This document shows positions 1 to 64,000 of a stretch of 64,000 nt of DNA, piece after piece (the first letter of the stretch is position 1; each line of letters opens with the position of its first letter). The stretch comes from Natronoarchaeum mannanilyticum (lineage in GTDB: Archaea > Halobacteriota > Halobacteria > Halobacteriales > Natronoarchaeaceae). The translations under genes were made by a program, and so were the position numbers. Below the pieces are notes generated by a model, which did no database searches, was not told where the DNA came from, and saw nothing but the letters and a program-made list of their open reading frames with translations. The stretch spans positions 558,001-622,000 of the forward strand of contig NZ_BAAADV010000007.1 in NCBI RefSeq assembly GCF_039522665.1, in the 5' to 3' direction.

Positions 1-542
1 ATCGCGACGTACATCGCGTAGATCACCGGCGCCGAGGGATTGATCGTGAAGCTCGTCGACACCTCGCCGACGTCGATCCCCTCGAAGAGGATCTCCATGT
101 CCCGCAGCGTGTCGACCGCGACGCCCTCCTTGCCGACCTCGCCGTCGGTCAGCGGGTCGTCCGAGTCCTTCCCCATCAGCGTCGGCATGTCGAACGCGGT
201 CGAGAGCCCGGTCTGACCTTCGTCGATCAGGTAGTGAAAGCGCTCGTTCGTCTCGGTCGCCGTACCGAAGCCGGCGAACTGGCGCATCGTCCACGTCCGG
301 CCGCGGTACATCGTCGGGTAGACGCCGCGCGTGAACGGTTCCTCGCCGGGGAAACCCAGATCGTCCAGGTAGTCGAGGTCGGCGACGTCCGCGGGCGTGT
401 ACAGCCGATCGACGTCGAGATTCGAGACCGTCGCGAACCGCTCCTTGCGCTCGCCGTGGCGGTCGAGCGCCGGGTCGAGCGTCTCCGCCTCCCACTCCTC
501 GCGGGCGTCCCTGATCGACGCGAGGTCGTCCTCGTCGTACAT
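1..542 (-). CDS. Methylmalonyl-CoA mutase large subunit, N-terminal part (runs off the left edge)
   Basis: About 180 N-terminal residues are visible, reading leftwards from ATG at 542. The protein opens MYDEDDLASIRDAREEWE and continues with a TPADVADLDYL segment, PTMYRGRTWTMRQFAGFGTA and STAFDMPTLMG, all characteristic of the substrate-binding barrel of B12-dependent methylmalonyl-CoA mutase. The family converts R-methylmalonyl-CoA to succinyl-CoA in propionate-type metabolism. The B12-binding domain is not in the window; in haloarchaea it is often a separate small gene. This start is chosen because it matches the usual N-terminus. Other acyl-CoA mutases (isobutyryl-, ethylmalonyl-) share these motifs, so the substrate is inferred. 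Confidence 0.9.
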   Translation of the reverse strand, partial: MYDEDDLASIRDAREEWEAETLDPALDRHGERKERFATVSNLDVDRLYTPADVADLDYLDDLGFPGEEPFTRGVYPTMYRGRTWTMRQFAGFGTATETNERFHYLIDEGQTGLSTAFDMPTLMGKDSDDPLTDGEVGKEGVAVDTLRDMEILFEGIDVGEVSTSFTINPSAPVIYAMYVA

Positions 543-688
543 GTCCGCTAGTTTTGCAGGACTAATGATGAAGATTCGGGTGGGTCGAAGCGGACGATCG
601 AGGAAAAGTACCGGCAGAAAGTCACCAAACGATCGGTACCGTCGGTTCTCGGTTGCGCCAGCGCTCGACGCCGCGCTCTCCGCCTCGG

Positions 689-1240
689 CTATTGCTCCTC
701 GCCGTCCGGGTCGACGACCTTCTTGCCCGTCTCCATCGGGACGACCTCCTGGTCGGCGTCCTCCCACTCGCGGTCGAGTTCCCTGCCCTCGAACAGCCGA
801 TCGAGGAAGACGGCCAGTCCGGCGACCTCGGAGTGGGGCTGGTTCGTGACGCCGACGTTCCAGTCGGCGGCCTCGTACACGTCGAACGACACCTTCTCGG
901 CGCCGACGACGATCAGGAGCGACTCGCCGTCGTCGTCGCGAGTGGCCCGAATCTCGTCCTCGACGTCCTGGACGCGCTCGCCGTACATCGTGAGGTGGGC
1001 GATCCGGCCGTCCCAGTTCCGGAGGACCGCCTTCGGCGAATCGGTCACCTCTGCCTCGAACGGCCCGCCGAACCGATCGGTGATGTCCCGCACCGTCTCG
1101 GCGGCCTGGCTCCCGCCGGCGAAGATCGCCCGATCGGCGCCGAGCGCCCGCGCCGTCAGTCCGACGTGCGTCGTCATGCGGTCGTCCCGTCCCGGCCGGT
1201 GGCCCAGCCGCAGGACGGCGACCGCTGGCTCCCCGTGCAT
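689..1240 (-). CDS. trm56: tRNA (cytidine(56)-2'-O)-methyltransferase (aTrm56)
   Basis: 183 residues, the usual length for this archaeal SPOUT-class enzyme, which 2'-O-methylates C56 in the T loop of tRNAs using S-adenosylmethionine. Diagnostic segments are VLRLGHRPGRDDRMTTHV near the N-terminus, GLTARALGADRAI, and the C-terminal knot LLIVVGAEKVSFDVYEAAD followed by VGVTNQPHSEVAGLAVFLD. The start at 1240 gives the family N-terminus directly before the VLRLGHR strand. The gene stands alone, facing the same way as the mutase. Confidence 0.93.
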   Translation of the reverse strand: MHGEPAVAVLRLGHRPGRDDRMTTHVGLTARALGADRAIFAGGSQAAETVRDITDRFGGPFEAEVTDSPKAVLRNWDGRIAHLTMYGERVQDVEDEIRATRDDDGESLLIVVGAEKVSFDVYEAADWNVGVTNQPHSEVAGLAVFLDRLFEGRELDREWEDADQEVVPMETGKKVVDPDGEEQ

Positions 1241-1415
1241 ACGTTCGGCCTCGCACGGCGCGGGTTAGGGGGTTTCGCTTCCGACCGGTCGGCTCCGAGG
1301 CACCCGAAAATGTTACAGCACGGCTCCCCGAGCATGAATGTTATTCGACCCCAGGAACCCAAAGAAACTTTACACGAAACTTAAAGTACCCGGTAACTAT
1401 CCACGAACAAGTGGC

Positions 1416-1565
1416 ATGACCGGGAAGATCGAGGCGATCGAACGGTGCGCGTACTGCCGGAGCTACGTTCCGGTGACGCCCGTGGACGTCGGCCGATCGG
1501 GCGAGGAGACCGGGCTGCGGGCAGTCGTGACGATCTGTCAGGCCTGTCAGAACGGCGGGTTGTGA
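1416..1565 (+). CDS. Small double-CxxC zinc-finger protein
   Basis: 49 residues beginning MTGKIEAIERCAYCRSY and ending ICQACQNGGL. Two CxxC pairs (CAYC, CQAC) about 35 residues apart are expected to hold one zinc ion. It resembles the many small zinc-finger microproteins of haloarchaea, whose roles are mostly unknown. The frame is open upstream to 1338, but the ATG at 1416 is preferred because an AT-rich box (about 1378-1388) lies about 30 bp upstream and the finger follows at once. Confidence 0.72.
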   Translation: MTGKIEAIERCAYCRSYVPVTPVDVGRSGEETGLRAVVTICQACQNGGL

Positions 1566-1652
1566 GCGCGGGAGTCGATCGAGTACTGGAGCCGAGCGAA
1601 AACGGCGACGCGAAGCCGGGAGCTATTCTGCGGTGCGATCGGGCTCCGACAT

Positions 1653-2552
1653 CTACCGAGCGAGTGCAGCCGACGCTTCGTCGCGGAGTCGGGCCGTCGT
1701 CGCTTCGATGTCGTACTCGACGACGCCGGCTTCGTCCAGCTTCGGCAGGTGAACGTGGTGTAGCTCCGCGGCGATCGCCTCGCGGTTCCGCGCGTTCCAC
1801 TCCGATTCGAGGTCGGCGGCGATTTCCGTCGGGCTGACGGCCGCATCGTCGCGCTCGGCGATCGACCGGACGACGCCGCGCCGTCGCTCGTCGGTGATCG
1901 AACGGTCGTCGAACAGCGACTCGATCGGCGTCGGATCGGCCGCGTCGGTCGGATCGGCCGCGTCGATCGGATCGGCGACGCTCGGCGTCGCGTCGGCATC
2001 CTCGAACGCCTCCCTCGCGTCGGCGTTCCGCACCGCCGCGTCGGCGTCACGCATCCCGGTGTCGGCGTCCTGCATCGGCGCCGCAGTCTCCTCCCCCGAT
2101 TCCTCGACGTCCGACGCCGACGTCGCGCCGCCGATCTGTTCGGTGAGCCGCGTCGTGTGCAGCCCGAACGCGAGCCCGAGCACGGCGCCGGCCGAGGCGA
2201 CCGAGACGAGGCGGAACAGCGACTCGACGACGACGGGCTCGCTCGTCCCGGCCGACATGACCGCCCAGCCGGCGACGACGCTGAGCGCGACGACGCCGAC
2301 GAACCAGCCCTGGGCGACCGTGTACACCTCGCCCGGCTCGAAGTCGTTCGTCGCGAGCCAGTAGCCGCCGTACATCAGCACGGCCGGCATCGCCGCCGCG
2401 GCCGCGAGTTCGATCCACCACTGCTCGAACGGCTCCGGCACGGCGACGACGTACATCACGCCGACCAGCGCCGCGACGAAGCCGATTCCGGTCGCCGCCC
2501 ACTCCCCCAGAGAGGGCACGGAGCGATCCCGGGTGCGGTCGTGCAGGGACAT
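1653..2552 (-). CDS. Membrane protein with C-terminal haloarchaeal winged-helix (DUF7344-like) domain
   Basis: 299 residues. Four hydrophobic segments (roughly residues 20-38, 45-65, 80-100, 110-130) are followed by an acidic, Ala/Asp-rich linker with a short repeat (PIDAADPTDAADP) and a C-terminal domain from about residue 215. That domain has the haloarchaeal DUF7344 pattern: short helices, AVSPTEIAADLES, LHHVHLPKLDEAGVVEYD. This family is considered a winged helix, so the protein may couple membrane state to transcription; that is inference. It is divergent from the lrp gene at 2700 and shares the intervening control region. Confidence 0.7.
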   Translation of the reverse strand: MSLHDRTRDRSVPSLGEWAATGIGFVAALVGVMYVVAVPEPFEQWWIELAAAAAMPAVLMYGGYWLATNDFEPGEVYTVAQGWFVGVVALSVVAGWAVMSAGTSEPVVVESLFRLVSVASAGAVLGLAFGLHTTRLTEQIGGATSASDVEESGEETAAPMQDADTGMRDADAAVRNADAREAFEDADATPSVADPIDAADPTDAADPTPIESLFDDRSITDERRRGVVRSIAERDDAAVSPTEIAADLESEWNARNREAIAAELHHVHLPKLDEAGVVEYDIEATTARLRDEASAALAR

Positions 2553-2664
2553 CCTGACGCGTAGGTCCGCAGCACGACTACATTATTCTTTCCCCGGCAC
2601 GCTCCGCGATGAATTATGCCTCTGCTAACCAGAAACGACCCGAAACCCCAACCGCGCGATGCAG

Positions 2665-2678
2665 AAACCCTTTTGTGG
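2665..2678 (+). promoter_or_regulatory. TATA-like box of the Lrp/aminotransferase operon
   Basis: The AT-rich stretch AAACCCTTTTGTGG is centred about 27 bp upstream of the ATG at 2700, as expected for a leaderless haloarchaeal transcript. It supports 2700 rather than upstream codons as the start. Confidence 0.4.
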
Positions 2679-2699
2679 TCGCCTTCGTCTCCCTGTGGT

Positions 2700-3185
2700 A
2701 TGAGCAAGCGCGAACTCCTCGATCTGCTCCTCGAGAACGCCCGCTACTCGACGGCGGACCTCGCTCGAATGACCGATCTCGACGAGGACGAGGTCGTGGC
2801 AACCGTCGAGGCGCTCGAATCGGAGGGCGTCATCAAGGGCTACCAGGCGGTCGTCGACTGGAACAAGGTCGCCGAGGAGCGCGTCCGCGCGTCGGTCGAG
2901 CTCAACGTCACCCTCGACCGCGAGACCAGCTACGGCGACATCGCCGAGCGGCTCGCGAAGTTCCCGCAGGTGACGACGCTGCGGCTCGTCAGCGGCGACT
3001 ACGACTTCGAGATGGAAGTCGAGGGCGAGTCGATGCAGGAGGTCTCGAAGTTCATCAGCGACAAGGTCGCGCCGGTGCCCGAGATCACCCAGACGGTGAC
3101 CCACTACGTGATGGACACCTACAAGGATCGCGGGCTGCAGATGAGCGACGGCGACGACGACGATCGCCTCTCGGTCTCGCCATGA
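2700..3185 (+). CDS. Lrp/AsnC family transcriptional regulator
   Basis: 161 residues. Residues 1-50 form the AsnC winged helix (LLDLLLENARYSTADLARMT, DEDEVVATVEALESEGVI), followed by the amino-acid-responsive RAM domain (about 65-145; VTTLRLVSGDYDFEMEVEG). It should bind promoter DNA as a dimer or octamer in response to an amino acid. The stop codon overlaps the ATG of the aminotransferase (ATGA, 3182-3185), so the pair is translationally coupled, which suggests control of amino-acid metabolism and probably of its own operon. The ATG at 2700 fits the upstream TATA-like box. Confidence 0.9.
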   Translation: MSKRELLDLLLENARYSTADLARMTDLDEDEVVATVEALESEGVIKGYQAVVDWNKVAEERVRASVELNVTLDRETSYGDIAERLAKFPQVTTLRLVSGDYDFEMEVEGESMQEVSKFISDKVAPVPEITQTVTHYVMDTYKDRGLQMSDGDDDDRLSVSP

Positions 3186-4318
3186 AGGTCAGCGACCGCG
3201 TCGAGGAGGTCCCACCCTCCGGGATCCGCAAGTTCTTCGAGCTGGCCGAGGAGATGGACGACGTCATCTCGCTGGGGGTCGGCGAGCCCGACTTCTCGGC
3301 GCCGTGGGCCGCCCGCGAGGCCGCCATCGCCTCGCTGGAGCAGGGTAAAACCTCCTACACCGCCAATCGGGGGCGCAAGGACCTCCGCGAAGAGATTTCT
3401 GCTCACGTCGCCGAGCGCTACGGATTGGAGTACGATCCCGACGACGAGATCATCGTGACGACCGGCGTCAGCGAAGGCGTCGACGTCGCGCTCCGGGCGC
3501 TGATCGACCCCGGCGACGTCGTCGCGGTCCCCCAGCCGTCGTACGTCTCCTACGAGCCGGGGATCACGTTCGCCGGCGGCGAGCCCCTGCCGGTGCCGAC
3601 CAGCGACGACGAGTTCAAACTGACAGTCGAGGGGCTGGAGCGAGCGGGCGCAGCGGACGCCGACGCGCTGCTGTACTGCTACCCCAACAATCCTACGGGT
3701 GCAATCATGACCGAGGACGACCTGCGCCCGGTCGCCGCGTTCGCCCGCGAGCACGACCTGACGGTGTTCGCCGACGAGATCTACTCGGAGCTCACCTACG
3801 GCCACGAGCACACCTCGATCGCGACGCTGCCGGGGATGCGCGAGCGGACGGTCGTGTTCAACGGGTTCTCGAAGGCCTTCGCGATGACGGGGCTGCGGCT
3901 GGGCTACGCGCTCGCGCCGCCGGAGGCCGTCGCCGGGATGAACCGCATCCACCAGTACTCGATGCTGTCGGCGCCGACGACCGCACAGTACGCCGCGATC
4001 GAGGCGCTGCGCAACTGCGAGGAGGAGGTCGCCGAGATGATCGGCCAGTACGATCGCCGCCGCCAGTTCGTGCTCTCGCGGTTCGACGAGATGGGCATCG
4101 ACTGCTTCGAGGCCGAGGGCGCGTTCTACGTGTTCCCCGAGGCGCCGGGCGGCGACGACGAGGCGTTCGCCGAGGCCCTGCTGCAGGAACACGGCGTCGC
4201 CGTCGTCCCGGGCTCGGTGTTCGGCGAGGACGGCGAGGGCCACCTGCGGGTGTCCTACGCCACCGGGCTGGACGATCTGCGGGAGGCGATGGACCGGATC
4301 GAGACGTTCGTCGAGTGA
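3182..4318 (+). CDS. PLP-dependent aminotransferase, class I/II
   Basis: 378 residues, typical of fold-type I aminotransferases of the aspartate/alanine group. Visible are VISLGVGEPDF at the N-terminus, the YPNNPTGAIM motif, ADEIYSELTYG with the Asp that contacts the pyridine nitrogen, the Schiff-base Lys near residue 231 (NGFSKAFAMTGLRLGY), and the C-terminal Arg in LRVSYA that binds the alpha-carboxylate. It transfers an amino group between an amino acid and a 2-oxo acid; the substrate cannot be told. The start overlaps the Lrp stop, so the regulator probably controls it. Confidence 0.92.
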   Translation: MKVSDRVEEVPPSGIRKFFELAEEMDDVISLGVGEPDFSAPWAAREAAIASLEQGKTSYTANRGRKDLREEISAHVAERYGLEYDPDDEIIVTTGVSEGVDVALRALIDPGDVVAVPQPSYVSYEPGITFAGGEPLPVPTSDDEFKLTVEGLERAGAADADALLYCYPNNPTGAIMTEDDLRPVAAFAREHDLTVFADEIYSELTYGHEHTSIATLPGMRERTVVFNGFSKAFAMTGLRLGYALAPPEAVAGMNRIHQYSMLSAPTTAQYAAIEALRNCEEEVAEMIGQYDRRRQFVLSRFDEMGIDCFEAEGAFYVFPEAPGGDDEAFAEALLQEHGVAVVPGSVFGEDGEGHLRVSYATGLDDLREAMDRIETFVE

Positions 4319-4433
4319 ACGGGTTCGTCGAGATTTTTGTAGACTGACGGCGCTGATTGCTGCGAATCGGCGCTCGAACGTTCTTGAACCGCTCCTAGGA
4401 ATACAGCAACGGCCGATACGGACGGCAACATCT

Positions 4434-4618
4434 CGAAAGCCCTCGGCCCGCTCCTAGCAACCGTGACAGCAGAGAACACCTGGACCGCGAAAGCCCTCGG
4501 CCCGCTCCTAGCAACGGTGAGAGCAGAGAACACCTGAATCGCGAAAGCCCTCGGCCCGCTCCTAGCAACGGTGAGAGCAGAGAACACCTGAATCGCGAAA
4601 GCCCTCGGCCCGCTCGCG
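4434..4618. repeat. 54-bp direct tandem repeat (three copies plus a partial fourth)
   Basis: Units begin at 4434, 4488, 4542 and 4596; the last stops after 23 bp. Each starts CGAAAGCCCTCGGCCCGCTC and continues CTAGCAACSGTGASAGCAGA. Units 2 and 3 are almost identical and unit 1 differs at a few positions. The same head sequence recurs, inverted, at 35124-35153 at the edge of element B. Because 54 is divisible by three the array is open in a minus-strand frame, but nothing else suggests coding. Confidence 0.93.
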
Positions 4619-5110
4619 GTGTCTGTGGTGGATATCCTCACTTCGTTCGGATAGTGCCACCGCAGACGCCGCGACCGCACCTCGCCCTTTCAGTCCACCG
4701 GAAGACTCGCTCCGCTCGTCTTCCGAGCCCTGCCTCGCTTCGCTCGGCAGGACACCAGGACAGTACCGCGACCGCTTGCGCGGGTCGCCACAAGGGCGAC
4801 CACGCGCACCCCGGCCCTCCCCCGGGGCGCGGCATGAACGCCGCGCCCGGCCATGCGGTTGCGGAGGCGCGCGCTGTCGAGCCTTCATGGCGAGACAGCA
4901 GCGCGCGAGGGGCGAACGAGGGAGCGACGCGACCGAGTGAGTCGGTTGGGGAGGATGAGGCTAGGTTGGGAGGGAATGAAAGGGGCCGCCGGGCTCGGTC
5001 CGGTGAGGCGAAGCAAGCACCACAGCGACTGAAAGGAGCGAGGAGCGCAGCGAGTCGCAACCGGTCGAGCCCGGCGGGGGCTTTCAGAGCGTTGTTGGCA
5101 GTCGCCACAG
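4600..5110. repeat. Intergenic hairpin-rich element A
   Basis: This fills the gap between the aminotransferase and the SDR gene, which has no credible gene. It aligns along its length with the reverse complement of 34640-35100 (element B). Hairpins seen: arms 4616-4625/4663-4672 with loop TCACTTCGTTC (4638-4648); GGAAGAC/GTCTTCC at 4700-4706/4718-4724 around TCGCTCCGCTC; CCTGCC/GGCAGG at 4729-4734/4746-4751 around TCGCTTCGCTC; and GGGCGCGGC/GCCGCGCCC at 4825-4848 around ATGAAC. Compared with B the stems change but stay complementary. Confidence 0.85.
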
Positions 5111-5206
5111 TGCCAGAGAACACGACAAATCTTCCCAGACCGTTCGCAGTTCGTGAGACTCCGGCGACGCGAACCATTTATCAGATAGCTCGCACCTGTT
5201 TTCAGT

Positions 5207-5998
5207 ATGGACCTGCAGATCGACGGGAACGCGGCGCTCGTCACGGCATCGAGCAGCGGCCTCGGGAAGGCCTCCGCGAAGGCGCTCGCCCGCGAGGGCG
5301 CGAACGTGGTCGTCAACGGTCGCGACGAGGAGCAACTCGCCGAAGCGGCCGACGAGATCCGCGAGGTGGCGTCGGGCGAGGTCGTCGAGCAGCCGGGCGA
5401 CCTCACCGAGAAAGCGGACATCGAGCGGCTCGTCGAGCGCACGGTAGCGGAGTTCGGCACCGTCGACCACCTCGTGACGAGCGCGGGCGGCCCGCCGAGC
5501 GGCCCGTTCTTGGAGACGACCGACGAGGACTGGTACGAGGCGTTCGACCTGCTGGTGATGAGCGTCGTCCGCCTCGTTCGCGAGGCCGAGCCCCACCTGC
5601 GCGAGGGCGAGAGCGGCACGATCGTCAACGTCACCTCCCGGAGCGTCAAGGAGGCGATCGACCAACTCGTGCTGTCGAACTCGGTTCGGATGAGCGTGAT
5701 CGGCCTCGAAAAGACGCTCTCGAAGGAGCTGGCGCCCGAGGTGCGGGCCAACGCGGTCCTTCCGGGCTCCCACGAGACCGCCCGCATCGAGGAGCTGATC
5801 GAGCAGGCCATGGAGCGGGGCGAGTACGACAGCTACGAGGAAGGGCTCGACGACTGGGCCGAGGGCAACCCCGCCGAGCGCATCGGCGACCCGATGGAGC
5901 TGGGCGAGGTCGTCGCCTTCCTCAGCTCACCCAAATCGAGCTACGTCAACGGCGTCGCCGTCCCGATCGACGGCGGGTCGGGCGCCTCGAACCTGTAG
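5207..5998 (+). CDS. Short-chain dehydrogenase/reductase lacking the YxxxK motif
   Basis: 263 residues with a full SDR Rossmann fold: cofactor loop TASSSGLG near residue 13, NGRDEEQL after strand 2 (an Arg typical of NADP preference), the NAG-like TSAGGPPSG, and C-terminal PIDGGSG. The catalytic Ser is probably in IVNVTSRS, but the usual YxxxK is SNSVR, so the Tyr and Lys are absent. Such divergent members are often annotated 3-oxoacyl-ACP reductase. The substrate is unknown and the reductase chemistry is doubtful. It follows element A and is transcribed alone; an AT-rich box (CCATTTATCAGATAG) lies about 30 bp upstream. Confidence 0.85.
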   Translation: MDLQIDGNAALVTASSSGLGKASAKALAREGANVVVNGRDEEQLAEAADEIREVASGEVVEQPGDLTEKADIERLVERTVAEFGTVDHLVTSAGGPPSGPFLETTDEDWYEAFDLLVMSVVRLVREAEPHLREGESGTIVNVTSRSVKEAIDQLVLSNSVRMSVIGLEKTLSKELAPEVRANAVLPGSHETARIEELIEQAMERGEYDSYEEGLDDWAEGNPAERIGDPMELGEVVAFLSSPKSSYVNGVAVPIDGGSGASNL

Positions 5999-6075
5999 TC
6001 GACGGTCAACCCCCGCAGCAACCCCACCGCGACGGACGCGGGGCACTTTTATTCCGGCCGCGAGTACGGCCGCGT

Positions 6076-7011
6076 ATGTCGCTGGTGCTCCCGAGCGAGA
6101 TCGTCGTCGAGCGCTTCGTCCCCACGGCCCGAGCCATGCTGGCCGCGGCGCTCGACGAGCGGGAGTTCACCCAGCAGGAGATCGCCGACCGGATCGGCGT
6201 CACGCAGGCCGCGGTGAGCAACCTCGTCAACGGGAACGTCGCCGTCGAGGAGCGGTTCAGCGAGGATCCGCGGATGGTCGAGACGATCGAGCGCATCGCC
6301 GACGGGTTCGAGGACGATCGGATGGACGGCGTCGACGCCATGGCCGAACTGATCGCCCTGGTCGAAGCGTTCGAGGATCGGGGGCCGATCTGCGCCGTCC
6401 ACGAGGACGCGATGCCGGAACTTGAGGGACTGGGCTGCGATCTCTGCGTCCGGGGCACCGACTCGGAGGTGCTCGCCGAGCGGGACGTTCTGGCGTCGGT
6501 TCGCCGGGCCGCCCGCTTGCTCGCCGGCACCGACGCGGTGGCCGAGCACGTCCCCAACGTCGGCACCAACGTGGGGATGGCCCTGCCCGACGCCGAAGAC
6601 GCGACCGACGTGGCGGCGATCCCCGGCCGGATCTACCGGATGCGCGGCAGCGTCGAGGTGCCCGCCAACCCCGAGTTCGGCGCCTCCGAGCACGTCGCTC
6701 GGACGGTTCTCGCCGCCCGGAGCGTCGATCCGGACGTCCGCGCGGCGCTGAACGTCGGGACGAGCGACGCCCTGCTCGCCGCGGCCCGCGAGCGCGGGAT
6801 CGATCCCCTGGAGTTCGATCCCGACTACGAGGACCGCGGCGACCACCTGCGCGAAGCGCTGAACTCGCGCGGAGTCGTCCCGCCGGTCCTGTTCCATCGC
6901 GGCGCCTTCGGCATCGAGCCCGTGACGTTCGTGCTCGGGCGGAACGCCGTCGAAGCCGCCGAACTGGCCGTCGACCTCGCCGATCGAGCGGCGGGCGGCC
7001 ACGAAACGTAA
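6076..7011 (+). CDS. thiR: ThiR-type thiamine regulator (HTH plus ThiN domain)
   Basis: 311 residues. An N-terminal Cro/XRE-like helix-turn-helix (FTQQEIADRIGVTQAAVSNL, residues about 35-55) is joined to a C-terminal ThiN domain (about 130-305; EHVPNVGTNVGMALP, IPGRIYRMRGSV). ThiN alone is thiamine-phosphate synthase in archaea. HTH-ThiN fusions without the ThiD kinase are known as ThiR, regulators of archaeal thiamine genes that sense thiamine phosphate. A CxxC (CDLC) lies between the two domains. No thiamine gene is adjacent, so it probably acts in trans. The symbol rests on domain architecture. Confidence 0.82.
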   Translation: MSLVLPSEIVVERFVPTARAMLAAALDEREFTQQEIADRIGVTQAAVSNLVNGNVAVEERFSEDPRMVETIERIADGFEDDRMDGVDAMAELIALVEAFEDRGPICAVHEDAMPELEGLGCDLCVRGTDSEVLAERDVLASVRRAARLLAGTDAVAEHVPNVGTNVGMALPDAEDATDVAAIPGRIYRMRGSVEVPANPEFGASEHVARTVLAARSVDPDVRAALNVGTSDALLAAARERGIDPLEFDPDYEDRGDHLREALNSRGVVPPVLFHRGAFGIEPVTFVLGRNAVEAAELAVDLADRAAGGHET

Positions 7012-7065
7012 GTACCTGCCCTTCGAATCCGTTCGCAGTACCGACATCGACGCCGGTATCCACCG

Positions 7066-9018
7066 ATGATCGATCCCGACGAGCGGACCGCGCGGCGGGC
7101 TCTCGACGGCGTCAGCGACGCCTACCTCGCCATCGACGAGCGCTGGCGGATCAAGTGGGCCAACGCGGCGGCGGCCGAGCTCGCCGACCGGCCGCGCGAG
7201 GAGCTGGTCGGCGCCGACGCCGGCGACGTGCTCCCCGACGACGTCACGGCGGCGCTGCGCGAGACGTTCGGCGCCGCGGCGACCGACGAGCCGGACGTTC
7301 CGAGCCCGATCGCGCGGACCCCGGACGACGCCCGACCGCACGACGCCGATCTGGAGTTCCGCATCGACTGCGCCCCGAATGGATCGTTCGACGTCCGAGC
7401 GACCGCGGTCGACGACGGCGTCTCGGTGTTCGTCAGCGACGTCACGGACGCGAGCCGCCTGGACCGCGAGCTCGCCCGGAACGCGACGATCGTCGAGGCG
7501 GTCCACGACGCCGTCGTGACCCTCGACGCAGACGGGACGGTGACCAGCGCCAACCAGGCCGCCGAGGGGCTGTTCGGCGCCGACCGACGGGAACTGATCG
7601 GGACCGGGATCGCGGAGCTCGCGACCGAAACCCGGCTCGACGCCGACGGCGCCGCGACGTTCGCCGACGCCGCCGCGGCGGTTCGGGAGGGAAAGGCCAG
7701 CGAACGACGGTTCAGCGTGTACTTCGAGGGCGCTGACGGCCGACGCGTCGGCGACGTCCAGCTCGTCCCGCTGCCGGTCGACGGCGCCGACGGCACGGTC
7801 GGCGTGATCCGCGACGTGACCGAGCGCGAGGAGTACGACCGGATCGTCACCGCACTCCACGACGTCTCGCGGCGCCTGTTCGGCGCCGACGACGAAGACG
7901 AGATCTGCGCGATCGCCGTCGAGGCGGCCGCGAACCTGCTCGACCTGGAGCTCAGCGGGGTCTGGCTGCTCGACGAGGAGCGCAACCGACTCGATCCCGT
8001 CGCCGCCACCGCCCGCACCCACGACGAGATCGGCGGACTGCCCCACTTCGCGGAGAACGAGGGACTGATCTGGGACGTCTTCCGCAGCGGCGACGCCGCG
8101 CGCTACGACGACCTCCGCGAGGTGGACGGCGTCTACAACCCTGGAACGCCGATCCGCAGCGAGCTGATCGTCCCGATCGACGACCGCGGCGTCCTGATGG
8201 CCGGCGAGTTTCGAACCGATCAGTTCGACGATACGGATCTGGAGCTGGCGGGGATCCTCGCGTCGAACGTCGAGGCGGCGCTCGATCGGACCGACCGCGA
8301 GACGCTGCTGCGGCGCCGAACCGAGGAGCTGGAGCGCCAGCGCGACCGCATGGGGACCGTCGCCGCCGTGCTCTCGCGGGACATCGAGCGCCGGCTGTCC
8401 GCGGCCCGCGAGGCGCTGGGTGCGTCGCAGGGGGCGACGGTCGACGCCGACGGGCGGGCGGCCGACGCAGGACGGTCCGCGGCGGAGAACGACGGCGTTC
8501 CGGGCCGGGCGGCCGCCGCGGAGGAACTGGCGATCGCCGAACGCCTCGTCGCCGACGTCCGCGAGGTGGCCGGCGCCGCCGGCGCGGAGACGTCCCGGGA
8601 ACGCGTGTCGCTCGCCGACGCCGCGGCCGACGCCGCCGAGCGCGTCGACGGCGTCACGGTCCGAGCGCTCGACGATCCGAGCGTCCGCGTCGATCGGCGC
8701 CGCTTCGTCCGGTTTCTGGCGGCGTTCTTCCGCTTCGCCGCCGGCCGGGCCGAGGGCGACGTCGCGGCCCACGTCGGACGGCTCGACGACCGCGACGGGT
8801 TCTACGTCGCCGACGACGCGCCGCCGATCCCCGACGACGACCGGGCGGACGTGTTCGACCCCGAGTACGCCGGATCGCTGTCCCACCCCGGGCTGGGGCC
8901 AGCGATGGCCGACGAGATCGCGGACGCGAACGGCTGGGAGCTGTCGCTGGTGGAAGCGGACGCGGACGACTGGGGAGCACGCTTCGAGATCACCGACGTA
9001 ACGACGCTTTCGCGGTGA
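7066..9018 (+). CDS. PAS-PAS-GAF protein with degenerate histidine-kinase module
   Basis: 650 residues with no membrane segment. PAS domains lie at about 8-125 (DAYLAIDERWRIKWAN) and 135-255 (VHDAVVTLDADGTVTSANQA), a GAF domain at about 262-405, then a dimerisation-like coil and a C-terminal ATPase-like fold. Where a haloarchaeal kinase has a SHDLRNPL-type H box, this protein reads LSRDIERRL near residue 436, so the phospho-acceptor His is missing and the N box is not recognisable. It converges on the HalX regulator at 9616 and may be a sensing scaffold or pseudokinase. Loss of activity is inferred from motifs only. Confidence 0.8.
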   Translation: MIDPDERTARRALDGVSDAYLAIDERWRIKWANAAAAELADRPREELVGADAGDVLPDDVTAALRETFGAAATDEPDVPSPIARTPDDARPHDADLEFRIDCAPNGSFDVRATAVDDGVSVFVSDVTDASRLDRELARNATIVEAVHDAVVTLDADGTVTSANQAAEGLFGADRRELIGTGIAELATETRLDADGAATFADAAAAVREGKASERRFSVYFEGADGRRVGDVQLVPLPVDGADGTVGVIRDVTEREEYDRIVTALHDVSRRLFGADDEDEICAIAVEAAANLLDLELSGVWLLDEERNRLDPVAATARTHDEIGGLPHFAENEGLIWDVFRSGDAARYDDLREVDGVYNPGTPIRSELIVPIDDRGVLMAGEFRTDQFDDTDLELAGILASNVEAALDRTDRETLLRRRTEELERQRDRMGTVAAVLSRDIERRLSAAREALGASQGATVDADGRAADAGRSAAENDGVPGRAAAAEELAIAERLVADVREVAGAAGAETSRERVSLADAAADAAERVDGVTVRALDDPSVRVDRRRFVRFLAAFFRFAAGRAEGDVAAHVGRLDDRDGFYVADDAPPIPDDDRADVFDPEYAGSLSHPGLGPAMADEIADANGWELSLVEADADDWGARFEITDVTTLSR

Positions 9019-9043
9019 CGGGCGAAGCGCCGAAAGAAACGGA

Positions 9044-9616
9044 CTATCGGGAGATGTCGCGACACGCCCGCCCGTGGGCGTCCCGCTCGGAGAGCCGGGC
9101 CATCGTGTCGTCGATGTCCGACCGCAACACGGCGAGGCGATCCTCGAGGCGGGCGTACTCCTCGCTGGCGCGGAGTTCGGCCTCGGTCTTTTGCTTGTCG
9201 AGGACCGCCTTCTTCGAGGCCAACGCGAAGAACTCCTGGAGCTGTTCGTCGTACGCCGATCGCAACAGGAGCTGATCGAGCGTGTCGGTGAGATCGCTCT
9301 TCGAGACGGGCTTGACGAGATAGTCGTCGAACCCCATCTCGACGATGTCGAAGTCCGGTTCGACCGCGGTGACCATCGCGACGCGACAGTCAAGGTCCCG
9401 CTCGCGGATCGTGTCGAGCACCGTGTCGCCGGACAGCCCCGGCATCCGGCGGTCGAGCAACACGACGTCGACGTGCCGGTCGATGGCGTCGAGCGCCTGG
9501 CTGCCGTTGTACGCCGTCCGAACCGTGCACTCCTCCTCCAGCCAGGCGGCGTACAGATCCGCCAGGTCGGGCTCGTCCTCGACGATCAGGACGGCGGGCT
9601 CATCCGACCGTGCCAT
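9044..9616 (-). CDS. Response regulator with HalX domain
   Basis: 190 residues: receiver domain 1-120 with the acidic pocket (IVEDEPD), phospho-acceptor Asp55 in VVLLDRRMPG and Lys102 in YLVKPVSK, then a HalX domain (about 120-185) found almost only in haloarchaea and thought to be an output coil. No DNA-binding domain is present. It is convergent with the PAS/GAF protein, with the two stop codons only about 25 bp apart, suggesting but not proving partnership. Confidence 0.92.
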   Translation of the reverse strand: MARSDEPAVLIVEDEPDLADLYAAWLEEECTVRTAYNGSQALDAIDRHVDVVLLDRRMPGLSGDTVLDTIRERDLDCRVAMVTAVEPDFDIVEMGFDDYLVKPVSKSDLTDTLDQLLLRSAYDEQLQEFFALASKKAVLDKQKTEAELRASEEYARLEDRLAVLRSDIDDTMARLSERDAHGRACRDISR

Positions 9617-9757
9617 CAGTTTCGACCCCTGTACCGATCATTGTTTTTACGTTCTCAACCCGTTGACTTCAATATAACGGCCCGCGAGGAAACTGACGGT
9701 CGAGAGATAGATCGCCCGACGGCGGCGGGCGGCTGCGTCTCGTCGCTTAGATTCGGG

Positions 9758-11983
9758 TCAGTCGAGTTCGCGCTCGATGACGGCCCGCCAGTCGGCGATC
9801 GCGTCGGCGTCCGTGACGATCGTCGTCTCGCCCGCCGCGATCGAGAGCCGGCCGTCGTCGGTCGCCGTTCCGAGGCGCACGACCGGCGCGACACCCTCGA
9901 ACGCCGCCTCGACGGCCCCGGGCTCCGTCGTCTGGACGAGGGCACGACCGGGCTGTTCGTGGAACAGCGCGGCCGTCGGATCGACGCCCTCGGGCAGCGA
10001 CACGTCGAGGCCGGCGTCGTCGGTGACCATCTCGGCGAGCGCGACGGCGAGGCCGCCGTGGCTGACGTCGTGGACCGCGAGCGTGGCGTCCTGATCAGCT
10101 ACCGCGGCCAGCGCCGAGACGACCGCGCCGGGCTCGGCGGGCAGTTCGGGGAACTGATCCGTGCCGCCGAACTGCGCGAGGAACTCGGAGCCGCCGAGGC
10201 GGGCGTCCGCGCCGTCCCCGGCCGCGAGGTCGCCGACCAGCAGCAGTTCGCCGTCGGGCTCCACGGAGAGCGGCGGGGCATCGTAGCCGGGCTTCGTGCC
10301 GGTCATCGCCAGCGTCGGCGTCGGCGGGATCGGGCCGTGCTGGGAGTCGTTGTACAGCGAGACGTTGCCGCCGACGACGGGCACGTCCAGCTCGCTGCAC
10401 ATGTCGGCGAGTCCGTCGACGATCCCCTTGAACCCGCCGTACACGTCGGGCTTCTCGGGGTTGCCGCCGTTGAGACAGTCCACCGCGGCGAGCGGGGCGG
10501 CGCCCTTCGCGGCGAGATTGGTGGCGTTCTCCAGGGCGACCGCGCGGGCGCCCTCGTAGGGGGCCGCGTCGGTCCAGTTCGGCGCCGCGCCGGCCGAGAT
10601 GGCGAGTCCGACGCCGGGTGCGGCGTCGCCGTCACCCTCGGCCGCTTCGTCGTCGCCCGCGGCCTCCCGGATCGCCATCACGGCGGCGTCGTCGCCGGGC
10701 GCGACGCTCGTGCGGACGCCGACCTCGTGGTCGTACTGGCGGTACACCCAGCGCTTGCTCGCGGTGCTGGGCGCCGACACCACGGTCTTGAACGCCTCGG
10801 CGAGATCGGCGTCGGGCAGGTCCCGCTCCTGGGGCTGGGGCTCCTCGTGAGGCAGGTCGTTCATCGGCGCGCCCTCGCCGAGGAACTCGGCGTCGACGTC
10901 GACGACCGTCTCGCCCTCGAAGGTGCAGGTGTAGTTGCCCTCCGTCACTTCGCCGATCACCGAGCAACCCAGGTCGAACTTCTCGGCGATCTCGCGAACG
11001 CGGTCGACGTTCTCCGGACGGACCTCGTAGCACATCCGCTCCTGGGATTCCGCGAGCAGGTACTCCAGGGCGGTCATGTTCGGCTCTCGCTCGTGGACCT
11101 CGGTCAGCTCGATGTCGGCGCCGAGGCTGCCCTTGGCGACGAGTTCGCTGGAGGCGCCGCCGAGGCCGGCCGCGCCGAGGTCGCGGGCCGACTCGATCAG
11201 CCCTTCCTCGATCAGCTCCTCGTTGGCCTCGATCAGCAGCTTCTCCGCGTAGGGGTCGCCGACCTGGACCGCGGGCCGGTCCTCCGTCTCGGCGTCCTCG
11301 TCTAAGTCCTCGCTGGCGAAGGAGGCGCCGCCGAGCCCGTCTCTCCCCGTGGAGTTCCCGAAGAGGACGAGCTTGTTGCCCGCCTCCTGGGCCACCGCGG
11401 TGACCAGACGATCCTCGTCGGTGAGGCCGACGCAGGCGACGTTCACCAGGGGGTTGCCCTCGTAGTCCTCGTGGAAGTCGACGCTGCCGCCGACCGTGGG
11501 GACGCCGATGCAGTTGCCGTAGTGGCTGATCCCCTCGACGACGCCCTCCAGCAGATACCGCGAGTGCTCGCGGTCGAAGTCGCCGAAGTACAGCGAGTCG
11601 GTCAGCGCGATCGGGTACGCGCCCATCGAGAGCGTGTCCCGGACGATGCCGCCGACGCCCGTCGCGGCGCCGTCGAACGGGTCGACGAAGGAGGGGTGGT
11701 TGTGGCTCTCGATGCCCATCGTGACGTACGTCTCGCCGTTGGGGGCGTCCGCATCGGCCGAATCGTCCGCGGCGTAGTCCGGCAGCGCGACGACGGCGGC
11801 GTCGTCGCCCGGCCCGACGACGACGCGCTCGTCCTCGCTGTCGAACGCGCCCAGGAGCGGACGCGAAGAGCGGTACGCGCAGTGCTCGCTCCAGAGGTTT
11901 TCGAACAGCGCCGCCTCGGCCGGGGTCGGCTCCCGGCCGAGTTCCTCGACGACGAGGTCCCGGTCCGGATCGGAGAGACTCAT
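9758..11983 (-). CDS. purL: Phosphoribosylformylglycinamidine synthase subunit II
   Basis: 741 residues, the length of the small archaeal/Gram-positive PurL. It carries out ATP-dependent amidation of FGAR to FGAM in purine synthesis, with PurS and PurQ supplying ammonia. Characteristic are [14 protein letters not shown] near residue 30, [44 protein letters not shown] and the second half beginning near [15 protein letters not shown]. The purine-rich GGAGGTGA directly abuts the ATG at 11983 with a stop codon inside it, so this is the first possible start. purS and purQ are not adjacent. Confidence 0.96.
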
Positions 11984-12149
11984 TCACCTCCCTGTTGACT
12001 CAGGGTCGGTAAAGGCGTTTCCATGTGCACGAACGTGCGGGTTCTCTCGGGATCCCCGATCGCGCCGCTGCCCGGCCCGTCGTGCTACTCTCTGACGCCG
12101 CGCCGGAAATACCGAGCTACTTTTGGGGGCACCGTCCGAAGGTGGCCCC

Positions 12150-12833
12150 GTGCTGTCGGTCGAGCTACACGCCCACTCCGAGCTGTCGTACGACGGTCGG
12201 GATCCGGTCGATCTCCTCTTAGAGCAGGCCGAGGCGGTCGGCCTCGACGCCCTGGCGATCACCGACCACGACGAGTTCGACGCCAGCCTCGAAGCCGCCC
12301 GGAAGGCACCCGACTACGGCCTCGTGGGGATCCCCGGCATGGAGATCACGAGCGAGGCGGGCCACGTCCTCGGACTGGGCCTCGAGGAACCCGTCGAGCC
12401 GGGGCTGCCCTTCGGCGAGACGCTCGATCGCATCCGCGAGCAGGGCGCGGTCGCCGTCGTCCCCCATCCTTTCCAGGAGGCGCGCCACGGCGTCATGGCG
12501 AACATCACGCGCGACGAACTCGCCGACGCCGACGCCATCGAGGTGTACAACTCCCGGCTGTTGACCGGCCGGGGGAACCGTCAGGCGAGCGAGTTCGCCG
12601 AGCAGTACGGCCTTCCCAAGACCGCCGGCAGCGACGCCCACATCAGCGAGATGGTCGGCCAGGCGGTCACGCGCGTCGACGCCGCCGACCGATCTGTCGA
12701 AGGGATTCTCGACGCCGTTCGCGAGGGCCGCACCGAAGTCGACGGTAAGCGAACCCCCTGGCGGATCAGCTTCCGACAGGCCGCCGGCGGCGCGAAGCGC
12801 CGCGTGATCGCCAGGCTGCTCGAACTGTTCTGA
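12150..12833 (+). CDS. PHP-domain metal-dependent phosphoesterase
   Basis: 227 residues from a GTG start; the family N-terminus MLSVELHAHSELSYDG follows immediately. A TTG at 12123 would add nine residues and is less likely. PHP metal ligands are visible as HAHSE, ITDHDEF, GMEITS, PHPF and GSDAHIS. The family includes histidinol-phosphatase-like and nucleoside 3',5'-bisphosphate phosphatases, so the substrate is uncertain. Its stop overlaps the ATG of the next gene at 12833, implying coupled translation. Confidence 0.87.
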   Translation: MLSVELHAHSELSYDGRDPVDLLLEQAEAVGLDALAITDHDEFDASLEAARKAPDYGLVGIPGMEITSEAGHVLGLGLEEPVEPGLPFGETLDRIREQGAVAVVPHPFQEARHGVMANITRDELADADAIEVYNSRLLTGRGNRQASEFAEQYGLPKTAGSDAHISEMVGQAVTRVDAADRSVEGILDAVREGRTEVDGKRTPWRISFRQAAGGAKRRVIARLLELF

Positions 12834-13984
12834 TGCTACACGGCGCCCCGCCGGACGCCGTTCGCCGGGCGCTGGACGACGCCGATCCGCTGCCCGGGAC
12901 CGCCGGGTTCGCAGGGGCGTTGGAGGTCGATCCCGACGACGCCGACGAGACGCTCGTCCGCGACGTCCTGGGACGCTACCCGCTGTTCGTCGACGAGACA
13001 TCCGAGGAGTGGGCCGCGTCGCCGACCGAGCTCGCGAACCCGCAGTCGTTCCCCGCGGGGCACGCCCGGCGTCCAGCCGAGGTCGACCCCGAAAAGGTCT
13101 GGACGCTCCCCGATCCGGAGCCGTTCGCGGACGAGCGAACGGCGGTCGCGGAACTCCGAACGGCGGTGCGCGACGGCGTCGACGCCGCGGCGTCGGCGGC
13201 GTCCGCCGATGACGACCGCGAGGACGCCGACGTCGCGGTGGCGTTCTCGGGCGGCGTCGACTCCGCGCTGGTCGCGGCCGGCCTCGACGCCGCGGGGATC
13301 GACGCGCCGCTGTACGCCGGCGGCTTCCCCGACAGTCACGACCTCGACGCCGCCCGCTCCGCGGCGCACGCGATGGACCGCGAGCTGCGGGTCGTCGAGT
13401 TCACCGTCAGGGACGTCGAGCGCGCCGTCCCGCGGGTCGCGCGGGCGATCGACCGCCCGGACGCGATGGCGGTCCAGATCGCCCTGCCGCTCTTTCTGGT
13501 CGCCGAGCGTGCTGCTGAGGATGGGTACTCACATCTTGCGGTCGGACAGGGCGCCGACGAGCTGTTCGGCGGCTACGCCAAGGTCGCCCGCGCACCGGAG
13601 GACCCGCGCGTCGACGCCGACACCGTGCGCGGCGCGCGCGACGAGATGCTCGCGACGCTCCCGAAGCAGTTAGAGCGGGACGTCCTCGCGCTCAGGGCCG
13701 CCGGCGTCGAGCCGGTCGCGCCGCTGCTCCACGATCGCGTGGTCGAGACCGCGCTCCGGCTACCCGGCGACGCGCTCGTCGACGACCGCGGCGAGCGCAA
13801 GCGCGCGCTCCGGCTGGCCGCCCGCGAGTTCGTCCCCGATCGCGTCGCGTTCCGAGAGAAGAAGGCCGTCCAGTACGGCAGCCTCGCCGCCCGGGAACTG
13901 GATCGGCTCGCCCGCGAAGCCGGATTCAAGCGCAGGATGGACGACCACGTCACCGAGTACGTGCGATCGAGGATCGACGAATAA
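12833..13984 (+). CDS. Asparagine-synthase-like protein without the glutaminase domain
   Basis: 383 residues. The synthetase half of AsnB is present: the PP-loop AFSGGVDSALVAAG near residue 138 and GQGADELFGGYAKVAR, with C-terminal FREKKAVQYGS. There is no N-terminal Cys2 amidotransferase domain; the first about 110 residues are a short unrelated lead. It probably adenylates a carboxylate and uses free ammonia or another amine. Such truncated AsnB-like genes are widespread in haloarchaea, with unknown products. Coupled to the PHP gene. Confidence 0.85.
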   Translation: MLHGAPPDAVRRALDDADPLPGTAGFAGALEVDPDDADETLVRDVLGRYPLFVDETSEEWAASPTELANPQSFPAGHARRPAEVDPEKVWTLPDPEPFADERTAVAELRTAVRDGVDAAASAASADDDREDADVAVAFSGGVDSALVAAGLDAAGIDAPLYAGGFPDSHDLDAARSAAHAMDRELRVVEFTVRDVERAVPRVARAIDRPDAMAVQIALPLFLVAERAAEDGYSHLAVGQGADELFGGYAKVARAPEDPRVDADTVRGARDEMLATLPKQLERDVLALRAAGVEPVAPLLHDRVVETALRLPGDALVDDRGERKRALRLAAREFVPDRVAFREKKAVQYGSLAARELDRLAREAGFKRRMDDHVTEYVRSRIDE

Positions 13985-14013
13985 AGGAGCATCCGGCGAG
14001 TACGACGGCTCGA

Positions 14014-14505
14014 ATGGATCCGACGATCGGCACGGAGGCGCTCGCGGGCGTCGACGGGCCGCTGGGCTACGCGCTCGTCTTTCTGCTTGCTGCTATCCCC
14101 GTCGTCGAGGTGCTGGTCGTCGTCCCGGCGGGCGTCGCGCTCGGGATGAACCCCGTGCTCGTCGCGCTCGCCGCGTTCGCCGGAAATCTGACGACCGTCC
14201 TGTTCGTGATCGCGGGGTCGGACCGCGCGCTGGCGTTCGTCCGGCGCCGGTTCGGCGATCCGGATGAGGATCCCTCGAAGCGCGTTCGGCGCGCGAAACG
14301 CCTCTGGAAGCGGTACGGCACGCCCGGCCTCGCGCTCGCGGCGCCGATCAGCACCGGCGCCCACCTCGCGGCCGTGCTCGCGCTCTCGCTCGGGTCGGGG
14401 CGGCGCGACGTCGCGTCGTGGATGGCGGTCAGCCTGCTCGCGTGGACGACCGCCCTCGCTGCGGCGTCGTTCTACGGCGTCGAGGGTCTCGGAGCGCTCG
14501 TTTGA
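14014..14505 (+). CDS. Small multidrug-export-type membrane protein
   Basis: 163 residues with hydrophobic segments at about 18-38, 42-65, 105-128 and 133-155 and a cytoplasmic basic loop (RRRFGDPDEDPSKRVRRAKRLWKRYG). The PVVEVLVVVPAG segment and the re-entrant APISTGAHLAAV fit the Sm_multidrug_ex family (PF06695). Despite the family name, transport of drugs has not been shown for most members. It follows the AsnB-like gene by about 30 bp and may belong to the same transcript. Confidence 0.75.
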   Translation: MDPTIGTEALAGVDGPLGYALVFLLAAIPVVEVLVVVPAGVALGMNPVLVALAAFAGNLTTVLFVIAGSDRALAFVRRRFGDPDEDPSKRVRRAKRLWKRYGTPGLALAAPISTGAHLAAVLALSLGSGRRDVASWMAVSLLAWTTALAAASFYGVEGLGALV

Positions 14506-14531
14506 GCGCCCTCGCGCCGGCCGGTCGGGCG

Positions 14532-14549
14532 GCGGCGTCTCGACGCCGC
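14532..14549. terminator. Short perfect hairpin between convergent genes
   Basis: Arms GCGGCGTC and GACGCCGC enclose a TC loop between two convergent stops (14505 and 14554). A near-identical hairpin occurs at 15943-15958 and a related one near 50996. The position suggests a bidirectional terminator or barrier, but archaeal termination usually relies on T tracts, which are absent here. Confidence 0.3.
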
Positions 14550-14553
14550 GTCT

Positions 14554-15771
14554 CTAGAACTCCCCGAAGCGCGTGATCGGCTCCAGTTCCTCCGTCGGCG
14601 GCTCCTCGAAGGCGCGCTTGGCGATCGTCCGGCGGTGGACCTCGTCGGCGCCGTCGACGATCCGGAACTGGCGGACGTTCTCGTAGAAGTCGGCGAGCGG
14701 CAGATCCTTCCCGATGCCGTTGCCGCCGCAGTACTGCACCGCGGAGTCGATGGCGTCCTGCACGGCGTTGGCGGCGAACGTCTTGCACATCGCCACCTCG
14801 ACGCGGGCTTCGGCGCCGTCGGCGTACCGACCGGCCGCGTGGCGTACCATCGTCCGGGCGGCGTGCAGTTGCGTTCGGTGGTCCGCGACGTCGAAGCGCA
14901 CCGCCTGCTTGTCGGCGACCGACGAGCCGAACGCCTCGCGCTCGCTGACGTACGCCGTCGCGACGTCGAGCGCCCGGTCGGCCATCCCCAGAAAGCGCAT
15001 GCAGTGGGTGAGCCGCGCGGGGACGAGTCGCTCCTGGGCGATGGCGAAGCCGGCGTTTTTCGCGCCGAGCAGGTTCTCCTCGGGGACCCTGACCTCGTCG
15101 TAGCGGATCTCGGCGTGGCTCATCCCCATCGGCGCGCCGCCGAGGTGGGGGACGTCGCGGACGATCTCGACGCCGTCGGCGTCCGCGGGCACCAGAAAGA
15201 TCGACGTTCCCTGGTAGGGGTGGGCGTCCTCGTCGGTCCGGGCCATCACCAGCAGCACGTCGGCCTCGCTGCCCTGCGTGGTCCACCACTTGTGGCCGTC
15301 GATCACCCACTGGTCGCCGTCTTTCTCCGCGCTCGTGCGGAGCATCTTCGGGTCCGACCCGCCGCCCTGCATCGGCTCGGTCATCGAGAAGCCGGAGCGC
15401 GCCTCACCCGCAGCCAGCGGGGCGAGCCAGCGCTCCTTCTGGGCGTCGGTGCCGACCATCTCTAAGGTGTGCATGTTCCCCTCGTCGGGCGCGCCGCAGC
15501 GCAGCGCGGTCGGGCCGAGCAGGCTCCGCCCGGCTTCCTCGAACACCGGTAGCAGCTCGCGGAAGTCCAGCCCGAGCCCGCCGTGCTCCTCGGGGATCTG
15601 CGGGCCGTACACGTCGTGCTCGCGCGCTTGCTCCCGGAGTTTCTCGATCTCCTCGTCCGGGACGGACTCCGTGCCGAGGTACTCGCGCTCGACCGGGATC
15701 ACGACCTCGTCGACGAACTCGCGGGTCCGCTCGGCGGCCGCGCGGCCGCGCTCGGGATCGTCGTACTCCAT
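14554..15771 (-). CDS. Acyl-CoA dehydrogenase
   Basis: 405 residues, FAD-dependent alpha,beta-desaturase of acyl-CoA esters. Family signatures are GPQIPEEHGGLGLDF, the flavin-contact FSMTEPMQGGGSDP, DQWVIDGHKWWTTQGSEADV, and C-terminal VQYCGGNGIGKDLPL with FRIVDGADEVHRRTIAKRA. It most resembles the ACAD10/11-like branch. The divergently transcribed kinase-like gene at 16037 is the partner usually found fused or adjacent to that branch, suggesting use of hydroxy- or branched acyl-CoA. Confidence 0.93.
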   Translation of the reverse strand: MEYDDPERGRAAAERTREFVDEVVIPVEREYLGTESVPDEEIEKLREQAREHDVYGPQIPEEHGGLGLDFRELLPVFEEAGRSLLGPTALRCGAPDEGNMHTLEMVGTDAQKERWLAPLAAGEARSGFSMTEPMQGGGSDPKMLRTSAEKDGDQWVIDGHKWWTTQGSEADVLLVMARTDEDAHPYQGTSIFLVPADADGVEIVRDVPHLGGAPMGMSHAEIRYDEVRVPEENLLGAKNAGFAIAQERLVPARLTHCMRFLGMADRALDVATAYVSEREAFGSSVADKQAVRFDVADHRTQLHAARTMVRHAAGRYADGAEARVEVAMCKTFAANAVQDAIDSAVQYCGGNGIGKDLPLADFYENVRQFRIVDGADEVHRRTIAKRAFEEPPTEELEPITRFGEF

Positions 15772-15941
15772 GATCGTTCATCGTAGTTGCGTTGTAAAAA
15801 GCTGCCCCCGAACGGCGTCGTGCGATCCGAACAACGCCGGTTTCGTTTATTTCCGTGGCCCAAGATACTTGCCAACGTTCCCCGTACGAGACCAACATGA
15901 ACGTTCGAGAAGAAATTCGGGCGGGCGACGCCGCGGACGAA

Positions 15942-16020
15942 GCGGCGTCTCGACGCCGAAGCGCCACGTCCGGACGCCGAACCTGGGCGTCGGAACGCCG
16001 GAGTGCGGCATCGAACGGCG
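15942..16020. repeat. Cluster of short GACGCCGAA-like repeats in a divergent control region
   Basis: Between the acyl-CoA dehydrogenase and kinase-like genes, CGGCGTC/GACGCCG (15943-15958) is followed by GACGCCGAA and GGACGCCGAA, then a GGCGTCGGAACGCCGG palindrome. They could be operator sites or repeat debris; no T tract is present. Confidence 0.4.
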
Positions 16021-16036
16021 GAGGCGCGAGCGCCCG

Positions 16037-17098
16037 ATGACCGACGCGTACCTCGACCGGCTGGTCGACGACGACGCGCTGGCGTCGTATCTCGACGCCG
16101 AACTCGGTCCGGCCGACGCGTTCGAGTACGAGCGCCTCGGCGAGGGCCACTCCAACGAGACGCTGGCGGTGACCTGGGGCGCCCGGGACCTCGTGTTGCG
16201 CCGCCCGCCGGCGGGCGAGACGGCCGACACCGCCCACGACGTGACCCGCGAGTACCGCGTGATGGACGCCCTGCAGGGGACCGACGTGCCGGTGCCGACG
16301 ACGGTGCTGGTCTGCGAGGATCGCGACGTGATCGGCAGCGAGTTCTATCTGATGGAGCGCGCTCGGGGGGACGTGCCCCGCGACGACGAACCGGAGCGGT
16401 TCGCGACGCCCGAGCACCGTCGGCGCCTCGGCGAGGAGGTCATCGACACGCTGGCGGCGATCCACGAGGTCGACTACGAGGCCGTGGGACTCGGTGAGTT
16501 CGGGCACCCGGAGGGGTTCACCGCGCGGCAGGTCCAGCGCTGGTCCGAGCAGTACACCTGGGCGTTCGAGGTCACCAGCGAGGACCGCGAAGTCCCCGAG
16601 ATCTACGACCTGACGGGCTGGCTGATGGAGAACGTTCCCGAGGACCATCCCCACACGCTGGTCCACGGCGACTTCAAGCTCGACAACCTCATGTTCGCGA
16701 CGGGGACGCCGCCGGAACTCACGGCCGTCTTCGACTGGGAGCTCTCGACGCTGGGCGACCCTCGGACCGACCTGGGCCTGCTGGCGCTGTTCTGGCGCGA
16801 CCCCGGCGATCCCGACCCGCCGACGCCGGAGCTGCTCCAGCCGTTCACCGAGCGCGAGGGGTATCCCACTCGCGAGGAACTGTTCGAACGCTACGAGGAC
16901 CGGACGGGGATCGCCTTCGAGCACCGGCGCTTCTACCAGGTGCTGGCGGCCTACAAGCTCGGCGCGCTCGGCGAGATGTTTTACCGGCGCCATCTGGAGG
17001 GCAACGCCGCCGATCCGCTGTACCCGAAGATGGAGGCGGGCGTCCCGCGACTGGCCGAGTACGCGCTCGCGCTGGCCGAGGGCGAGATCGAGCTGTAG
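16037..17098 (+). CDS. Aminoglycoside-phosphotransferase-fold kinase (ACAD10/11-type)
   Basis: 353 residues. The kinase-like fold is shown by RLGEGHSNETLAVTW (nucleotide loop), LVLRRPP with the ATP-contacting basic residue, the catalytic LVHGDFKLDNLMF (HxDxxxxN) and FDWELSTLGDPRTDL (metal-binding Asp). In eukaryotes and bacteria this domain is paired with ACAD10/11-type dehydrogenases and phosphorylates 4-hydroxyacyl-CoAs. The divergent acyl-CoA dehydrogenase here makes that role likely but unproven. The start ATG at 16037 follows a short repeat-rich stretch. Confidence 0.85.
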   Translation: MTDAYLDRLVDDDALASYLDAELGPADAFEYERLGEGHSNETLAVTWGARDLVLRRPPAGETADTAHDVTREYRVMDALQGTDVPVPTTVLVCEDRDVIGSEFYLMERARGDVPRDDEPERFATPEHRRRLGEEVIDTLAAIHEVDYEAVGLGEFGHPEGFTARQVQRWSEQYTWAFEVTSEDREVPEIYDLTGWLMENVPEDHPHTLVHGDFKLDNLMFATGTPPELTAVFDWELSTLGDPRTDLGLLALFWRDPGDPDPPTPELLQPFTEREGYPTREELFERYEDRTGIAFEHRRFYQVLAAYKLGALGEMFYRRHLEGNAADPLYPKMEAGVPRLAEYALALAEGEIEL

Positions 17099-17210
17099 CC
17101 GGGCTCGAACATCTAACCGCAGACCCCCTGTCCGACGTGGACGTATAGGACGAGCCGCCGGAAGTGGCGACTGGCAATCTATTTACGACCGTGCTAGAAA
17201 CCGACCGCCC

Positions 17211-17567
17211 ATGGTAGAGGAGTTCACCGACGAACTACACTCGATGGCGGGCGAGGACCTGCGGGCGGTCGCGTCGTTCGGGAAGCTCGATTACGACGTG
17301 GCGTACATCCGCGACGACGTCGGCGAGCGCTACTCGCGGGAGGGACTCGACGATCTCTATCGGAATCTCGTCTCCGACGGCATCGCCAACGACGAGATCG
17401 GCCAGCGGATGGCCGTCGGCGACCAGCAGGCCAGAATCAAGGTGTTCGAGGAGGTGATCGTCCTGATCTTCCCGAGCAGCCGATACGAGGGCGTGTTCGC
17501 GTCGGTCGACCGCGATCCGGACGTTTCCATTCTGGAGATCATCGACCTCGCGGACGCCGAACTGTAA
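17211..17567 (+). CDS. Conserved haloarchaeal protein of unknown function (DUF7522-like)
   Basis: 118 residues, alpha/beta, acidic, no membrane segment or metal motif. It contains LRAVASFGKLDYDVAYIRDD and a hydrophobic strand EEVIVLIFPSS near the C-terminus. It resembles a short haloarchaeal family without known function. A TATTTACGA box lies about 30 bp upstream of the ATG, supporting this start. It converges on the CBS gene. Confidence 0.7.
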   Translation: MVEEFTDELHSMAGEDLRAVASFGKLDYDVAYIRDDVGERYSREGLDDLYRNLVSDGIANDEIGQRMAVGDQQARIKVFEEVIVLIFPSSRYEGVFASVDRDPDVSILEIIDLADAEL

Positions 17568-17625
17568 CTGCGATCGGCTGAAGAACGTCCCCCATCGTGG
17601 TCCGTCGCAACCTCGTCGGTCCCGA

Positions 17626-18456
17626 TCACCGATCCGGTTCCGTTTTCTCGATGAGCGGGTGCTGGACGTAGTCGTTGACCTCGACGTCGGCCAGCGAGTC
17701 CAGGCCGCCGCGGCGGGCGACCATCTCGAATCCCAGCTCATCGACGTCCTCGACCGGAACGTCGAGCACGTACGCCAGCGTCCGGTCGAGATCGAGTCGC
17801 CGCGCGGCCATCGCCCGGTGGTGGCCGTCGACGAGAAACGTCGTCGATCCGTGCGAGACGGCGATCAGCGGCTCCGCAAGGTCGTTTTTGAGCTCGTACT
17901 TTCGGCCCTCCAGTTCGTCCGCGTACACCTCCCGCTGGGTCGGGATCAGCGAGGAAATTTCGATCTCGCGCTCGTCGACGTCGATCGACGTGTCGTGGTT
18001 CCGTTCCAACATCCGACGGGTGCTCTCGACCTTCGAGGGCGTCGTCCGCTCGATCTGGCTGCGGACCGCGTCGCCGTTCGAGAACATGCCGAGCAGTTCG
18101 CCGTCCTCGTCGACCACCGGGAGGAACTGGTGACCGGTCCGGAAGATCACCCGCGCCGCGTTCTTCACCGTCATCTCGGGCCGGACGACGACGAGCTCGC
18201 GGGTCATCACCTCGTCGACCGACTCGTCGCCGTAGATCTCCAGCAGGTCGATCGCGTTGACGAATCCCAGGAGCTGCTCGTCCTCGTCGACGACCGGGAG
18301 CCCGTTGAACTGGGATCCCTCCTTGATGCGGTCGACGACGTCGGTCACCCACGCGTCCGGGCCGACGGTCTCGATGTCGGTCGTCATGTACTCGTCGACG
18401 CGGACCTCGTCGAACTCCATCAGCGTCACGTTGGAGTCGTCACTCCGGTCCGGCAT
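17626..18456 (-). CDS. CBS-pair protein fused to a ParB/sulfiredoxin-like domain
   Basis: 276 residues. Two CBS motifs (about 15-75 with YMTTDIETVGPDA, 80-135 with VMTRELVVVRPEM) form an adenine-nucleotide-binding pair. The C-terminal region (about 160-275) is ParB-like: IPTQREVYADELEG, PLIAVSHGSTTFLVDGHHR (residues 210-214) and MAARRLDLD. ParB folds bind CTP or ATP; the DGHHR motif corresponds to the GxxR nucleotide site. The fusion suggests a nucleotide-sensing switch or kinase-like enzyme. No HTH was seen. Confidence 0.85.
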   Translation of the reverse strand: MPDRSDDSNVTLMEFDEVRVDEYMTTDIETVGPDAWVTDVVDRIKEGSQFNGLPVVDEDEQLLGFVNAIDLLEIYGDESVDEVMTRELVVVRPEMTVKNAARVIFRTGHQFLPVVDEDGELLGMFSNGDAVRSQIERTTPSKVESTRRMLERNHDTSIDVDEREIEISSLIPTQREVYADELEGRKYELKNDLAEPLIAVSHGSTTFLVDGHHRAMAARRLDLDRTLAYVLDVPVEDVDELGFEMVARRGGLDSLADVEVNDYVQHPLIEKTEPDR

Positions 18457-18548
18457 CGTTCACCCTCCGGCGTCTCGGCCCGGAACCGTACCCTGTCATG
18501 GGACGAGCTACTCGCTCGTCCGTTTTTAAATCCGCGCTCGCTCGGGGA

Positions 18549-19028
18549 TCAGCTCCGACCGTCTTCGACGGCCTCGATCGCGTCGATGCCGACCTCGACG
18601 ACGTCGTCGGCCAGCTCGTCCGCTCGCGCTCGCAGGTCCGCCGGCTCGAACCACTCCCAGTCGGCGGCGTCCTGCTCGCCCTTCGCGGGCGTGACGTCGC
18701 GGTGATCGACTTCGCCGTAGTAGACGAAGTCGACGTGCTGGTGGCCGACGCCCTCCGGCGTGACGTTGATGTCCTCCAGCAGGAACTGCTGAGGTTGAGG
18801 GAGCGACCGAGCGGTCTCCGACTCGGGGCCGTCGGCGTCGGCCAGCAACGAGACGTCCAGCCCGATTTCCTCCCGGGCCTCCCGGAGCGCCGCCTCGTGA
18901 GGCAGTTCGTCGCGGTCGACGTGCCCGCCGGGCGGGAGCCACATGTCCAGCTTGTCGTGCTCGTGGAGCGCCGTCGCGCCGTCGTTGACGACGTAGACGG
19001 TCGCGACGAAGTGACGCGTCGTCTCCAT
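18549..19028 (-). CDS. NUDIX hydrolase
   Basis: 159 residues. The complete Nudix box reads GGHVDRDE and then REAREEIGL (G-x5-E-x7-REUxEExGU), so hydrolysis of a nucleoside-diphosphate-linked compound is expected. The start METTRHFVATVYVV at 19028 gives a standard fold length; the frame runs open much further upstream, but only because the region is GC-rich and antisense to the Usp gene. It is divergent from the Usp gene. Confidence 0.88.
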   Translation of the reverse strand: METTRHFVATVYVVNDGATALHEHDKLDMWLPPGGHVDRDELPHEAALREAREEIGLDVSLLADADGPESETARSLPQPQQFLLEDINVTPEGVGHQHVDFVYYGEVDHRDVTPAKGEQDAADWEWFEPADLRARADELADDVVEVGIDAIEAVEDGRS

Positions 19029-19136
19029 ACGGGCTCTCTGCGACGCCCGGGGCTTGTACTCTCCGCTCCGCGGCCGGCCGCACTCCCGCACCGGCCCGGG
19101 ACCCGAACTAAGTGGATCCGCCGTTAAGTGGCGAGT

Positions 19137-20012
19137 ATGTACGATCGGATTCTGGTCGCCGTCGACGGTAGCGAGCCCGCCAACGCCGCTCTCGATCACG
19201 CGCTCGACGTCGCTTCCGACTGCGACGCCGAGGTCCGCGCGCTGTACGTCGCGGACACGAACCGCGACAGCGTCACCACGGTCGGAACCGACGTCCGCGA
19301 CGCGCTCGAACAGGAGGGCGAGGACGTGATCGAGGGCGCACGCGAGCGCGCGGCCGCTCGTGACGTCCCGTTCACGGGCGAAGTCGTTCAGGGCGAGCCG
19401 GGCGACGCGATTCTCGAAGCCGCCGACGAGCGCGCGGCCGACCTCGTCGCGATCGGCACCAGCGGCAAGGGCGCCATCCGGCGCTTCCTGCTCGGCAGCG
19501 TCGCAGAGCACGTCATTCGTCGGGCCGACGTGCCGGTGCTCTCCGTGCGTGCCGACGAGGACGTCCGGGTCGAGTACCCCTACGACTCGATCCTGGTGCC
19601 GACCGACGGGAGCGAGCACGCCTCGCGCGCGATGGAACGAGCCGTCGAGCTGGCCCGGCGCCACGACGCCACGCTGCACGTGCTCTCGGTCGTCGACGTC
19701 ATGGCCGTCGGCGTCGACTCGCGGGCCGACCTGATGATCGATCAACTCGAAGAGCGCGCCCGCGAGGCCGTCGAGGACGCCGGCGCGGAGGCCGGCGAGG
19801 CGGGCGTCGACGTCGTCACCGACACGATCGTCGGCTCGATCCACCGCGAGATCCGATCGTACGCCGAGGAGAACGACGTCGATCTGCTCACGATGGGCAC
19901 CCACGGACGCCGCGGCGTCGACCGGTTCCTGCTCGGCAGCGTCACCGAGCGCGTCCTGCGAACGGCGCCGGCGCCGGTGCTGACGGTTCGCGGCGAGGAC
20001 GAGGAGGACTGA
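19137..20012 (+). CDS. Tandem universal stress protein
   Basis: 291 residues with two complete Usp domains (about 1-143 and 147-289). Each has the ATP-binding pattern: GTSGKGAIRRFLLGS in the first and GTHGRRGVDRFLLGS in the second, followed by similar PVL strands. Each domain starts YDRILVAVDGSE or YDSILVPTDGSE. The role in stress adaptation is known for the family only in general. The ATG at 19137 is preferred over a GTG three codons earlier because it begins the first strand. Confidence 0.92.
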   Translation: MYDRILVAVDGSEPANAALDHALDVASDCDAEVRALYVADTNRDSVTTVGTDVRDALEQEGEDVIEGARERAAARDVPFTGEVVQGEPGDAILEAADERAADLVAIGTSGKGAIRRFLLGSVAEHVIRRADVPVLSVRADEDVRVEYPYDSILVPTDGSEHASRAMERAVELARRHDATLHVLSVVDVMAVGVDSRADLMIDQLEERAREAVEDAGAEAGEAGVDVVTDTIVGSIHREIRSYAEENDVDLLTMGTHGRRGVDRFLLGSVTERVLRTAPAPVLTVRGEDEED

Positions 20013-20157
20013 TCCCGGGCGAAGCGACCGCGGTGCAGGCGCATCTCGTTCGATGAGAGGTGGCCGTCAGATCCGGGGTCTGAGCTCGTCGGATCCGGGG
20101 TGCGAACTCGACGGGGCCGGCGACCGATATTTCCGTTCGTCGGCCGTACGCCGTCGT

Positions 20158-20535
20158 ATGGCCCGCCGTTCCGACGATATGGGCGTTCTCCGCCCCGTTG
20201 CTCTCGGTCCCGTCCACTGGGCGATGATCGCGCTCGCGCTCCTGACGGGCGGGATCCACCTCTACGTCGCCGCGACGACGGGCGAACCGGCGTACGCGGT
20301 GCTGGGGATCGTTCTGCTGGCCGGGCTCGGCGTGTTCTTCACGCGCTGGTTCGCGCCGCCGCTGTACCTCGTCGGCGCCGTCTACGTCTCCCTGTTGCTC
20401 GTGGCGTGGGTGATCGCCGGCCAGCAGCTGCTCGCGCTGGCGATCGTCGACAAGCTGGTCCAGGTGGCGCTGATCGTCGTCTTCGCCTACCTGCTGGTCA
20501 TCGAAAGCGGGTCGGCGTCGGAAAACGGGCCGTAG
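20158..20535 (+). CDS. Four-helix membrane protein (DUF7475-like)
   Basis: 125 residues with four hydrophobic segments (roughly 20-38, 45-63, 68-88, 95-115) and short loops. VHWAMIALALLTGGIHLYVA is typical of a haloarchaeal family with no known function. The start is ambiguous between 20158 (MARRSDDM) and 20179 (MGVL); a GATATTTCC box about 30 bp upstream favours 20158. It converges on the TFB gene. Confidence 0.72.
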   Translation: MARRSDDMGVLRPVALGPVHWAMIALALLTGGIHLYVAATTGEPAYAVLGIVLLAGLGVFFTRWFAPPLYLVGAVYVSLLLVAWVIAGQQLLALAIVDKLVQVALIVVFAYLLVIESGSASENGP

Positions 20536-20565
20536 TTCGACACCGCGACAGCGGGCGAGCGGGCG

Positions 20566-21525
20566 TCAGGCCGGCGCGGCGTCGTCGGCTTCGAGCAGTT
20601 CGTGGTAGCGATTTCTGATCGTGACCTCGCTGACCGACGCCACCTCGCCGACCTCGCTCTGGGTGACCTGCTCGTTGGTCAGCAGGGCGGCGGCGTACAC
20701 CGCTGCCGCGGCCATCCCGACGGGGCTCTTGCCCGAGTGGACGCCGCTGTCCTTGGCGCTCCGGAGCAGTTCGCGGGCGCGCATCTCGGCCTCGTCGGAG
20801 ACCTCGAGCTCGGAGGCGAACCGGGGGACGTACTGCTCGGGATCGGCGGGCTGGATCTCCAGTCCCAGCTCGCGGACCACGTAGCGGTACGTTCGGGCGA
20901 TCTCGTCGCGATCGACCCGGCTCACGGCGTCGATCTCGTCGAGGCTGCGGGGCGTGCCGGCCTGGCGGGCGGCGGCGTACAGCGACGCCGTCGCGACGCC
21001 CTCGATCGAGCGGCCCGGCAGGAGGTCCTCGTCGAGCGCGCGCCGGTAGATCACGCTCGCCGTTTCCCGCACGGTGTCGGGCAGCCCGAGCGCGGAAGCC
21101 ATCCGATCGATCTCGCCGAGCGCCTGCTTGAGGTTGCGCTCTTTGGAGTCCCGGGTGCGGAAGCGCTCGTTCCAGGTGCGCAGGCGCGACATCTTCTCGC
21201 GCTGGCGCGAGGACAGCGACTGGCCGTAGGCGTCCTTGTCCTGCCAGCCGATGTTCGTCGAGAGGCCGTCGTCGTGCATCATCTTCGTCGTCGGGGCGCC
21301 GACGCGTGACTTCTCGTCCTTTTCGGCGGCGTCGAACGCGCGCCACTCGGGGCCGCGGTCGATCTCGTCTTCTTCCACGACGAGCCCACAGTCGGCACAG
21401 ACCGTCTCGCCGCGCTCCTCGTCCGAGACGACCTGGCCGCCACACTCCGGACAGGCGAGGCTCTCGGTCTCGGACTCGGTCGATCGCTCGTCGCTCGCGC
21501 GCTCTCGGATGCTGGTGTCTGTCAT
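20566..21525 (-). CDS. tfb: Transcription initiation factor IIB (TFB)
   Basis: 319 residues: an N-terminal zinc ribbon (CPECGGQVVSD and CADCGLVVEE, about residues 24-46), the B-finger/linker (RVGAPTTKMMHDDGLSTNIGWQDKD) and two cyclin folds (about 120-215 and 220-312). TFB recruits RNA polymerase to TBP-bound promoters and recognises the BRE. Haloarchaea carry many TFB paralogues; this one has all domains. An AT-rich promoter lies upstream (minus strand, about 21600). Confidence 0.95.
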   Translation of the reverse strand: MTDTSIRERASDERSTESETESLACPECGGQVVSDEERGETVCADCGLVVEEDEIDRGPEWRAFDAAEKDEKSRVGAPTTKMMHDDGLSTNIGWQDKDAYGQSLSSRQREKMSRLRTWNERFRTRDSKERNLKQALGEIDRMASALGLPDTVRETASVIYRRALDEDLLPGRSIEGVATASLYAAARQAGTPRSLDEIDAVSRVDRDEIARTYRYVVRELGLEIQPADPEQYVPRFASELEVSDEAEMRARELLRSAKDSGVHSGKSPVGMAAAAVYAAALLTNEQVTQSEVGEVASVSEVTIRNRYHELLEADDAAPA

Positions 21526-21595
21526 TGTGGTGCTGGTGAGACAGCCGGGGCTCGGAGACCCTCTGTTACACTGTTATGTTGTATCTCCAGCGACT

Positions 21596-21603
21596 TAAAA
21601 TAT
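21596..21603 (-). promoter_or_regulatory. TATA box of the TFB gene
   Basis: Reading the minus strand, ATTTTAAG lies about 75 bp upstream of the TFB start within an AT-rich patch. It would give a 5' untranslated leader of about 45 nt, unlike the leaderless genes nearby. Confidence 0.4.
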
Positions 21604-21698
21604 TCGGTTGTGACGGCGTCTGCCGGCTGTTATCGGTGATTCCCGTGTTTGTCCGAGCCTCGTCAAAAGTCGGTCGTCAGGGCGTCTCCGCCCGCCGC

Positions 21699-22535
21699 TC
21701 ACGCCCCGTCGAGGAACGACCGTAGCTCCTTGGTGTACTCGTCGGGTCGGTCCTCCGGAACCCAGTGGTAGGCGCCGTCGAGCCCGACGATCTCCGCGTC
21801 GTCGATGTCCGATTCCAGCCGTTGGGCGTACTCGATCGGCTGGAACTCGTCGGCGGCGCCCCACAGCAGCAGCGTCGGCGCCGCGATCTCGCTCGGGTCG
21901 ACCTCGGTCGTGTGGCTCGTGTTCGTCCCGACTGCGTTCCGGCTCAGCGAGATCTTCGCCTCCTCGGACCGCCACGGCGCCTGGATCCCCTCCACGAACG
22001 CGTCGTCCGGGTCGCCCGCCAGTGTGCTCCGAAGCATCCCGTCGAGCGTTCCCTGGAGGTCCTCGACGTCCATCTCCCCGATTGTGCCTGGCAACCCCAG
22101 TTCGATGATGGTCTCGATCGGCCAGGAGTCGTACGCGACGGCGTTCGAGAGCACCAGCGCGTCGACCCGATCCGGCTCGTGGACGGCGTACCGCAGCGCG
22201 ACGCCGCCGCCGAGGTCGTGGCCGACGAAGGCGATCGAATCGATCCCCAGCTCGTCGAGCAGCGCGTCGATCATCGCCTCCTGGGCCCGGATCGAGCGGT
22301 CGAACGAGTCGCGCATCTCCGACTGTCCGTAGCCGACCATGTCCGGCGCGATCACCCACCTGTCCTCCGCGATCTCCGGAGCGGCGTGACGCCAGAGGAA
22401 CGAGGACGTCGGGATGCCGTGCAAGAATAGCACGGGGTCGCCCTCACCCTCGTCGTAGTAGGCCACGTCGAGTTCGTGCTCGTCGACCGGGACGGTCGTC
22501 GTCTGCAGTTGCTCTCGCCACTGGTCGTACTCCAT
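21699..22535 (-). CDS. Alpha/beta hydrolase, haloalkane dehalogenase/epoxide hydrolase type
   Basis: 278 residues. The oxyanion-hole motif HGIPTSSFLWRH, the nucleophile elbow VGHDLGGG with Asp instead of Ser, and the C-terminal His in AYHWVPEDRPD define the Asp-nucleophile branch (dehalogenases and epoxide hydrolases). An acidic residue in GAADEFQP completes the triad. The substrate is unknown. The ATG at 22535 (MEYDQWREQL) gives the normal length. Upstream is element D. Confidence 0.87.
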   Translation of the reverse strand: MEYDQWREQLQTTTVPVDEHELDVAYYDEGEGDPVLFLHGIPTSSFLWRHAAPEIAEDRWVIAPDMVGYGQSEMRDSFDRSIRAQEAMIDALLDELGIDSIAFVGHDLGGGVALRYAVHEPDRVDALVLSNAVAYDSWPIETIIELGLPGTIGEMDVEDLQGTLDGMLRSTLAGDPDDAFVEGIQAPWRSEEAKISLSRNAVGTNTSHTTEVDPSEIAAPTLLLWGAADEFQPIEYAQRLESDIDDAEIVGLDGAYHWVPEDRPDEYTKELRSFLDGA

Positions 22536-22609
22536 ACGTTCAGCGTCCACGCCCCGAGTGGTGAGCGTTGGGTCCGAGAGAGCGCTGTCGACCGGCCGAG
22601 CAGTAGCCG

Positions 22610-22825
22610 AGAGGCCAGACGCGACCTCCGTGTCGCGTCTCGGGGGAGGGCAGGCCGGCGTGGCCGCCCTCGGCGGCCCGCCGGTGCGGTTGCGGTGCGA
22701 GTGCGGTTGCGGTGCGGGTGCGGTTGCGGTGCGGGTGCGGTTGCGGTGCGGGTGCGGAGGCGGTGCGGTCCTGGCGGAATACAAGGGCGAACGAGCGACC
22801 GCAGGGAGCGAGTGAGGGCTTGTAA
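22610..22825. repeat. Intergenic hairpin element D
   Basis: The gap between the divergent hydrolase and gatC genes holds a repeat element and no gene. It opens with a perfect hairpin, arms AGACGCGAC/GTCGCGTCT (22617-22625/22632-22640), continues with CGGGGGAGGGCAGGCC and a 17-bp tandem array, and ends in AAGGGCGAACGAGCGACCGCAG and a GAGGGCTT tail. The order of blocks matches element C (58982-59272), with different stems. Confidence 0.7.
22686..22770. repeat. 17-bp tandem repeat (about five units)
   Basis: Units start at 22686, 22703, 22720, 22737 and 22754. The consensus is GCGGTTGCGGTGCGGGT; unit 1 has one substitution and unit 5 is diverged. The array lies inside element D, where element C has a looser, similar GCGGT-rich stretch. 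Confidence 0.93.
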
Positions 22826-22863
22826 TCGAAATGCTTACTCCCGGCCCGCCAGTTCCTCCGTGC

Positions 22864-23142
22864 ATGAGCGACACGCCCGCCGGTCCCGAGGATGTCCGCC
22901 ACGTCGCAGAGCTGGCGCGGGTCGACCTCGACGACGACACCGTCGACGAGTTCGCCGCGCAGTTCGCGGACATCCTCGACTACTTCGAGACGTTGGACGA
23001 GGTGCCCGAAGTCGACCGCGAGGCCGACCTGGTCAACGTGATGCGCCCCGACGAGGAACACGAGGGGCTCACCCAAGAGGAGGCCCTGCAGAACGCCGAG
23101 GAAACCGAGGACGGCTACTTCAAGGGCCCGAACGTCTCCTAA
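22864..23142 (+). CDS. gatC: Asp-tRNA(Asn)/Glu-tRNA(Gln) amidotransferase subunit C
   Basis: 92 residues with GatC landmarks: EDVRHVAELARVDLDDDTVDEF, an internal FADILDYFETLDEVP and the C-terminal NAEETEDGYFKGPNVS that wraps GatA. With GatA and GatB it converts mischarged Asp- or Glu-tRNA to Asn- or Gln-tRNA. The ATG at 22864 gives the standard N-terminus; the ATG at 22831 would add 11 unlikely residues. gatA starts two bases after the stop. Confidence 0.95.
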   Translation: MSDTPAGPEDVRHVAELARVDLDDDTVDEFAAQFADILDYFETLDEVPEVDREADLVNVMRPDEEHEGLTQEEALQNAEETEDGYFKGPNVS

Positions 23143-23144
23143 CC

Positions 23145-24419
23145 ATGTCCGAGAACATCTTCATCACGGAGGAGACCGCGGCGGGCGACGACGACGGACC
23201 GCTCGCCGACAAGACCGTCGCCGTCAAGGACAACATCTCGACCGAGGGGATCCGGACGACCTGCGGATCCGCGATGCTCGACGAGTACGTCCCGCCGTAC
23301 GACGCGACGGTCGTCGAGCGCCTCAAGGACGCCGGCGCCGACGTCGCGGGGAAGGCCAACATGGACGAGTTCGGCATGGGGACGACGACCGAAACCTCGG
23401 CGTTCGGCCCGACCGACAACCCCGCCGCGCCGGGTCACGTCCCCGGCGGCTCCTCGGGCGGGTCCGCCGCCGCCGTCGCGGCGGGCGAAGCCGACCTCGC
23501 GCTCGGTTCGGACACCGGCGGGTCGGTGCGCTGTCCCGCGGCGTTCTGCGGCGTCGTCGGCATCAAGCCGACCTACGGGCTCGTCTCGCGGTACGGGCTG
23601 GTGGCGTACGCCAACAGCTTGGAGCAGATCGGCCCGCTCGCGCCGACCGTCGAGGAAGCCGCCGAACTGCTCGACGCGATCAGCGGTCCCGACCCGAACG
23701 ACGCGACGACGCGCGAGGAGGGCGCCGACACCGACTACGCCGCAGCGGCCGACGGCGACGTCGACGGGCTGGAGATCGGCGTCCCCACCGAGCTACTCGA
23801 CGGCGCGGACGACGGCGTCGTCGAGCAGTTCTGGAGCGCGATCGACGAGCTCGAAGCGCAGGGCGCGAGCTACCACGAGGTGAGCCTGCCCTCCGTCGAG
23901 CACGCCGTCGAGGCGTACTACGTGATCGCGATGTCCGAAGCGTCCTCGAACCTCGCGCGGTTCGACGGCGTCCGCTACGGCCACTCCGGCGGGTTCGAGG
24001 GCAACTGGAACGAGGCGTTCTCGAAAGCCCGCCGCGAGGGCTTTGGCGACGAGGTCAAGCGCCGGATCCTGCTGGGCACGTACGCTCTGTCGGCCGGCTA
24101 CCACGACAAGTACTACAAGAAGGCCCAAGACGCCCGCGCGTGGGTCAAGCAGGACTTCGACGAGGCGCTCGCCGACGCCGACGTGCTGGCGAGCCCGACG
24201 ATGCCGATCCCGCCGTTCGAGCTGGGGGAGAGCCTCGACGATCCGCTGAAGATGTATCTCGCGGACGCCAACACCACGCCCGTCAATCTGGCCGACTTAC
24301 CCGCGATCTCGGTGCCGGCCGGCGAGACAGATGGGCTGCCGGTCGGGCTGCAGTTGATCGGCCCCGCGTTCGGCGAAGAGACGATCGTTCGCGCGGCGAG
24401 CGCGCTGGACCAAGGTTAG
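23145..24419 (+). CDS. gatA: Asp-tRNA(Asn)/Glu-tRNA(Gln) amidotransferase subunit A
   Basis: 424 residues, an amidase-signature enzyme that releases ammonia from glutamine. The Ser-cisSer-Lys triad is carried by VAVKDNIST (Lys), GGSSGGSAAAVAAGE (cis-Ser) and GSDTGGSVRCPAAFCG (nucleophile Ser). It is slightly shorter at the N-terminus than bacterial GatA, as is normal for haloarchaea. It forms an operon with gatC; gatB is not in the window. Confidence 0.96.
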   Translation: MSENIFITEETAAGDDDGPLADKTVAVKDNISTEGIRTTCGSAMLDEYVPPYDATVVERLKDAGADVAGKANMDEFGMGTTTETSAFGPTDNPAAPGHVPGGSSGGSAAAVAAGEADLALGSDTGGSVRCPAAFCGVVGIKPTYGLVSRYGLVAYANSLEQIGPLAPTVEEAAELLDAISGPDPNDATTREEGADTDYAAAADGDVDGLEIGVPTELLDGADDGVVEQFWSAIDELEAQGASYHEVSLPSVEHAVEAYYVIAMSEASSNLARFDGVRYGHSGGFEGNWNEAFSKARREGFGDEVKRRILLGTYALSAGYHDKYYKKAQDARAWVKQDFDEALADADVLASPTMPIPPFELGESLDDPLKMYLADANTTPVNLADLPAISVPAGETDGLPVGLQLIGPAFGEETIVRAASALDQG

Positions 24420-24607
24420 ACATCTTTCGTTCGTTTTCGACGCCTGTACCTCTGTAGGGTCATCGTTGCCACGACCGCCGACAGGAACGTGACCGCGGCC
24501 ATCGCGAGTTTCGTTCGCAGCGAGGTCGGCGGCGCGTCGTCGACGGGCTCGGGAACGTCGTTGTCCGGCGCCGCGATGTGCCGATACGCACCTTTGAAGA
24601 ACTTCAC
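24416..24607 (-). CDS. Small single-pass membrane protein
   Basis: 63 residues from a GTG start: VKFFKGAYRHIAAPDNDVP, a Pro/Asp-rich stretch, one membrane helix (about 33-50, LAMAAVTFLSAVVATMTL) and a basic tail RRRKRT, suggesting the C-terminus is inside. Its stop codon overlaps the gatA stop on the other strand. Upstream codons continue in frame but look unlike a haloarchaeal protein. The family is not recognised; coding status is probable rather than certain. Confidence 0.5.
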   Translation of the reverse strand: MKFFKGAYRHIAAPDNDVPEPVDDAPPTSLRTKLAMAAVTFLSAVVATMTLQRYRRRKRTKDV

Positions 24608-24817
24608 GGGAGTCCTACGGGGCCAACGGCAATAAGGACTCCAGACGGAGTCGGGCCTCTCGCACGCAGAGATCGGATGTCCCGTGCGCGCTGACCGTCC
24701 GAGCAACCCACGCACGGCCGCCGTCTCGCTTTCCCAGTCCGCACGGGACGCCGATTCCACTCCGTTGCTCGTATCGAATTCACAATTACTTCAACCGCGA
24801 TAGGCCGTTAGGGAATA

Positions 24818-24824
24818 TTTTATA
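24818..24824 (+). promoter_or_regulatory. TATA box of the large surface protein gene
   Basis: TTTATAA within the AT-rich patch 24811-24850 is about 31 bp upstream of the ATG at 24852, compatible with a leaderless or very short-leader transcript. Confidence 0.5.
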
Positions 24825-24851
24825 ACGTAGTACTTGCAGTATAGTTATAAC

Positions 24852-27800
24852 ATGAATCTTGTGGCCGATCCGCCGGACGACCGACGTGGACTTTCGCCCA
24901 TCGTCGGCATCGTCCTGTTGTTCGGGATGGTGCTGTTCGGCGCGACGCTGGTCGCGCTGGGCGGGATGTCGCTGATCGACGCGATGCAGACAGAGGGATC
25001 GCTTGAACAGGCCGAAACGTCGATGCAGCAGGCCGACTCGGATCTTCGAGAGCTGTCGTTCTCCGCCGACGAGAACCGGACCTCCCTGAAAACGTCGGGC
25101 GACGCCCGATTGACCCAGGACGCCCGGATAACGCTGGTCGTCAACGGAAATTACAGCGACCGATCGACGAACGTCACACTCGGCTCGTTACGCTACGAGG
25201 CCGACAACGGTCAGACGGTGTCCCTCGAGGGCGGGGGCGTGTTTCGGTCGGTGGAGAACGGTAGCGTCGTCGTCTCGCGGCCGTCGCTGACGCTCCGTGA
25301 CGGCCGGCTGTCGTTCCCCGTCACGAAACTGGACGGCTCCGTCGACGACGGCGACAGCCTCACGGCGAAGAAAAACGCCAGCAACACACGGTCCCTCGGC
25401 AGCGAAATTCTGGGCGACGAACACGCTCCGGCGGATAACGTGACGATCATCGTCGAGAGCCAGCACTACGACGCCTGGGGGCGCTACCTGTCGCGACAGA
25501 CGGGCAACGATCCGACGATGGATCACGACGCCGAACGGGCGTCGGTTACCTACAACCTCTCGACGAACGCGTCGGACGACAGTGACGCGGAGTCGACGCC
25601 GGAGTTCGACGCCGGGTTCGTCGACTACGATCGCCCCGACGACGACGAGTACGTCGTGTCCGGTCCGACCGCGAGAGTTCCTATCGAGGTGTCCAACGAC
25701 GGCGCTAAGGGGGACACGACTGTCGCACTCTGGGCGGAGCCCGATCAGTTGCTCGGCGTCGAAGACGTCTCCGTCGACGAAAACGGAACGGAACGCGCGG
25801 TCGTCGAATTCCCCGCAGCCCGGGTCGGCACCGGCGTCCACGATCTCCGCGTCGAGGTCGACGGCGACGAAACCACCGGTGCGGACCTCAACGTCACGAC
25901 GGTGACCGGCGGCGGATCGACGGGCGAACCGTCCTACGACGTCGATATCGACGAACGCGTCTACGGCGTCACCGAGGGCGAAACGCGCACGATCGGCGCG
26001 ACGGTCGACAACACCGGCTCGGCGGACGGCGACACCAGCGCCGCACTGCTCGTCGACGGCCGACTCGTCGCCGTCGAGGACAGCGTTTCGATCCCGGCCG
26101 GCGGCTCCGAACGGCTCTCGTTCGAGGCGCCCTCCGAGCCCCTCGACCGCGGCGACCACAGCGTCGAGGTGGTCGTCGGCGACGCGAGTGACACAGCCGT
26201 CCTCCGGGTCCACGCGCTCGTCCGCGCGGTCGACGACACGCCCGGGGAAGACACCCGGCACGTCGTGCAACACACCGTCGACGACGGGTCGGCGCTCGAC
26301 GGCGAGTCGCTCGACGACATAACGATCGACTACCCGACGGGCAGCGTCGACGCGTCGGCGTTCGCCGATCCCGGGAACCAGATCGAGGCGATCGGGATCG
26401 ATACGGATGCCGACGGCGACATCGAGGACGACGTCCCGCCGGGCGCAATCCACCCCAACAACGGCGTCACAATCACCGACGGCGCTTCCACCGTCACGAT
26501 AGATCTCAGACACAGCAACCCGACCTTGCGCGCTGGGGACCGCCTCGTGATCGAGTACGACAAAGATGACGAGATTGTGAATCCGTCAGTCGACGGGTCT
26601 TACGCAACGACCGTCACGCTCGACGGCGTCGAACTCACCGGCGACCTCGAGATCGGGGACGCCGACGGCGACGAGGAGTGCGTTACGCGACTCGGTGCGG
26701 CCTGCGGCACGATCGAAGAGGACGAGAGCGCTAACGCCGTCCGGGTCAACCAGGACGAGGCGAGCCTGACGTTCGTCGGCTCGGAAATCGCCCAGGAGAT
26801 CGACAAGAGCGAGGTCGAGCGAACGCCGCTCGACGTCGTGTTCACGCTCGACCGGTCCGGATCGATGGACATCGAATACTACTGGCATACGATGGGGACC
26901 GGGGACAACACCTACTACTACCCGGAGACGGAGACCATCACGGTCGAGGAGGCCATCGACGAAGGGTATCTCACGGATTCCGAACGGGACTTCGGCGGCT
27001 GGGACGATCCGGAAACGTATGACTACACCGTCACTGAACGCGGCGTCTTGCCGTACGTCCGAGAGGATGGCAACTGGACGTCCATCGACCGAACGGACGG
27101 GATGAGGTACACGTTCTCAGACCACATATGGACGGTGACGGAGGATGGATGGACGCCGATCCCCCGACAGATTCACTTCGACGCCGATCCGGAAGACGAG
27201 ATCCAGATTCGGAACGCTGGCTTCGATCCCGCCGAACAACGCGTCGATGCCACGCGGTCGTTCATCGACGCGCTGAACGGTTCCGCCGGCGACAGAGCGG
27301 CCATCACGGAGTTCGAATCCGACGCGAACACCATTCAGGAACTGACCGATCCCGCGACGGCCCGTTCGGAGGTCGAAGCGAGCGCCGACGGCGGCACGAA
27401 CATCACCGCCGGCATCAGAAACGCGATCGACGAACACGACGCCGACGACAACGGCGAGAAAGCGATCGTCCTGCTGACCGACGGCGAGAACGACGTCGCC
27501 GGGGCGTCGACCGAAGACGAGAACGACCGCACCCGCGAAGCAGCCGAAGCGGCCGCCGCGAAGGACATCGCCGTCTACACCGTCGGCCTCGGCAACGCGG
27601 ACAGAGCGCTGCTGGAGGACGTCGCCAACACCACCGGGGGCGAGTTCTACCCCGCCGACGAAGCCGACGAGCTCGAGCGCGTCTTCGACCAGATCGCCGG
27701 CGAGACGGTTCGCGACCGGACGAAGCAGATCGAGTACCAGTCCGCGACCACCGCGGTACGGGTCGGCGGCGAGAGCTACACCCTCTCGCCGGACGGGGAT

Positions 27801-28946
27801 CTGGGCGGATCGACCCCCGATAAGAACGCCTCGAACGTCAACGATCCGACCGCCGGCCCGCGAACGTACAACGTCGACGACATCGATCTCGGCTCGCTCG
27901 TCTCGACGAGCGTCGCGGCCTACGACTGCGAGGAGTCCGAGGGAACGGACGAGACCGTCACTCACGACGGCGAGGAGTACGAACGGACGCGCTGTGTCGC
28001 CGCGGACGATCGGCGGGACCAGCGCGACAACGCGTCCGTGTCGCACCACCGGATCTACACTGACGGCGACGACCTCGAGGAGTTCGACGACCTTGCGTGG
28101 TACCAGGACGGTCCCGAGGCGCTGCTCGAGAGCTACGACGGCAGCCTGATCCGGAACGGCACGTTCACGCTGTCGGACAACCAGGCTGTCATCCTCGTCG
28201 AGCTCGACGGCGAGGGCGCCGGCACTGACTACGCGCTGATGCTGCTGGAAACTCGGGAACCCGACGTCGACTCGACCGCCGAGTTCGACGTCTCCGTCGA
28301 CGACGTACCGGACGAGGTCGAACAGGGCGATGTCGCCGCGGTCACCGCGACCGTCGAAAACGTCGACGACACTGCGGGGACGGTCGGGTCCGGTGTCCAG
28401 ATCGAGGGAGAGATGCGGACGGCCCGAGAGCTATCGACGCTCAGCGTCGGCGAGGAACGCGAAGTAACCTACAACGTCCCGACGGCCGGCGTCGATCCCG
28501 GAAACCGCACCCTGACCGTGCGCGCCGGTGACGCCGCCGCGTCGGACGAGTTGACCGTCACGCCGCCCGGTACGGCGTCCGCGCCGTCGTTCGACGTGTC
28601 GTTCGACGTTCCCGCGAGCGGTTACGAGGCCAACGAGTCGTCGACGACCGTTACCGCGGAGATCGAAAACACTGGGACCACGGACTGGGAGACCAACGCG
28701 GGCCTGTTCGTCGATAGCACCGGCCAGATCGTCGGCGCCGATTCGGGAATCGAGGTCGACGCGGGAGAGACCGAGCGGGTCGACTTCACGGTCGATCCGA
28801 GGGACTTCGAGAGCGACGGCGACTACACGGTCGAGGTCGCCGTGGAGGACAGTTCCGCCACGGCGCCGCTCTCGGTTACCAAGCGACCGGAGCAGGATCC
28901 GTCAGTGATCGACGCGCCGGTCGACGAGATCGAACTGGAGGGCTGA
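24852..28946 (+). CDS. Large pilin-like secreted protein with CARDB repeats and a split VWA domain
   Basis: 1364 residues. The N-terminus (DRRGLSPIVGIVLLFGMVLF) is a class III pilin-type signal expected to be cut by PibD after Arg-Gly, in a DUF7289-like domain (1-240). Then come CARDB-like beta domains at about 253-351 and 359-453, an Ig-like domain at about 456-600, a VWA domain at about 660-946 and CARDB-like domains at about 1139-1236 and 1246-1344. The VWA metal site has DRSGSMD and LLTDGEND. Between them, about 120 aromatic-rich residues (YYWHTMG, YYYPETE) interrupt the fold. No C-terminal anchor is seen. Probably a cell-surface adhesin or assembly factor; partners are unknown. An upstream ATG at 24834 is less likely. 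Confidence 0.88.
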   Translation: MNLVADPPDDRRGLSPIVGIVLLFGMVLFGATLVALGGMSLIDAMQTEGSLEQAETSMQQADSDLRELSFSADENRTSLKTSGDARLTQDARITLVVNGNYSDRSTNVTLGSLRYEADNGQTVSLEGGGVFRSVENGSVVVSRPSLTLRDGRLSFPVTKLDGSVDDGDSLTAKKNASNTRSLGSEILGDEHAPADNVTIIVESQHYDAWGRYLSRQTGNDPTMDHDAERASVTYNLSTNASDDSDAESTPEFDAGFVDYDRPDDDEYVVSGPTARVPIEVSNDGAKGDTTVALWAEPDQLLGVEDVSVDENGTERAVVEFPAARVGTGVHDLRVEVDGDETTGADLNVTTVTGGGSTGEPSYDVDIDERVYGVTEGETRTIGATVDNTGSADGDTSAALLVDGRLVAVEDSVSIPAGGSERLSFEAPSEPLDRGDHSVEVVVGDASDTAVLRVHALVRAVDDTPGEDTRHVVQHTVDDGSALDGESLDDITIDYPTGSVDASAFADPGNQIEAIGIDTDADGDIEDDVPPGAIHPNNGVTITDGASTVTIDLRHSNPTLRAGDRLVIEYDKDDEIVNPSVDGSYATTVTLDGVELTGDLEIGDADGDEECVTRLGAACGTIEEDESANAVRVNQDEASLTFVGSEIAQEIDKSEVERTPLDVVFTLDRSGSMDIEYYWHTMGTGDNTYYYPETETITVEEAIDEGYLTDSERDFGGWDDPETYDYTVTERGVLPYVREDGNWTSIDRTDGMRYTFSDHIWTVTEDGWTPIPRQIHFDADPEDEIQIRNAGFDPAEQRVDATRSFIDALNGSAGDRAAITEFESDANTIQELTDPATARSEVEASADGGTNITAGIRNAIDEHDADDNGEKAIVLLTDGENDVAGASTEDENDRTREAAEAAAAKDIAVYTVGLGNADRALLEDVANTTGGEFYPADEADELERVFDQIAGETVRDRTKQIEYQSATTAVRVGGESYTLSPDGDLGGSTPDKNASNVNDPTAGPRTYNVDDIDLGSLVSTSVAAYDCEESEGTDETVTHDGEEYERTRCVAADDRRDQRDNASVSHHRIYTDGDDLEEFDDLAWYQDGPEALLESYDGSLIRNGTFTLSDNQAVILVELDGEGAGTDYALMLLETREPDVDSTAEFDVSVDDVPDEVEQGDVAAVTATVENVDDTAGTVGSGVQIEGEMRTARELSTLSVGEEREVTYNVPTAGVDPGNRTLTVRAGDAAASDELTVTPPGTASAPSFDVSFDVPASGYEANESSTTVTAEIENTGTTDWETNAGLFVDSTGQIVGADSGIEVDAGETERVDFTVDPRDFESDGDYTVEVAVEDSSATAPLSVTKRPEQDPSVIDAPVDEIELEG

Positions 28947-28979
28947 CCGCGCTGACGGTCTCCGTTTCGGCTGTTCGTT

Positions 28980-30425
28980 TTAGAAGTGATACTCGACGCC
29001 GTCGGCCGTGTCCTCGACGGTGACGCCCAGCGCCGCTAGTTCGTCCCGTAGCTCATCGGCGCGCTCGTAGTTTCCGGCCGCCCGCTCCTGTTCGCGCACC
29101 TCGACGACGAGCTCGACCAACTCCTCGGCCAGCCGCGCCGTGCCGTCGGCCTCGCCCGCCAGCGCGAAGCCCAGCGCCTCGCCCCCGAGCGCCTCGAACG
29201 CTTCGACGGCGTCGCGGAGGCCGCGGTAGTCGTACTCGTCGCGGTCATCGACGTGGCGGTGGACCGCGGTCGCGACCGAGAGCAGCGCCGCGATCGCCTC
29301 GCGGGTGTTGAAGTTGTCGTTCATCGCCTCGGCGAACTCCTCGCGAGCTTCGGCGACGGCGTCGCGCAGCTCGTCGTCCTCGATCTTCGTCCGGGCGTCG
29401 ACGTCGTCGGCGGCGTCGACCGCGGTACGATAGCCTCGCTCCAGGCGCTCCCAGCGCTCGACCGCTTCGTCGAGGGCGGCCTCGCTGTAGGTCTGGGTGT
29501 TGTCGTAGGCCGCCGACAGCAGGAACATCCGGATCGCGTTCGGGCCGAACTCCGAGACGGCGTTCCGAACGGTAAAGTAGTTCTCCAGGCTCGAGGACAT
29601 CTTCTCGCCGGCCGTTTCGAGCAGATCGACGTGGAGCCAGTACTTGGCGAACTGCTCGCCGGTCGCGGCCTCGCTCTGGGCGATCTCGTTCTCGTGGTGG
29701 GGGAAGACGAGGTCCCGCCCGCCGACGTGGACGTCGATCGAGTCGGCGAGGTGGGTCGTGCTCATCGCCGAGCACTCGATGTGCCAGCCGGGCCGCCCCT
29801 CGCCCCACGGCGAGTCCCAGGTTTCGCCACCCGCGGGGGCGTCGTCGGGGTGGGCCTCGCCGGCCTTCCAGAGCGCGAAGTCGGCGGGGTTGCGCTTCTC
29901 GGAGCGCTCGTCGGGATCGCCCTGCTGTTCGATGTCGTCGAGGTTCTGGTTCGAGAGCTTGCCGTACTCGTCGAACGTCGTGACGTCGAAGTACACAGAG
30001 CCGTTCGCTTCGTAGGCGTACCCCTTCTCGACCAGGGTCTCGACCATCCCGACGATCTCGGGGACGTGCTCGCTCACCCGCGGGTAGACGTCCGCCCGCT
30101 TGAGGTTCAGCGAGCGCATATCGGCAAGCACCTCCTCGACGAAGTGTCGGGCGACCTCGGGTTCGCTGTCGCCCAGTTCGTCCTCGCCGACGCGGGCGAC
30201 GATCTTCTCGTTGACGTCGGTGAAGTTCTCGACGTGCCGGACGTCGTAGCCCAGCTGCTCCAGCCAGCGGTGCATCACGTCGACGTGAACCCACGACCTG
30301 GCGTGTCCGAGGTGCGCGAGGTCCGAGACCGTCAGGCCGCAGTAGTACAGCAGCACGGAGTCGGGGTCCTGCGGCTCGAACGGCTCTCGCTCGCCGGTCA
30401 ACGAGTTCGATACGTGCAGCGTCAT
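28980..30425 (-). CDS. cysS: Cysteinyl-tRNA synthetase
   Basis: 481 residues, class I synthetase. The HIGH motif is HLGH in SDLAHLGHARSW; zinc ligands are YYCGL, HIECSAMS and the HH of FPHHENE; the KMSKS loop reads EKMSSSLEN. The C-terminal DALR-like and anticodon domains end in GVEYHF. It charges tRNA-Cys. Convergent with the surface protein gene, 33 bp apart. Confidence 0.96.
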   Translation of the reverse strand: MTLHVSNSLTGEREPFEPQDPDSVLLYYCGLTVSDLAHLGHARSWVHVDVMHRWLEQLGYDVRHVENFTDVNEKIVARVGEDELGDSEPEVARHFVEEVLADMRSLNLKRADVYPRVSEHVPEIVGMVETLVEKGYAYEANGSVYFDVTTFDEYGKLSNQNLDDIEQQGDPDERSEKRNPADFALWKAGEAHPDDAPAGGETWDSPWGEGRPGWHIECSAMSTTHLADSIDVHVGGRDLVFPHHENEIAQSEAATGEQFAKYWLHVDLLETAGEKMSSSLENYFTVRNAVSEFGPNAIRMFLLSAAYDNTQTYSEAALDEAVERWERLERGYRTAVDAADDVDARTKIEDDELRDAVAEAREEFAEAMNDNFNTREAIAALLSVATAVHRHVDDRDEYDYRGLRDAVEAFEALGGEALGFALAGEADGTARLAEELVELVVEVREQERAAGNYERADELRDELAALGVTVEDTADGVEYHF

Positions 30426-30530
30426 CTGCCGAAAGGTTCAGCCAGCGGGCGCTTGAATCCGTCGGAGTTTGGACCGCTCGGCGCGCCCACTCGAAAGCCA
30501 CAAACCGACCACGCCCCTCCGGGCGGGTAG

Positions 30531-31418
30531 ATGCCGACAGGCGCGATCCCGATCGACACCCTCCCGGGCGGTATCGACCTCTACGCCACGCTCGAAAGCG
30601 GCCAGTCGTACCTCTGGCGCCGCGAGGACGGGCGGATGTACGAGGACGCCCCGGACGGACGGCCGTGGTACTGCACCGTGATCGACGGCGAGGCGCTGCG
30701 CGTTCGACGGACCGCCGAGGCGATCGAGTGGGAGAGCACTGTCGACGCCGAGGAGACGGTCCGAACGCTCCTGCGCCTCGACGACGACCTGCCGGCGATC
30801 TTCGAGGGCGCGCCGGACGACCCGCTGGTGACCGAGGCCTACGACTACGCCCGGGGGCTGCGCCTCGTCGACGACCCGCCGTTCCCGACGCTGATCGCCT
30901 TCATCTGTTCCCAGCAGATGCGCGTCGCGCGCATCCACTCGATGGTGACGACGCTGGCCCGCGAGTACGGCAACCCGGTCGAGTTCGACGGGCGGACCTA
31001 CCACGCGTTTCCGACGCCAGACCAGCTCGCAGCCGCGACCGAGGCGGAACTGCGGGAGCTGGGCCTTGGCTACCGGGCGCCGTACGTCGTCCGGACCGCC
31101 GAGATGGTTGCCGACGGCGACGCGCATCCGCGGGACGCCGAGGGGCTGCCCTACGAGGAGGCCCGCGAGGAGCTGACGCAGTTCGTCGGCGTCGGCGACA
31201 AGGTGGCCGACTGCGTGTTGCTGTTCTCGCTGGGCTATCTGGAAGCCGTGCCGCTGGACACGTGGATCAAGACCGCCGTGGCCGACTACTATCCCGAGTG
31301 CGATCGGGGGAACTACCGGGAGACGTCGCGAGCGATTCGGGAAGCGTTCGGCGGAGGGTATGCGGGATACGTCCAGACGTACGTGTTCCACTACCTCCGA
31401 ACGCGCGAGGAAGTCTGA
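30531..31418 (+). CDS. 8-oxoguanine-type DNA glycosylase/AP lyase (HhH-GPD)
   Basis: 295 residues. The N-terminal OGG domain starts LPGGIDLYATLESGQSYLW, like the fold of eukaryotic Ogg1. The HhH-GPD core has FICSQQMRVARI and the helix-hairpin-helix FVGVGDKVADCVLLFSLG, with the catalytic Lys in GDKVAD and Asp in VPLDTWIK. It should excise 8-oxoguanine or a related lesion and cleave the strand. The AlkA branch is less likely because the Lys is present. Divergent from cysS. Confidence 0.88.
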   Translation: MPTGAIPIDTLPGGIDLYATLESGQSYLWRREDGRMYEDAPDGRPWYCTVIDGEALRVRRTAEAIEWESTVDAEETVRTLLRLDDDLPAIFEGAPDDPLVTEAYDYARGLRLVDDPPFPTLIAFICSQQMRVARIHSMVTTLAREYGNPVEFDGRTYHAFPTPDQLAAATEAELRELGLGYRAPYVVRTAEMVADGDAHPRDAEGLPYEEAREELTQFVGVGDKVADCVLLFSLGYLEAVPLDTWIKTAVADYYPECDRGNYRETSRAIREAFGGGYAGYVQTYVFHYLRTREEV

Positions 31419-31499
31419 CTCCGAACGCACGACGGGGGAGGATCCGACACTAAACTCCGTGGGCCCACAGTTACGTCGGGAGTCGTCGTAGCGACGCGC

Positions 31500-31703
31500 G
31501 TGAGCAACGCAGGATCGACAGCGCCGGTCGACGAGGGCGAACAGTACACCGTCGAGATCGACGAAATGGGCGAGGAAGGCGACGGGATCGCAGAGGTCGA
31601 GGACTTCGTGATCCTCGTGCCCGAGGCGGACCTGGGGGATCGCGTCACGGTCGAGATCGACGACGTCGCGGACGACTTCGCCACCGCCGAAGTCGTCGAG
31701 TAG
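31500..31703 (+). CDS. TRAM-domain protein
   Basis: 67 residues from a GTG start. A single TRAM fold (about 10-66) is visible: VDEGEQYTVEIDEMGEEGDGI, FVILVPEADLGDRVTVEIDD, FATAEVVE. Free-standing TRAM proteins act as RNA chaperones in archaea (TRAM0076 in methanogens is cold-linked). Haloarchaea carry several paralogues. The GTG is followed immediately by a typical short acidic lead. Confidence 0.88.
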   Translation: MSNAGSTAPVDEGEQYTVEIDEMGEEGDGIAEVEDFVILVPEADLGDRVTVEIDDVADDFATAEVVE

Positions 31704-31718
31704 GGTCGAATCCGACAG

Positions 31719-32480
31719 TCACTCGCCTTTTCTGAGCGTCCAGACCTGCACGGGATCGCCGTCTTCGATAGCGGCGTCCGATTCGAAGCCGCCCTGCACG
31801 GACCACTCTTCGAAGGGCGACGCGCGCGCCAGCAACTCCACTTCCCGCTTGGGGAGCATCTTCAGGCGATGCGATTCCGTCACCACGCGCTTCTCGTCCG
31901 AGTCGTACAGCTCGTTTTCGACGGTGAACTCCTGTTCGACCTCGTCGGCGATCCGCGTGCGCGTCCGGAACTCGCGGGACTCTCCGCGAAACTCGACCGG
32001 CTCCGCGCGCCACTCGCCGTACGTCTCGGCGATCAGCTCGAAGCTCGGGACGAACACGTCGAAGACGAACCGGCCGCCGGGCGCCAGCGCATCGTATACG
32101 TTCCGGAGCGTGTCGAGTTGCTCCTCGATCGTCAGGAGATGCTGCATCGCGTTGAACGGGCAGTAGGCGAGCTCGTACTCGCGGGCGACGGCGAAGTCGG
32201 TCATGTCCGCCTGCCAGACTGACGGCTCAAGCCCCCGTTCGGCCGCTCGCTCGCGCAGGAACGATAGCATCTCGGCCGATCGGTCGAAGCCGTCGACGTG
32301 GCAGCCTTCGGCGAGCGCGTCGAGGTAGATCCGTCCCGTTCCGCAGGCCAGTTCGAGCGCCGGCCCCTCGGCGTCACGCGCGAGCGTCGCGTAGAACTTC
32401 GCGTCGCCGCGGTCCATCTCGCGCATTCGCCGGTCGTACAGCTCGGCGCGGAGCGTCGCGTCGGCGTCGAGCGTCGCCAT
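31719..32480 (-). CDS. SAM-dependent methyltransferase, class I
   Basis: 253 residues. The Rossmann motif I is ALELACGTGRIYLDAL (near residue 38), followed by an acidic post-I (FDRSAEM) and LAPGGRFVFDVF. The C-terminal half is a beta-sheet subdomain (RTRIADEVEQEFTVENELYD) common in small-molecule methyltransferases. The substrate is unknown. It converges on the TRAM gene. Confidence 0.83.
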   Translation of the reverse strand: MATLDADATLRAELYDRRMREMDRGDAKFYATLARDAEGPALELACGTGRIYLDALAEGCHVDGFDRSAEMLSFLRERAAERGLEPSVWQADMTDFAVAREYELAYCPFNAMQHLLTIEEQLDTLRNVYDALAPGGRFVFDVFVPSFELIAETYGEWRAEPVEFRGESREFRTRTRIADEVEQEFTVENELYDSDEKRVVTESHRLKMLPKREVELLARASPFEEWSVQGGFESDAAIEDGDPVQVWTLRKGE

Positions 32481-32538
32481 ACACTACGGACAGAGCGTCG
32501 GCGTGAAAATATTACTCCGGGAGGATCGCGTGCGCGAC

Positions 32539-32880
32539 TCAGGCGTTCAGCTCGTCGGCCAGCTCGCCGCGCTCGTCGAGTTCAGCGAGGATGTCGCTGC
32601 CGCCGACGAACTCGCCGTCGACGAACGTCTGAGGGATCGTCTCCCAGCCGCTGCGGTCTTCGAGGGCGTCGCGGTAGGCGTCGAGCGCGTCGAGCACGTC
32701 GACGGTCTCGTACTCCTCGCGGTGCTGCTTGATCAGGGTCAGCGCGCGGTCCGAGAAGCCACACTGGGGCATCAGCTCGTTGCCCTTCATGAATAGGACA
32801 ACCTCGTTGTTCTCGATGGTCTCGTCGACGCGCTGCTGGACCTCCTCGGGCGAGAGCTCGGACTCGGGTTCGAATGCCAT
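32539..32880 (-). CDS. Monothiol glutaredoxin (CGFS type)
   Basis: 113 residues. MKGNELMPQCGFSDRALTLI shows the CGFS active site of class II glutaredoxins, with WETIPQTFVDGEFVGGSDIL providing the cis-Pro and glutathione-site region. These proteins carry or deliver [2Fe-2S] clusters and commonly pair with BolA. Haloarchaea make gamma-glutamylcysteine rather than glutathione, so that thiol may be the cluster ligand here. The bolA-like gene lies immediately upstream in the same direction. Confidence 0.93.
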   Translation of the reverse strand: MAFEPESELSPEEVQQRVDETIENNEVVLFMKGNELMPQCGFSDRALTLIKQHREEYETVDVLDALDAYRDALEDRSGWETIPQTFVDGEFVGGSDILAELDERGELADELNA

Positions 32881-33031
32881 GGGTCCTAGTGGTGTCCGGT
32901 GCGGGAAATGCCTACCGCACGCGAGAGGGCCGTGACCGCCCGGCGCGGTTCGATGTTCGACGCTCGGCTCGCGCGCGGCGCGGACGCCGCGGCCGCGGCG
33001 GCGTCCCGATGCCGCTGCGAGGCAGCTCCGA

Positions 33032-33277
33032 TCAGCCCTCGTACTCGTCGGGTGCGTACGTCTTCAGCTCCATCGCGTGGATGTCCGTCGTCATCCGGTC
33101 GCCGAGCGCGTCGTAGACGAGTTCGTGCTGTTCGACCAGCGACTTGCCCTCGAACGCCGGCGAGACGACCAGCGCCGCGAGGTGGTCCTCGTCTTCGGGC
33201 CCGCGTGGCTGGGTGACCTCGGCGTCGGCGTCGGGGAGTTCGGCTTCGATCAGGCTCTCGATCTCCTCCAGATCCAT
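33032..33277 (-). CDS. BolA family protein
   Basis: 81 residues: MDLEEIESLIEAELPDADAEV, a central HLAALVVSPAFEGKSLVEQH and C-terminal DIHAMELKTYAPDEY. The His in ELKTYAP-proximal IHAM and the fold match BolA/IbaG. BolA binds CGFS glutaredoxin through a shared [2Fe-2S] cluster. Same strand as the glutaredoxin gene, 150 bp upstream of it, suggesting a functional pair. The start at 33277 gives the family length. Confidence 0.9.
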   Translation of the reverse strand: MDLEEIESLIEAELPDADAEVTQPRGPEDEDHLAALVVSPAFEGKSLVEQHELVYDALGDRMTTDIHAMELKTYAPDEYEG

Positions 33278-33413
33278 GCGCGAGGGAAGGCGGGCCTGGG
33301 GGAAAACGTTGCCCACTCGGCGGCGGCCTGCGAACGCGGACGGCCGGACGCGGTGCGAGTGCGACGCCAACGCTCAACCCGCGAGGCGTGGTACGCTCGC
33401 CCGGGGAGACTCC

Positions 33414-33998
33414 GTGGCACGATCAGGCAACACCATCGACAACCCGAAGACCGGCGAGCACGTGACGTTTCTCGACACGGCCGACGAGACCGACGGCGAC
33501 CGGCTCCGGTTCGAGTACGACGTCGAGGCCGGCGGGGCGACCGTCGCCCCGCACTCCCACCCGCGCCAGCGCGAGCGGATCGAGGTCCGCTCGGGCGTGC
33601 TCTCGGCCCGCGTCGACGGCGAGGAAGGAACGGTCCTGACGGGCCAGACGCTCGTGATCCCGCCCGACACGCCGCACTACGTCTGGAACGTCGGCCCGGA
33701 GCCGGTGCGCACAGTAGTCGAGCTCGACCCGGCGCTCCGAACCGAGGAGTTCTTCGAGACGACGTTCGGGCTGGCGCGGGACGGCAAGACCGACGAGGAC
33801 GGCCGGCCGTCGCCGCTCCAGCTCGCGGTGCTGGCCGACGAGTTCTCGGAGGAGTTCCGGTTCGAACTGGGGCCGGCTCCGCTTCGGCGTCCCGCCGCCG
33901 CGGTGCTGGGGGCGGTCGGACGAGCGGCGGGCTACCAGGGAACCTATCCGGCGTACACGAAGGAGCCGGTCGAGGCCGAACCGCCGACGCGGCGCTGA
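33414..33998 (+). CDS. Cupin-domain protein
   Basis: 194 residues from a GTG start. A double-stranded beta-helix cupin (about 25-110) has metal ligands in [13 protein letters not shown] and a later His in [12 protein letters not shown], so a metal is probably bound. The C-terminal 80 residues are helical ([31 protein letters not shown]). Small cupins of this kind are enzymes or sensors; the substrate is unknown. Convergent with the UDG gene, six bases apart. Confidence 0.82.
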
Positions 33999-34004
33999 AC
34001 CGGG

Positions 34005-34565
34005 TCAGGCTCGGTCGAGGGCGGTCGCGAGGGCCTCCTCGATCGGCTCGGTCTTGCTGCGGTCGTACAGCGCCGCGGCGGGGTGGAAACAGGGGACGAC
34101 GGTGCGGCCGTCGACCTCGAACTCGCGCCCGTGGAGGTCGGTGATCGTCTCGTCGGTGTCGAGCAGCTCCTGGGCGGCGAAGCTGCCCAGCGGAACGAGC
34201 ACGTCGGGGTCGACGCGCTCGAGCTCGGCGTCCAGCACGGGCGCCCACGCATCGATCTCGGCGGCGTACGGGTCGCGATTTTCGGGCGGGCGCACCTTGA
34301 CGACGTTGCTGATGTACAGTTCGTCGCGGTCGTGGCCGATCGCGTCGAGCGTGCGGTCGAGCTGCTGGCCCGCCTGGCCGACGAACGGCTCGCCCTGTTT
34401 TACCTCCTGGGCGCCCGGCGCCTCGCCGACCAGCATCGCGTCGGCGTCGAGCGGCCCCGCGCCGCCGACGAAGCAGTCGGGGTCGAAGTGATCGTCAGGA
34501 ACTTCGGCGAGGGCGTCGGCGAACTCCGACTCGTACTCCCAGCCGGTGTCGTACTCGGTGGGCAT
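34005..34565 (-). CDS. Uracil-DNA glycosylase, family 4/5-like, without iron-sulfur cysteines
   Basis: 186 residues. [19 protein letters not shown] and [13 protein letters not shown] are the uracil-binding and catalytic region of family 4, and the C-terminal PCFHPAALYD corresponds to the HPS-type loop. Family 4 normally carries four cluster cysteines; here only PDC near the start and PCFHP remain, and the usual VVKCRPP is VVKVRPP. The 4Fe-4S cluster is therefore probably absent. Expected to remove uracil from DNA, with altered structural support. Confidence 0.85.
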
Positions 34566-34639
34566 TCTCGGGTCGTGGTACGACGCTTCCGGGGAAAGTG
34601 GTTGGGTGGAGTTTGTTTTGACGGTGTGCTCTTTGGAAT

Positions 34640-35155
34640 GACAGCACTGACTGCGAACTCCCCGAAAGCCCCCGCCGCGGTCGACCGGTTGCGACTCTCT
34701 GTGCGCTTCCTTCGCTCCTTTCAGTCGCTCAGTCCAGTGCTTGCTTCGTCTCACCGGGCCGACCGCGGCGGCCCCTTTCATTCCAACCCGACCGCAGCCT
34801 CGTCCTCCCCAGCCGACTCTCTCGGTCGCGCTGCTCCCTCGATCGTCCCTCGCGCGCTGCTGTCTCGTCACGAGGACTCGACAGCGCGCGCCACCGCAGC
34901 CGCACGGCCCGGCGCGCCTTCATGGCGCGCCGACGGGGGAGGGACAGGCTGCGCGTGGTCGCTGCAAGCGACCCGCGCAATGCGGTGCCCTGGCGGATTG
35001 AAAGGGCGAGGCACGGTGGACGGTTCTCGGTCGGCCCTATCCGAACGAAGTGAGGATATCCGGGCGAGAACCGTCGAGCGGGCCGAGGGCTTTCAGAGCC
35101 TTCCAGTCTGTCGCCGAACTCGCGACTGCTAGGAGCGGACCGAGGGCTTTCGCAG
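34640..35155. repeat. Intergenic hairpin-rich element B (inverted relative to A)
   Basis: Fills most of the 730-bp gap between the divergent UDG and small KOW-like genes; no gene is credible here. The reverse complement aligns with 4600-5110. Hairpins include arms 35020-35029/35065-35074 (ACGGTTCTCG/CGAGAACCGT) around loop GAACGAAGTGA (35043-35053), and GGCGCGCC/GGCGCGCC around TTCAT (34911-34931). The edge 35124-35153 repeats the head of the 54-bp unit of 4434-4618. Confidence 0.85.
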
Positions 35156-35293
35156 TGGTCTCACCCGTAGAGCGGGACGCTACACCGAAATCCCAACCGA
35201 AGCCGTCCGTCCAATGATCGAACGTCTCCGCTGTTCCTGGAACCGGTCGGGCAAATCAGTCCCTTTTTACAGGCAGACGAGGAACCACGAACC

Positions 35294-35473
35294 ATGAGCT
35301 TCGAGGAAGACGACACGGTCATTCTGCACGACGAGCACAGCGAATACGACGGCGAGGAAGGGACGATCACGCAGGTCATGGAGACAATGTTCGGCGACGA
35401 AACCTACACCGTCAGCTTCGAGGAGGGTCAGGAGACCGGCATCTCCGAGGACAGCCTCGAAGCGGCCGAGTAG
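35294..35473 (+). CDS. Small acidic SH3/KOW-like protein
   Basis: 59 residues beginning MSFEEDDTVILHDEHSEYDG and containing EEGTITQVMETMFGDETYTV. The short strands separated by a DG turn and GTI resemble a KOW/DUF1918-type SH3 barrel, common in haloarchaea. The function is unknown. The stop is eight bases before the next gene, so they are probably co-transcribed. A CCCTTTTTACAG box lies about 28 bp upstream of the ATG. Confidence 0.75.
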   Translation: MSFEEDDTVILHDEHSEYDGEEGTITQVMETMFGDETYTVSFEEGQETGISEDSLEAAE

Positions 35474-35480
35474 AGACCAG

Positions 35481-35921
35481 ATGCCGAGCGTCCCGTTTCA
35501 CTACGTCGACCTGCGAACGTTCTGCTACGCCACGGAGGACGACAAGCGCGTCGAGGCGGCGCTCCGTCACTACCTCCCCGAGGAGTTCGAGATCGAGGTC
35601 GCGCCCACCGAGGGCCACCACGGCGACCGGATCGTCGTGCTCTCGGCGCGCGTCGAGAACGCCGACGAGATGCGCCGCGTGCTCGGCCAGGTCGCCGAGA
35701 TCGACCAGATCGATCGCGTGATGGACGAACTCGACGAGCGGGTAGACGAGAACTGCTCGCTATTCCTCCGGCTCGACAAGCAGGCGGCGTTCAACGGGCG
35801 CTCCGAGCTCGGCGAGGGGATCACCCTCCGCGCGAAGGTCGAGGCCTACCCGGCCAAGCAGGAAGCGGCGGTCGAGAACGCCCGCGAAGCGTTCGAGAAC
35901 GCCCGCGAGGGCGCGTACTGA
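35481..35921 (+). CDS. RNA-binding protein, COG1325/exosome-associated family
   Basis: 146 residues, the family length. Segments FHYVDLRTFCYATEDDKRVE, LPEEFEIEVAPTEGHHGDRI and SLFLRLDKQAAFNG match the archaeal RNA_binding family (PF01877, COG1325), an alpha/beta fold suggested to assist the exosome. A C-terminal helical repeat (VENAREAFENAREGAY) ends the protein. Probably co-transcribed with the small KOW-like gene. Confidence 0.88.
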   Translation: MPSVPFHYVDLRTFCYATEDDKRVEAALRHYLPEEFEIEVAPTEGHHGDRIVVLSARVENADEMRRVLGQVAEIDQIDRVMDELDERVDENCSLFLRLDKQAAFNGRSELGEGITLRAKVEAYPAKQEAAVENAREAFENAREGAY

Positions 35922-36036
35922 CGCCGATCCGTCCTCGCAACGCATCCGTTTTCACCAGCGTGCCTCCCCGACACAAGGCTTATTGTGCGGGCCGTTGTCT
36001 TGCGAACCGTTACCACGATCCGCGTGGATGATTATC

Positions 36037-36192
36037 ATGCAAACGTGTCCGTACTGCGACTCCGACCTGATGGGAACTGCAAGCCGCAGGCGCACCCGCG
36101 GCGACGCCACGCCGGGCCGAAAGAGCACGGGGCCGGAGCTGGTCTCGTGTCCGGACTGCGGAGAAGTGATCGACGGGTTCACTCCGCACTGA
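36037..36192 (+). CDS. Double zinc-finger microprotein
   Basis: 51 residues: MQTCPYCDSDLMG, a basic middle (ASRRRTRGDATPGRKSTG) and SCPDCGEVIDGFTPH. The CPYC and CPDCG pairs probably bind one zinc. An upstream in-frame ATG at 36028 would add MII. A CTTATTGTGC box at about 35978 would give a leader of about 30 nt. Function is unknown. Confidence 0.68.
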   Translation: MQTCPYCDSDLMGTASRRRTRGDATPGRKSTGPELVSCPDCGEVIDGFTPH

Positions 36193-36313
36193 TACGGAGG
36201 GCTGACCGACACGGACGGTCGAGCGAGTAACCGACACGACGACCGACGCCGGCGGCACACTCCCGCTTTTCCGGAACGTAACTGCAAAGGCCCGTCGCGG
36301 GGCTGGTACTGGT

Positions 36314-37018
36314 ATGTACGAGGCGGTCCACGCCCGGCCCGACGGCGACGCCACGGTCGCACGACTCGCCCGCACGGCCGCCGAGCTGGGGTACGACGGC
36401 GTCGTCGTGCGGAACCACGGCGACGCCAAGGCCGACTACGATCCCGACGAGGTCGCCGCGGCGACGGGCGTGGACGTCGTCGACGGCATCGAGATCCGCG
36501 CGGACGACCCCCAGAAAGCCAGCGGCGCGGTCGGCAACTACCGGGGCAAGCGCACGATCGTCGCCGTCCACGGCGGGACGAATGCGCTCAACCGGTTCGC
36601 CGTCGAGCAGGAGCGCGTCGACGTGCTGGCCCACCCGATGGCCGGCGACGGCGACGTCAATCACGTCCTCGCGAACGCCGCCCGCGAGAACGGCGTCCGG
36701 ATCGAGTTCGACTTCTCGAAGGTGCTCCGCGCGACGGGCGGCGAGCGCGTGCAGGCGCTGCAAGGACTCCGAAAACTCCGCGAGATCGTCGACCACTGCG
36801 ACGCGCCGTTCGTCGTCAGCGCCGACGCGCGCTCGCACCTCCAGCTACGCGCCCCCAGAGAGCTCCGGGCCGTCGGCGAGGTGATCGGGTTCGACCCCGA
36901 GGCGATCGAGGCGGGCCTGCGCGAGTGGGGCGAGATCGCCGAGCGCACCCGCGAGATCCGGTCCGAGACGTTCATTGAGCCGGGGGTCGAACGTGGCAGG
37001 TATGAAAAAGAGCCTTGA
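36314..37018 (+). CDS. rnp3: Ribonuclease P protein component 3 (Rpp30)
   Basis: 234 residues with the PHP-like barrel of Rpp30: MYEAVHARPDGDATV, YDGVVVRNH, VDGIEIRADDPQKASGAVGNYR, VDVLAHPMAGDGDVNHVLANA and VVSADARSHLQLRAPREL. With Rpp21, Rpp29 and Pop5 it supports the RNase P RNA in 5' processing of tRNA. First gene of an operon rnp3 - methyltransferase - rnp2 - psmA; its end overlaps the next gene by 17 bp. Confidence 0.95.
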   Translation: MYEAVHARPDGDATVARLARTAAELGYDGVVVRNHGDAKADYDPDEVAAATGVDVVDGIEIRADDPQKASGAVGNYRGKRTIVAVHGGTNALNRFAVEQERVDVLAHPMAGDGDVNHVLANAARENGVRIEFDFSKVLRATGGERVQALQGLRKLREIVDHCDAPFVVSADARSHLQLRAPRELRAVGEVIGFDPEAIEAGLREWGEIAERTREIRSETFIEPGVERGRYEKEP

Positions 37019-37685
37019 GGACCACGCCGCCCGGTTCGACGAGAAGGCCGCGGAGTACGACGATTCGAAGAGCGAGGAGTACCGCGCCTGCGCGGAGCTG
37101 GTGATCCGCCACGCCGCGCCCGAGGCCGACGACGTCGTGCTGGACCTGGCGACCGGCACCGGCGCCATCGGGCTGGCGATCGCCGAGAACGCGGAGTTCG
37201 TCGTCGGCCGGGACATCAGCGAGGGGATGCTGGATCAGGCCCGCGAGAAGGCCGCCGAGCGAGGGATCGAGAACATCGCGTTCGGCGAGGGGCGGTTTCG
37301 CGATCCCGGCGTCGACCGGGACGTCGACGTCGTCGTGTCGAACTTCGCGATGCACCACCTCTCCGACGCGGAGAAGCGCGAGTCGATCGAGACGATCGCG
37401 GAGCTGGAACCCGACCGGTTCGTCCTCGGCGACGTGATGCTGTTCGGCGAAGCCGACCCGTCCGAGCCGTTCTACAGCCCCGAGGTCGACGATCCCGCGA
37501 CGGTGGGCGTGCTGGCCGACGCCCTCACGGATGCGGGCTTCGCGCTCACGGCGGTCGAACAGGTCCACGAGCAGGTCGGCGTGCTCGTCGCCGAGCGGCC
37601 CGGCGGCACGGTCGACGCCGACGCCGCCGCGGCGACTGACGCCGACGCCGAATCCGGCGACGATGCCGACCAGGAGACCGAATGA
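37002..37685 (+). CDS. SAM-dependent methyltransferase in the RNase P/proteasome operon
   Basis: 227 residues, class I fold: motif I VVLDLATGTGAIGLAIAEN, acidic VVGRDISEGML, VSNFAMHHLSD and an Asp/Ala-rich C-terminal tail (DADAAAATDADAESGDDAD). It overlaps rnp3 at the start and rnp2 at the end (ATGA), so translation is tightly coupled. The position suggests an RNA or RNP target, but the MHHL motif is also common in small-molecule methyltransferases. Confidence 0.85.
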   Translation: MKKSLEDHAARFDEKAAEYDDSKSEEYRACAELVIRHAAPEADDVVLDLATGTGAIGLAIAENAEFVVGRDISEGMLDQAREKAAERGIENIAFGEGRFRDPGVDRDVDVVVSNFAMHHLSDAEKRESIETIAELEPDRFVLGDVMLFGEADPSEPFYSPEVDDPATVGVLADALTDAGFALTAVEQVHEQVGVLVAERPGGTVDADAAAATDADAESGDDADQETE

Positions 37686-38161
37686 AACACCTCCCAAAAC
37701 ACCTCCGGCCGCGCTGGCGCTACCTCGCGGTCGGCCTCGAAGGCTGGCCCGACGCCGACCTCGATCGGGGCGACTTCCAGCGCGAACTGTGGTACGCCGG
37801 CCAGAACCTGCTGGGCGACGCCGGCAGCGCGGACGCCGACCTCACGGTGCTGGACTTCGAGTTCGCGGACGGCACCGGCGAGACGATCGTGCGCGCCCGC
37901 CACGGCCACGTCACCGAGGCCCGCGCCGCGCTGGCCTGCCTGGACGCGATCGACGGCGACGAGATCGCGGTGCGGGTCCGGGGCGTCAGCGGCACGATCC
38001 GAGCCTGTGAAGAAAAGTATTTAGGACGCGCTCCGGAAGCTTCCCAAGAGAGAACGGTCGCGTTCGAGGGCGCGGAGCGGCCCGCAGCGGCCCGCGAGAA
38101 GCTGGTCGACGTCCGGGTCGGCTCCGCGTTCGTCGGCGCGACGGACCTCGATTTCGAGTGA
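37682..38161 (+). CDS. rnp2: Ribonuclease P protein component 2 (Pop5)
   Basis: 159 residues. KHLPKHLRPRWRYLAVGLEG, DFQRELWYAGQNLLGDAGSA, ETIVRARHGHVTEARAALA and VRVRGVSGTIRACEEKYLG are characteristic of archaeal Pop5. Pop5 pairs with Rpp30 (rnp3, two genes upstream) as the heterotetramer that activates the catalytic domain of RNase P RNA. The start overlaps the methyltransferase stop and psmA begins four bases after the rnp2 stop. Confidence 0.94.
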   Translation: MKHLPKHLRPRWRYLAVGLEGWPDADLDRGDFQRELWYAGQNLLGDAGSADADLTVLDFEFADGTGETIVRARHGHVTEARAALACLDAIDGDEIAVRVRGVSGTIRACEEKYLGRAPEASQERTVAFEGAERPAAAREKLVDVRVGSAFVGATDLDFE

Positions 38162-38165
38162 TACC

Positions 38166-38939
38166 ATGCAGGGACAAGCCCAACAGCAGGCCTACGACCG
38201 GGGGATCACCATCTTCTCCCCGGACGGACGGCTCTATCAGGTCGAGTACGCGCGCGAAGCGGTCAAACGAGGCACGGCGAGCATCGGCGTCCGCACCGCC
38301 GAGGGCGTCGTGCTGGCGGTCGACAAGCGGATCCGCTCGCCGCTGCTCGAGGGGACGAGCGTCGAGAAGCTCCACAAGGCCGACGACCACATCGGCATCG
38401 CCAGCGCCGGCCACGTCGCCGACGCGCGCCAGCTGATCGACTTCGCGCGCCGGAACGCCCAGACCAACCGGCTGCGCTACGGCGAGCCGATCGGCGTCGA
38501 GACGCTGACCAAGGAAGTCACCGACCACATCCAGCAGTACACGCAGGTCGGCGGCGCCCGCCCGTTCGGCGTCGCGCTGATCGTCGGCGGCATCGAGAAC
38601 GGCGAGCCGCGCCTCTACGAGACCGACCCCTCCGGGACCCCCTACGAGTGGAAGGCACTCGCAGTGGGCGCCGACCGCGGCGAGATCCAGGAATTCCTCG
38701 AGGAGAACTACGACGAGGGCGGCGACCTGGAGTCGGGCATCGTGCTCGCGCTCGAGGCGCTGGCCTCGGTCAACGACGGCTCGCTCAGCCCCGAGGGCCT
38801 CGGGATGGCGACCGTCGACGCCGAAAGCGAGCAGTACGTCGAGCTGACGAAAGACGAGATCGGCGAGTATCTCGACGCCGAAGGCCTCCTCGACGAGGGC
38901 GAGGAGGACGGCGACGCCGACGACGAAGCCGACGAGTAA
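38166..38939 (+). CDS. psmA: Proteasome alpha subunit
   Basis: 257 residues. YDRGITIFSPDGRLYQVEYA and REAVKRG are the alpha-type signature with the gate-forming N-terminus; the VVLAVDKRI strand and the NDGSLSPEGLGMATVD region follow. Alpha rings cap the 20S core and gate substrate entry. The C-terminal 40 residues are very acidic (EEDGDADDEADE). Last gene of the rnp operon, a linkage conserved in archaea. Confidence 0.97.
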   Translation: MQGQAQQQAYDRGITIFSPDGRLYQVEYAREAVKRGTASIGVRTAEGVVLAVDKRIRSPLLEGTSVEKLHKADDHIGIASAGHVADARQLIDFARRNAQTNRLRYGEPIGVETLTKEVTDHIQQYTQVGGARPFGVALIVGGIENGEPRLYETDPSGTPYEWKALAVGADRGEIQEFLEENYDEGGDLESGIVLALEALASVNDGSLSPEGLGMATVDAESEQYVELTKDEIGEYLDAEGLLDEGEEDGDADDEADE

Positions 38940-39068
38940 CGCCCCAGCCTGGGCCGGTCCCGGGTCTTTTCGCGATGCTCCGCTCCGGTAGCGACGCGTC
39001 GGTTCGAAATTCTGACCTGTCCGCGCGAACAGAAGACTTTCATGTGCGGTGCCGTCAACCGGTGACGG

Positions 39069-39599
39069 ATGCGACGATCACTGCTCGTTGTGACGCTGGC
39101 GGTACTCGTAATGCTCTCCGGCTGCGCGGCGCTCGACGGCGGCGACGCCGCAGAGCCCGCGCCGAACGGCAGCGCCGTCGTCGAGCCGGAGGACCCGGCG
39201 ACCGATGCCGCGGACACCACCCAGTCGATCCGGGTCACCGCGAACGAGTCGGTCGCCGGCAGCGAGTGGAGCTCGCTCTCCGCGGAGTACCCGCGTGATA
39301 GCTTCACCGTCGACAGCGTCCAGCACAGAGACGTCGGCCTCGGCGTCGACACGAACAACGACAGCGAAGTCGACCGGGAACTCAACGAGACCCACATCAG
39401 CGGCGTCAACAACAACGACTACTCATTCACGGTCGAGCTCGACAGCGGCTACACGCTCGAGGACGGCGACGTGATCGTCGTCGAGTACCCCGGGATCACC
39501 AATCCCTCTGAGGCGGGCGAGTACACCGTCGCAGTGACGATCAACGACGCCCAGACCGAGAACGCGACGGTGACCATCGGCGACGACGCCGGCGACTGA
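39069..39599 (+). CDS. Secreted lipoprotein with a surface-protein Ig-like domain
   Basis: 176 residues. A Sec-type signal with lipobox LSGC (Cys19) is followed by an acidic linker and one beta domain (about 55-175): DSVQHRDVGLGVDTNND, YTLEDGDVIVVEYPGI, GEYTVAVTINDAQ. The same domain pattern (VDTDADGD, LRAGDRLVIEYD) is in the large surface protein at about residues 456-600. Probably membrane-anchored outside the cell; the partner is unknown. Confidence 0.8.
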   Translation: MRRSLLVVTLAVLVMLSGCAALDGGDAAEPAPNGSAVVEPEDPATDAADTTQSIRVTANESVAGSEWSSLSAEYPRDSFTVDSVQHRDVGLGVDTNNDSEVDRELNETHISGVNNNDYSFTVELDSGYTLEDGDVIVVEYPGITNPSEAGEYTVAVTINDAQTENATVTIGDDAGD

Positions 39600-39756
39600 T
39601 AACCGCCGAGCCGACCTCGAAGTCGACCCTGCTCGCGGTCCGGCTGTTGGATCGAAGTTTTTCGACCGATCCCGACGGGCAGTCGGCGTCGCCGCCGCGG
39701 TCGCGGCCGCCGCCTCGGGCCAACGGTTAACGACGGGGCCGTCGAAACTTCGGACG

Positions 39757-40341
39757 ATGTCCTCACTCTCCGGTGTGATCGACGACGAGCGGGTCAACGC
39801 CGCGCTGTCGTGGGGGATCGTCGCGCTGGTGGCGTACGCGGCGATCGAGAGCACTCTCACCGGCGAGTTGCTGTGGGCCGGGCTCGCGGCGGTGACCGGT
39901 GCGCTCGCCGCCTTGCCGCCGATTCGCGCGCGCGAGGCCCGCACGATGGTCTCCTGGGAGGTGTTGGCGCTCGCGGCGGTGCCGCTGGTCGGGCGCTCGC
40001 TCGGCGTCGTCACGCAGGCCGCGACGTACCTCGCGGTGGCGACGCTGGCGCTGTTGATCGCCGTCGAGATCGACTCCTTCAGTTCGGCGGCGATGACGCC
40101 GCGGTTCGCCATCGCGTTCGTCGTCGCGAACACGATGGCGGTCGCGAGCGTCTGGACGATCGCGCAGTTCGCGTCCGACGCGCTGGTGGGGACGTCGAGC
40201 CTCCCCGGCCAGACCCGACTGATGTGGGATCTCGTCCTGGCGACCGCGGTCGGGCTGGGCGCCGGGCTACTGTTCGAGCTGTACTTCCGGCGCTACGGCG
40301 GCCCCGATCGCGACGAGCGCTCGCGAGGTGAGTCGGCGTGA
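39757..40341 (+). CDS. Integral membrane protein, unknown family
   Basis: 194 residues with five or six hydrophobic segments (about 18-35, 38-52, 66-82, 88-106, 118-136, 152-172), ending in a charged tail. No transporter motif is recognised. Its stop overlaps the GTG start of the next membrane protein (GTGA), so the two are translationally coupled and may form one complex. Confidence 0.75.
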   Translation: MSSLSGVIDDERVNAALSWGIVALVAYAAIESTLTGELLWAGLAAVTGALAALPPIRAREARTMVSWEVLALAAVPLVGRSLGVVTQAATYLAVATLALLIAVEIDSFSSAAMTPRFAIAFVVANTMAVASVWTIAQFASDALVGTSSLPGQTRLMWDLVLATAVGLGAGLLFELYFRRYGGPDRDERSRGESA

Positions 40342-40979
40342 CGAGCGTCGCCGGCCGCGATCTCGACTCGGTCGCCTGGAGCGCCGTCAGGATCATGCAG
40401 GGGATCCTCGCCGTCGTGGTGGCGTACGCGGCCGTCACCCGCCAGTTCGGGCTCGTGATCAATAGCGGCATCCCGCTGGCGATCACCTTTCTCCCGCGCG
40501 CGCTCAACCGCGAATACGGCTACGAGATGGGCGGGGGGCTCGCGCTGTGGATCTCGGGCGCGGCGTTCCTCCACGCGATCGGCGCGCTCGGGCCGTACAC
40601 GATGTTCGGCTGGTACGACCAGGTGACCCACACGCTCTCGGCGACGCTCGTCGCCGGCGCGGGCTACGCCATCGTCGTCGCGATCGAGACCGAACACGAC
40701 GGCGTCGAGATCCCGAGTCGGCTGCGCGGCGTGTTCATCCTGCTGTTCGTGCTCGCGTTCGGCGTCCTCTGGGAGATCGGCGAGTTCGGCACCGGCCTGA
40801 TCGCCGAACTGTACGGCGGGCAAGCAGTTCTCGCGCAGTACGGCGCCAGCGACATCGCGCTGGATCTGCTGTTCAACGCGGTCGGCGCGACGATCGTCGC
40901 GCTCTGGGGCACCGGTTACTTCGACGGGCTGAGCGGCCTGCTCGCGCGGCGAGTCGACCGGGCCGAGAATGAGCCGTAA
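40338..40979 (+). CDS. Integral membrane protein (DUF2238/YjdF-like)
   Basis: 213 residues from a GTG start overlapping the previous stop. Six hydrophobic segments; WYDQVTHTLSATLVAGAGYA and LLFVLAFGVLWEIGEFG hold a His and Glu/Trp pattern reminiscent of the YjdF/DUF2238 family. DIALDLLFNAVGATIVALWG resembles that family's last helices. Biochemical function is not established. Confidence 0.72.
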   Translation: MTSVAGRDLDSVAWSAVRIMQGILAVVVAYAAVTRQFGLVINSGIPLAITFLPRALNREYGYEMGGGLALWISGAAFLHAIGALGPYTMFGWYDQVTHTLSATLVAGAGYAIVVAIETEHDGVEIPSRLRGVFILLFVLAFGVLWEIGEFGTGLIAELYGGQAVLAQYGASDIALDLLFNAVGATIVALWGTGYFDGLSGLLARRVDRAENEP

Positions 40980-41118
40980 AACGGATCGCCGGCAATCAGA
41001 GACGCCGTCCGGGCTCCGCGAGCGGACGTGCGACCGATGTCGCGGAGAACGATTCGAGCCGTTTCTGTGGGAGAGACTCGTCGACATTATTACCGGTTTC
41101 GAGGGGCAAGCGGATTCC

Positions 41119-41625
41119 ATGGCACCCGTCGCAGCGATAACGATCGGCGGACGAGAGCTCAATCCCGCCCTCGGCGGCATCCTGGCAGTGATCGTCGGAC
41201 TCGCCATGGTCGGCTTCGGCGGCTACGACTACGTCCAGCAGAACGACGCCGTAGAGAACGCCGTCGAGGTGAACGCCACGGTCACCGAGACGGACATCGA
41301 CAGTATTTCCAATCGGCGCGCAGCCCCCGATTACCAACCCGAAGTCACCCTGGAGTACTCCTACGGTGGCGAAACGTACACGGGCGGAAGCGTGTTTCCG
41401 GCGTCGATATCGAAGGACTACGACACCAGATCGGCCGCCGAGTCGCGACTGGAGGGATACGAGGTCGGCGAGACGACCACCGCGTACGTCGATCCCGACG
41501 CGCCGGGCGACGCGTTCCTCGTGCGAGAGACCACCAACGAGCCGCTGAAGTTCGCCGGGATCGGCGGGTTCATGATGCTGCTAGGTGGGTGGTCGGTGTT
41601 CAAGAGTTGGTTCCGGGAGTCGTGA
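41119..41625 (+). CDS. DUF3592-domain membrane protein
   Basis: 168 residues. A first helix (ALGGILAVIVGLAMVGFGGY), an extracellular beta domain (VEVNATVTETDIDSISNRR, PEVTLEYSYGGETYTGGSVFP, GETTTAYVDPDAPGDAFL) and a last helix (FAGIGGFMMLLGGWSVFKSW) are the DUF3592 layout. The upstream frame from 40969 is open, but the ATG at 41119 with an ATTATTACC box about 28 bp upstream is preferred. Confidence 0.78.
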   Translation: MAPVAAITIGGRELNPALGGILAVIVGLAMVGFGGYDYVQQNDAVENAVEVNATVTETDIDSISNRRAAPDYQPEVTLEYSYGGETYTGGSVFPASISKDYDTRSAAESRLEGYEVGETTTAYVDPDAPGDAFLVRETTNEPLKFAGIGGFMMLLGGWSVFKSWFRES

Positions 41626-41686
41626 TGCGTTCGAGGTCCGTCTGAGTTGCATCATTTTAAAAAGGTTCGTTACGGATAGTCTGTCA

Positions 41687-42871
41687 ATGGACAGGGATGA
41701 AATTGACGAGTACGTCCGGCGGTGTCAGCAGCTCATCGAATCGTCACCGCAAATGGACGAAGAGAACACGAAGGTCAAACTCGTCCAACCGTTTCTCGAA
41801 CTGCTCGGGTGGGATCTCTACTCTACCGAAGTCGCGCTTGAGTATACTATCCCAATGGCCTCGGGGAGTACCCACGTAGATTACGCTCTTCTGGTCGGCG
41901 ACTCTCCCGTAGTGTTCGTTGAAGCCAAGCCAGTCCGGTCTGCCCTCACCGACAGCGAGATCCAGCAGTTGCGGAGTTACATGAGACAGGAACTCGACGT
42001 GGATTGGGGGATTCTGACCAACGGCAAGTCGTTTGAAGTATTGACCAAGAACCGACGCCAGAACGGCGGTGAGGAGGTGTCCGTCGTTCAGTTTGACCTC
42101 AATGACCTCGCCGAGAATCCGGATGTACTAGAGTTGCTCACGAAAGAATCGATACGATCCGGAAAGTCCGACGAAGTGGCCGAACAGGTCGCACAAACGA
42201 ACCGGGCAATTCGGCACTTGCAAGAAAACGAGGACAGTGTCACCGAGTCCATCACCGATGCGGTCGAGAGCGAGGTAGGTGAACTCACCATTGATCTCGA
42301 AGAGCAGTCCCGTGAGTTCGTCCAAAATCTCGTCTCGGTGCTTCGTGAACAGCGACACTTCGTTAGTGAGAAATCGCCGGAAGAACCCGATGAGAAAAAA
42401 GAAACAGAAAACGACCACACTCCTGACGACATAGAACCACTAGAGAACCAAGTAGCGGGCAAACTCGCCAGAAGCGAGATTGAAGGGGACCCAGATTCCC
42501 GTGTAGCCGTATTTCCAACGAAGGAAACTGGGCTTCCGTTCCTCAAAGAGAACGAGGCGTGGGGGTTCGTTCGGGTCGGAAGCGAATTTGATTACGTGGC
42601 GATGTACGTCACAGGTGATGTTCAGGAGGTCAAATACTTCGCTGAGGTGAACGACGTGGTCGAGCCCGAAAAGGCAGAGCTGATGCGAGAGCCGCTGAAC
42701 TATAAGGACCGAGCGAAGATTGAGGAAGGTAAGAAAGTCATTGAGTTCAAACCGGGATCACTCTACGAACTCGAAGACCCAGTCCCCTACGAGTCGAAGT
42801 ATCCACAGGGATTGAGGTATACGACTCTAAGACAGTTGCGGGATGCAAAGACAACCGATGATATGCTCTGA
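41687..42871 (+). CDS. Lone protein with type I restriction HsdR-like N-terminal nuclease domain
   Basis: 394 residues. About 25-140 is the HsdR_N-like PD-(D/E)xK fold: TKVKLVQPFLELLGWD, THVDYALLVGDSPVVFVEAK (D and ExK motif) and LDVDWGILTNGKSFEV. A coiled, Glu-rich middle (200-285) leads to a C-terminal domain (about 295-385) with AWGFVRVGSEFDYVAMYVTG and PQGLRYTTL that I do not recognise. There is no helicase, specificity or methylase gene nearby. Third-codon positions are much less GC-rich than in neighbours, and the tRNA-Leu composite repeat follows, so recent acquisition is likely. Confidence 0.85.
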   Translation: MDRDEIDEYVRRCQQLIESSPQMDEENTKVKLVQPFLELLGWDLYSTEVALEYTIPMASGSTHVDYALLVGDSPVVFVEAKPVRSALTDSEIQQLRSYMRQELDVDWGILTNGKSFEVLTKNRRQNGGEEVSVVQFDLNDLAENPDVLELLTKESIRSGKSDEVAEQVAQTNRAIRHLQENEDSVTESITDAVESEVGELTIDLEEQSREFVQNLVSVLREQRHFVSEKSPEEPDEKKETENDHTPDDIEPLENQVAGKLARSEIEGDPDSRVAVFPTKETGLPFLKENEAWGFVRVGSEFDYVAMYVTGDVQEVKYFAEVNDVVEPEKAELMREPLNYKDRAKIEEGKKVIEFKPGSLYELEDPVPYESKYPQGLRYTTLRQLRDAKTTDDML

Positions 42872-42947
42872 ATTAGTGTTTGTTTAGAACACTTCGAGGT
42901 TGTTCCCTACGACTTTACGCTCATCTTCGGGAGGTCGAACGCGTGAG

Positions 42948-43010
42948 TGCGCGGGACCGGATTCGAACCGGAGGAAGACTCGCTTCGCTCGTCTTCCAGG
43001 GTTCGAATCC
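42948..43010 (-). repeat. tRNA-Leu 3'-end copy with hairpin and inverted T arm
   Basis: Positions 42948-42971 repeat exactly the last 24 nt of the tRNA-Leu gene (43053-43076). Next come a hairpin with arms GGAAGAC/GTCTTCC (42973-42979/42991-42997) around an 11-nt loop, and an inverted T-arm copy: GGATTCGAACC (42959-42969) against GGTTCGAATCC (43000-43010). On the minus strand the loop reads GAGCGAAGCGA. Confidence 0.95.
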
Positions 43011-43052
43011 ACTGTTGTGCATACACGTCTCTCACTGGCGTTCGAGACGGTA

Positions 43053-43137
43053 TGCGCGGGACCGGATTCGAACCGGCGGACTCCTACGAGACAGCGTCCT
43101 AAGCGCTGCGCCGTTGGCCTAGCTTGGCTACCCGCGC
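43053..43137 (-). tRNA. tRNA-Leu (anticodon UAG)
   Basis: 85 nt, class II with a long variable arm. The acceptor GCGCGGG pairs with CCCGCGC, followed by discriminator A (43053). The anticodon stem CAGCG/CGCTG encloses CTTAGGA, giving anticodon TAG, which reads CUA and probably other CUN codons. The T loop is GGTTCGAATCC. CCA is not encoded and no intron is seen. A 24-nt copy of its 3' end lies 81 bp downstream. Confidence 0.96.
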
Positions 43138-43221
43138 TCGGCGCGAGGATTCGCCCGAGGAAACCAAGAAACTGTCGCTCCGGAGTCGGAGTTAAGCCCC
43201 TCGAACGCGTAGCCCCCGTCG

Positions 43222-43530
43222 ATGTACAGCGCCCGCGAGCGCGTCGAGAACGAGGAGTGGATCGAGGAGCTCCACGAGATCGCGGCGTCGATCGATCTCG
43301 ACGCCGACGCGCGATCGACGGCGATCGACCTGTTCCTGTCGAACCTGCCGGACGAGGAGCGCTCGAAGCGGGCGGTGCTGGCGGCGAGCCTCTACGCCGG
43401 CGCGCTGATCGAGAGCGACGCGCGCTCCCAGGGCGTCGTCGCCGACGCGGCGGGGGTCGCGCGGCTGACGATCCAACAGCGCTGGAAGGAGATTCTGCGC
43501 GAGGCGGGGATGGAACCGCCGACGTGGTGA
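43222..43530 (+). CDS. Single-cyclin TFIIB-like protein
   Basis: 102 residues: an N-terminal helix (SARERVENEEWIEELHEIAA) then one cyclin-like repeat, DARSTAIDLFLSNLPDEERS, KRAVLAASLYAGALIES, VADAAGVARLTIQQRWKEIL. The last part has the TFB DNA-contacting helix pattern. There is no zinc ribbon or B finger. It resembles a short haloarchaeal TFIIB-like family of unknown role and may act as an adaptor or competitor of TFB. A GAGTTAAGC box about 30 bp upstream supports the ATG. Confidence 0.82.
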   Translation: MYSARERVENEEWIEELHEIAASIDLDADARSTAIDLFLSNLPDEERSKRAVLAASLYAGALIESDARSQGVVADAAGVARLTIQQRWKEILREAGMEPPTW

Positions 43531-44025
43531 TCAGTCCGGCTGGACCTGCCCGCGACCGTCCCGATCCGGCGTCCGGTTGCCGTGCTCGTCGATCTCGCCG
43601 CGGACGATCCGCGTGCTGGAGATGATCTCGCCGTCCTCGGCGCGGACGTGGTCGACGACGTCGATCGACAGCGGGTCGACGCCCCGTTCCTCGCGGAGTT
43701 CGTTGATGCGCTGGGCGCCGTCGACCGTCTCCGGGGAAACCACGAGGTAGTCGAACTGGGGTTCCGTCGCGATGCCGGTCGGATCGTCGAGCGGTCGGAT
43801 CTCGTACTCGCGGTCGTACTCCTCGGCGAAAGCGTCGAGCTCGTCGGCGAGGTCCGCCCGGCGCTCGTCGTACGGTCGGACGTACCGATCCTCCGAGCGA
43901 GTTTTGGGCGCAAGCTCGTCGCTGGTCAGGCCGATGGTGACGTCGCCCAGCTCGAACGCGCGGTCGAACAGGGCGCGGTGACCGTCGTGCACCGGATCGA
44001 ACGTGCCACCCAGCGCGACGTCCAT
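43531..44025 (-). CDS. coaD: Phosphopantetheine adenylyltransferase (archaeal CoaD)
   Basis: 164 residues. The nucleotidyltransferase loop GGTFDPVHDGHRALFDRAFE has the HxGH-type motif, followed by IGLTSDELAPKTRSEDRYV and a C-terminal IISSTRIVRGEID (ISSTxIR). It transfers AMP to 4'-phosphopantetheine in CoA synthesis. Archaeal enzymes are monomers of this length. Its stop directly abuts that of the TFIIB-like gene. Confidence 0.93.
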   Translation of the reverse strand: MDVALGGTFDPVHDGHRALFDRAFELGDVTIGLTSDELAPKTRSEDRYVRPYDERRADLADELDAFAEEYDREYEIRPLDDPTGIATEPQFDYLVVSPETVDGAQRINELREERGVDPLSIDVVDHVRAEDGEIISSTRIVRGEIDEHGNRTPDRDGRGQVQPD

Positions 44026-44089
44026 ACCCGTCGTTCAGCGGGGCGATGCTTAAAAGAGTCGGAGTTCCGGAGAACTAGAGAGCGGTCGC

Positions 44090-44785
44090 TCAGTCGGCGA
44101 GCTCGTCGTCGGTGTCGTCGCCGACGTCTTCCTCGTCGCTCGCATCGTCTTCGGCGTCCTCGTCGTCCACCGTGATCGTCACCGGATCGTCGCCACCCTC
44201 GGGGGGCGCGGGCTCGTCGTCCCCGAGGTAGCGGTCGAGGTTGAACACGGCGTTCAGCTCGTTCTGGACCTGCCCGGCGACGCCGCCGACGAGGTCGCTC
44301 GGCGCTATCGCGGTGTACTCGTAGGGGTTGTTGCCCGCGCCCGCGCTCTCGCGCTTGCGGCGTTCGACTTTCTCCTCGTCGTGGAGTTCCGCGAGCGCCT
44401 CCCGGACCGTGCTGGGATACAGGCCCGTGCCCTCGGCGATCTCCTCGCTGGTGCTGCCGGGGTGCTTGCGCAGGTAGACGAAGATCCGGGCGCGCGTCTC
44501 GGTGTCGAGAATCCACGACAGCAGGTCGACGAGCCCCTGGTCGAACTGTTCGACGGCCCGGTCGGCTTCCTGTTCGAGGCGATCGCGGGGGCCGCTCTCG
44601 CCGTCGTGATCGATCACGCCGGGATCGTCGCCCGCCACGCTGTCGTCGTCGGTCGACCCCGCGTCGGCGTCGACGTCCGCGGTGGAAGCGTCATCCGTAG
44701 CGGCCGCGTCGTCCGCAGCGGCGTCGTCGGCGTCTTCCGGCGCGGGATCGTCGTCCGCACCGTCGTTGGAGTTCTGGGAAGACAT
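44090..44785 (-). CDS. Winged-helix transcriptional regulator with acidic N-terminal tail
   Basis: 231 residues. The first about 75 are Asp/Ala repeats of low complexity. The winged helix (about 85-160) reads LLSWILDTETRARIFVYL, PGSTSEEIAEGTGLYPSTVR and ALAELHDEEKVERRKRES. A following segment has NELNAVFNLDRYLGDDEP and a second acidic tail. The gene lies between coaD and gshA on the same strand, hinting at control of thiol or CoA genes; no ligand motif is seen. Confidence 0.82.
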   Translation of the reverse strand: MSSQNSNDGADDDPAPEDADDAAADDAAATDDASTADVDADAGSTDDDSVAGDDPGVIDHDGESGPRDRLEQEADRAVEQFDQGLVDLLSWILDTETRARIFVYLRKHPGSTSEEIAEGTGLYPSTVREALAELHDEEKVERRKRESAGAGNNPYEYTAIAPSDLVGGVAGQVQNELNAVFNLDRYLGDDEPAPPEGGDDPVTITVDDEDAEDDASDEEDVGDDTDDELAD

Positions 44786-44832
44786 GAGTCCTTTCTAGAA
44801 GGACAAAAGTCGCAGGAGCATAAAAGCCTTGT

Positions 44833-45903
44833 TTAGAGCAGTAGCGACCGTCGGAGCGCCGCTTCGCCCTGGGTATCGAGCAGCCGGCGCTGCATCGCGG
44901 CCCCGCTCTCGGCGTCGTACAGCTCGCGGATGCCCGAGACGCCGAGGCGCTCGCACTCGGCGTCGACGAGTTCGCCGAGTTCGACGACGTCGCCGCCCGG
45001 GCGAATGAACGAGGCGTCGCGGCCGTACCGGAGCGCACGCCACTTGTTCTCGTCGAGCAGCTCGCGGCGGATCTCGGTGCCGGACTCGCCGTCCTCGTAC
45101 CGTTCCGCGAAGTCGAGCACGAGCGCGTGGACGTACTCGACGAACGCCAGGATCCGGTCCTCGTCGGCTTGCCCGTCGGGCGTGCGCACCTCCACCGTTC
45201 CGATGCCGGAGTGGGGGCGCACGTCGTACCACAGCTCCCCCCGGTCGTTGATCGAGCCCGTCTCGATCATCGTCCGCTCGAACTCGCGGTACTCCTCGAA
45301 GTTCTCGAAGCGCGTCGGCATCCCCGTGTTCGGCAGGGCCTCGAAGATCTTCGCGCGGGCCGACTGCAGCCCGGTGTCGAACCCGTTCCAGAACGGCGAG
45401 TTGGCCGACAGCGCGAGCATCGGCGGGAGATACCAGCGCAACTCGTTGGCGATCCAGGTCGCCTTGTCCGCGTCATCGACGCCGACGTGGACGTGCAGCC
45501 CGGCGGTCGTGTTCCGGTGCTGGGGGTACTGGATCCGTTCGAGCTGCGCGCGGTACCGGGGTTTCTCGGCGTGTTCGAGCTCGCGCCACTTCGCGGTCGG
45601 GTGGAGTCCGGCGGCCGCGATCCGGTAGCCGTGGTCGGCGGCGTGTTCGACGAGCGCGGAGCGGATCGCCGAGAGCGTCGCCGGCGCGTCGTCGAGCGAG
45701 TCGATCTTCGGCGTCTGGGTCTCGATCACGAACTTGAACAGCTCGTGGTCGAGCCGCCCCTCCAGAATCTCCGGCGGATCGGACTCGTAGACGAGTTCGT
45801 CGGTGCCGGAGACGGGCCGGCCGTCCTCGTCGACGACGAAAAACTCCTCTTCGATGCCCAGCGTCCCGAGCTCGTCGAACACGTCGGCCGAACCCCCTTC
45901 CAT
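44833..45903 (-). CDS. gshA: Glutamate-cysteine ligase (GCS2 family)
   Basis: 356 residues: [20 protein letters not shown] at the N-terminus, [40 protein letters not shown] and [20 protein letters not shown] are GCS2 hallmarks. Haloarchaea use gamma-glutamylcysteine as major thiol, and this class makes it from Glu and Cys with ATP. It also provides the likely thiol for the glutaredoxin at 32539. The start at 45903 is supported by the usual short lead. Confidence 0.92.
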
Positions 45904-45998
45904 CGCACGACGGTTGGACAGCCCCGATTAAATAGGATGCGGACTCCGGCAGGCGAGACGCTCCGCCGCGAGCGGATCGACGTCCGGGTGCGCTCGAC

Positions 45999-46514
45999 TC
46001 AGATCGACGTCAGGGCCGCACTCGCGGCGAGGAACGACCCTGCGGCCAGCAGGACGTAGTTAGCGACCGTGCTCTTGGCCGGCGTGATATCGAGCGAGAA
46101 CGACCGCCCCCAGAGGGGCCAGAAGGGCCTGATCCCCATCGGCGTGATCACGTCCGCCAGCAGGTGCGAGAGGACGGCCAGCGTCCCGATCAGAAATCCG
46201 AACTCCCCCAGTCCGGTTCGGAAGCCGGGGACGCCGACCCACGCGACGGCGCCGAACTGACCGACCGTCGGCGCGATCGCGAACTCCGCGACGAGGCCGA
46301 CGGCGACGCCGACCGCCAGTGCGAACAGGAACGTGTGGGTCAACCCGCGGTGGGACATCCCGGGCAGCTGCGTGTCGAGGTCGGGCAGCATCGCAAGCCA
46401 CAGCAGAACGACGCCGCCGCCGAGCGCGAGCGCCGCCAGTCCTCGACCCAGCAGCCAGGCCACGACGGGCGCGTACACCCCCAGCGCGACGCCGTAGTGT
46501 CCGAGCTTGTACAC
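45999..46514 (-). CDS. Membrane-bound metal-dependent hydrolase (YdjM/DUF457 family)
   Basis: 171 residues from a GTG start giving MYKLGHYGVALGVYAPVV. Membrane segments alternate with metal ligands: the first His in LGHYG, MLPDLDTQLPGMSHRGLTHT (D, D, H, H), and LSHLLADVITPMGIRPFWP. This pattern matches the YdjM/DUF457 group, of which some members modify lipids or are induced by stress. The open frame upstream to 46646 is not typical and is rejected. Confidence 0.85.
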   Translation of the reverse strand: MYKLGHYGVALGVYAPVVAWLLGRGLAALALGGGVVLLWLAMLPDLDTQLPGMSHRGLTHTFLFALAVGVAVGLVAEFAIAPTVGQFGAVAWVGVPGFRTGLGEFGFLIGTLAVLSHLLADVITPMGIRPFWPLWGRSFSLDITPAKSTVANYVLLAAGSFLAASAALTSI

Positions 46515-46708
46515 GACCGCCGGTAGGCGTGCGAGGCTCTCGTAGCTGTCGGTCGCCGTTCCGGGCGCTCCGCCCGCGCGATCGGAGATTACCGTTCCCC
46601 ACTGACTAGTTGACGATCGTTTCGGTATGCGAATGTAACGTATCACCGAAAAACAGCCGCACCGACCGGTATATTCTCCGCTAAATTTAGGAAAGGAATG
46701 TCGAAAGT

Positions 46709-46717
46709 AGTTTATGG
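46709..46717 (+). promoter_or_regulatory. TATA box of the Lrp-TRASH gene
   Basis: AGTTTATGG is centred about 26 bp upstream of the ATG at 46739, with AT-rich CTAAATTTAGG further upstream at 46681-46691. A leaderless start is implied; the near-palindrome CTAAATTTAG could be an operator. Confidence 0.5.
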
Positions 46718-46738
46718 GAACGGCCTGAAGCCTCGCAC

Positions 46739-47329
46739 ATGGTCGAACTGGACGACACGGACCTGAACATCCTTGAGTTACTCGCGGAGGATTCGCGCCG
46801 ACCGTACAGCGAGATCGCCGACAAGGTCGGCGTCTCGCCGCCCACGGTCTCCGATCGCGTCGATCGGCTGGAAGAGATCGGCGTGATCGAGCGGTTCACG
46901 CTCGATATCGACCGGTCGACGCTCCGCGACGGCGTCGGCGTCCTCGTCGACATCCACCTCCAGCCCGGCTTCGAGACGGAGGTCATGGAGAACCTGGCCG
47001 GCGTGGAGTGCGTCGAACACGCGTTCGCGACGGCCGACGGCCACGTGGTGGCGAAGGCGACCGTCGACGAGACGGAGATCCACTCCGTGCTGACCCAGGC
47101 CGTCGACACCGGGCGCATCGTCGAGTACGACGTCCGCCTGCTGGTCGACTCGGCGTGGGAGCCACAGATCGACGGGCCCGACGTCGGCGTCGCCTGCGAG
47201 GAGTGCGGCGCGACGATCGACGACGGCGGCGTGACAGTCGAGGTCGACGGCCAGACCCACGAGTTCTGTTCGTCGACCTGCCGGACGAGCTACGAGGAAC
47301 ACCTCGAAACGATCAAGCAGTCGGCGTAA
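46739..47329 (+). CDS. Lrp/AsnC regulator with C-terminal TRASH metal-sensing domain
   Basis: 196 residues. Winged helix at 3-50 (LDDTDLNILELLAEDSRRPY, VSPPTVSDRVDRLEEIGVI), RAM-like domain 60-135, then a TRASH zinc/copper knuckle (about 155-190): CEECGATIDDGG, VDGQTHEFCSSTC. Haloarchaeal proteins of this design (VNG1179C of Halobacterium) control copper efflux. The downstream neighbour is a copper-type halocyanin, so a copper role is plausible. Confidence 0.93.
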   Translation: MVELDDTDLNILELLAEDSRRPYSEIADKVGVSPPTVSDRVDRLEEIGVIERFTLDIDRSTLRDGVGVLVDIHLQPGFETEVMENLAGVECVEHAFATADGHVVAKATVDETEIHSVLTQAVDTGRIVEYDVRLLVDSAWEPQIDGPDVGVACEECGATIDDGGVTVEVDGQTHEFCSSTCRTSYEEHLETIKQSA

Positions 47330-47534
47330 TCGGCGATCGGACCGGCCTCGAATCGAAACGGCGGCGTCGTCGAACGTTCCGGTGACGTTCCGACACTCCT
47401 CAGCGAGTCGTACAGGTACGGAGCCCGCTCGCTTCGTGCCCGTGACCCGCAATCGATCGGCACGCGAACCGGCCGTTTCGCCAGCAGACCCGCTAACAGT
47501 CTTTTGCGGCAGCCTCGCCTAGTGGCACCCGTTC

Positions 47535-48137
47535 ATGAGCGAAAAGACCGGATTCGACAGACGGGCGTTTCTGCGCGCCAGCGGCGTCGTCGCGACGGGA
47601 GCGGCGGTCGCCGGCTGTACCGATACGGGCGGCGACGGACAGGAGCCCGCCGACGGCAACGACACCGAAGGCCCCGGGACGAACGAGACGGATGGGAACG
47701 AGACAACGACCGACGCTAACGACACCGCCGGCAACGAGACGGACGCTAACGAAACAGCGGGGAACGAGACTGACGCCAACGAAACGGCCGGCAACGAAAC
47801 CGACGCCAACGAAACGGCCGGCAACGAATCGGCCGGGAACCAGTCGGGCGGCGTCGCCGACACGGTCGAGGTGATCGCCGGCCCCGAAGGCGAGTTCGTC
47901 TTCGAACCCGCCGAGCTATCGATCGATCCCGGCACGAGGGTGCTGTGGATCTGGGAGTCGGACCTGCACAACGTCGTCCCGACGAGCCAGCCCCAGGGGG
48001 CGAACTGGGAAGGACACGAGACGATCGAGGACGCGGGCTTCGAGTACGAACACACCTTCGAGACGACCGGCACGTACGAGTACGTCTGCGAACCCCACCA
48101 GGCCCAGGGCATGACCGGCACGATCACGGTCGAGTAG
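47535..48137 (+). CDS. Halocyanin-like blue copper lipoprotein
   Basis: 200 residues. Tat signal (DRRAFLRASG) and lipobox VAGC (Cys28) precede an Asn/Glu/Thr-rich linker with three exact 10-residue repeats NETDANETAG (67-96), then a cupredoxin fold (about 105-200). Copper ligands: His in DLHNVV and the C-x2-H-x4-M set in YVCEPHQAQGM. It should carry electrons on the outer face of the membrane, probably with a terminal oxidase. The many N-x-T sites in the linker suggest glycosylation. Confidence 0.92.
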   Translation: MSEKTGFDRRAFLRASGVVATGAAVAGCTDTGGDGQEPADGNDTEGPGTNETDGNETTTDANDTAGNETDANETAGNETDANETAGNETDANETAGNESAGNQSGGVADTVEVIAGPEGEFVFEPAELSIDPGTRVLWIWESDLHNVVPTSQPQGANWEGHETIEDAGFEYEHTFETTGTYEYVCEPHQAQGMTGTITVE

Positions 48138-48257
48138 TCGGACACGGCCTATTTTTGCCGAGCGGGGTCGCCGCGCCCGGTCGAAGTATCGGAGACGGAG
48201 CCGTCAGGCCGGCCCATCGGAGGGGCCGTCGCTCGCCGATGCGATCGGCGCGTCGCG

Positions 48258-48326
48258 TTATTAACAACCCGCCCATTGATAGCACTGATTATTAAAATAG
48301 AGATGTGGGATAATAACCCTTTTATT
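48258..48326 (+). promoter_or_regulatory. Control region of the zinc-type ABC operon
   Basis: TTATTA (48258-48263), TTATTA (48289-48294) and the inverted TAATAA (48311-48316) cluster just upstream of a CCTTTTATTC TATA-like box (48318-48326). The last box is about 25 bp before the ATG at 48343. The TTATTA/TAATAA pair could be an operator for a zinc or manganese repressor. Confidence 0.4.
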
Positions 48327-48342
48327 CGAGGGGAGACGAGTG

Positions 48343-49359
48343 ATGGGTATGAGACTGACGCGACGGGCCGCCCTGAAGGGCGGAGCGGGGGTGCTGGCGG
48401 CCGGCGGGCTGGCGGGATGTACCGACCTCGGGGCCGGATCCGGGTCCGGCAGCGGCGTCCAGGCGTCGTTCTACCTGCTGTACGACTTCGCCGACCAGAT
48501 CGCGGGCGGGGAGACCGACGTCGAGAGCATCGTCCCGTTCGGCCAGCACGGCCACGGCTGGCAGCCCTCGGGACAGGTCCAGAAGGAGATCTACCAGTCG
48601 GCGGCGTTCGTGTACATGGGCGAGGGGTTCCAGCCGTGGGCCGACGACGTCGTGACGAACCTGCGCGCGGACGACGCCGGCGTGACGATCGTCGCGGCGC
48701 GCCACGGGATCGACCTGCTCGGGCGGAACGCGAGCCACGGGGGCGAGGAAGAACACGGCGACGAGAGCAGTAACGAAAGCGAGCACGACGAGAGCGGGGA
48801 CGGCCACGATCACGGCGACATGACTGGCGACCCCCACTTCTGGCTCGACCCGATGCGCGCCAAGCAGGCCGTCGACAACATCCGCGACGGGCTGATCGAG
48901 GCCGACCCGGACGCCGAAGCGCAGTTCCGCGAGCAGGCCGACGCGTACAAGTCCGAGATCGACGACCTGCACGCGACGTTCGAGTCGCGCTTCGAGAGCG
49001 CCGACCAGTCCCACGTGCTCGTCGCGGGCCACAACGCCTTCCAGTACACGGGCGCGCGCTACGGCTTCACCGTCCACGCGCTCTCGGGCGTCTCGCCGGA
49101 CGAGGAGCCGAGCGGCCAGGCGATCCGCGAGGCCCAGGCGACGATCGAGGAGCACGGCATCGAGTACGTGCTGACGCCGACGATGGAGTCCGACCGGGCG
49201 GCCCGCCAGCTCGTCTCCGAGACCGACGCGAGCGAAGTCCTCGAAATCTCGGCGCTGTCGGGCGTCAAAGAGGAGTGGACCGAGCGGGGCTGGGGCTACC
49301 TGGAAGTGATGGAAAACGTTAATCTGCCCGCCCTGACGAAGGCACTACACGCAGAATGA
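48343..49359 (+). CDS. znuA: Zinc/manganese ABC transporter substrate-binding protein
   Basis: 338 residues. Tat lipoprotein signal LTRRAALKGGAGVLAAGG with LAGC lipobox. Cluster A-1 fold: FGQHGHGWQPSGQVQKEIYQ (His ligands), a flexible charged His-rich loop at about 130-160 (HGGEEEHGDESS, HDHGDMTG), DPHFWLDPMRA, VAGHNAFQYTGARYGF and LTPTMESDRA. The loop is typical of zinc-specific ZnuA. The start may instead be the ATG at 48349. The stop overlaps the ATPase gene. Confidence 0.92.
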   Translation: MGMRLTRRAALKGGAGVLAAGGLAGCTDLGAGSGSGSGVQASFYLLYDFADQIAGGETDVESIVPFGQHGHGWQPSGQVQKEIYQSAAFVYMGEGFQPWADDVVTNLRADDAGVTIVAARHGIDLLGRNASHGGEEEHGDESSNESEHDESGDGHDHGDMTGDPHFWLDPMRAKQAVDNIRDGLIEADPDAEAQFREQADAYKSEIDDLHATFESRFESADQSHVLVAGHNAFQYTGARYGFTVHALSGVSPDEEPSGQAIREAQATIEEHGIEYVLTPTMESDRAARQLVSETDASEVLEISALSGVKEEWTERGWGYLEVMENVNLPALTKALHAE

Positions 49360-50129
49360 GCGTCGTCGATCTCCGGAACGTCGGATTCGCCTACACTGAC
49401 GTCCCCGTGCTCGAGGAGGTCAGCCTCTCGATCGAGTCCGGCGAGTTCCTCGGGCTGGTCGGCCCGAACGGGTCGGGCAAGTCGACGCTGCTCCGGATCG
49501 CGCTGGGCCTGGAGACGCCCGACGCCGGCTCCGCGGAGCTGTTCGGCGAGCCCGCCGACGAGTTCGACGACGGCCACCGGATCGGCTACGTCGCGCAGGG
49601 GGCCACGAGCGGCGATCGGCGGATCCTGGTCACGGTGCGAGAAGTCGTCACGATGGGCCGGTTCCCCCACGCGGGCTACGGCCGCCTGGGGAGCGACGAC
49701 CGCGCGGCCGTCGAGGATGCCATGGTGAAGACCGGCGTCGCCGACCTCGCGGACCGCAAACTGGAGGAGCTCTCGGGCGGGCAGCGACAGCGCGTGTTCA
49801 TCGCGCGAGCGCTCGCGTGCGAAGCCGACCTGCTGGCCCTCGACGAGCCGACCGTCGGCGTCGACGCCGAATCGCGGGACGCCTTCTACGACCTGCTCGG
49901 CGAGCTCAACGACGACGGGATGACGATCGTGCTGATCGAGCACGACATCGGCACCGTCACAGAGTACGCGACGACGGTCGCCTGCATCAACTGCTGCGTC
50001 CACTACCACGGCGACCCCGAAGGGTTCGCCGAGAGCGACGCGCTGGCCGACGCCTACGGCGCGAGCCAGCGGATGCTCGAACACGATCCGGGCCACACCC
50101 ACTCCCACGACGAGGAGGTGTCCCGATGA
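49356..50129 (+). CDS. znuC: Zinc/manganese ABC transporter ATPase
   Basis: 257 residues: Walker A GPNGSGKST, signature LSGGQRQRVFIARAL, Walker B ADLLALDEPTVG and an H-loop His in IVLIEHDIGTV. The C-terminal His-rich end (CVHYHGDPEG, HDPGHTHSHD) is typical of zinc uptake ATPases. ATGA overlaps link it to both the binding protein and the permease genes, giving one coupled operon. Confidence 0.94.
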   Translation: MSVVDLRNVGFAYTDVPVLEEVSLSIESGEFLGLVGPNGSGKSTLLRIALGLETPDAGSAELFGEPADEFDDGHRIGYVAQGATSGDRRILVTVREVVTMGRFPHAGYGRLGSDDRAAVEDAMVKTGVADLADRKLEELSGGQRQRVFIARALACEADLLALDEPTVGVDAESRDAFYDLLGELNDDGMTIVLIEHDIGTVTEYATTVACINCCVHYHGDPEGFAESDALADAYGASQRMLEHDPGHTHSHDEEVSR

Positions 50130-50962
50130 TCGGGACGATCGTGGAGATGCTGAGCTTCTCGTTCATGCAGCGCGCGCTGCTGGCGGGACTGTTCGTCGCG
50201 ATCCTGGCGCCGCTGGTCGGCTCCTTTCTGGTCTATCGGCGGATGGCGTTCATCGGCGACACGCTGGCCCACGTCGCCTTCGCCGGCGTCGCGATCGGCG
50301 TCTACGTCCAGGAAGTGCTGGGCTGGAGCGGCGTCACGCCGTTCCTCTCGGCGCTGGTCGTCTCGGCGCTCGCCGCGCTCCTGATCCAGTTCCTCTCGGA
50401 TCGGACCGGCGCGTACAACGACGTCTCGATGGCGATCGTGCTCTCGGGCGGGTTCGCGCTGGGAACAGTTGTAATCAGCCTCACGGGCGGGATCGCGGTG
50501 AGCATCAGCCAGTACATCTTCGGGTCGATCGCCACCGTCTCCTGGCAGCACGTCCGGATCATGGCGCTGTTGACGGTGCTGGTCGGCGGCGTCGTCGCGG
50601 TGAGCTACAAGCACCTGCTGTACATCACGTTCGACGAGAGCGCCGCCCGCGTCGCCCGGCTGGACGTCGACCTCCAGAACAGCCTGCTGGTCGTGCTGAC
50701 CGCGCTGGTGATCGTCGCCGCGATGCAGATCATGGGCGTGATCCTCGTCGCGGCGATGCTGGTGGTGCCGGTCGCCGCCGCTGGCCAGATCGCGCCGAGC
50801 TTCAAGGCCTCCGTGATAATCGCGATCGTCCTCGCCGAGATATCGGTGTTCTCGGGCGTCACGCTGTCGTACACCCACGACGTGGCCGCCAGCGGCGCGA
50901 TCGTGCTGGTCGCGATCGGGCTGTACGCCGCGGCGGCGGCCGCCGACCGCTACGTGGCGTGA
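50126..50962 (+). CDS. znuB: Zinc/manganese ABC transporter permease
   Basis: 278 residues with about eight membrane helices. FIGDTLAHVAFAGVAIGVYV and MGVILVAAMLVVPVAAAGQI are classic ABC-3 family signatures, and FMQRALLAGLFVAILAPLVGSFLVY opens the protein in two halves. Substrate specificity is inferred from the binding protein. It is the last gene of the operon. Confidence 0.94.
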   Translation: MIGTIVEMLSFSFMQRALLAGLFVAILAPLVGSFLVYRRMAFIGDTLAHVAFAGVAIGVYVQEVLGWSGVTPFLSALVVSALAALLIQFLSDRTGAYNDVSMAIVLSGGFALGTVVISLTGGIAVSISQYIFGSIATVSWQHVRIMALLTVLVGGVVAVSYKHLLYITFDESAARVARLDVDLQNSLLVVLTALVIVAAMQIMGVILVAAMLVVPVAAAGQIAPSFKASVIIAIVLAEISVFSGVTLSYTHDVAASGAIVLVAIGLYAAAAAADRYVA

Positions 50963-51148
50963 TGACGCCGCGTTGCGATCGATGATCGTCGTAGCGGCGT
51001 CTTCACGCCGCGACGCTGACCGACTCCTCGACCTGGGCGCCGGACCCGAGTGAACGAACGTGAACTATTCCTCGCCCGTAGGTGCCCGAAGGACAAAATA
51101 GTTGCGCGATAAGTTCGGCATTCTTATATCCCGAGAGAGGTCGGGGCG

Positions 51149-51157
51149 CTTTTTGTA
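51149..51157 (+). promoter_or_regulatory. Candidate promoters of the acyl-CoA synthetase gene
   Basis: GCTTTTTGT is about 31 bp upstream of the ATG at 51184. A second AT-rich box, TTCTTATATC (51121-51130), lies farther upstream and would give a leader of about 30 nt. Either or both may be used. Confidence 0.45.
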
Positions 51158-51183
51158 GTGGGTACCCTCAGTATCGAGTAGCG

Positions 51184-53280
51184 ATGGGAGCGTTATCGGA
51201 CCTGTTCGGGCCGGAGCGCGTAGCCGTGGTCGGCGCCACAGACAGGGAGGGATCAGTCGGGCGGGCGATCCTGACCAATCTGCAGGCCGACTTCGACGGC
51301 GACGTCGTTCCGATAAACCCGAACCGCGACGCGGTGCTGGGACTCGACTGCTACGAATCAGTGGCGAGCGCGCCGCCCGTCGACCTCGCGGTGGTGGTCG
51401 TCCCGCCGGGGATCGTGGTCGACGCCGTCCGCGAAGCCGGCGAGGAGGGCGTCGAGGACGTCGTCGTCATCACCGCCGGGTTCAGCGAGACCGGCAGCGA
51501 GGGCGCCGACCGCGAGCGCGACCTGATCGAAGTGGCCGAGGAGTACGACATGAACCTCGTCGGCCCCAACAGCATCGGCATCATGAGCACGCCGAACGGG
51601 CTGAACGCGACGTTCGGTCCGGAGAACGCCGAGCCGGGGTCGATCTCCTTCATGAGCCAGTCGGGCGCGTTCATCACGGCGGTGCTCGACTGGGCCAACG
51701 ACCACGACCTGGGATTCAAAGACGTCGTCTCGCTGGGTAACGAGGCCGTCCTCGACGAGACGGACTTCATCCGGGAGTGGGGCGACGACCCCGACACCGA
51801 CGTGATCATCGGCTACCTCGAGGGGATCGACCACGGGCGCGAGTTCATCGACACCGCTCGGGAGGTCGCGGAGGACACGCCGATCGTGCTTGTCAAGTCC
51901 GGCCGCACCGAGGCCGGCGCGCAGGCGGCGTCGTCCCACACCGGAACGATCGCCGGCAGCGAGCAGGCCTACGAGGCGGGGCTGGACCAGTCGGGCGTCC
52001 TCCGGGTGAACACCGTCGAGGAGATGTTCGACTACGCCCGGATGCTTTCCGACCAGCCCACGCCCGAGCGCGACGACGTGGCCGTGATCACCAACGCGGG
52101 CGGCCCGGGCGTGATGACGACCGACGCCATCGGCGACTCGCGGCTCGACCTCGCCGATTTCTCCGACGAGACCCTGGAGACGTACGGCGAGATGCTGCCC
52201 GACGAGGGCAACATCTACAACCCGGTCGACGTGCTGGGCGACGCCCCGGCCGAGCGGTTCCGCGAAGCCCTCGATATCGCGCTCGACGATCGCGGCGTCG
52301 GTGCGGCCGTGATCGTCGCGGCGCCGACCGCGGTGCTCGACTTCGAGGATCTGGCCGACATCGTCGCCGAGGCCCGCGCCGAGCACGACGCGCCGATCGT
52401 CGCGGCGCTGATGGGGGGCGAGAGCACCGAGGCCGCCGCGAAGAAGCTTCAGGACGCCGGCGTGCCGAACTACTTCGACCCCGCGCGGGCGATCCGCAGC
52501 ATCGGGGCGCTCTCGGAGTACCGCGATATCAGCGAGCGCGCCCACGAGCCGCCCCGGGAGTTCGACGTCGACCGCGGGCGCGCCCGCGAGATCCTCGAGC
52601 GCGTCGAGGGACGCAACGACAACAGCCTCGGCGTCGAGGCGATGGAGCTGCTCGACGCCTACGGCGTCCCGACGCCGGAGGGCGCCGTCGTCGACTCGCC
52701 CGGCGAGGCCGAGTCCGTCGCCGAGGGAATCGAGGGCGACGTGGTGATGAAGATCGTCTCCCCCGACATCCTCCACAAGTCCGACATCGGCGGCGTGAAA
52801 GTCGGCGTCGAGACCGACGACGTGTACGACGCCTACGAGGATCTGATCACCCGGGCGCGCAACTACCAGCCCGACGCCTCGATCATCGGCGTCCAGGTCC
52901 AGGAGATGGCCGACCTCGACGCTGGCACCGAGACGATCGTCGGGCTGAACCGCGACCCGCAGTTCGGCCCGATGGTCCTCTTTGGCCTGGGCGGGATCTT
53001 CGTGGAGGTGCTCGAGGACACCACCGTGAAGATCGCGCCGATCAGCGAGCCCGAGGCCCGCGAGATGATCGACGATATCCAGGCGGCGCCGCTGCTCCGG
53101 GGGGCCCGGGGCCGGACGCCCGCCGATCTCGACGCGGTCGTCGAGACGCTCCAGCGGCTCTCGCAGCTCGCGACGGACTTCCCGGCGATCCTCGAACTCG
53201 ACGTGAACCCGCTCGTGGCGGGTCCCGACGGCGTACAGGCGATCGACCTTCGACTCACCGTTGACAACGACGAACTATGA
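51184..53280 (+). CDS. acd: ADP-forming acetate/acyl-CoA synthetase (fused alpha-beta)
   Basis: 698 residues. The CoA-binding Rossmann domain (VVGATDREGSVGRAILTNL), the alpha-subunit catalytic loop with phospho-His in SSHTGTIAG, and a C-terminal ATP-grasp beta domain (about 480-698: VVMKIVSPDILHKSDIGGV, MVLFGLGGIFVEVLED) are present in one chain. The family turns acetyl- or acyl-CoA, ADP and phosphate into acid, ATP and CoA; in haloarchaea it drives acetate formation. The ATG at 51184 begins MGALSDLFGPERVAV. Coupled to the next gene. Confidence 0.92.
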   Translation: MGALSDLFGPERVAVVGATDREGSVGRAILTNLQADFDGDVVPINPNRDAVLGLDCYESVASAPPVDLAVVVVPPGIVVDAVREAGEEGVEDVVVITAGFSETGSEGADRERDLIEVAEEYDMNLVGPNSIGIMSTPNGLNATFGPENAEPGSISFMSQSGAFITAVLDWANDHDLGFKDVVSLGNEAVLDETDFIREWGDDPDTDVIIGYLEGIDHGREFIDTAREVAEDTPIVLVKSGRTEAGAQAASSHTGTIAGSEQAYEAGLDQSGVLRVNTVEEMFDYARMLSDQPTPERDDVAVITNAGGPGVMTTDAIGDSRLDLADFSDETLETYGEMLPDEGNIYNPVDVLGDAPAERFREALDIALDDRGVGAAVIVAAPTAVLDFEDLADIVAEARAEHDAPIVAALMGGESTEAAAKKLQDAGVPNYFDPARAIRSIGALSEYRDISERAHEPPREFDVDRGRAREILERVEGRNDNSLGVEAMELLDAYGVPTPEGAVVDSPGEAESVAEGIEGDVVMKIVSPDILHKSDIGGVKVGVETDDVYDAYEDLITRARNYQPDASIIGVQVQEMADLDAGTETIVGLNRDPQFGPMVLFGLGGIFVEVLEDTTVKIAPISEPEAREMIDDIQAAPLLRGARGRTPADLDAVVETLQRLSQLATDFPAILELDVNPLVAGPDGVQAIDLRLTVDNDEL

Positions 53281-54362
53281 CCAAGACGCTACTCGTCACT
53301 TCGACCGAAGAAGGCACCGGCAAGACCGCCGTCTCGGTGGCGCTCGGGCTGCTGGCCCAGGAGCGCGGCCTCGACGTCGGCTACATGAAACCCAAGGGGA
53401 CCCGCCTGCGCAGCCGCGTCGGCAAGACGCTAGACGAGGATCCCATGCTCGCCCGCGAGCTGCTCGATCTCGACGCCGAGATGCACGAGCTCGAGCCCGT
53501 CGTCTACTCGCCGACGTTCATCGAGCAGGCGATCCGCGGCCAGGAGTCGGCCGAGGATCTCCACCAGCAGATCAGCGAACACTTCGACACGCTGTCGGCC
53601 GGCCGCGACCTGATGATCGTCGAGGGCGGCGGGTCGCTGACGACCGGCGGCATCGTCGACCTGACCGACGCCGACGTCGCCGAGCTGCTCGACGCCGAAG
53701 TGCTCGTCCTCGCGGGCTACGGCCAGCCCAGCGACGTCGACGACGTGCTCGCCGCGGCGCGCCACCTCGAAGACCGACTCGCGGGCGTCCTCTTTAACGC
53801 CGTCACCGACGACGCGTTCGACACGCTCGAAACCGACGTCGCGCCGTTCCTCGAAGGCGAGGGCGTGCCCGTCTTCGGCGCCCTGCCGCGCGAGCAGGAC
53901 CTGGCGGGGATCACCGTCGCCGACCTCGCCGACGAGCTCGGCGCCGACGTGCTGACCGACGTGCCGACCGACGCCTACGTCGAGCGGTTCAGCGTCGGCG
54001 CGATGGGCAGCGACGCCGCGCTCCGGCACTTCCGGCGCACCCGCGACGCCGCCGTGATCACCGGCGGCGACCGCTCGGACATCCAGACGACCGCGCTGCA
54101 GGCGCCGGGCGTCGAATGTCTGATCCTCACCGGCGGCCACCGCCCCTCGGGCGCGGTCGTCGGCAAGGCCGAGGAGAAGGGCGTCCCGATCCTGGTCGTC
54201 CAGACCGACACCCTCACGACGATCGACCGCGCCGAGAACGTCGTCAGCGAGGGCCGCACGCGCGACGAGGCGACCGTCGACCGAATGCGCGCGCTGCTGG
54301 CCGACCACGCCGACGTCGACGAGATCCTCGCCGGCGCGAGCGCGAGCGGCGACGACGACTGA
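53277..54362 (+). CDS. BioD-like plus DRTGG-domain protein (Pta regulatory-half homologue)
   Basis: 361 residues. Residues 1-200 are a dethiobiotin-synthetase-like P-loop domain: STEEGTGKTAVSVALGLLA, DVGYMKPKG, LMIVEGGGSLTTGGIVDL. Residues about 210-330 are a DRTGG domain (MGSDAALRHFRRTRDAAVITGGDRSDI, CLILTGGHRPSG). These two domains precede the catalytic part of long phosphotransacetylases, but no PTA domain is present here. The start overlaps the acd stop (ATGA at 53277), so a regulatory role in acetyl-CoA/acetate metabolism is likely. Confidence 0.9.
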   Translation: MTKTLLVTSTEEGTGKTAVSVALGLLAQERGLDVGYMKPKGTRLRSRVGKTLDEDPMLARELLDLDAEMHELEPVVYSPTFIEQAIRGQESAEDLHQQISEHFDTLSAGRDLMIVEGGGSLTTGGIVDLTDADVAELLDAEVLVLAGYGQPSDVDDVLAAARHLEDRLAGVLFNAVTDDAFDTLETDVAPFLEGEGVPVFGALPREQDLAGITVADLADELGADVLTDVPTDAYVERFSVGAMGSDAALRHFRRTRDAAVITGGDRSDIQTTALQAPGVECLILTGGHRPSGAVVGKAEEKGVPILVVQTDTLTTIDRAENVVSEGRTRDEATVDRMRALLADHADVDEILAGASASGDDD

Positions 54363-54450
54363 TCGGCGCCGAGCGGCCCGGCGACCGATCGGGCGCCGAC
54401 CGCACGCCGTGACCCGCCCACTTTTGTTGCGCCCCCGCCAACGCGATAGC

Positions 54451-55173
54451 ATGAGCGACAGACGCGACTCCCGCGACGAGGAGCTCGCCCGCACGGCCGG
54501 CGACCTCGCGGACTCGCTGCGCGACCTTCGCGACGAGGTCGGCCCGCGACGGCGACCCCGACGCGGCCCCTTCGGACTGCCGCGCCCGCCGACGCCCCGG
54601 GAGGTGCTCCGATTCACCGACGAGGTCGCGATCCCGGCGACCATCGCGGTACTGGAGGTCAACATCAAGCTGCTTGAAGCCGTCCAGACGGCGATCAGGC
54701 TGGCCGAGACGGAACGCCGCGCGCGCGAACAGGGCGAGGAGGTTGCCGGGCGCGCCAGAGAGGGTGGCCGCGCCGTCCGCGAGGGCGCCGGCCGAGTCGG
54801 CCGCGAGACGCTCGATCAGCTCGACAACGCGCTGGACGAGCTCCAGACCGCCGTCGAGGAGGGCTCGCTCCCGCGCGAGGAGACGGCCCGCGAGATTCTG
54901 ACCGAAGCGCGCGAGCTCCGGGCCGACCTCGAAGCGCAGGTCCGCGACGCCGAGGAGACGGCCGACGAGCAGCGGCGTCGGGAACGTGAAAACGACCGCG
55001 AGGCCGGACGCGACCGCGACGCGGGGATTTCGGCGTCGGATGAAGACGGAGAGAACCCTGCGAGCGACGAGAGCGACGGCGAGGAAGCCGAGACGGGCCC
55101 GCAGGTCGACGTCGACGCCGAGCTTCGGTCGATCAAGGACCAGTACGACGACGCAGACGAGGAAGACTCGTAA
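54451..55173 (+). CDS. Highly charged helical haloarchaeal protein (DUF7547-like)
   Basis: 240 residues. A conserved-looking region (about 8-90) with DLADSLRDLRDEVGPRRRPR, FGLPRPPTPREVLRFTDEVA and IAVLEVNIKLLEAVQTAIRL is followed by long Glu/Arg coiled-coil helices and an acidic tail ending VDAELRSIKDQYDD. No enzyme motif is seen. A CTTTTGTTG box about 28 bp upstream supports this ATG. Confidence 0.72.
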   Translation: MSDRRDSRDEELARTAGDLADSLRDLRDEVGPRRRPRRGPFGLPRPPTPREVLRFTDEVAIPATIAVLEVNIKLLEAVQTAIRLAETERRAREQGEEVAGRAREGGRAVREGAGRVGRETLDQLDNALDELQTAVEEGSLPREETAREILTEARELRADLEAQVRDAEETADEQRRRERENDREAGRDRDAGISASDEDGENPASDESDGEEAETGPQVDVDAELRSIKDQYDDADEEDS

Positions 55174-55206
55174 CCGGCCCGATACGGCGGCTCGAAACCC
55201 GAAGCG

Positions 55207-55791
55207 CTACTCCTGCAGTTCCGGGAACTCCAGTTCCAGTTGCCCGTCGAGTTCGTAGCCGCCGGTGAGCAACGAGGAGCTGCCGAGGTCGATCGTGCTG
55301 TCGATCACGAGCGTCGTCGCGCGGTCGTCTCTCGGCGTGACGACGAGATCGATCGTGCTGATCGTCTCGTCCGCGAGATCGTCGAGGTCGTCGATCTCGA
55401 TGACTGCACCGGGCTCGTCGCGATCGGTCGAGAGCGTAACGTCCGGCGGCGGCGACGAGTCGCCCTGCACCGGGGAGGCGAGGGCGACCTCCGCGGGCGA
55501 CCCCTCCGGCGCCGGCGGCATCCAGACGTGCAGTTCGATCGCTTCGACGCGCGTTCCCTCGCGGTGCCAGATCTCGGTCGAGAGGTCGATCCGGCCGTTC
55601 GAGACCGCGCCGTCGGCGCCGATCGACCCGATCTCCTCGCCACCGGATTCGAATTGCAGGCTCTTTCGACTCTCCGAGTCGGCGTGAACAGTCGGTGACG
55701 AGAGAGCGGTCTCCGAGCGAACGGTGCCACAGCCGGCGAGCGCACTCGCGCCCGCGGTCCCGAGCGCCGCGAGACACGTTCGTCTACGCAC
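55207..55791 (-). CDS. Lipoprotein of unknown function
   Basis: 194 residues from a GTG start. RRRTCLAALGTAGASALAGC is a Tat-type (RRR) signal with lipobox LAGC near residue 20, followed by an all-beta region (IDLSTEIWHREGTRVEAIEL, PPDVTLSTDRDEPGAVIEID, TLVIDSTIDLGSSSLL). An LEA/DUF1616-like beta sandwich is possible but unproven. Upstream in-frame ATG codons would bury the signal and are rejected. Confidence 0.7.
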   Translation of the reverse strand: MRRRTCLAALGTAGASALAGCGTVRSETALSSPTVHADSESRKSLQFESGGEEIGSIGADGAVSNGRIDLSTEIWHREGTRVEAIELHVWMPPAPEGSPAEVALASPVQGDSSPPPDVTLSTDRDEPGAVIEIDDLDDLADETISTIDLVVTPRDDRATTLVIDSTIDLGSSSLLTGGYELDGQLELEFPELQE

Positions 55792-55908
55792 GGCACCACC
55801 ACCTGAAACCCCGACGAGCGTCGGATCGACCCATTGGAAGACGCATCTTGTGCTATCCTGAAAAACGTGTGCGAAAGTCAAACGCCTCTTTGTCCGATTC
55901 CAACCCGA

Positions 55909-56286
55909 TCACTCGGCACCCGCTTGGCGTCGACGCCGATACGCTGGCACCGGCCGAACGACGCCGAAGACGAATCTGTTGCCGCCCAGCCCGAGCGCGA
56001 GGCCGAGAAAGAGCCACGTGAAGCCGCCGACGGGGGGCGCGTCGAGTGTCGTCATCCAGACGATCCCGCCGATAGCCGCCACACCGGCGACGAACAGCGC
56101 CCACACCCCTACGCGGCTTCGATCCGCCGCGGCGAACAGACCGCCGCTGACGAGCGCGACGACCGCGGCGATCCACCACTGACCGGTCGCCGACAGCGTC
56201 CCGTCCAGCAGGAGGAAGATAACGAGATTCGAGGCGGCGAGCACGAGGTCCTGAAGTATCAGCCCCCGCTCGGTCGTATCGGTCAT
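55909..56286 (-). CDS. Four-helix membrane protein
   Basis: 125 residues, four hydrophobic segments (about 8-27, 37-55, 60-80, 88-108) and a basic C-terminal tail (YRRRRQAG). No family is recognised. The AT-rich region at 56290-56400 is shared with the divergent zinc-ribbon gene. Confidence 0.65.
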   Translation of the reverse strand: MTDTTERGLILQDLVLAASNLVIFLLLDGTLSATGQWWIAAVVALVSGGLFAAADRSRVGVWALFVAGVAAIGGIVWMTTLDAPPVGGFTWLFLGLALGLGGNRFVFGVVRPVPAYRRRRQAGAE

Positions 56287-56416
56287 ACGAACGGCTTTTT
56301 TCGCGCGATAAATAAAGATCGGGAAGGAATCAGCGCGATGGCCTTGTGAAAGAGTGAATCATGATGCCAAACACCAAAGCATTTATATATAATATATTGA
56401 TAAATGACGTGTAACT

Positions 56417-57160
56417 GTGGAATGCAACAGGTGCTCGACCACACTACAAAGTGACGAGTGGTTCTGCTCGTACTGCGGTAAAAAGAGACCGACCTGTCCG
56501 AACTGTGGGACCAACTATTCGAAAGCAGGTAATGATACCAGCGAACCGCCCAGACAGTGCCCATCATGTGGCATGCCGCGGAAAGCAGGCTGTTCTGAAT
56601 GTGAGGAAATTATTGATGCCACTTGTACAGTGTGTCCTAGCTGCGGGGCCGATGCTGCGTCGAACCATCGCGGACTCACTGAAAAGTTCAGAAACCGAGG
56701 CCTCGTTACGGGACTCGGAATCCCGATCGTTGGTTGGTTCCTCTTGAGTGGACTGCCGTCGATTCTCACCTGGCTTCTGTGGATTCCTGTAGCGGTTTTT
56801 GGGGGAATCAGCGGGGTGTGGTACTGGAAACGAATGACCACGAACGAAAAGAAGATACAAAGTCAGAAAGTCAGTCAGTTCAGTGTCGGACAAAAGAAAC
56901 ACGAATCATACAACTACAGACAAGAGAAAAAGAAGAGACGGAAAAAAGAGAAGAAACGGAAGAGGAAACGAGAGCAGGAGCGACGTACGGTCGTGGATAT
57001 GAACTGCCCCATCTGTGGGCACGATTGGGAAGTGAGGGAAGGCGTCGCCGCAGACATGCACCACGGCCACGGAGTCAGTATAATCGGATCTGAAAGGTAC
57101 GGGAAGGTCGAAGTCCAGTGCGACGATTGTGACCACACTCGTCGGCTACAAGTCGAGTAA
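56417..57160 (+). CDS. Multi-zinc-ribbon membrane protein with a basic coiled segment
   Basis: 247 residues from a GTG start. Four N-terminal CxxC pairs form zinc ribbons (CNRCSTTL, CSYCGKKR, CPNCGTNY, CPSCGMPR) with two more (CSECEEI, CPSCGADA). A hydrophobic hairpin (about 98-135) is followed by a Lys/Arg-rich helix (about 165-195, KKKRRKKEKKRKRKR) and a C-terminal ribbon CPICGHDWEV with CDDCDH. The gene is AT-richer than its neighbours and looks acquired. Function is unknown; the double-ribbon layout suggests RNA or protein binding at the membrane. Confidence 0.75.
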   Translation: MECNRCSTTLQSDEWFCSYCGKKRPTCPNCGTNYSKAGNDTSEPPRQCPSCGMPRKAGCSECEEIIDATCTVCPSCGADAASNHRGLTEKFRNRGLVTGLGIPIVGWFLLSGLPSILTWLLWIPVAVFGGISGVWYWKRMTTNEKKIQSQKVSQFSVGQKKHESYNYRQEKKKRRKKEKKRKRKREQERRTVVDMNCPICGHDWEVREGVAADMHHGHGVSIIGSERYGKVEVQCDDCDHTRRLQVE

Positions 57161-57225
57161 GCCCCCGACCGTTTCGGAGTAACTCACCAGTTGCTCAATC
57201 GGATAATCGTCACCTCCGTTTCCAG

Positions 57226-57299
57226 CCTGTTGTTCGCGCCGACGCGCTCACTGGACAGGCACTCACCTACGGTTCGCGCCGGCGCGCTCACTGCGTAGG
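57226..57299. repeat. Pair of hairpins with a common 24-nt loop and different stems
   Basis: Arms CCTGT/ACAGG (57226-57230/57255-57259) and CCTAC/GTAGG (57266-57270/57295-57299) enclose interiors of exactly 24 nt that agree at about 21 positions (consensus core GTTCGCGCCGRCGCGCTCAC). The second hairpin contains the stop codon of the OB-fold gene (57288-57290). Confidence 0.85.
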
Positions 57300-57674
57300 T
57301 TCGAACCGATACCCGTCCCACTCCTGGCTCTCGGGTTCCTTGATGCCGACGTCGGGATCGCGAAGCTCCTCGGCGTAAACCGGTTCGACCTCGTCGCCGA
57401 TTTCGACGTCGGCGTCCTCGACGACCTGTCCGATCGCGCGCACCGATTCGCCGTCGACGTCGAACTCGACGATCGCGATGGTGTTGGGCTGGCGGACGCC
57501 CGGCGGCGTCGCGGTGCTTTCGGTCCAGGTGATCACCTCGGCGGTGTGCTCGCTGAGGTCGATCGTCTCGACGGCCTCGGCACCGCCCAGGCTCCGCGGG
57601 TGGGTCGGGTAGGAGATCGAGCCGTCCTCGTAGCGCTGTGCTTCCATCGGTGGTGCGTCGTCGTTCTGGCTCAT
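57288..57674 (-). CDS. DUF35-type OB-fold protein, thiolase partner
   Basis: 128 residues. The OB-fold strands are visible (EVITWTESTATPPGVRQPNT, IVEFDVDGESVRAIGQVV, GDEVEPVYAEEL), but the rubredoxin-like zinc ribbon of DUF35 proteins is absent (no cysteine pair). Archaeal DUF35 proteins bind acyl-CoA and channel intermediates between thiolase and HMG-CoA synthase. Its start overlaps the thiolase stop, as is usual for such pairs. Confidence 0.88.
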   Translation of the reverse strand: MSQNDDAPPMEAQRYEDGSISYPTHPRSLGGAEAVETIDLSEHTAEVITWTESTATPPGVRQPNTIAIVEFDVDGESVRAIGQVVEDADVEIGDEVEPVYAEELRDPDVGIKEPESQEWDGYRFEPTQ

Positions 57675-58825
57675 TCTGCTGCCTCCATGATCGCGGTGAT
57701 GACGCAGTTGCCGAACCCGCCGACGTTACACGTCAGCCCGACGTCGGCGTCGACCTGTCGCGGGCCGGCCTCGCCGACCATCTGCTCGTAGATCTCGACG
57801 GCCTGGGCGACGCCGCTGGCGCCCAGCGGGTGGCCCTTGGACTTGAGCCCGCCGGAGGTGTTGATCGGCAGTTCGCCGTCGCGCTCGGTCGTTCCTCTGT
57901 CCATCTCCTTCCACGCTTCGCCCTGCTCGGCGAAGCCCAAGCCCTCCATCTGGAGGAACTCGAGGATCGTGAACATGTCGTGCAGTTCGGCGACCTCGAT
58001 GTCTTCGGGGCCCAGGCCGGCCATCTCGTAAGCTTCCTCGCCGCTGTCGACGACGCCGTTCATCACCGTGGGATCGTCGCGCTCGTGGACGACGTGGGTG
58101 TCGGTCGCGCCGCCGATCCCCGAGATCACTGCGTACTCGTCGGCGTACTCCTCGGCGACCGATTCGGGAACGAACAGCAGCGCCGCGCTGCCGTCCGTGA
58201 TCGGGCAGAAGTCGTACAGCCGGAGCGGGTCGGCGACGATCGGCGAGTCAAGCGCCGTCTCGACGTCGATCTCCTTCTGGAACTGCGCGTTGGGGTTGTC
58301 GACGCCGTTCTTGTGGTTTTTGACGGCGACTTTCGCGAGACTCTCGCGGGGCGCGTCGTACTTGTGGAGGTACCGGCGCGCGGTCATCCCCGCGAAGCTC
58401 GGCAGCGTCAGGCCGTGCTTGTACTCCGCCGGGTGGGTGATCGAGGCGATGATGTCGGTCGCCTCCGCGGTCGTCTTGTGGGTCATCTTCTCGCCGCCGA
58501 CGAGCAGCGTCATGTCGCTGGCGCCGCTGGCGATCGAGCGCCACGCGGCGTAGACGCCGGCCCCGCCGCTGGAGCTGGTCTGGTCGATCCGCTCGGTGTA
58601 GGCCGGAATCGCGCCGATATCGTGGGCGAGCAGGTTCGGAACGCCGCCCTGCCCCTCGAACTCGCCGCTGGCCATGTTCGATACGTACAGGTGCTCGATC
58701 TCGTCGGGAGCGACGTCGGCGTCGTCGAGACACTCCTCGGCGGCCTGCGAGAGGAGCTCCCGGATCCAGACGTCGCGCTGCCCGAACTTCGTCATCGAGG
58801 CGCCGATGACTGCAACGCGGTCCAT
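57671..58825 (-). CDS. Thiolase-like protein (SCP-x type) with Ser at the nucleophile position
   Basis: 384 residues. Thiolase architecture is clear: VAVIGASMTKFGQRDVWIRE, MNGVVDSGEEAYEMAGLGP, VAELHDMFTILEFLQME and the catalytic His in KGHPLGASG, with LTCNVGGFGNCV at the end. At the nucleophile loop, where Cys is expected, the sequence is IDQTSSSGGAG. Condensing activity is therefore uncertain; deacylation or structural roles are possible. Coupled to the DUF35 gene. Confidence 0.88.
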   Translation of the reverse strand: MDRVAVIGASMTKFGQRDVWIRELLSQAAEECLDDADVAPDEIEHLYVSNMASGEFEGQGGVPNLLAHDIGAIPAYTERIDQTSSSGGAGVYAAWRSIASGASDMTLLVGGEKMTHKTTAEATDIIASITHPAEYKHGLTLPSFAGMTARRYLHKYDAPRESLAKVAVKNHKNGVDNPNAQFQKEIDVETALDSPIVADPLRLYDFCPITDGSAALLFVPESVAEEYADEYAVISGIGGATDTHVVHERDDPTVMNGVVDSGEEAYEMAGLGPEDIEVAELHDMFTILEFLQMEGLGFAEQGEAWKEMDRGTTERDGELPINTSGGLKSKGHPLGASGVAQAVEIYEQMVGEAGPRQVDADVGLTCNVGGFGNCVITAIMEAAE

Positions 58826-58974
58826 GGTCGCACACTCAGGCCTCTGAATAATATAATCCGTGGTATGTGACCGAAGGAACGAGTTACGCCAGAAGATCCT
58901 TCAGCACCGCGACGCCGGGCGAACAGCTCCAGTTCGGTCGAACTGAGACGTGGTATCGACTCGTTCGACAGCTG

Positions 58975-59272
58975 AGTGGCCGGGCGCGGCGTTCATGTTC
59001 GCGCGAGCGAGCTCGGAAGACGCTCTGCGTCTTCCGGTGCCGCGCCCTGGGGGAGGGCAGGCCCGCGGTACGGTTGCTGTCGCTGTGCGGTGGCGGTGCT
59101 GTGTGGTCCTGGCGTCCTGACGAGCGAAGCGAGTCAGGGCTCGGAAGACGAGCGGTGCGCGGTTCGGAACGAAGTGAGAACCGCGAAAGCGAACGGCGAA
59201 GCCGTGAGCGTAGTGAGTCTTCCGGCGGAAATGCAAAGGGCGAGCGACCGAAGGGAGCGAGGGCTTTGCTAC
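58975..59272. repeat. Intergenic hairpin element C with nested hairpins
   Basis: Fills the gap between the thiolase and PAC2 genes. Outer arms GGGCGCGGC/GCCGCGCCC (58982-58990/59039-59047) enclose an inner hairpin GGAAGACGC/GCGTCTTCC (59015-59035). Then CCTGAC/GTCAGG (59116-59138) has loop GAGCGAAGCGA. GGAAGAC/GTCTTCC (59143-59149/59217-59223) encloses another, GCGGTTC/GAACCGC (59159-59165/59178-59184). No gene is credible. Confidence 0.8.
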
Positions 59273-60030
59273 CCGATGTAGCGCAGATCGTCGTCGCTCG
59301 GGACGTTGGGCTGCTGTTGTTGCTCCATCTCCTGGATCTTGCCGATGACTTCCTCCATCTCCTCGGCGCGGTCCTCCAGGTCCGCGAAGTCGACCTCGAA
59401 GTCGAGCTGGTCCTGCAGGATCTCCAGCACGGCCTGGGCGCTCTTGGGATCGACGAGGTAGCCGCTGGTCTCGCCCATCAGGCAGGCCGCGTCGACGCCG
59501 CGACGCTCGCCCAGCCCGAGCAGGAGGCCGCTGACGCCGACGATGCCGCCGGCGGGCTCGTCCTCCCGGAACTCGACGTCCAGCTCTTCGAGGGCGTCGA
59601 CGAGCGCCTCGCCCGTGGCGGCGCCGAGCACGTCGTACTCCTCGATGAGTTCGCCCGTCGGGACGCCGCCGAGCGCGTACACCTCGGAGACGTCAAAGTC
59701 CTCGGCGACGTCGAGGAAGGCGTCGGTCAGTCGGTAGTGGCCCTCGTTGCTCTGGGCCTGGTTGTCGCCCGTGAGAACGAGCAGGTCCCGACCCTCCGTC
59801 TCGACGGCGTGGAACTCCGCGCTGGTGAGCTCGGCGACGCCCTCGTCGCCGACCTCGACCTGCGGCGGGAAGTGCTCGGAGTAGACGCGGCGCACGAGCG
59901 TCCCGTCGAGCTCGTCGAGCAGGTGCTCGGCGGCGAGCTTGCCGACGTGGCCGACGCCGGGCAGCCCCTCGACGAGCACCGGATCGTCCAGTTCGGCCTC
60001 AGCGACCGCCTCGATGTCGAGTTCGTCCAT
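59269..60030 (-). CDS. Proteasome assembly chaperone (PAC2) family protein
   Basis: 253 residues with PAC2 hallmarks: PVLVEGLPGVGHVGKLAAEHL, SEHFPPQVEVGDEG, LLVLTGDNQAQSNEGHYRLT, VYALGGVPTGEL and GVSGLLLGLGERRGVDAACL. Eukaryotic PAC2 helps build the alpha ring; archaeal function is less clear. It ends the L44e-S27e-aIF2alpha-Nop10 operon, five bases after Nop10. Confidence 0.93.
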   Translation of the reverse strand: MDELDIEAVAEAELDDPVLVEGLPGVGHVGKLAAEHLLDELDGTLVRRVYSEHFPPQVEVGDEGVAELTSAEFHAVETEGRDLLVLTGDNQAQSNEGHYRLTDAFLDVAEDFDVSEVYALGGVPTGELIEEYDVLGAATGEALVDALEELDVEFREDEPAGGIVGVSGLLLGLGERRGVDAACLMGETSGYLVDPKSAQAVLEILQDQLDFEVDFADLEDRAEEMEEVIGKIQEMEQQQQPNVPSDDDLRYIG

Positions 60031-60035
60031 ACGGC

Positions 60036-60218
60036 TTACTCCCGGTCGCGGCGCTTAAGTGAGCGTCGGTACTCCCCGTAGGAATCCTCGGGGTCGAACG
60101 GCGCGGGCGCGCTGTTGACGGCGTCGGCGCCGCAGTCGGGACATTCGGTAGAAAGGGTGTACACCGGGCGATCGTGGCGGTCGCGCCACGCCGAACACAC
60201 CCGGATGTCCGCCTTCAT
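60036..60218 (-). CDS. nop10: Ribosome biogenesis protein Nop10
   Basis: 60 residues, the full family length. MKADIRVCSAW, RPVYTLSTECPDCGADAVNSA and PFDPEDSYGEYRRSLKRR match archaeal Nop10, a zinc-binding subunit of H/ACA guide RNPs working with Cbf5, L7Ae and Gar1 in pseudouridylation. A lone N-terminal Cys plus the CPDC pair are present. Sits between aIF2-alpha and PAC2 as in most archaea. Confidence 0.96.
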   Translation of the reverse strand: MKADIRVCSAWRDRHDRPVYTLSTECPDCGADAVNSAPAPFDPEDSYGEYRRSLKRRDRE

Positions 60219-60224
60219 CGTCGA

Positions 60225-61025
60225 TTACTCTTCTTCGGTGCGCCGGTCGCGGTGGAAGCCGCCGGTGCCGCCGATCTCCTCGATGGCCGCGATGGCCCGG
60301 TCGGCGCTCTCCTCGAGCTGGGACTCGGCGGTCTTGTAGTTGGGCGCCCGCACCTTGATGCGGTACTCGGGCGAGCCGACGTAGGTCACTTCCAGATCGA
60401 CCTCGTCGGGAACTTCGCCGTTGCCCTCGGCGGCCTGCAGGGCCTCCTTGATCGCGTCGACGCCCTCGCTGGTGCCGCATTCGAGGTCGACGTAGCCGGT
60501 GACGTCGACGTACGGCACCGAGACGTTCTCGCGAGCCGTCTCGACCAGGGCGTCGATGTCGTCGTCGTCGAGTTCCGTGGGTTCGAGCGCCTCCTCGCCG
60601 TGGATCGCGGCCTCCTCGAAGCCGGCGTAGAGGCTGCCGAACTCCGCGAGGAGCTCGTTGGCGACCCGGGCGTACTCGTCGTCGTCGACGTCCTCGCCGA
60701 ACGCCAGCAGCATCCAGTTGTCGGCCTTCTGCTCGTTTTTCCACTCCTGGATCTTGTCCGAGCGCTGGTGGTCGTTGACGTCCTTGATCGAGAGGTCGAT
60801 CTGCTGGGCGTCCTCGTCGACGTCCAAGACCTTGGCGACGACGGTCTGACCCTCGCGGACGTGATCCCGGACGTTCTTGATCCAGCCGGAGGCGACCTCG
60901 CTGATGTGGGTCAGCCCCCGCTTGTCCTCGTACTCCTTGAGGTCCACGAAGACGCCGAAGTCCTCGATCTCGTCGACCTCGCCGACTACGAGTTCGCCGG
61001 ATTCGGGCCAGCCGCTATATTGCAT
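60225..61025 (-). CDS. eif2a: Translation initiation factor 2 alpha subunit
   Basis: 266 residues: an S1 domain at the N-terminus ([60 protein letters not shown]), a helical middle domain ([20 protein letters not shown]), and the C-terminal alpha/beta domain ([29 protein letters not shown]). It forms the aIF2 trimer that delivers initiator tRNA, whose gene lies at 62984. GAGGTGATCC precedes the start codon as an SD-like sequence. Confidence 0.97.
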
Positions 61026-61046
61026 TCGGGATCACCTCGGGTGCGT

Positions 61047-61220
61047 TCACCGCGCCTCGACGGTCTCCAAGACTTCGCCCTCGAAGACGGCCTTGCCGCC
61101 GGTGGGGCGCGCGAGCGTGTGCCCGCAGACGGCGCAGGCGACCTCGCTGGATGCCTTGCCGAAGACGACCTGTTCGTTCTCGCAGTCCGGGCATTCGACG
61201 CTGAAAAAGTTTCCTGCCAT
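61047..61220 (-). CDS. rps27e: 30S ribosomal protein S27e
   Basis: 57 residues with a four-Cys zinc ribbon: VECPDCENEQVVFGKASSEV and ACAVCGHTLARPTGGKA. Typical short archaeal S27e. The start follows the L44e stop by five bases with an SD-like GGAGTGATC inside that gene's end. Confidence 0.97.
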   Translation of the reverse strand: MAGNFFSVECPDCENEQVVFGKASSEVACAVCGHTLARPTGGKAVFEGEVLETVEAR

Positions 61221-61225
61221 TGTGA

Positions 61226-61504
61226 TCACTCCTGGAACGTCAGGCGGCCGGCGCGCCATCCCTCGCGGAGGTGGGCCTTGCCGCAGTCGCCGCAGCGGTA
61301 CTTGAGGTCGGTCTTCTTGGTGGGCTTGTCGCCACCGGGCACCTTCGAGAACTTGCCGTCGTTCCCGATGCCCTTGTTGCGCTTCTCCTGTCGATCGATC
61401 CACTTCATGCCGGTCTGGCGTCCCGTCCGGACCTTCTCGACCTCGTGCTCGTTGTGCTCGTTACAGTGCGGGCAGTACGTGTTGAATCGGCGTGGCATCT
61501 CCAT
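61226..61504 (-). CDS. rpl44e: 50S ribosomal protein L44e
   Basis: 92 residues: [20 protein letters not shown], a basic middle ([12 protein letters not shown]) and the second zinc pair [16 protein letters not shown]. The family start is the ATG two codons before PRRF. First gene of the five-gene operon. Confidence 0.97.
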
Positions 61505-61651
61505 AGATATCGATCTCCTTGGAACGTGGTTGGCAACGGTCGCTTAAAACGCGTTTGGTTCGGACCAGCGACGCGTCGCTCGGATCGCGCTCGCGCCGGG
61601 AGACGCGAGAGTCTCGAAGCGCTTAATTGGCGTTCGTCCGAAACCCCGTCC

Positions 61652-61906
61652 ATGAAGCGCCTCATCATCACCGGGGATCCGGGCGTCCGTCGGGACGGCA
61701 TCGTCGAGGTCGACGGCGAGGAGCTGACGCTGTTCCAGATCAACCGCAACGGCGAGTGGCACGGCCCCGAGGAGGTCCAGCTCTGGTGCGTCGCGGGCAG
61801 CGAAGACGAGCGCGAAGCCTACGACAAGCGCGAGTACATCCCCCACTTCCTTGACGTCGAGCGGCTCGATGCCGGCGACGTGACGGTCGTCCAGAAGGCG
61901 GGTTAG
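61652..61906 (+). CDS. HAH_0734 family small protein
   Basis: 84 residues: MKRLIITGDPGVRRDGIVEV, GEELTLFQINRNGEWHGPEE, VQLWCVAGSEDEREAYDKRE. This matches a short conserved haloarchaeal family of unknown role, probably a small beta-rich fold. A GCTTAATTGG box about 30 bp upstream supports the ATG at 61652. Convergent with mgsA. Confidence 0.82.
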   Translation: MKRLIITGDPGVRRDGIVEVDGEELTLFQINRNGEWHGPEEVQLWCVAGSEDEREAYDKREYIPHFLDVERLDAGDVTVVQKAG

Positions 61907-61931
61907 CGGTCCGCGAGCCGGGATCGGTCGA

Positions 61932-62300
61932 TCAGTCCGCGAGCCCTTCGATGAGAAACTCCGCCGACGAGCGGTTCGTCGCCAGCGGAACGTCCTTGAC
62001 GTCGCAGACCCGCAGCAGCGCGGTGATGTCGGGCTCGTGGGGCTGGGCGGTCAGCGGATCCCGCAGGAAGATGATGCCGTCGATGATCCCGTCGGCGACC
62101 TCGGCGCCGATCATCATGTCGCCGCCGAGCGGCCCCGACTCCTTGCGCTCGACCTCCAGATCGGTCTCTTCCATCAGGCGCTTGCCGGTCGTCCCCGTCG
62201 CGAGCAGCTCGAAGTTCGAGAGCGTCCCCTCGTGATTCTGCGCGAACTCGATCAGCGACGGCTTCTCCTCGTCGTGGGCGATGAGCGCGACGCGCGTCAT
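61932..62300 (-). CDS. mgsA: Methylglyoxal synthase
   Basis: 122 residues, close to the family length. [60 protein letters not shown] and [20 protein letters not shown] contain the phosphate-binding TGTTG and the catalytic Asp of the LGGD loop and FLRDP. It converts dihydroxyacetone phosphate to methylglyoxal and phosphate. Confidence 0.95.
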
Positions 62301-62390
62301 ACCCGTGGCTCGTCGGACGAACAGTTAGTCGTTGTGCACTCGAATCCGCGGCCGAACGATTTAACACCGCGAGGCAGAGAATCACGTCCG

Positions 62391-62477
62391 ATGCAGAGCC
62401 CCCAGGGACGCGAGACCAGCCGCGAGCGCTTGCTCGCGCCGGCGAGGACGGACGTGAGTGCCGCCGGCAAGCACTAA
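62391..62477 (+). CDS. Possible 28-residue leader peptide before gtrA
   Basis: Starting MQSPQGRETSRERLLAPART and ending with TAA at 62475-62477, whose last A is the first base of the gtrA ATG. A GATTTAACACC box lies about 33 bp upstream of its ATG, so a leaderless transcript would begin here and translate gtrA by re-initiation. No homologue is recognised. Confidence 0.4.
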   Translation: MQSPQGRETSRERLLAPARTDVSAAGKH

Positions 62478-62923
62478 TGGCGGGGGAGTCGACGCTGCGG
62501 ATTCTCCAGAATCGGGTTCGAGCGATGCTCAGCAGCGGTCGGCTGCTTCGGTTCGCGACAGTCGGGGTCGCCGGGACGACCGTCGACTTCGCGATACTGA
62601 TCGCGCTGGTGGAACTTCACGCGTTTCCGCCCGCAATCGCCAAACTCGTCGGCGCCGAGACCGCGATCATCGTGATGTTTCTGGTCAACGAACACTGGAC
62701 GTTTTCGGAGTGGGGACGGTCCGGTATTCGGCCGCTACTCAGACGGCTTCTCACCTCGAACCTCGTGCGGACCGGCGGCCTCGTCGTCGCCACCGGCGTC
62801 CTCGCACTGCTGGTGTACTACGGGGATGTGCAGTACCTGCTGGCCAACGCCGTCGGGATCGCCTGCGGGTTCGTCGTCAACTTCCTCGCGGAGAGCTACT
62901 TCACCTGGCGGGTCCATCGGTAG
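62477..62923 (+). CDS. GtrA family membrane protein
   Basis: 148 residues, four membrane helices (about 25-45, 50-70, 92-112, 118-138). RFATVGVAGTTVDFAILIAL and NAVGIACGFVVNFLAESYFT are family landmarks, along with NEHWTFSEW. GtrA proteins are linked to polyisoprenyl-sugar handling in cell-envelope glycosylation. A TAATG overlap ties it to the 28-codon frame upstream. Confidence 0.88.
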   Translation: MAGESTLRILQNRVRAMLSSGRLLRFATVGVAGTTVDFAILIALVELHAFPPAIAKLVGAETAIIVMFLVNEHWTFSEWGRSGIRPLLRRLLTSNLVRTGGLVVATGVLALLVYYGDVQYLLANAVGIACGFVVNFLAESYFTWRVHR

Positions 62924-62983
62924 AAACTCCCACAGGGCGTCCGAAACGCAACCCTTAACTAGCGGACGGCGGTACGAAATGGT

Positions 62984-63058
62984 AGCGGGATGGGATAGCC
63001 AGGAGATTCCGGCGGGCTCATAACCCGCAGACCGGTGGTTCAAATCCACCTCCCGCTA
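62984..63058 (+). tRNA. Initiator tRNA-Met (anticodon CAU)
   Basis: 75 nt. The acceptor AGCGGGA pairs with TCCCGCT, so position 1 is an A:U pair as in archaeal initiators, with discriminator A at 63058. The anticodon stem GCGGG/CCCGC encloses CTCATAA with the three G:C pairs characteristic of initiators. T arm: GTGGTTCAAATCCAC. CCA is not encoded; no intron is seen. Confidence 0.97.
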
Positions 63059-63131
63059 CTTCTTCCGAATCCAACTCTCAAGCGAGGCGTTTTATCGCCG
63101 AGCAACTGCTGGATTCGGAGGAGTACGACGA

Positions 63132-63196
63132 GTGGATTTGAACGAGAGAAACGCGAGCGGAGCGAGCGTTTCGCGTTGTTCAAATCCACCTCCCGC
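63132..63196 (+). repeat. tRNA-Met 3'-end copy with hairpin and inverted T arm
   Basis: 63178-63196 repeats 19 nt of the tRNA-Met 3' half (63038-63056). The inverted T arm GTGGATTTGAAC (63132-63143) pairs with GTTCAAATCCAC (63178-63189), and a hairpin with arms GAAACGC/GCGTTTC (63148-63154/63166-63172) lies between, its loop being GAGCGGAGCGA. Architecture is the same as downstream of tRNA-Leu. The rest of the gap 63197-63406 shows no recognised gene or RNA. Confidence 0.95.
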
Positions 63197-63406
63197 CGCT
63201 GCGGTCGGAGAACCCCGCCGACCGGTCCGTGCGAACGCCTTATCTCCGAGTCGGGCCTACATCGCTACAGCAACCGATCGTCCACAGTGTGCGTCCGCCG
63301 GCACGGCGGTGGACGCAGCGACGGCGGTGCAGTCGACCCTCGCCGTAGTTTCCGCGTGGTTCGCATACAGAGTTCACGCGTCGTTGTCGGAGAGCGGACC
63401 ACAACA

Positions 63407-63520
63407 ATGAGTCACCAACAACAGTTCGGCCAAGCGGCGCGGCGCCGAGGCGACACCAGACCGGGCGTGCTCGCAGAGATAGTGCGGAGCGACCGCACGG
63501 ACAGCGAGGTCGACGAGTGA
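63407..63520 (+). CDS. Short protein coupled to a sensor gene
   Basis: 37 residues: MSHQQQFGQAARRRGDTRPG, VLAEIVRSDRTDSEVDE. Not recognised; the C-terminal half is charged and helical. Its TGA overlaps the GTG of the next gene (GTGA, 63517-63520), the usual sign of translational coupling, which supports coding. Confidence 0.5.
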   Translation: MSHQQQFGQAARRRGDTRPGVLAEIVRSDRTDSEVDE

Positions 63521-64000
63521 GCCGGTGGCAGCGCGGAGTCTACCTGCTCGGCGTCTCGTTGATTCTTTTCGCAATCGGCCAATCGACGATGAAGGTGCTC
63601 GGCGGCGGCGCCCCGTTCGAGGCGGCGATCGACTTCCTGCTGATCGGGTTCGCCGGCGCGCTGGTGCTGGTCGTCGGGAGCTGGCTGCCCGAAGCCGACC
63701 TGCCGCCGGAGCTGTACCCGCGGATCATCGGCTGGTGTCTGGGCGGGGTCGGCGTCATGCTAACGCTGCTGGCATTGCGGGCCGTGCATCCGGGCGTCAC
63801 GACCTCGTTCTCCTACGGTACCAGAGCGCTCTCGATAACGATCGGATCGATCGCGGGGCTCGGAATCGGCATCCACGAGGCTCGGGCCATCGCCCGCGAG
63901 CGTACGCTCGTCGAGCGAAACGACGAGCTGCGGCGCACGCAGGAACGGCTCGAACGCGCGAACGGGGAGTTGACCCGCGTCCAGGGCGAGCTCGAAGACA
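63517..64000 (+). CDS. Membrane sensor protein, N-terminal part (runs off the right edge)
   Basis: 161 visible residues from a GTG start. Four membrane helices (about 7-25, 35-55, 65-88, 98-118) are followed by a coiled-coil (RERTLVERNDELRRTQERLE, NGELTRVQGELED) like the linker before the histidine-kinase module of haloarchaeal four-helix sensors. The kinase part lies beyond the window, so the class is inferred. Confidence 0.65.
   Translation, partial: MSRWQRGVYLLGVSLILFAIGQSTMKVLGGGAPFEAAIDFLLIGFAGALVLVVGSWLPEADLPPELYPRIIGWCLGGVGVMLTLLALRAVHPGVTTSFSYGTRALSITIGSIAGLGIGIHEARAIARERTLVERNDELRRTQERLERANGELTRVQGELED

Follow-up and report, generated by a model that had tools for sequence, protein, structure and literature searches.

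A tRNA-Leu gene of Natronoarchaeum mannanilyticum, in a window of 64,000 nt (the whole stretch of DNA analysed here), is followed by a repeat of its own 3′ end, and the question is what kind of event leaves such a copy there, with palindromes in between. The preliminary description of this locus reported an exact 24-nt repeat of the tRNA 3′ end with 81 bp between, an inverted T arm opposite the T arm of the copy, and a 7-bp stem with an 11-nt loop between the two arms. All three were borne out by the sequence (Table 1), and 27 of 28 nt agreed in a wider comparison. The segment closest to the tRNA, absent from that description, was found to be a second hairpin. Reading outward from the tRNA on the minus strand, the order is thus hairpin A, inverted T arm, hairpin B and direct copy. 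The last 22 nt of the tRNA occurred at only two sites in the window at up to 3 mismatches (0.01 expected from shuffling), and the 105-nt unit, as single-stranded DNA, folded into exactly hairpins A and B (z −3.8).

Just past this unit, at 41585–42871, lies a gene of low GC content that encodes a type I restriction HSDR_N domain and is probably foreign. Opposite the tRNA and its copy, in antisense, long ORFs (42880–43625) encode the peptides DRIRTGG and AGPDSNRR, which are the product of antisense tRNA tails and easy to mistake for genes. In the Rfam search the threshold was reached by the tRNA alone; a mir-9223 hit (E 0.34), far under the cut-off, was taken as chance.

Table 1. Positions of the two tRNA tail units and their host genes in the window.
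Feature	Position	Strand	Basis or remark
tRNA-Leu (anticodon TAG), host gene	43053..43137	-	ARAGORN; also Infernal
tRNA-Leu nt 52-73, tail that is copied	43053..43074	-	
Hairpin A, tRNA-Leu unit: 6-bp stem 43026-43031 / 43044-43049, minus-strand loop GAACGCCAGTGA	43026..43049	-	sequence and fold
Inverted T-arm copy, tRNA-Leu unit, minus-strand reading GGATTCGAACC (opposite arm, in the direct copy: 42959-42969)	43000..43010	-	
Hairpin B, tRNA-Leu unit: 7-bp stem 42973-42979 / 42991-42997, minus-strand loop GAGCGAAGCGA at 42980-42990	42973..42997	-	
Direct copy of tRNA-Leu nt 52-73, with the discriminator base as its end	42948..42969	-	22/22 identical
tRNA-Met (CAT), host gene of second unit	62984..63059	+	ARAGORN and Infernal match
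Long hairpin A, tRNA-Met unit	63065..63118	+	read from sequence
Inverted T arm GTGGATTTGAAC, tRNA-Met unit	63132..63143	+	read from sequence
Hairpin B, tRNA-Met unit, loop GAGCGGAGCGA at 63155-63165	63148..63172	+	
Direct copy of tRNA-Met nt 52-73	63177..63198	+	19/22 identical

An independent second example was found in the same window at tRNA-Met (62984–63198). A tRNA-Arg call by ARAGORN at 33289–33380 was dropped as a probable false prediction, Infernal finding none there. Mosaic palindromes also occur away from tRNAs, at 4500–5150, 34950–35150 and 58980–59330; they contain GARCGNAGYGA hairpins, one of them being GGAAGACGAGCGGAGCGAGTCTTCC, and are flanked by TGAAAGGG / GGGCTTTCA inverted repeats. 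Within one of these mosaics, positions 4500–4607 form a perfect 54-bp tandem pair.

The preliminary description had proposed searching the 3′ flanks of haloarchaeal tRNAs for this structure, and the search revealed it behind 16 kinds of tRNA across the order Halobacteriales. With a strict composite pattern (inverted T arm, 18–48 nt, T arm), 157 of 293 Halobacteriales genomes had composites and none of those listed had the reversed control pattern; a second draw of genomes gave 36 of 53 in the order and 0 of 241 elsewhere in the phylum. The anatomy in Halobacteria is the same as in the window: hairpin A, inverted T arm of the host tRNA, hairpin B, and nt 52–73 copied directly up to the 3′ end of the tRNA gene, with a narrow spacing between copies, mostly about 70–155 bp. 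Among 144 composites in fetched halobacterial loci, a count that excludes nine loci as non-halobacterial (five by record title, and L152, L153, L154 and L163 judged from sequence), 135 lay within 300 nt 3′ of a tRNA and none solely on the 5′ side; four were too close to a contig edge to judge and five had no tRNA called by ARAGORN.

A pattern-free survey of three genomes, scoring any copy of nt 52–73 with at least 17 of 22 positions matching within 300 nt of a tRNA, showed a downstream copy at 17 of 36 tRNAs in the genome of the window (G000), 19 of 39 in G019 and 21 of 40 in G044, tRNAs with a T arm off the search expression being omitted (in G000, for example, Tyr, Pro-GGG and Val-GAC). Upstream copies numbered zero, one and one, respectively. 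No downstream tail copy was found at 21 tRNAs, fetched out of 92 listed, in two non-halobacterial genomes. A figure of 55 of 59 genomes from blastn was discarded as a count, many of the matches being the tRNA-Leu 3′ end alone.

A Woesearchaeota record (L089, positions 6242–6440) carries a tRNA-Ser followed by an inverted T arm, a hairpin and a direct tail copy, and the pattern is therefore not strictly limited to Halobacteria. Phage records gave no match to the units and plasmid records a single short match of 32 nt. Ten pattern matches in IMG/VR were bacterial-looking and of another kind. In Bifidobacterium genomes and IMG/VR contigs (L076, L077, L181–L185, L188, L189) we observed a near-perfect palindrome of an apparent tRNA-Met 3′ half, running from the anticodon stem to the T arm with a short loop, beside an apparent second tRNA 3′ end; this is a different analogue of an inverted T arm and perhaps a prophage att site.

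The copied block has sharp edges. Across 108 first units, the tRNA and its copy agreed at 0.90–1.00 per position over nt 52–73, falling to 0.41 at nt 51 and 0.55 at position +1, against 0.24 and 0.49 for other tRNAs as a null. Because the composite pattern fixed most of nt 52–62, the left edge was rechecked on the pattern-free units of the three genomes: in 55 first copies of 89 units the agreement was 0.78 at nt 52 and 0.91–1.00 at nt 53–73, and over all 89 units it was 0.16–0.43 at nt 49–51. Some copies start with AC-TTC or AG-TTC, with a matching change in the inverted arm, which places the left edge of the copy near the G53/T54 border.

The tail is that of the local gene. In 77 of 108 first units nt 63–73 were identical to the own tRNA, and in 94 the own tRNA was closer to the copy than all tRNAs of other amino acids; 4 of 89 copies fitted the tail of another tRNA better. 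The Leu-TAA array of G044 contains a unit with a Leu-TAG-type tail, and Val-CAC and Val-GAC have a common tail and common units. A perfect tandem duplication, a 154-bp repeat, was found at a tRNA-Arg (L009).

The inverted arm likewise follows its host. The base opposite R57 fitted the tRNA in 102 of 108 first units, and at His, Gly-CCC and Lys, where the T arm is unusual, the inverted arm follows it. For the comparison of shared hairpins, 79 of 89 units could be split into parts. Where one genome had the same hairpin B (at least 90%) behind different tRNAs, the own tRNA was the closer match to the inverted arm in all 20 comparisons, and in seven of eight where both A and B were shared; Lys-TTT, Arg-CCG and Arg-TCT of G044, for instance, have nearly the same hairpins and three different local inverted tails. 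The region ahead of the inverted arm gave little signal in a rigid 11-nt comparison with the tRNA acceptor (3.40 vs 3.06 matches); with gaps, the own tRNA scored 4.47 vs 3.70, and of the 79 units left after 10 of the 89 were dropped for a poor inverted arm, 56 exceeded the mean of the others. By these two comparisons the inverted acceptor part is a weak, mostly decayed remnant. At three loci of the window genome (L197, L198, L202), a tRNA-Ala or tRNA-Arg lacks a direct copy and has behind it a hairpin and an inverted copy of nt 63–73; these are possibly half-formed or decayed units.

Both hairpins are oriented. Relative to the tRNA, the GARC..GYGA loop lay on the sense strand in 82 of 108 A spacers and was reversed in none; for hairpin B the counts were 103 of 140 sense and 4 reversed. 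The core GAGCGRAGCGA suggested earlier as the mark of the hairpin did not prove general: exact GARCGNAGYGA was present in 72 of 140 hairpins B. Genome-wide, GARC..GYGA matched 198 times and the reversed pattern 75 times, and since the loop motif is scattered elsewhere in the genome, hairpins A and B belong to a wider halobacterial stock. GCGAAGC is described as a stable mini-hairpin.

Among the 42 distinct composites of the 69-nt class, the listed base pairs were present in 96.7% of cells, and 77 double-change cells were counted against 29 after shuffling, with all five outer pairs of hairpin B covarying. Hairpin B alone had unremarkable MFE z-scores (median −0.38, with 16 of 140 under −2), which may reflect shuffles that keep GC-rich dinucleotides; for hairpin A, 34 of 108 fell below −2, against 8 of 110 random 47-mers. 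The inverted arms are nested, with an asymmetric internal bulge, and of fixed orientation. By eye, A at its start forms no evident inverted repeat with the end of B, and no terminal inverted repeats, which in MITEs are related to a transposon, could be defined. Several tRNAs of G019 and G044 (L244, L263, L264, L283) have a recurrent segment, ACTTTTTCCGAG...CTCGCAAAAACTTGGGGAAAAA around a hairpin, between their tail copies; it is a candidate for another repeat family.

Precise empty sites, which the preliminary description had proposed to look for in close relatives, were found between sister species. We compared 40 tRNAs of the congeners G019 and G044, including a Ser-CGA row that may be a mispredicted tRNA. 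Thirteen loci were unit-free in both, with mostly conserved flanks (not at a few, such as Asn and Thr-CGT); 27 had a unit in one genome or the other, and 25 of these differed in the number or identity of units. Three loci differed by one clean unit of about 100–118 bp: Glu-CTC, with the extra unit in G019 and the next ~250 nt nearly identical in both genomes, and Glu-TTC and Val-GAC, with the extra units in G044. All three extra units abut the tRNA directly, and the older flank is intact past the copy. A third, incomplete congener is without the Glu-TTC unit, but its flank differs, and so the polarity of gain or loss that it gives is weak. Recombination between the 22-bp direct tails would remove a unit and leave the same clean differences; the comparison is thus compatible with insertion and with loss, proving neither insertion nor the direction of change.

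Considering these results, the best explanation, to which we give somewhat less than an even chance, is that the units are short, non-coding, mobile halobacterial elements which insert into tRNA genes at their T arm and duplicate about 20 bp of target. It starts from the constant anatomy, the sharp-edged block of nt 52–73, the match to the own tRNA, the loop polarity, the clean presence or absence of units and the shared hairpins with local tails. A reaction that recognises GGTTCRAAYCC would open the gene close to the G53/T54 border and behind nt 73, and a unit of hairpin A, inverted tail and hairpin B would be placed at the break, with the tail (about nt 54–73) ending up on both sides of it. 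The tRNA would thereby stay intact and the previous unit be pushed downstream, the newest unit sitting next to the tRNA. Because the distance from the T arm to the 3′ end is constant in tRNAs, a fixed stagger of about 20 bp would always end at nt 73. Plain target duplication gives no local inverted arm, which therefore calls for fold-back synthesis or fast correction of the palindrome; the local tRNA may serve as the template for rebuilding or correcting the arm through fold-back synthesis. Units would then be gained by insertion and not only lost, and a recombinase may be the agent. The candidate enzyme families tested, Cas1 and Y1 transposase, gave none common to all 17 genomes: Cas1 (PF01867) was found in 3 of 17 and in neither of the unit-bearing G000 and G019, and Y1 transposase (PF01797) in 12 of 17, the five lacking it including G012, G106, G159 and G237 with 4–6 strict composites each. 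Missing from 14 and 5 of the 17 genomes, respectively, neither at present looks like a general motor. Also against the explanation stand the 4 of 89 copies nearer to another tRNA's tail, the mostly decayed acceptor part of the inverted arm, the ordinary stability of hairpin B by itself, and the lack of definable terminal inverted repeats.

The main rival, which we consider rather unlikely, is enzyme-free template switching during replication, with hairpins A and B as turn-round points and the tail copied backwards and then, after B, forwards; ectopic pairing of T arms and hairpins would move A and B between tRNAs, and gene conversion would keep the tails identical. The unit literally reads tail, hairpin, inverted tail, hairpin, tail, and the fit of the base opposite R57, the arms that follow the odd T arms of His, Gly-CCC and Lys, the hairpin and inverted nt 63–73 without a direct copy at L197, L198 and L202, the perfect 154-bp duplication at L009 and the lack of an enzyme family common to all genomes tested all agree with it. 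However, template switching leaves unexplained the sharp edge at nt 73, the lack of units on the 5′ side, and new hairpin sequences that are absent from the empty site. Of the two origins offered by the preliminary description, fold-back copying of the tRNA 3′ end draws support from an inverted arm that tracks the local tRNA, and a mobile hairpin targeting T arms from units that come and go precisely between sister species; neither amounts to proof. A selected RNA structure, in which trailer hairpins and alternative pairing of the tRNA with the copied tail control processing or termination, would account for the covariation of stem B (five of five outer pairs; 77 vs 29 double-change cells) and the strict loop polarity, and the predicted RNA fold of tRNA plus unit does pair the 5′ acceptor strand with the copied tail; but we judge it improbable, as sister species differ at 25 of 27 unit-bearing loci and mostly keep the flanks of the 13 unit-free ones, which is not the behaviour of a needed regulator.

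We regard as quite improbable that the units are scars of virus or plasmid tyrosine-integrase elements at tRNA 3′ ends, later deleted to their ends. Such ends are described as the usual archaeal att sites in the relevant part of PMC8371274, and the low-GC gene just past the tRNA-Leu unit looks foreign; against this stand the narrow unit length, edges that are constant over 16 tRNA types, the high frequency with which units recur, and haloviral records that held no match (none in phages, and the ten IMG/VR matches bacterial-looking). The interpretation in the preliminary description, that a plain att copy does not suffice for the inverted arm and hairpin and that fold-back copying or a mobile hairpin would explain them, is supported in part. 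Exchange of integron-like cassettes, where the inverted T arm, hairpin B and T arm fold into an attC-like site, the T arm docks and the cassette tail restores the tRNA, would suit the nested inverted arms with their asymmetric bulge and fixed orientation, as well as the Leu-TAG-type tail in the Leu-TAA array of G044 and the tail and units shared by Val-CAC and Val-GAC. It is very improbable in our view, for the same A and B stand at tRNAs with different tails that are always local, which a carried tail would not give. Hardly credible is insertion by a Cas1-type enzyme or casposase as in spacer uptake: the A. boonei enzyme recognises TCAAATC, a T-loop sequence, at the tRNA-Pro 3′ end (PMC6614799, in the part dealing with its target) and leader-proximal growth looks alike, but 14 of 17 genomes, including G000 and G019, have no Cas1 domain, and the block here is about 20–22 bp and starts inside the T arm.

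Returning to mobile tail units, a larger claim can be made, which we think possible and on balance doubt: a halobacterial insertion system specific to tRNA tails would build polarised, CRISPR-like arrays at many tRNAs, each event adding at the T arm one unit of two hairpins, structured as a single strand, and copying the local tail forwards and backwards, unlike described transposition, integration or spacer acquisition. We know of no described system that copies its target in both directions, and no description of such tRNA-tail arrays was found among open-licence PMC papers, which speaks only weakly for their absence from the literature. Of the tRNA genes examined in three haloarchaeal genomes, about half have units behind them, and the turnover of units between sister species with the tRNAs intact points to an unrecognised DNA rearrangement activity on highly conserved genes. 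If driven by a recombinase, this would be a new way of inserting DNA harmlessly at tRNA tails; if by replication alone, a striking natural system of fold-back copying and palindrome correction. In either case the units bear on why integration prefers tRNA 3′ ends. Haloferax is a genus with good genetics, and since units occur in Haloferax species (L097, L113, L130), the question of their origin is directly testable.

Integron arrays are among the closest known systems. The attC site is an imperfect palindrome with two nested inverted arms and fixed orientation, and its cassettes form arrays; the units have such a palindromic site, nested arms, orientation and array form, but unlike integron cassettes they hold no gene, and their tails are local to each tRNA and not carried. 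The unrelated variable spacers of CRISPR are not seen either, the sequences between copies being recurrent hairpin families. Casposons are alike in their T-loop target at a tRNA 3′ end, target duplication and leader-side growth; they carry genes and terminal inverted repeats, and the A. boonei casposase duplicates 14–15 bp starting 8 bp past TCAAATC (PMC6614799). In contrast, the units have no genes, their block covers nt 52/54–73 and so begins in the T arm rather than giving a 14–15-bp duplication, and Cas1 is absent from 14 of 17 genomes.

Tyrosine-integrase elements of the SNJ2, pNOB8 and SSV families also leave a partial tRNA 3′ copy at one side, the part of PMC8371274 that treats them states, and a 22-nt direct copy of this kind is present in the units. 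Those elements span kilobases and usually encode an integrase (PMC8371274, same part), whereas the units are tandem, about 70–150 bp, and have an inverted T arm and two hairpins; the interval of about 70–155 bp between tRNA and tail copy is too short for an integrase gene. Traces of integrations and CRISPR spacers in the form of tRNA fragments are the subject of PMC9897764, which reports nothing on halophiles, its text having no word that begins with halo. The PATEs and SMRs of Haloquadratum resemble the units as short, non-coding, palindromic mobile repeats without a transposase (PMC3119063, in the sections on these repeats). According to the same sections neither of them duplicates its target, and SMRs are located inside other mobile elements; the units differ from both in that the tRNA tail is duplicated directly and that they lie almost only behind tRNAs (135 of 144). 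IS605-derived elements such as PATEs are mobilised by a Y1 (TnpA) transposase, which 12 of the 17 genomes encode. Plain integrase att scars, casposons or Cas1, and PATE elements each fail a feature that was tested, with the MITE comparison staying undecided. At the broadest level the units are short mobile palindromic repeats; within that range, with the known families set against it failing at least one defining feature each, MITEs again undecided, we rate this kind of unit as new.

Follow-up and report, generated by a model that had tools for sequence, protein, structure and literature searches.

The initiator tRNA-Met gene in the analysed window (64,000 nucleotides in full) is followed by a composite palindrome of a kind that recurs beside tRNA genes in most genomes of one archaeal class. 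We read such units as miniature insertion cassettes, non-coding and site-specific, whose mover is probably a tyrosine recombinase that works in trans on folded DNA and cuts at the T-loop; we give this reading a probability of about one half. The parts at tRNA-Met are as follows.

62984..63059, + strand: initiator tRNA-Met (CAT), called by ARAGORN and by Rfam RF00005
63039-63058, + strand: duplicated segment of tRNA-Met, T54 to N73
63060..63124, + strand: hairpin A of the tRNA-Met unit, immediately 3' of the tRNA (arms 63061-63073 and 63110-63122)
63132..63143, + strand: T' of the tRNA-Met unit, an inverted copy of T-loop and T-stem, GTGGATTTGAAC
63144..63177, + strand: hairpin B of the tRNA-Met unit, apex GAGCGGAGCGAG (GGA triloop 63159-63161)
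63178..63196, + strand: direct copy of the tRNA-Met 3' part, GTTCAAATCCACCTCCCGC

The order 3' of the tRNA is thus hairpin A, T', hairpin B and copy (T-loop to tRNA 3' end). The palindrome given in a preliminary description is real, with its inverted arm, 7-bp stem and 19-nt copy all in place. The stem of hairpin B (GAAACGC/GCGTTTC) encloses GAGCGGAGCGA (63155-63165), and the copy at 63178-63196 is identical to the tRNA-Met 3' part starting at 63038. Hairpin A, a second hairpin between tRNA-Met and the inverted arm (63061-63122), had been overlooked. Folded as DNA, the Met palindrome was far stabler than its shuffles (z = -5.5). The sister species differs on both sides of the hairpin A stem, with GGCG..CGCC against GACG..CGTC. 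A search of Rfam families gave no match in the unit; the tRNA alone reached its threshold.

A second locus lies 20 kb away, at tRNA-Leu.

43053..43137, - strand: tRNA-Leu (TAG)
43013..43052, - strand: hairpin A of the tRNA-Leu unit (the same hairpin A occurs in the sister species)
43001..43012, - strand: T' of the tRNA-Leu unit, GTGGATTCGAAC, imperfect
42969..43000, - strand: hairpin B of the tRNA-Leu unit, loop GAGCGAAGCGAG
42948..42968, - strand: direct copy of the tRNA-Leu 3' part, GTTCGAATCCGGTCCCGCGCA

The two loci had been described as sharing one architecture. Order and orientation of the parts do agree, whereas the supposed identity of the loops and perfection of the Leu arm do not hold. 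The Leu loop is GAGCGAAGCGA, a single base off the Met loop, and the Leu arm reads GTGGATTCGAAC where a perfect version would be CCGGATTCGAAC.

The earlier view that coincidence is unlikely was borne out by the position of the loop. Eight of the 88 GAGCGNAGCGAG sites in this genome lie at most ~125 nt after a tRNA (expected 0.18, P ~1.5e-11). The loop was ruled out as a tRNA-specific signal, given its 88 copies genome-wide: hairpins of this kind are an intergenic feature (52 for the reversed control), most of them away from tRNAs. An example of an intergenic GAGCGNAGCGAG hairpin stands at 59121 of the window. The loop followed within 30 nt by a T-arm copy occurs eight times in this genome, each time at a different tRNA and with hairpin B flipped at tRNA-Ile; the reversed control gave none. 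This strict pattern was found in 9/9 genomes of the family and in 305 of 391 Halobacteria, while the control stayed at zero in all genomes listed, a result that supports the proposal of one recurring mechanism behind both loci. Haloferax, Halorubrum, Haloarcula, Natronococcus, Natrialba, Halorhabdus and many other genera carry it. A larger survey, named beforehand as the refuting test, was run and placed arm and hairpin at tRNAs beyond chance. Its T' search, run independently of the loop, gave at least 10/12 identity in 129 of 222 units, and the reversed arm gave none. This set of 222 units out of 270 tRNA loci is loop-enriched, since most loci were found by the loop. Of 188 collected pattern matches, 158 had a tRNA of like orientation no more than 500 nt upstream.

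Two full tRNA surveys that were not enriched for the loop gave a similar picture. A copy of the gene's own 3' part was present downstream of 21 of the 43 tRNA genes in this genome, at 84-153 nt, and of 19 of the 45 in the sister species; neither survey found one upstream. Matches outside the haloarchaea (Burkholderia, Planctomycetota, Prolixibacteraceae) were without a matching tRNA copy downstream of a tRNA and were taken as chance. Viruses and plasmids carry units rarely or not at all, with matches limited to one on a virus (L039, which has the loop without T') and two on megaplasmids. A single viral locus (L344) matched the T'-hairpin-T pattern; its reading as a phage with such a site was withdrawn, since the inverted arm belongs to an ordinary attR, where it forms the anticodon arm of tRNA-Ser. 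A second tRNA-linked class was also seen at tRNA-Ala, tRNA-Arg and tRNA-Asp (L233, L234, L238, L262, L292). In that class only the acceptor strand is repeated and inverted, and the hairpin often ends in TCACTCCC or TCAGTCCC.

The copy matches the tRNA beside it. T54-N73 (20 nt) was identical to the tRNA in 124 of 164 first copies, which lie a median of 103 nt past the tRNA 3' end; agreement over T54-A59 is by construction, as the copy finder demands a match there. The left edge of the copy falls at T54 or G53 and the right edge near N73 in most copies. T' stem bases agreed with their own tRNA at 3.57 of 5 positions, compared to 2.78 +/- 0.05 when shuffled. Changes on both sides of the T/T' helix occurred in 93 cells versus 43 +/- 6 in shuffled data, a co-variation above all 500 shuffles and all slid controls. 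Hairpin B behaves differently. A hairpin-B cluster at 85% identity spans up to 20 tRNA species, each with tRNA-specific T', and an identical 34-nt hairpin-B module stands at both tRNA-Leu and tRNA-Gln. The hairpin is therefore shared and its arms are local. At three loci hairpin B is exactly flipped between T' and T, over arms of ~11 nt.

Stable RNA tetraloops are of the GNRA type, with a purine required at the third place. The GNNA apices of the units include GCTA, GCCA and GGTA, with non-purine third bases, and all four bases occur at N of the apex GA-G-C-GNA-G-C-GA. One apex variant carries A-T (GAACGNAGTGAG), and 44 units that were not ascertained by the loop carry other apices. G-C-closed GNA and GNNA mini-hairpins of DNA are extraordinarily stable for any N (PMC4686876). 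The loop GAGCGNAGCGAG fits the GNA kind, and the apex probably acts as DNA rather than RNA, a likeness of sequence that is suggestive and not proof. No discussion of GAGCGAAGCGAG was found in open-access haloarchaeal papers.

Sequence comparison between relatives supports insertion and exchange: units are precisely present or absent, arrays are polarised towards the tRNA, A and B modules are swapped, T and T' co-vary, and one module occurs at many tRNAs. At tRNA-Ser (TGA), two extra units stand beside the tRNA in this genome and the third matches the first of the sister species. At tRNA-Arg in sister species of another genus, the arrays read tRNA-B (L303), tRNA-A-B (L292), tRNA-E-B (L298) and tRNA-E'-A'-B-C'-D' (L297). 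All four have unit B and the flanking gene in common, and at one exact point between the tRNA and this older unit they carry nothing, A, E, and E' plus A', respectively. Units A and A' have hairpin A in common and not hairpin B; for C and C' the reverse is true. A further pair of loci (L060 and L178) differs by a repeat-bounded block, with A and B modules swapping independently. Among 49 multi-unit arrays, divergence was greater in the last copy than in the first in 20 arrays, and the opposite was seen in 1 (p = 2e-5). At tRNA-Ser and tRNA-Arg, and by array polarity, the newest cassette adjoins its anchoring tRNA. Within an array, deletion between the 20-nt repeats could likewise leave a unit present in one species and absent from another, and units may change their order by unequal exchange.

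Similar duplications were seen at protein genes. In the genome parts examined for other GAGCGNAGCGAG sites, the 3' ends of three such genes, named here from reading their translations, are repeated beyond a GAGCGNAGCGAG hairpin. The duplication spans 30 bp including the stop codon at a thiolase-like gene (G000:C1:677344-677700; L278, L321) and 24 bp including the stop codon at a sufS-like gene (G000:C3:335783-336100; L287). It is imperfect at an aspS-like gene (G000:C1:126066; L271), the sole one of the three with a T'-like inverted arm. The thiolase site, with boundaries read by eye, is empty in the sister species and has no duplication there. In a member of another genus of the family the homologous thiolase unit stands in tandem, with compensatory stem changes that keep the pairing. 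As the loop is not tRNA-specific and protein genes carry similar 3'-end duplications, tRNA processing is probably not the mechanism.

On the cassette reading, a cassette of ~80-150 nt (hairpin A, T' and hairpin B) would enter at the 3' end of a tRNA gene. T54-N73 (~20 nt) would then flank it on both sides, with the tRNA left intact. New cassettes would enter beside the tRNA, and arrays would grow outward from it as distal units decay. T' would pair with the T copy, so that the folded single strand presents a duplex T-loop site with hairpin B as its cap. A tyrosine recombinase from the host, a provirus or a plasmid would cut this site at the T-loop, working on the folded DNA in much the way that IntI works on attC. 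The simplest guess for the match to the local tRNA is that the target is duplicated on insertion and quasi-palindrome correction follows; either process alone would be an alternative. The enzyme, the folded single-strand step, insertion over repeat-mediated loss at each single locus and this origin of the match are what we infer.

Four features point to recombination at the T-loop: the T-loop edges, tRNA-side polarity, module exchange at T/T' and T-T' flips. Judging from the T/T' pairing and the DNA-stable apex, the substrate may be a folded single strand, as for attC. The T stem-loop and tRNA 3' ends are known target regions of tyrosine integrases (PMC8371274). In line with this, the tRNA-Gln copy of a likely provirus in this genome starts at C56. 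This genome has 11 Phage_integrase matches; no recombinase gene linked to the units was found. An integrase is adjacent to a unit or att copy at three loci (L039, L075, L183), each time outside it. Several points weigh against the cassette reading: no recombinase gene stands linked to the units, viruses and plasmids rarely or never carry them, and just one of the three protein genes has a T'-like arm. An element using classical att exchange also brings its own tRNA end, and spreading one module over 20 tRNAs would take a further step. A bolder version, which we hold only tentatively, is that tRNA genes serve as platforms of an integron-like system. Its recombinase would recognise the T-loop on folded single-stranded DNA with a GNA mini-hairpin cap, and the local tRNA end would be copied at every insertion.

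A route by template switching and microhomology-mediated exchange would need no dedicated enzyme; we regard it as doubtful, though it could produce much of what is seen. Broken or stalled forks would copy hairpin modules between tRNA loci through the shared T-arm word GTTCRAATCC, a return upstream would duplicate the 3' end, and quasi-palindrome correction would fit T' to its tRNA. The perfect palindrome at tRNA-Lys resembles such a corrected quasi-palindrome, and tRNA-Gly has an exact tandem unit duplication (L085). At tRNA-Leu (TAG), position 57 has changed in concert in T-loop, T' and copy, G here and A in the sister species with the same hairpin A. Repeat-mediated deletions are documented in Haloquadratum (PMC3119063). 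However, edges that keep to T54 and N73 in a wide variety of tRNAs, arrays polarised towards the tRNA, clean hairpin-B flips over ~11-nt arms and duplications of 24-30 bp at protein genes that have no T-arm word all argue against this route.

That the units are plain attR remnants, left from viruses or plasmids that had integrated, is already unlikely. Partial tRNAs directly adjacent to full tRNAs have been noted as remnants in Haloferax gibbonsii (PMC7921747), and a proviral att copy begins in the same loop as the copies of the units do. It belongs to the likely provirus in tRNA-Gln (~26.5 kb, G000:C7:304387-330866), where it sets in at T-loop base C56 and a Phage_integrase match follows immediately within the element. 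Remnants would not be expected to show constant short spacing, two hairpins, a tRNA-matched T' and recurring modules, and the two proviral att copies that were read (L039, L075) have no T'. Larger stretches lie beside some units. About 58 kb with integrase matches (G000:C7:346426-404549) separates tRNA-Arg (TCG) from an old unit with its 3'-end copy, as if an island had integrated on the tRNA side of the unit. At tRNA-Ala (L166, 3289-5157), 1.9 kb with two small genes, nucleotidyltransferase/HEPN-like by eye, lies between tRNA and unit.

A functional RNA or regulatory element conserved in tRNA trailers, with a role in processing, in termination or as an sRNA, would suit the wide occurrence and the structured hairpins with their compensatory changes, and is nonetheless improbable because the carrier tRNAs, only about half of the tRNA genes, differ between sister species, with the missing Rfam match, DNA-stable loop type with non-purine GNNA third bases, decaying distal copies and similar units at protein genes speaking against it as well.

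The cassette reading would explain many partial tRNAs called remnants in haloarchaeal annotations. It would add a tRNA-anchored class of mobile DNA present in most genomes of one archaeal class, and would offer an easily scored natural system for folded-DNA recombination outside integrons. It also carries a warning for tRNA gene finders, as ARAGORN appears to call some composites as tRNAs. ARAGORN reports a tRNA-Arg (GCG) at 33289-33380 of the window that the Rfam tRNA model does not, probably a false call. Open-access papers, with few subscription journals among them, gave no earlier account of such an architecture.

Among known systems, integron cassettes resemble the units in forming arrays at a single fixed anchor, beside which the newest member stands. 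Like attC, the units have a recombination point beginning G^TT and are palindromes in which the core pairs, a spacer stays unpaired and the apex varies. Unlike integron cassettes, they have no ORF and their platform is a tRNA gene. They read GTTCRAAY, with the fourth-base C invariant in the alignment, rather than core GTTRRRY and inverse core RYYYAAC, and no IntI was found in their genomes (integron integrase TIGR02249, 0 of 145 Halobacteria genomes above cut-off). The Haloquadratum MITEs, PATEs and SMRs are likewise small, non-coding and mobilised in trans, and PATEs have palindromes near both ends (PMC3119063). PATEs are IS605 relatives that make no target duplication and are not tied to tRNAs (PMC3119063), whereas the units, which also have hairpins at both ends, duplicate 20-30 bp of target and so do not fit the IS605-derived PATEs. 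Integrative elements that target tRNAs with a tyrosine recombinase (SNJ2, pNOB8, HF1-type proviruses) share the duplicated tRNA 3' part and intact tRNA. These elements are kilobases long with an integrase gene inside and keep to one tRNA each; the units are ~100 nt and non-coding, with one module family for up to 20 tRNAs. In CTX phage, two inverted partial sites around a hairpin in attP(+) fold into one duplex recombination site; the single-stranded phage genome enters at dif by host XerCD, with no target duplication. The units share such inverted partial sites round a hairpin, but duplicate their target and sit at tRNAs rather than dif. Set beside these systems, they resemble mobile DNA of a kind not so far described.
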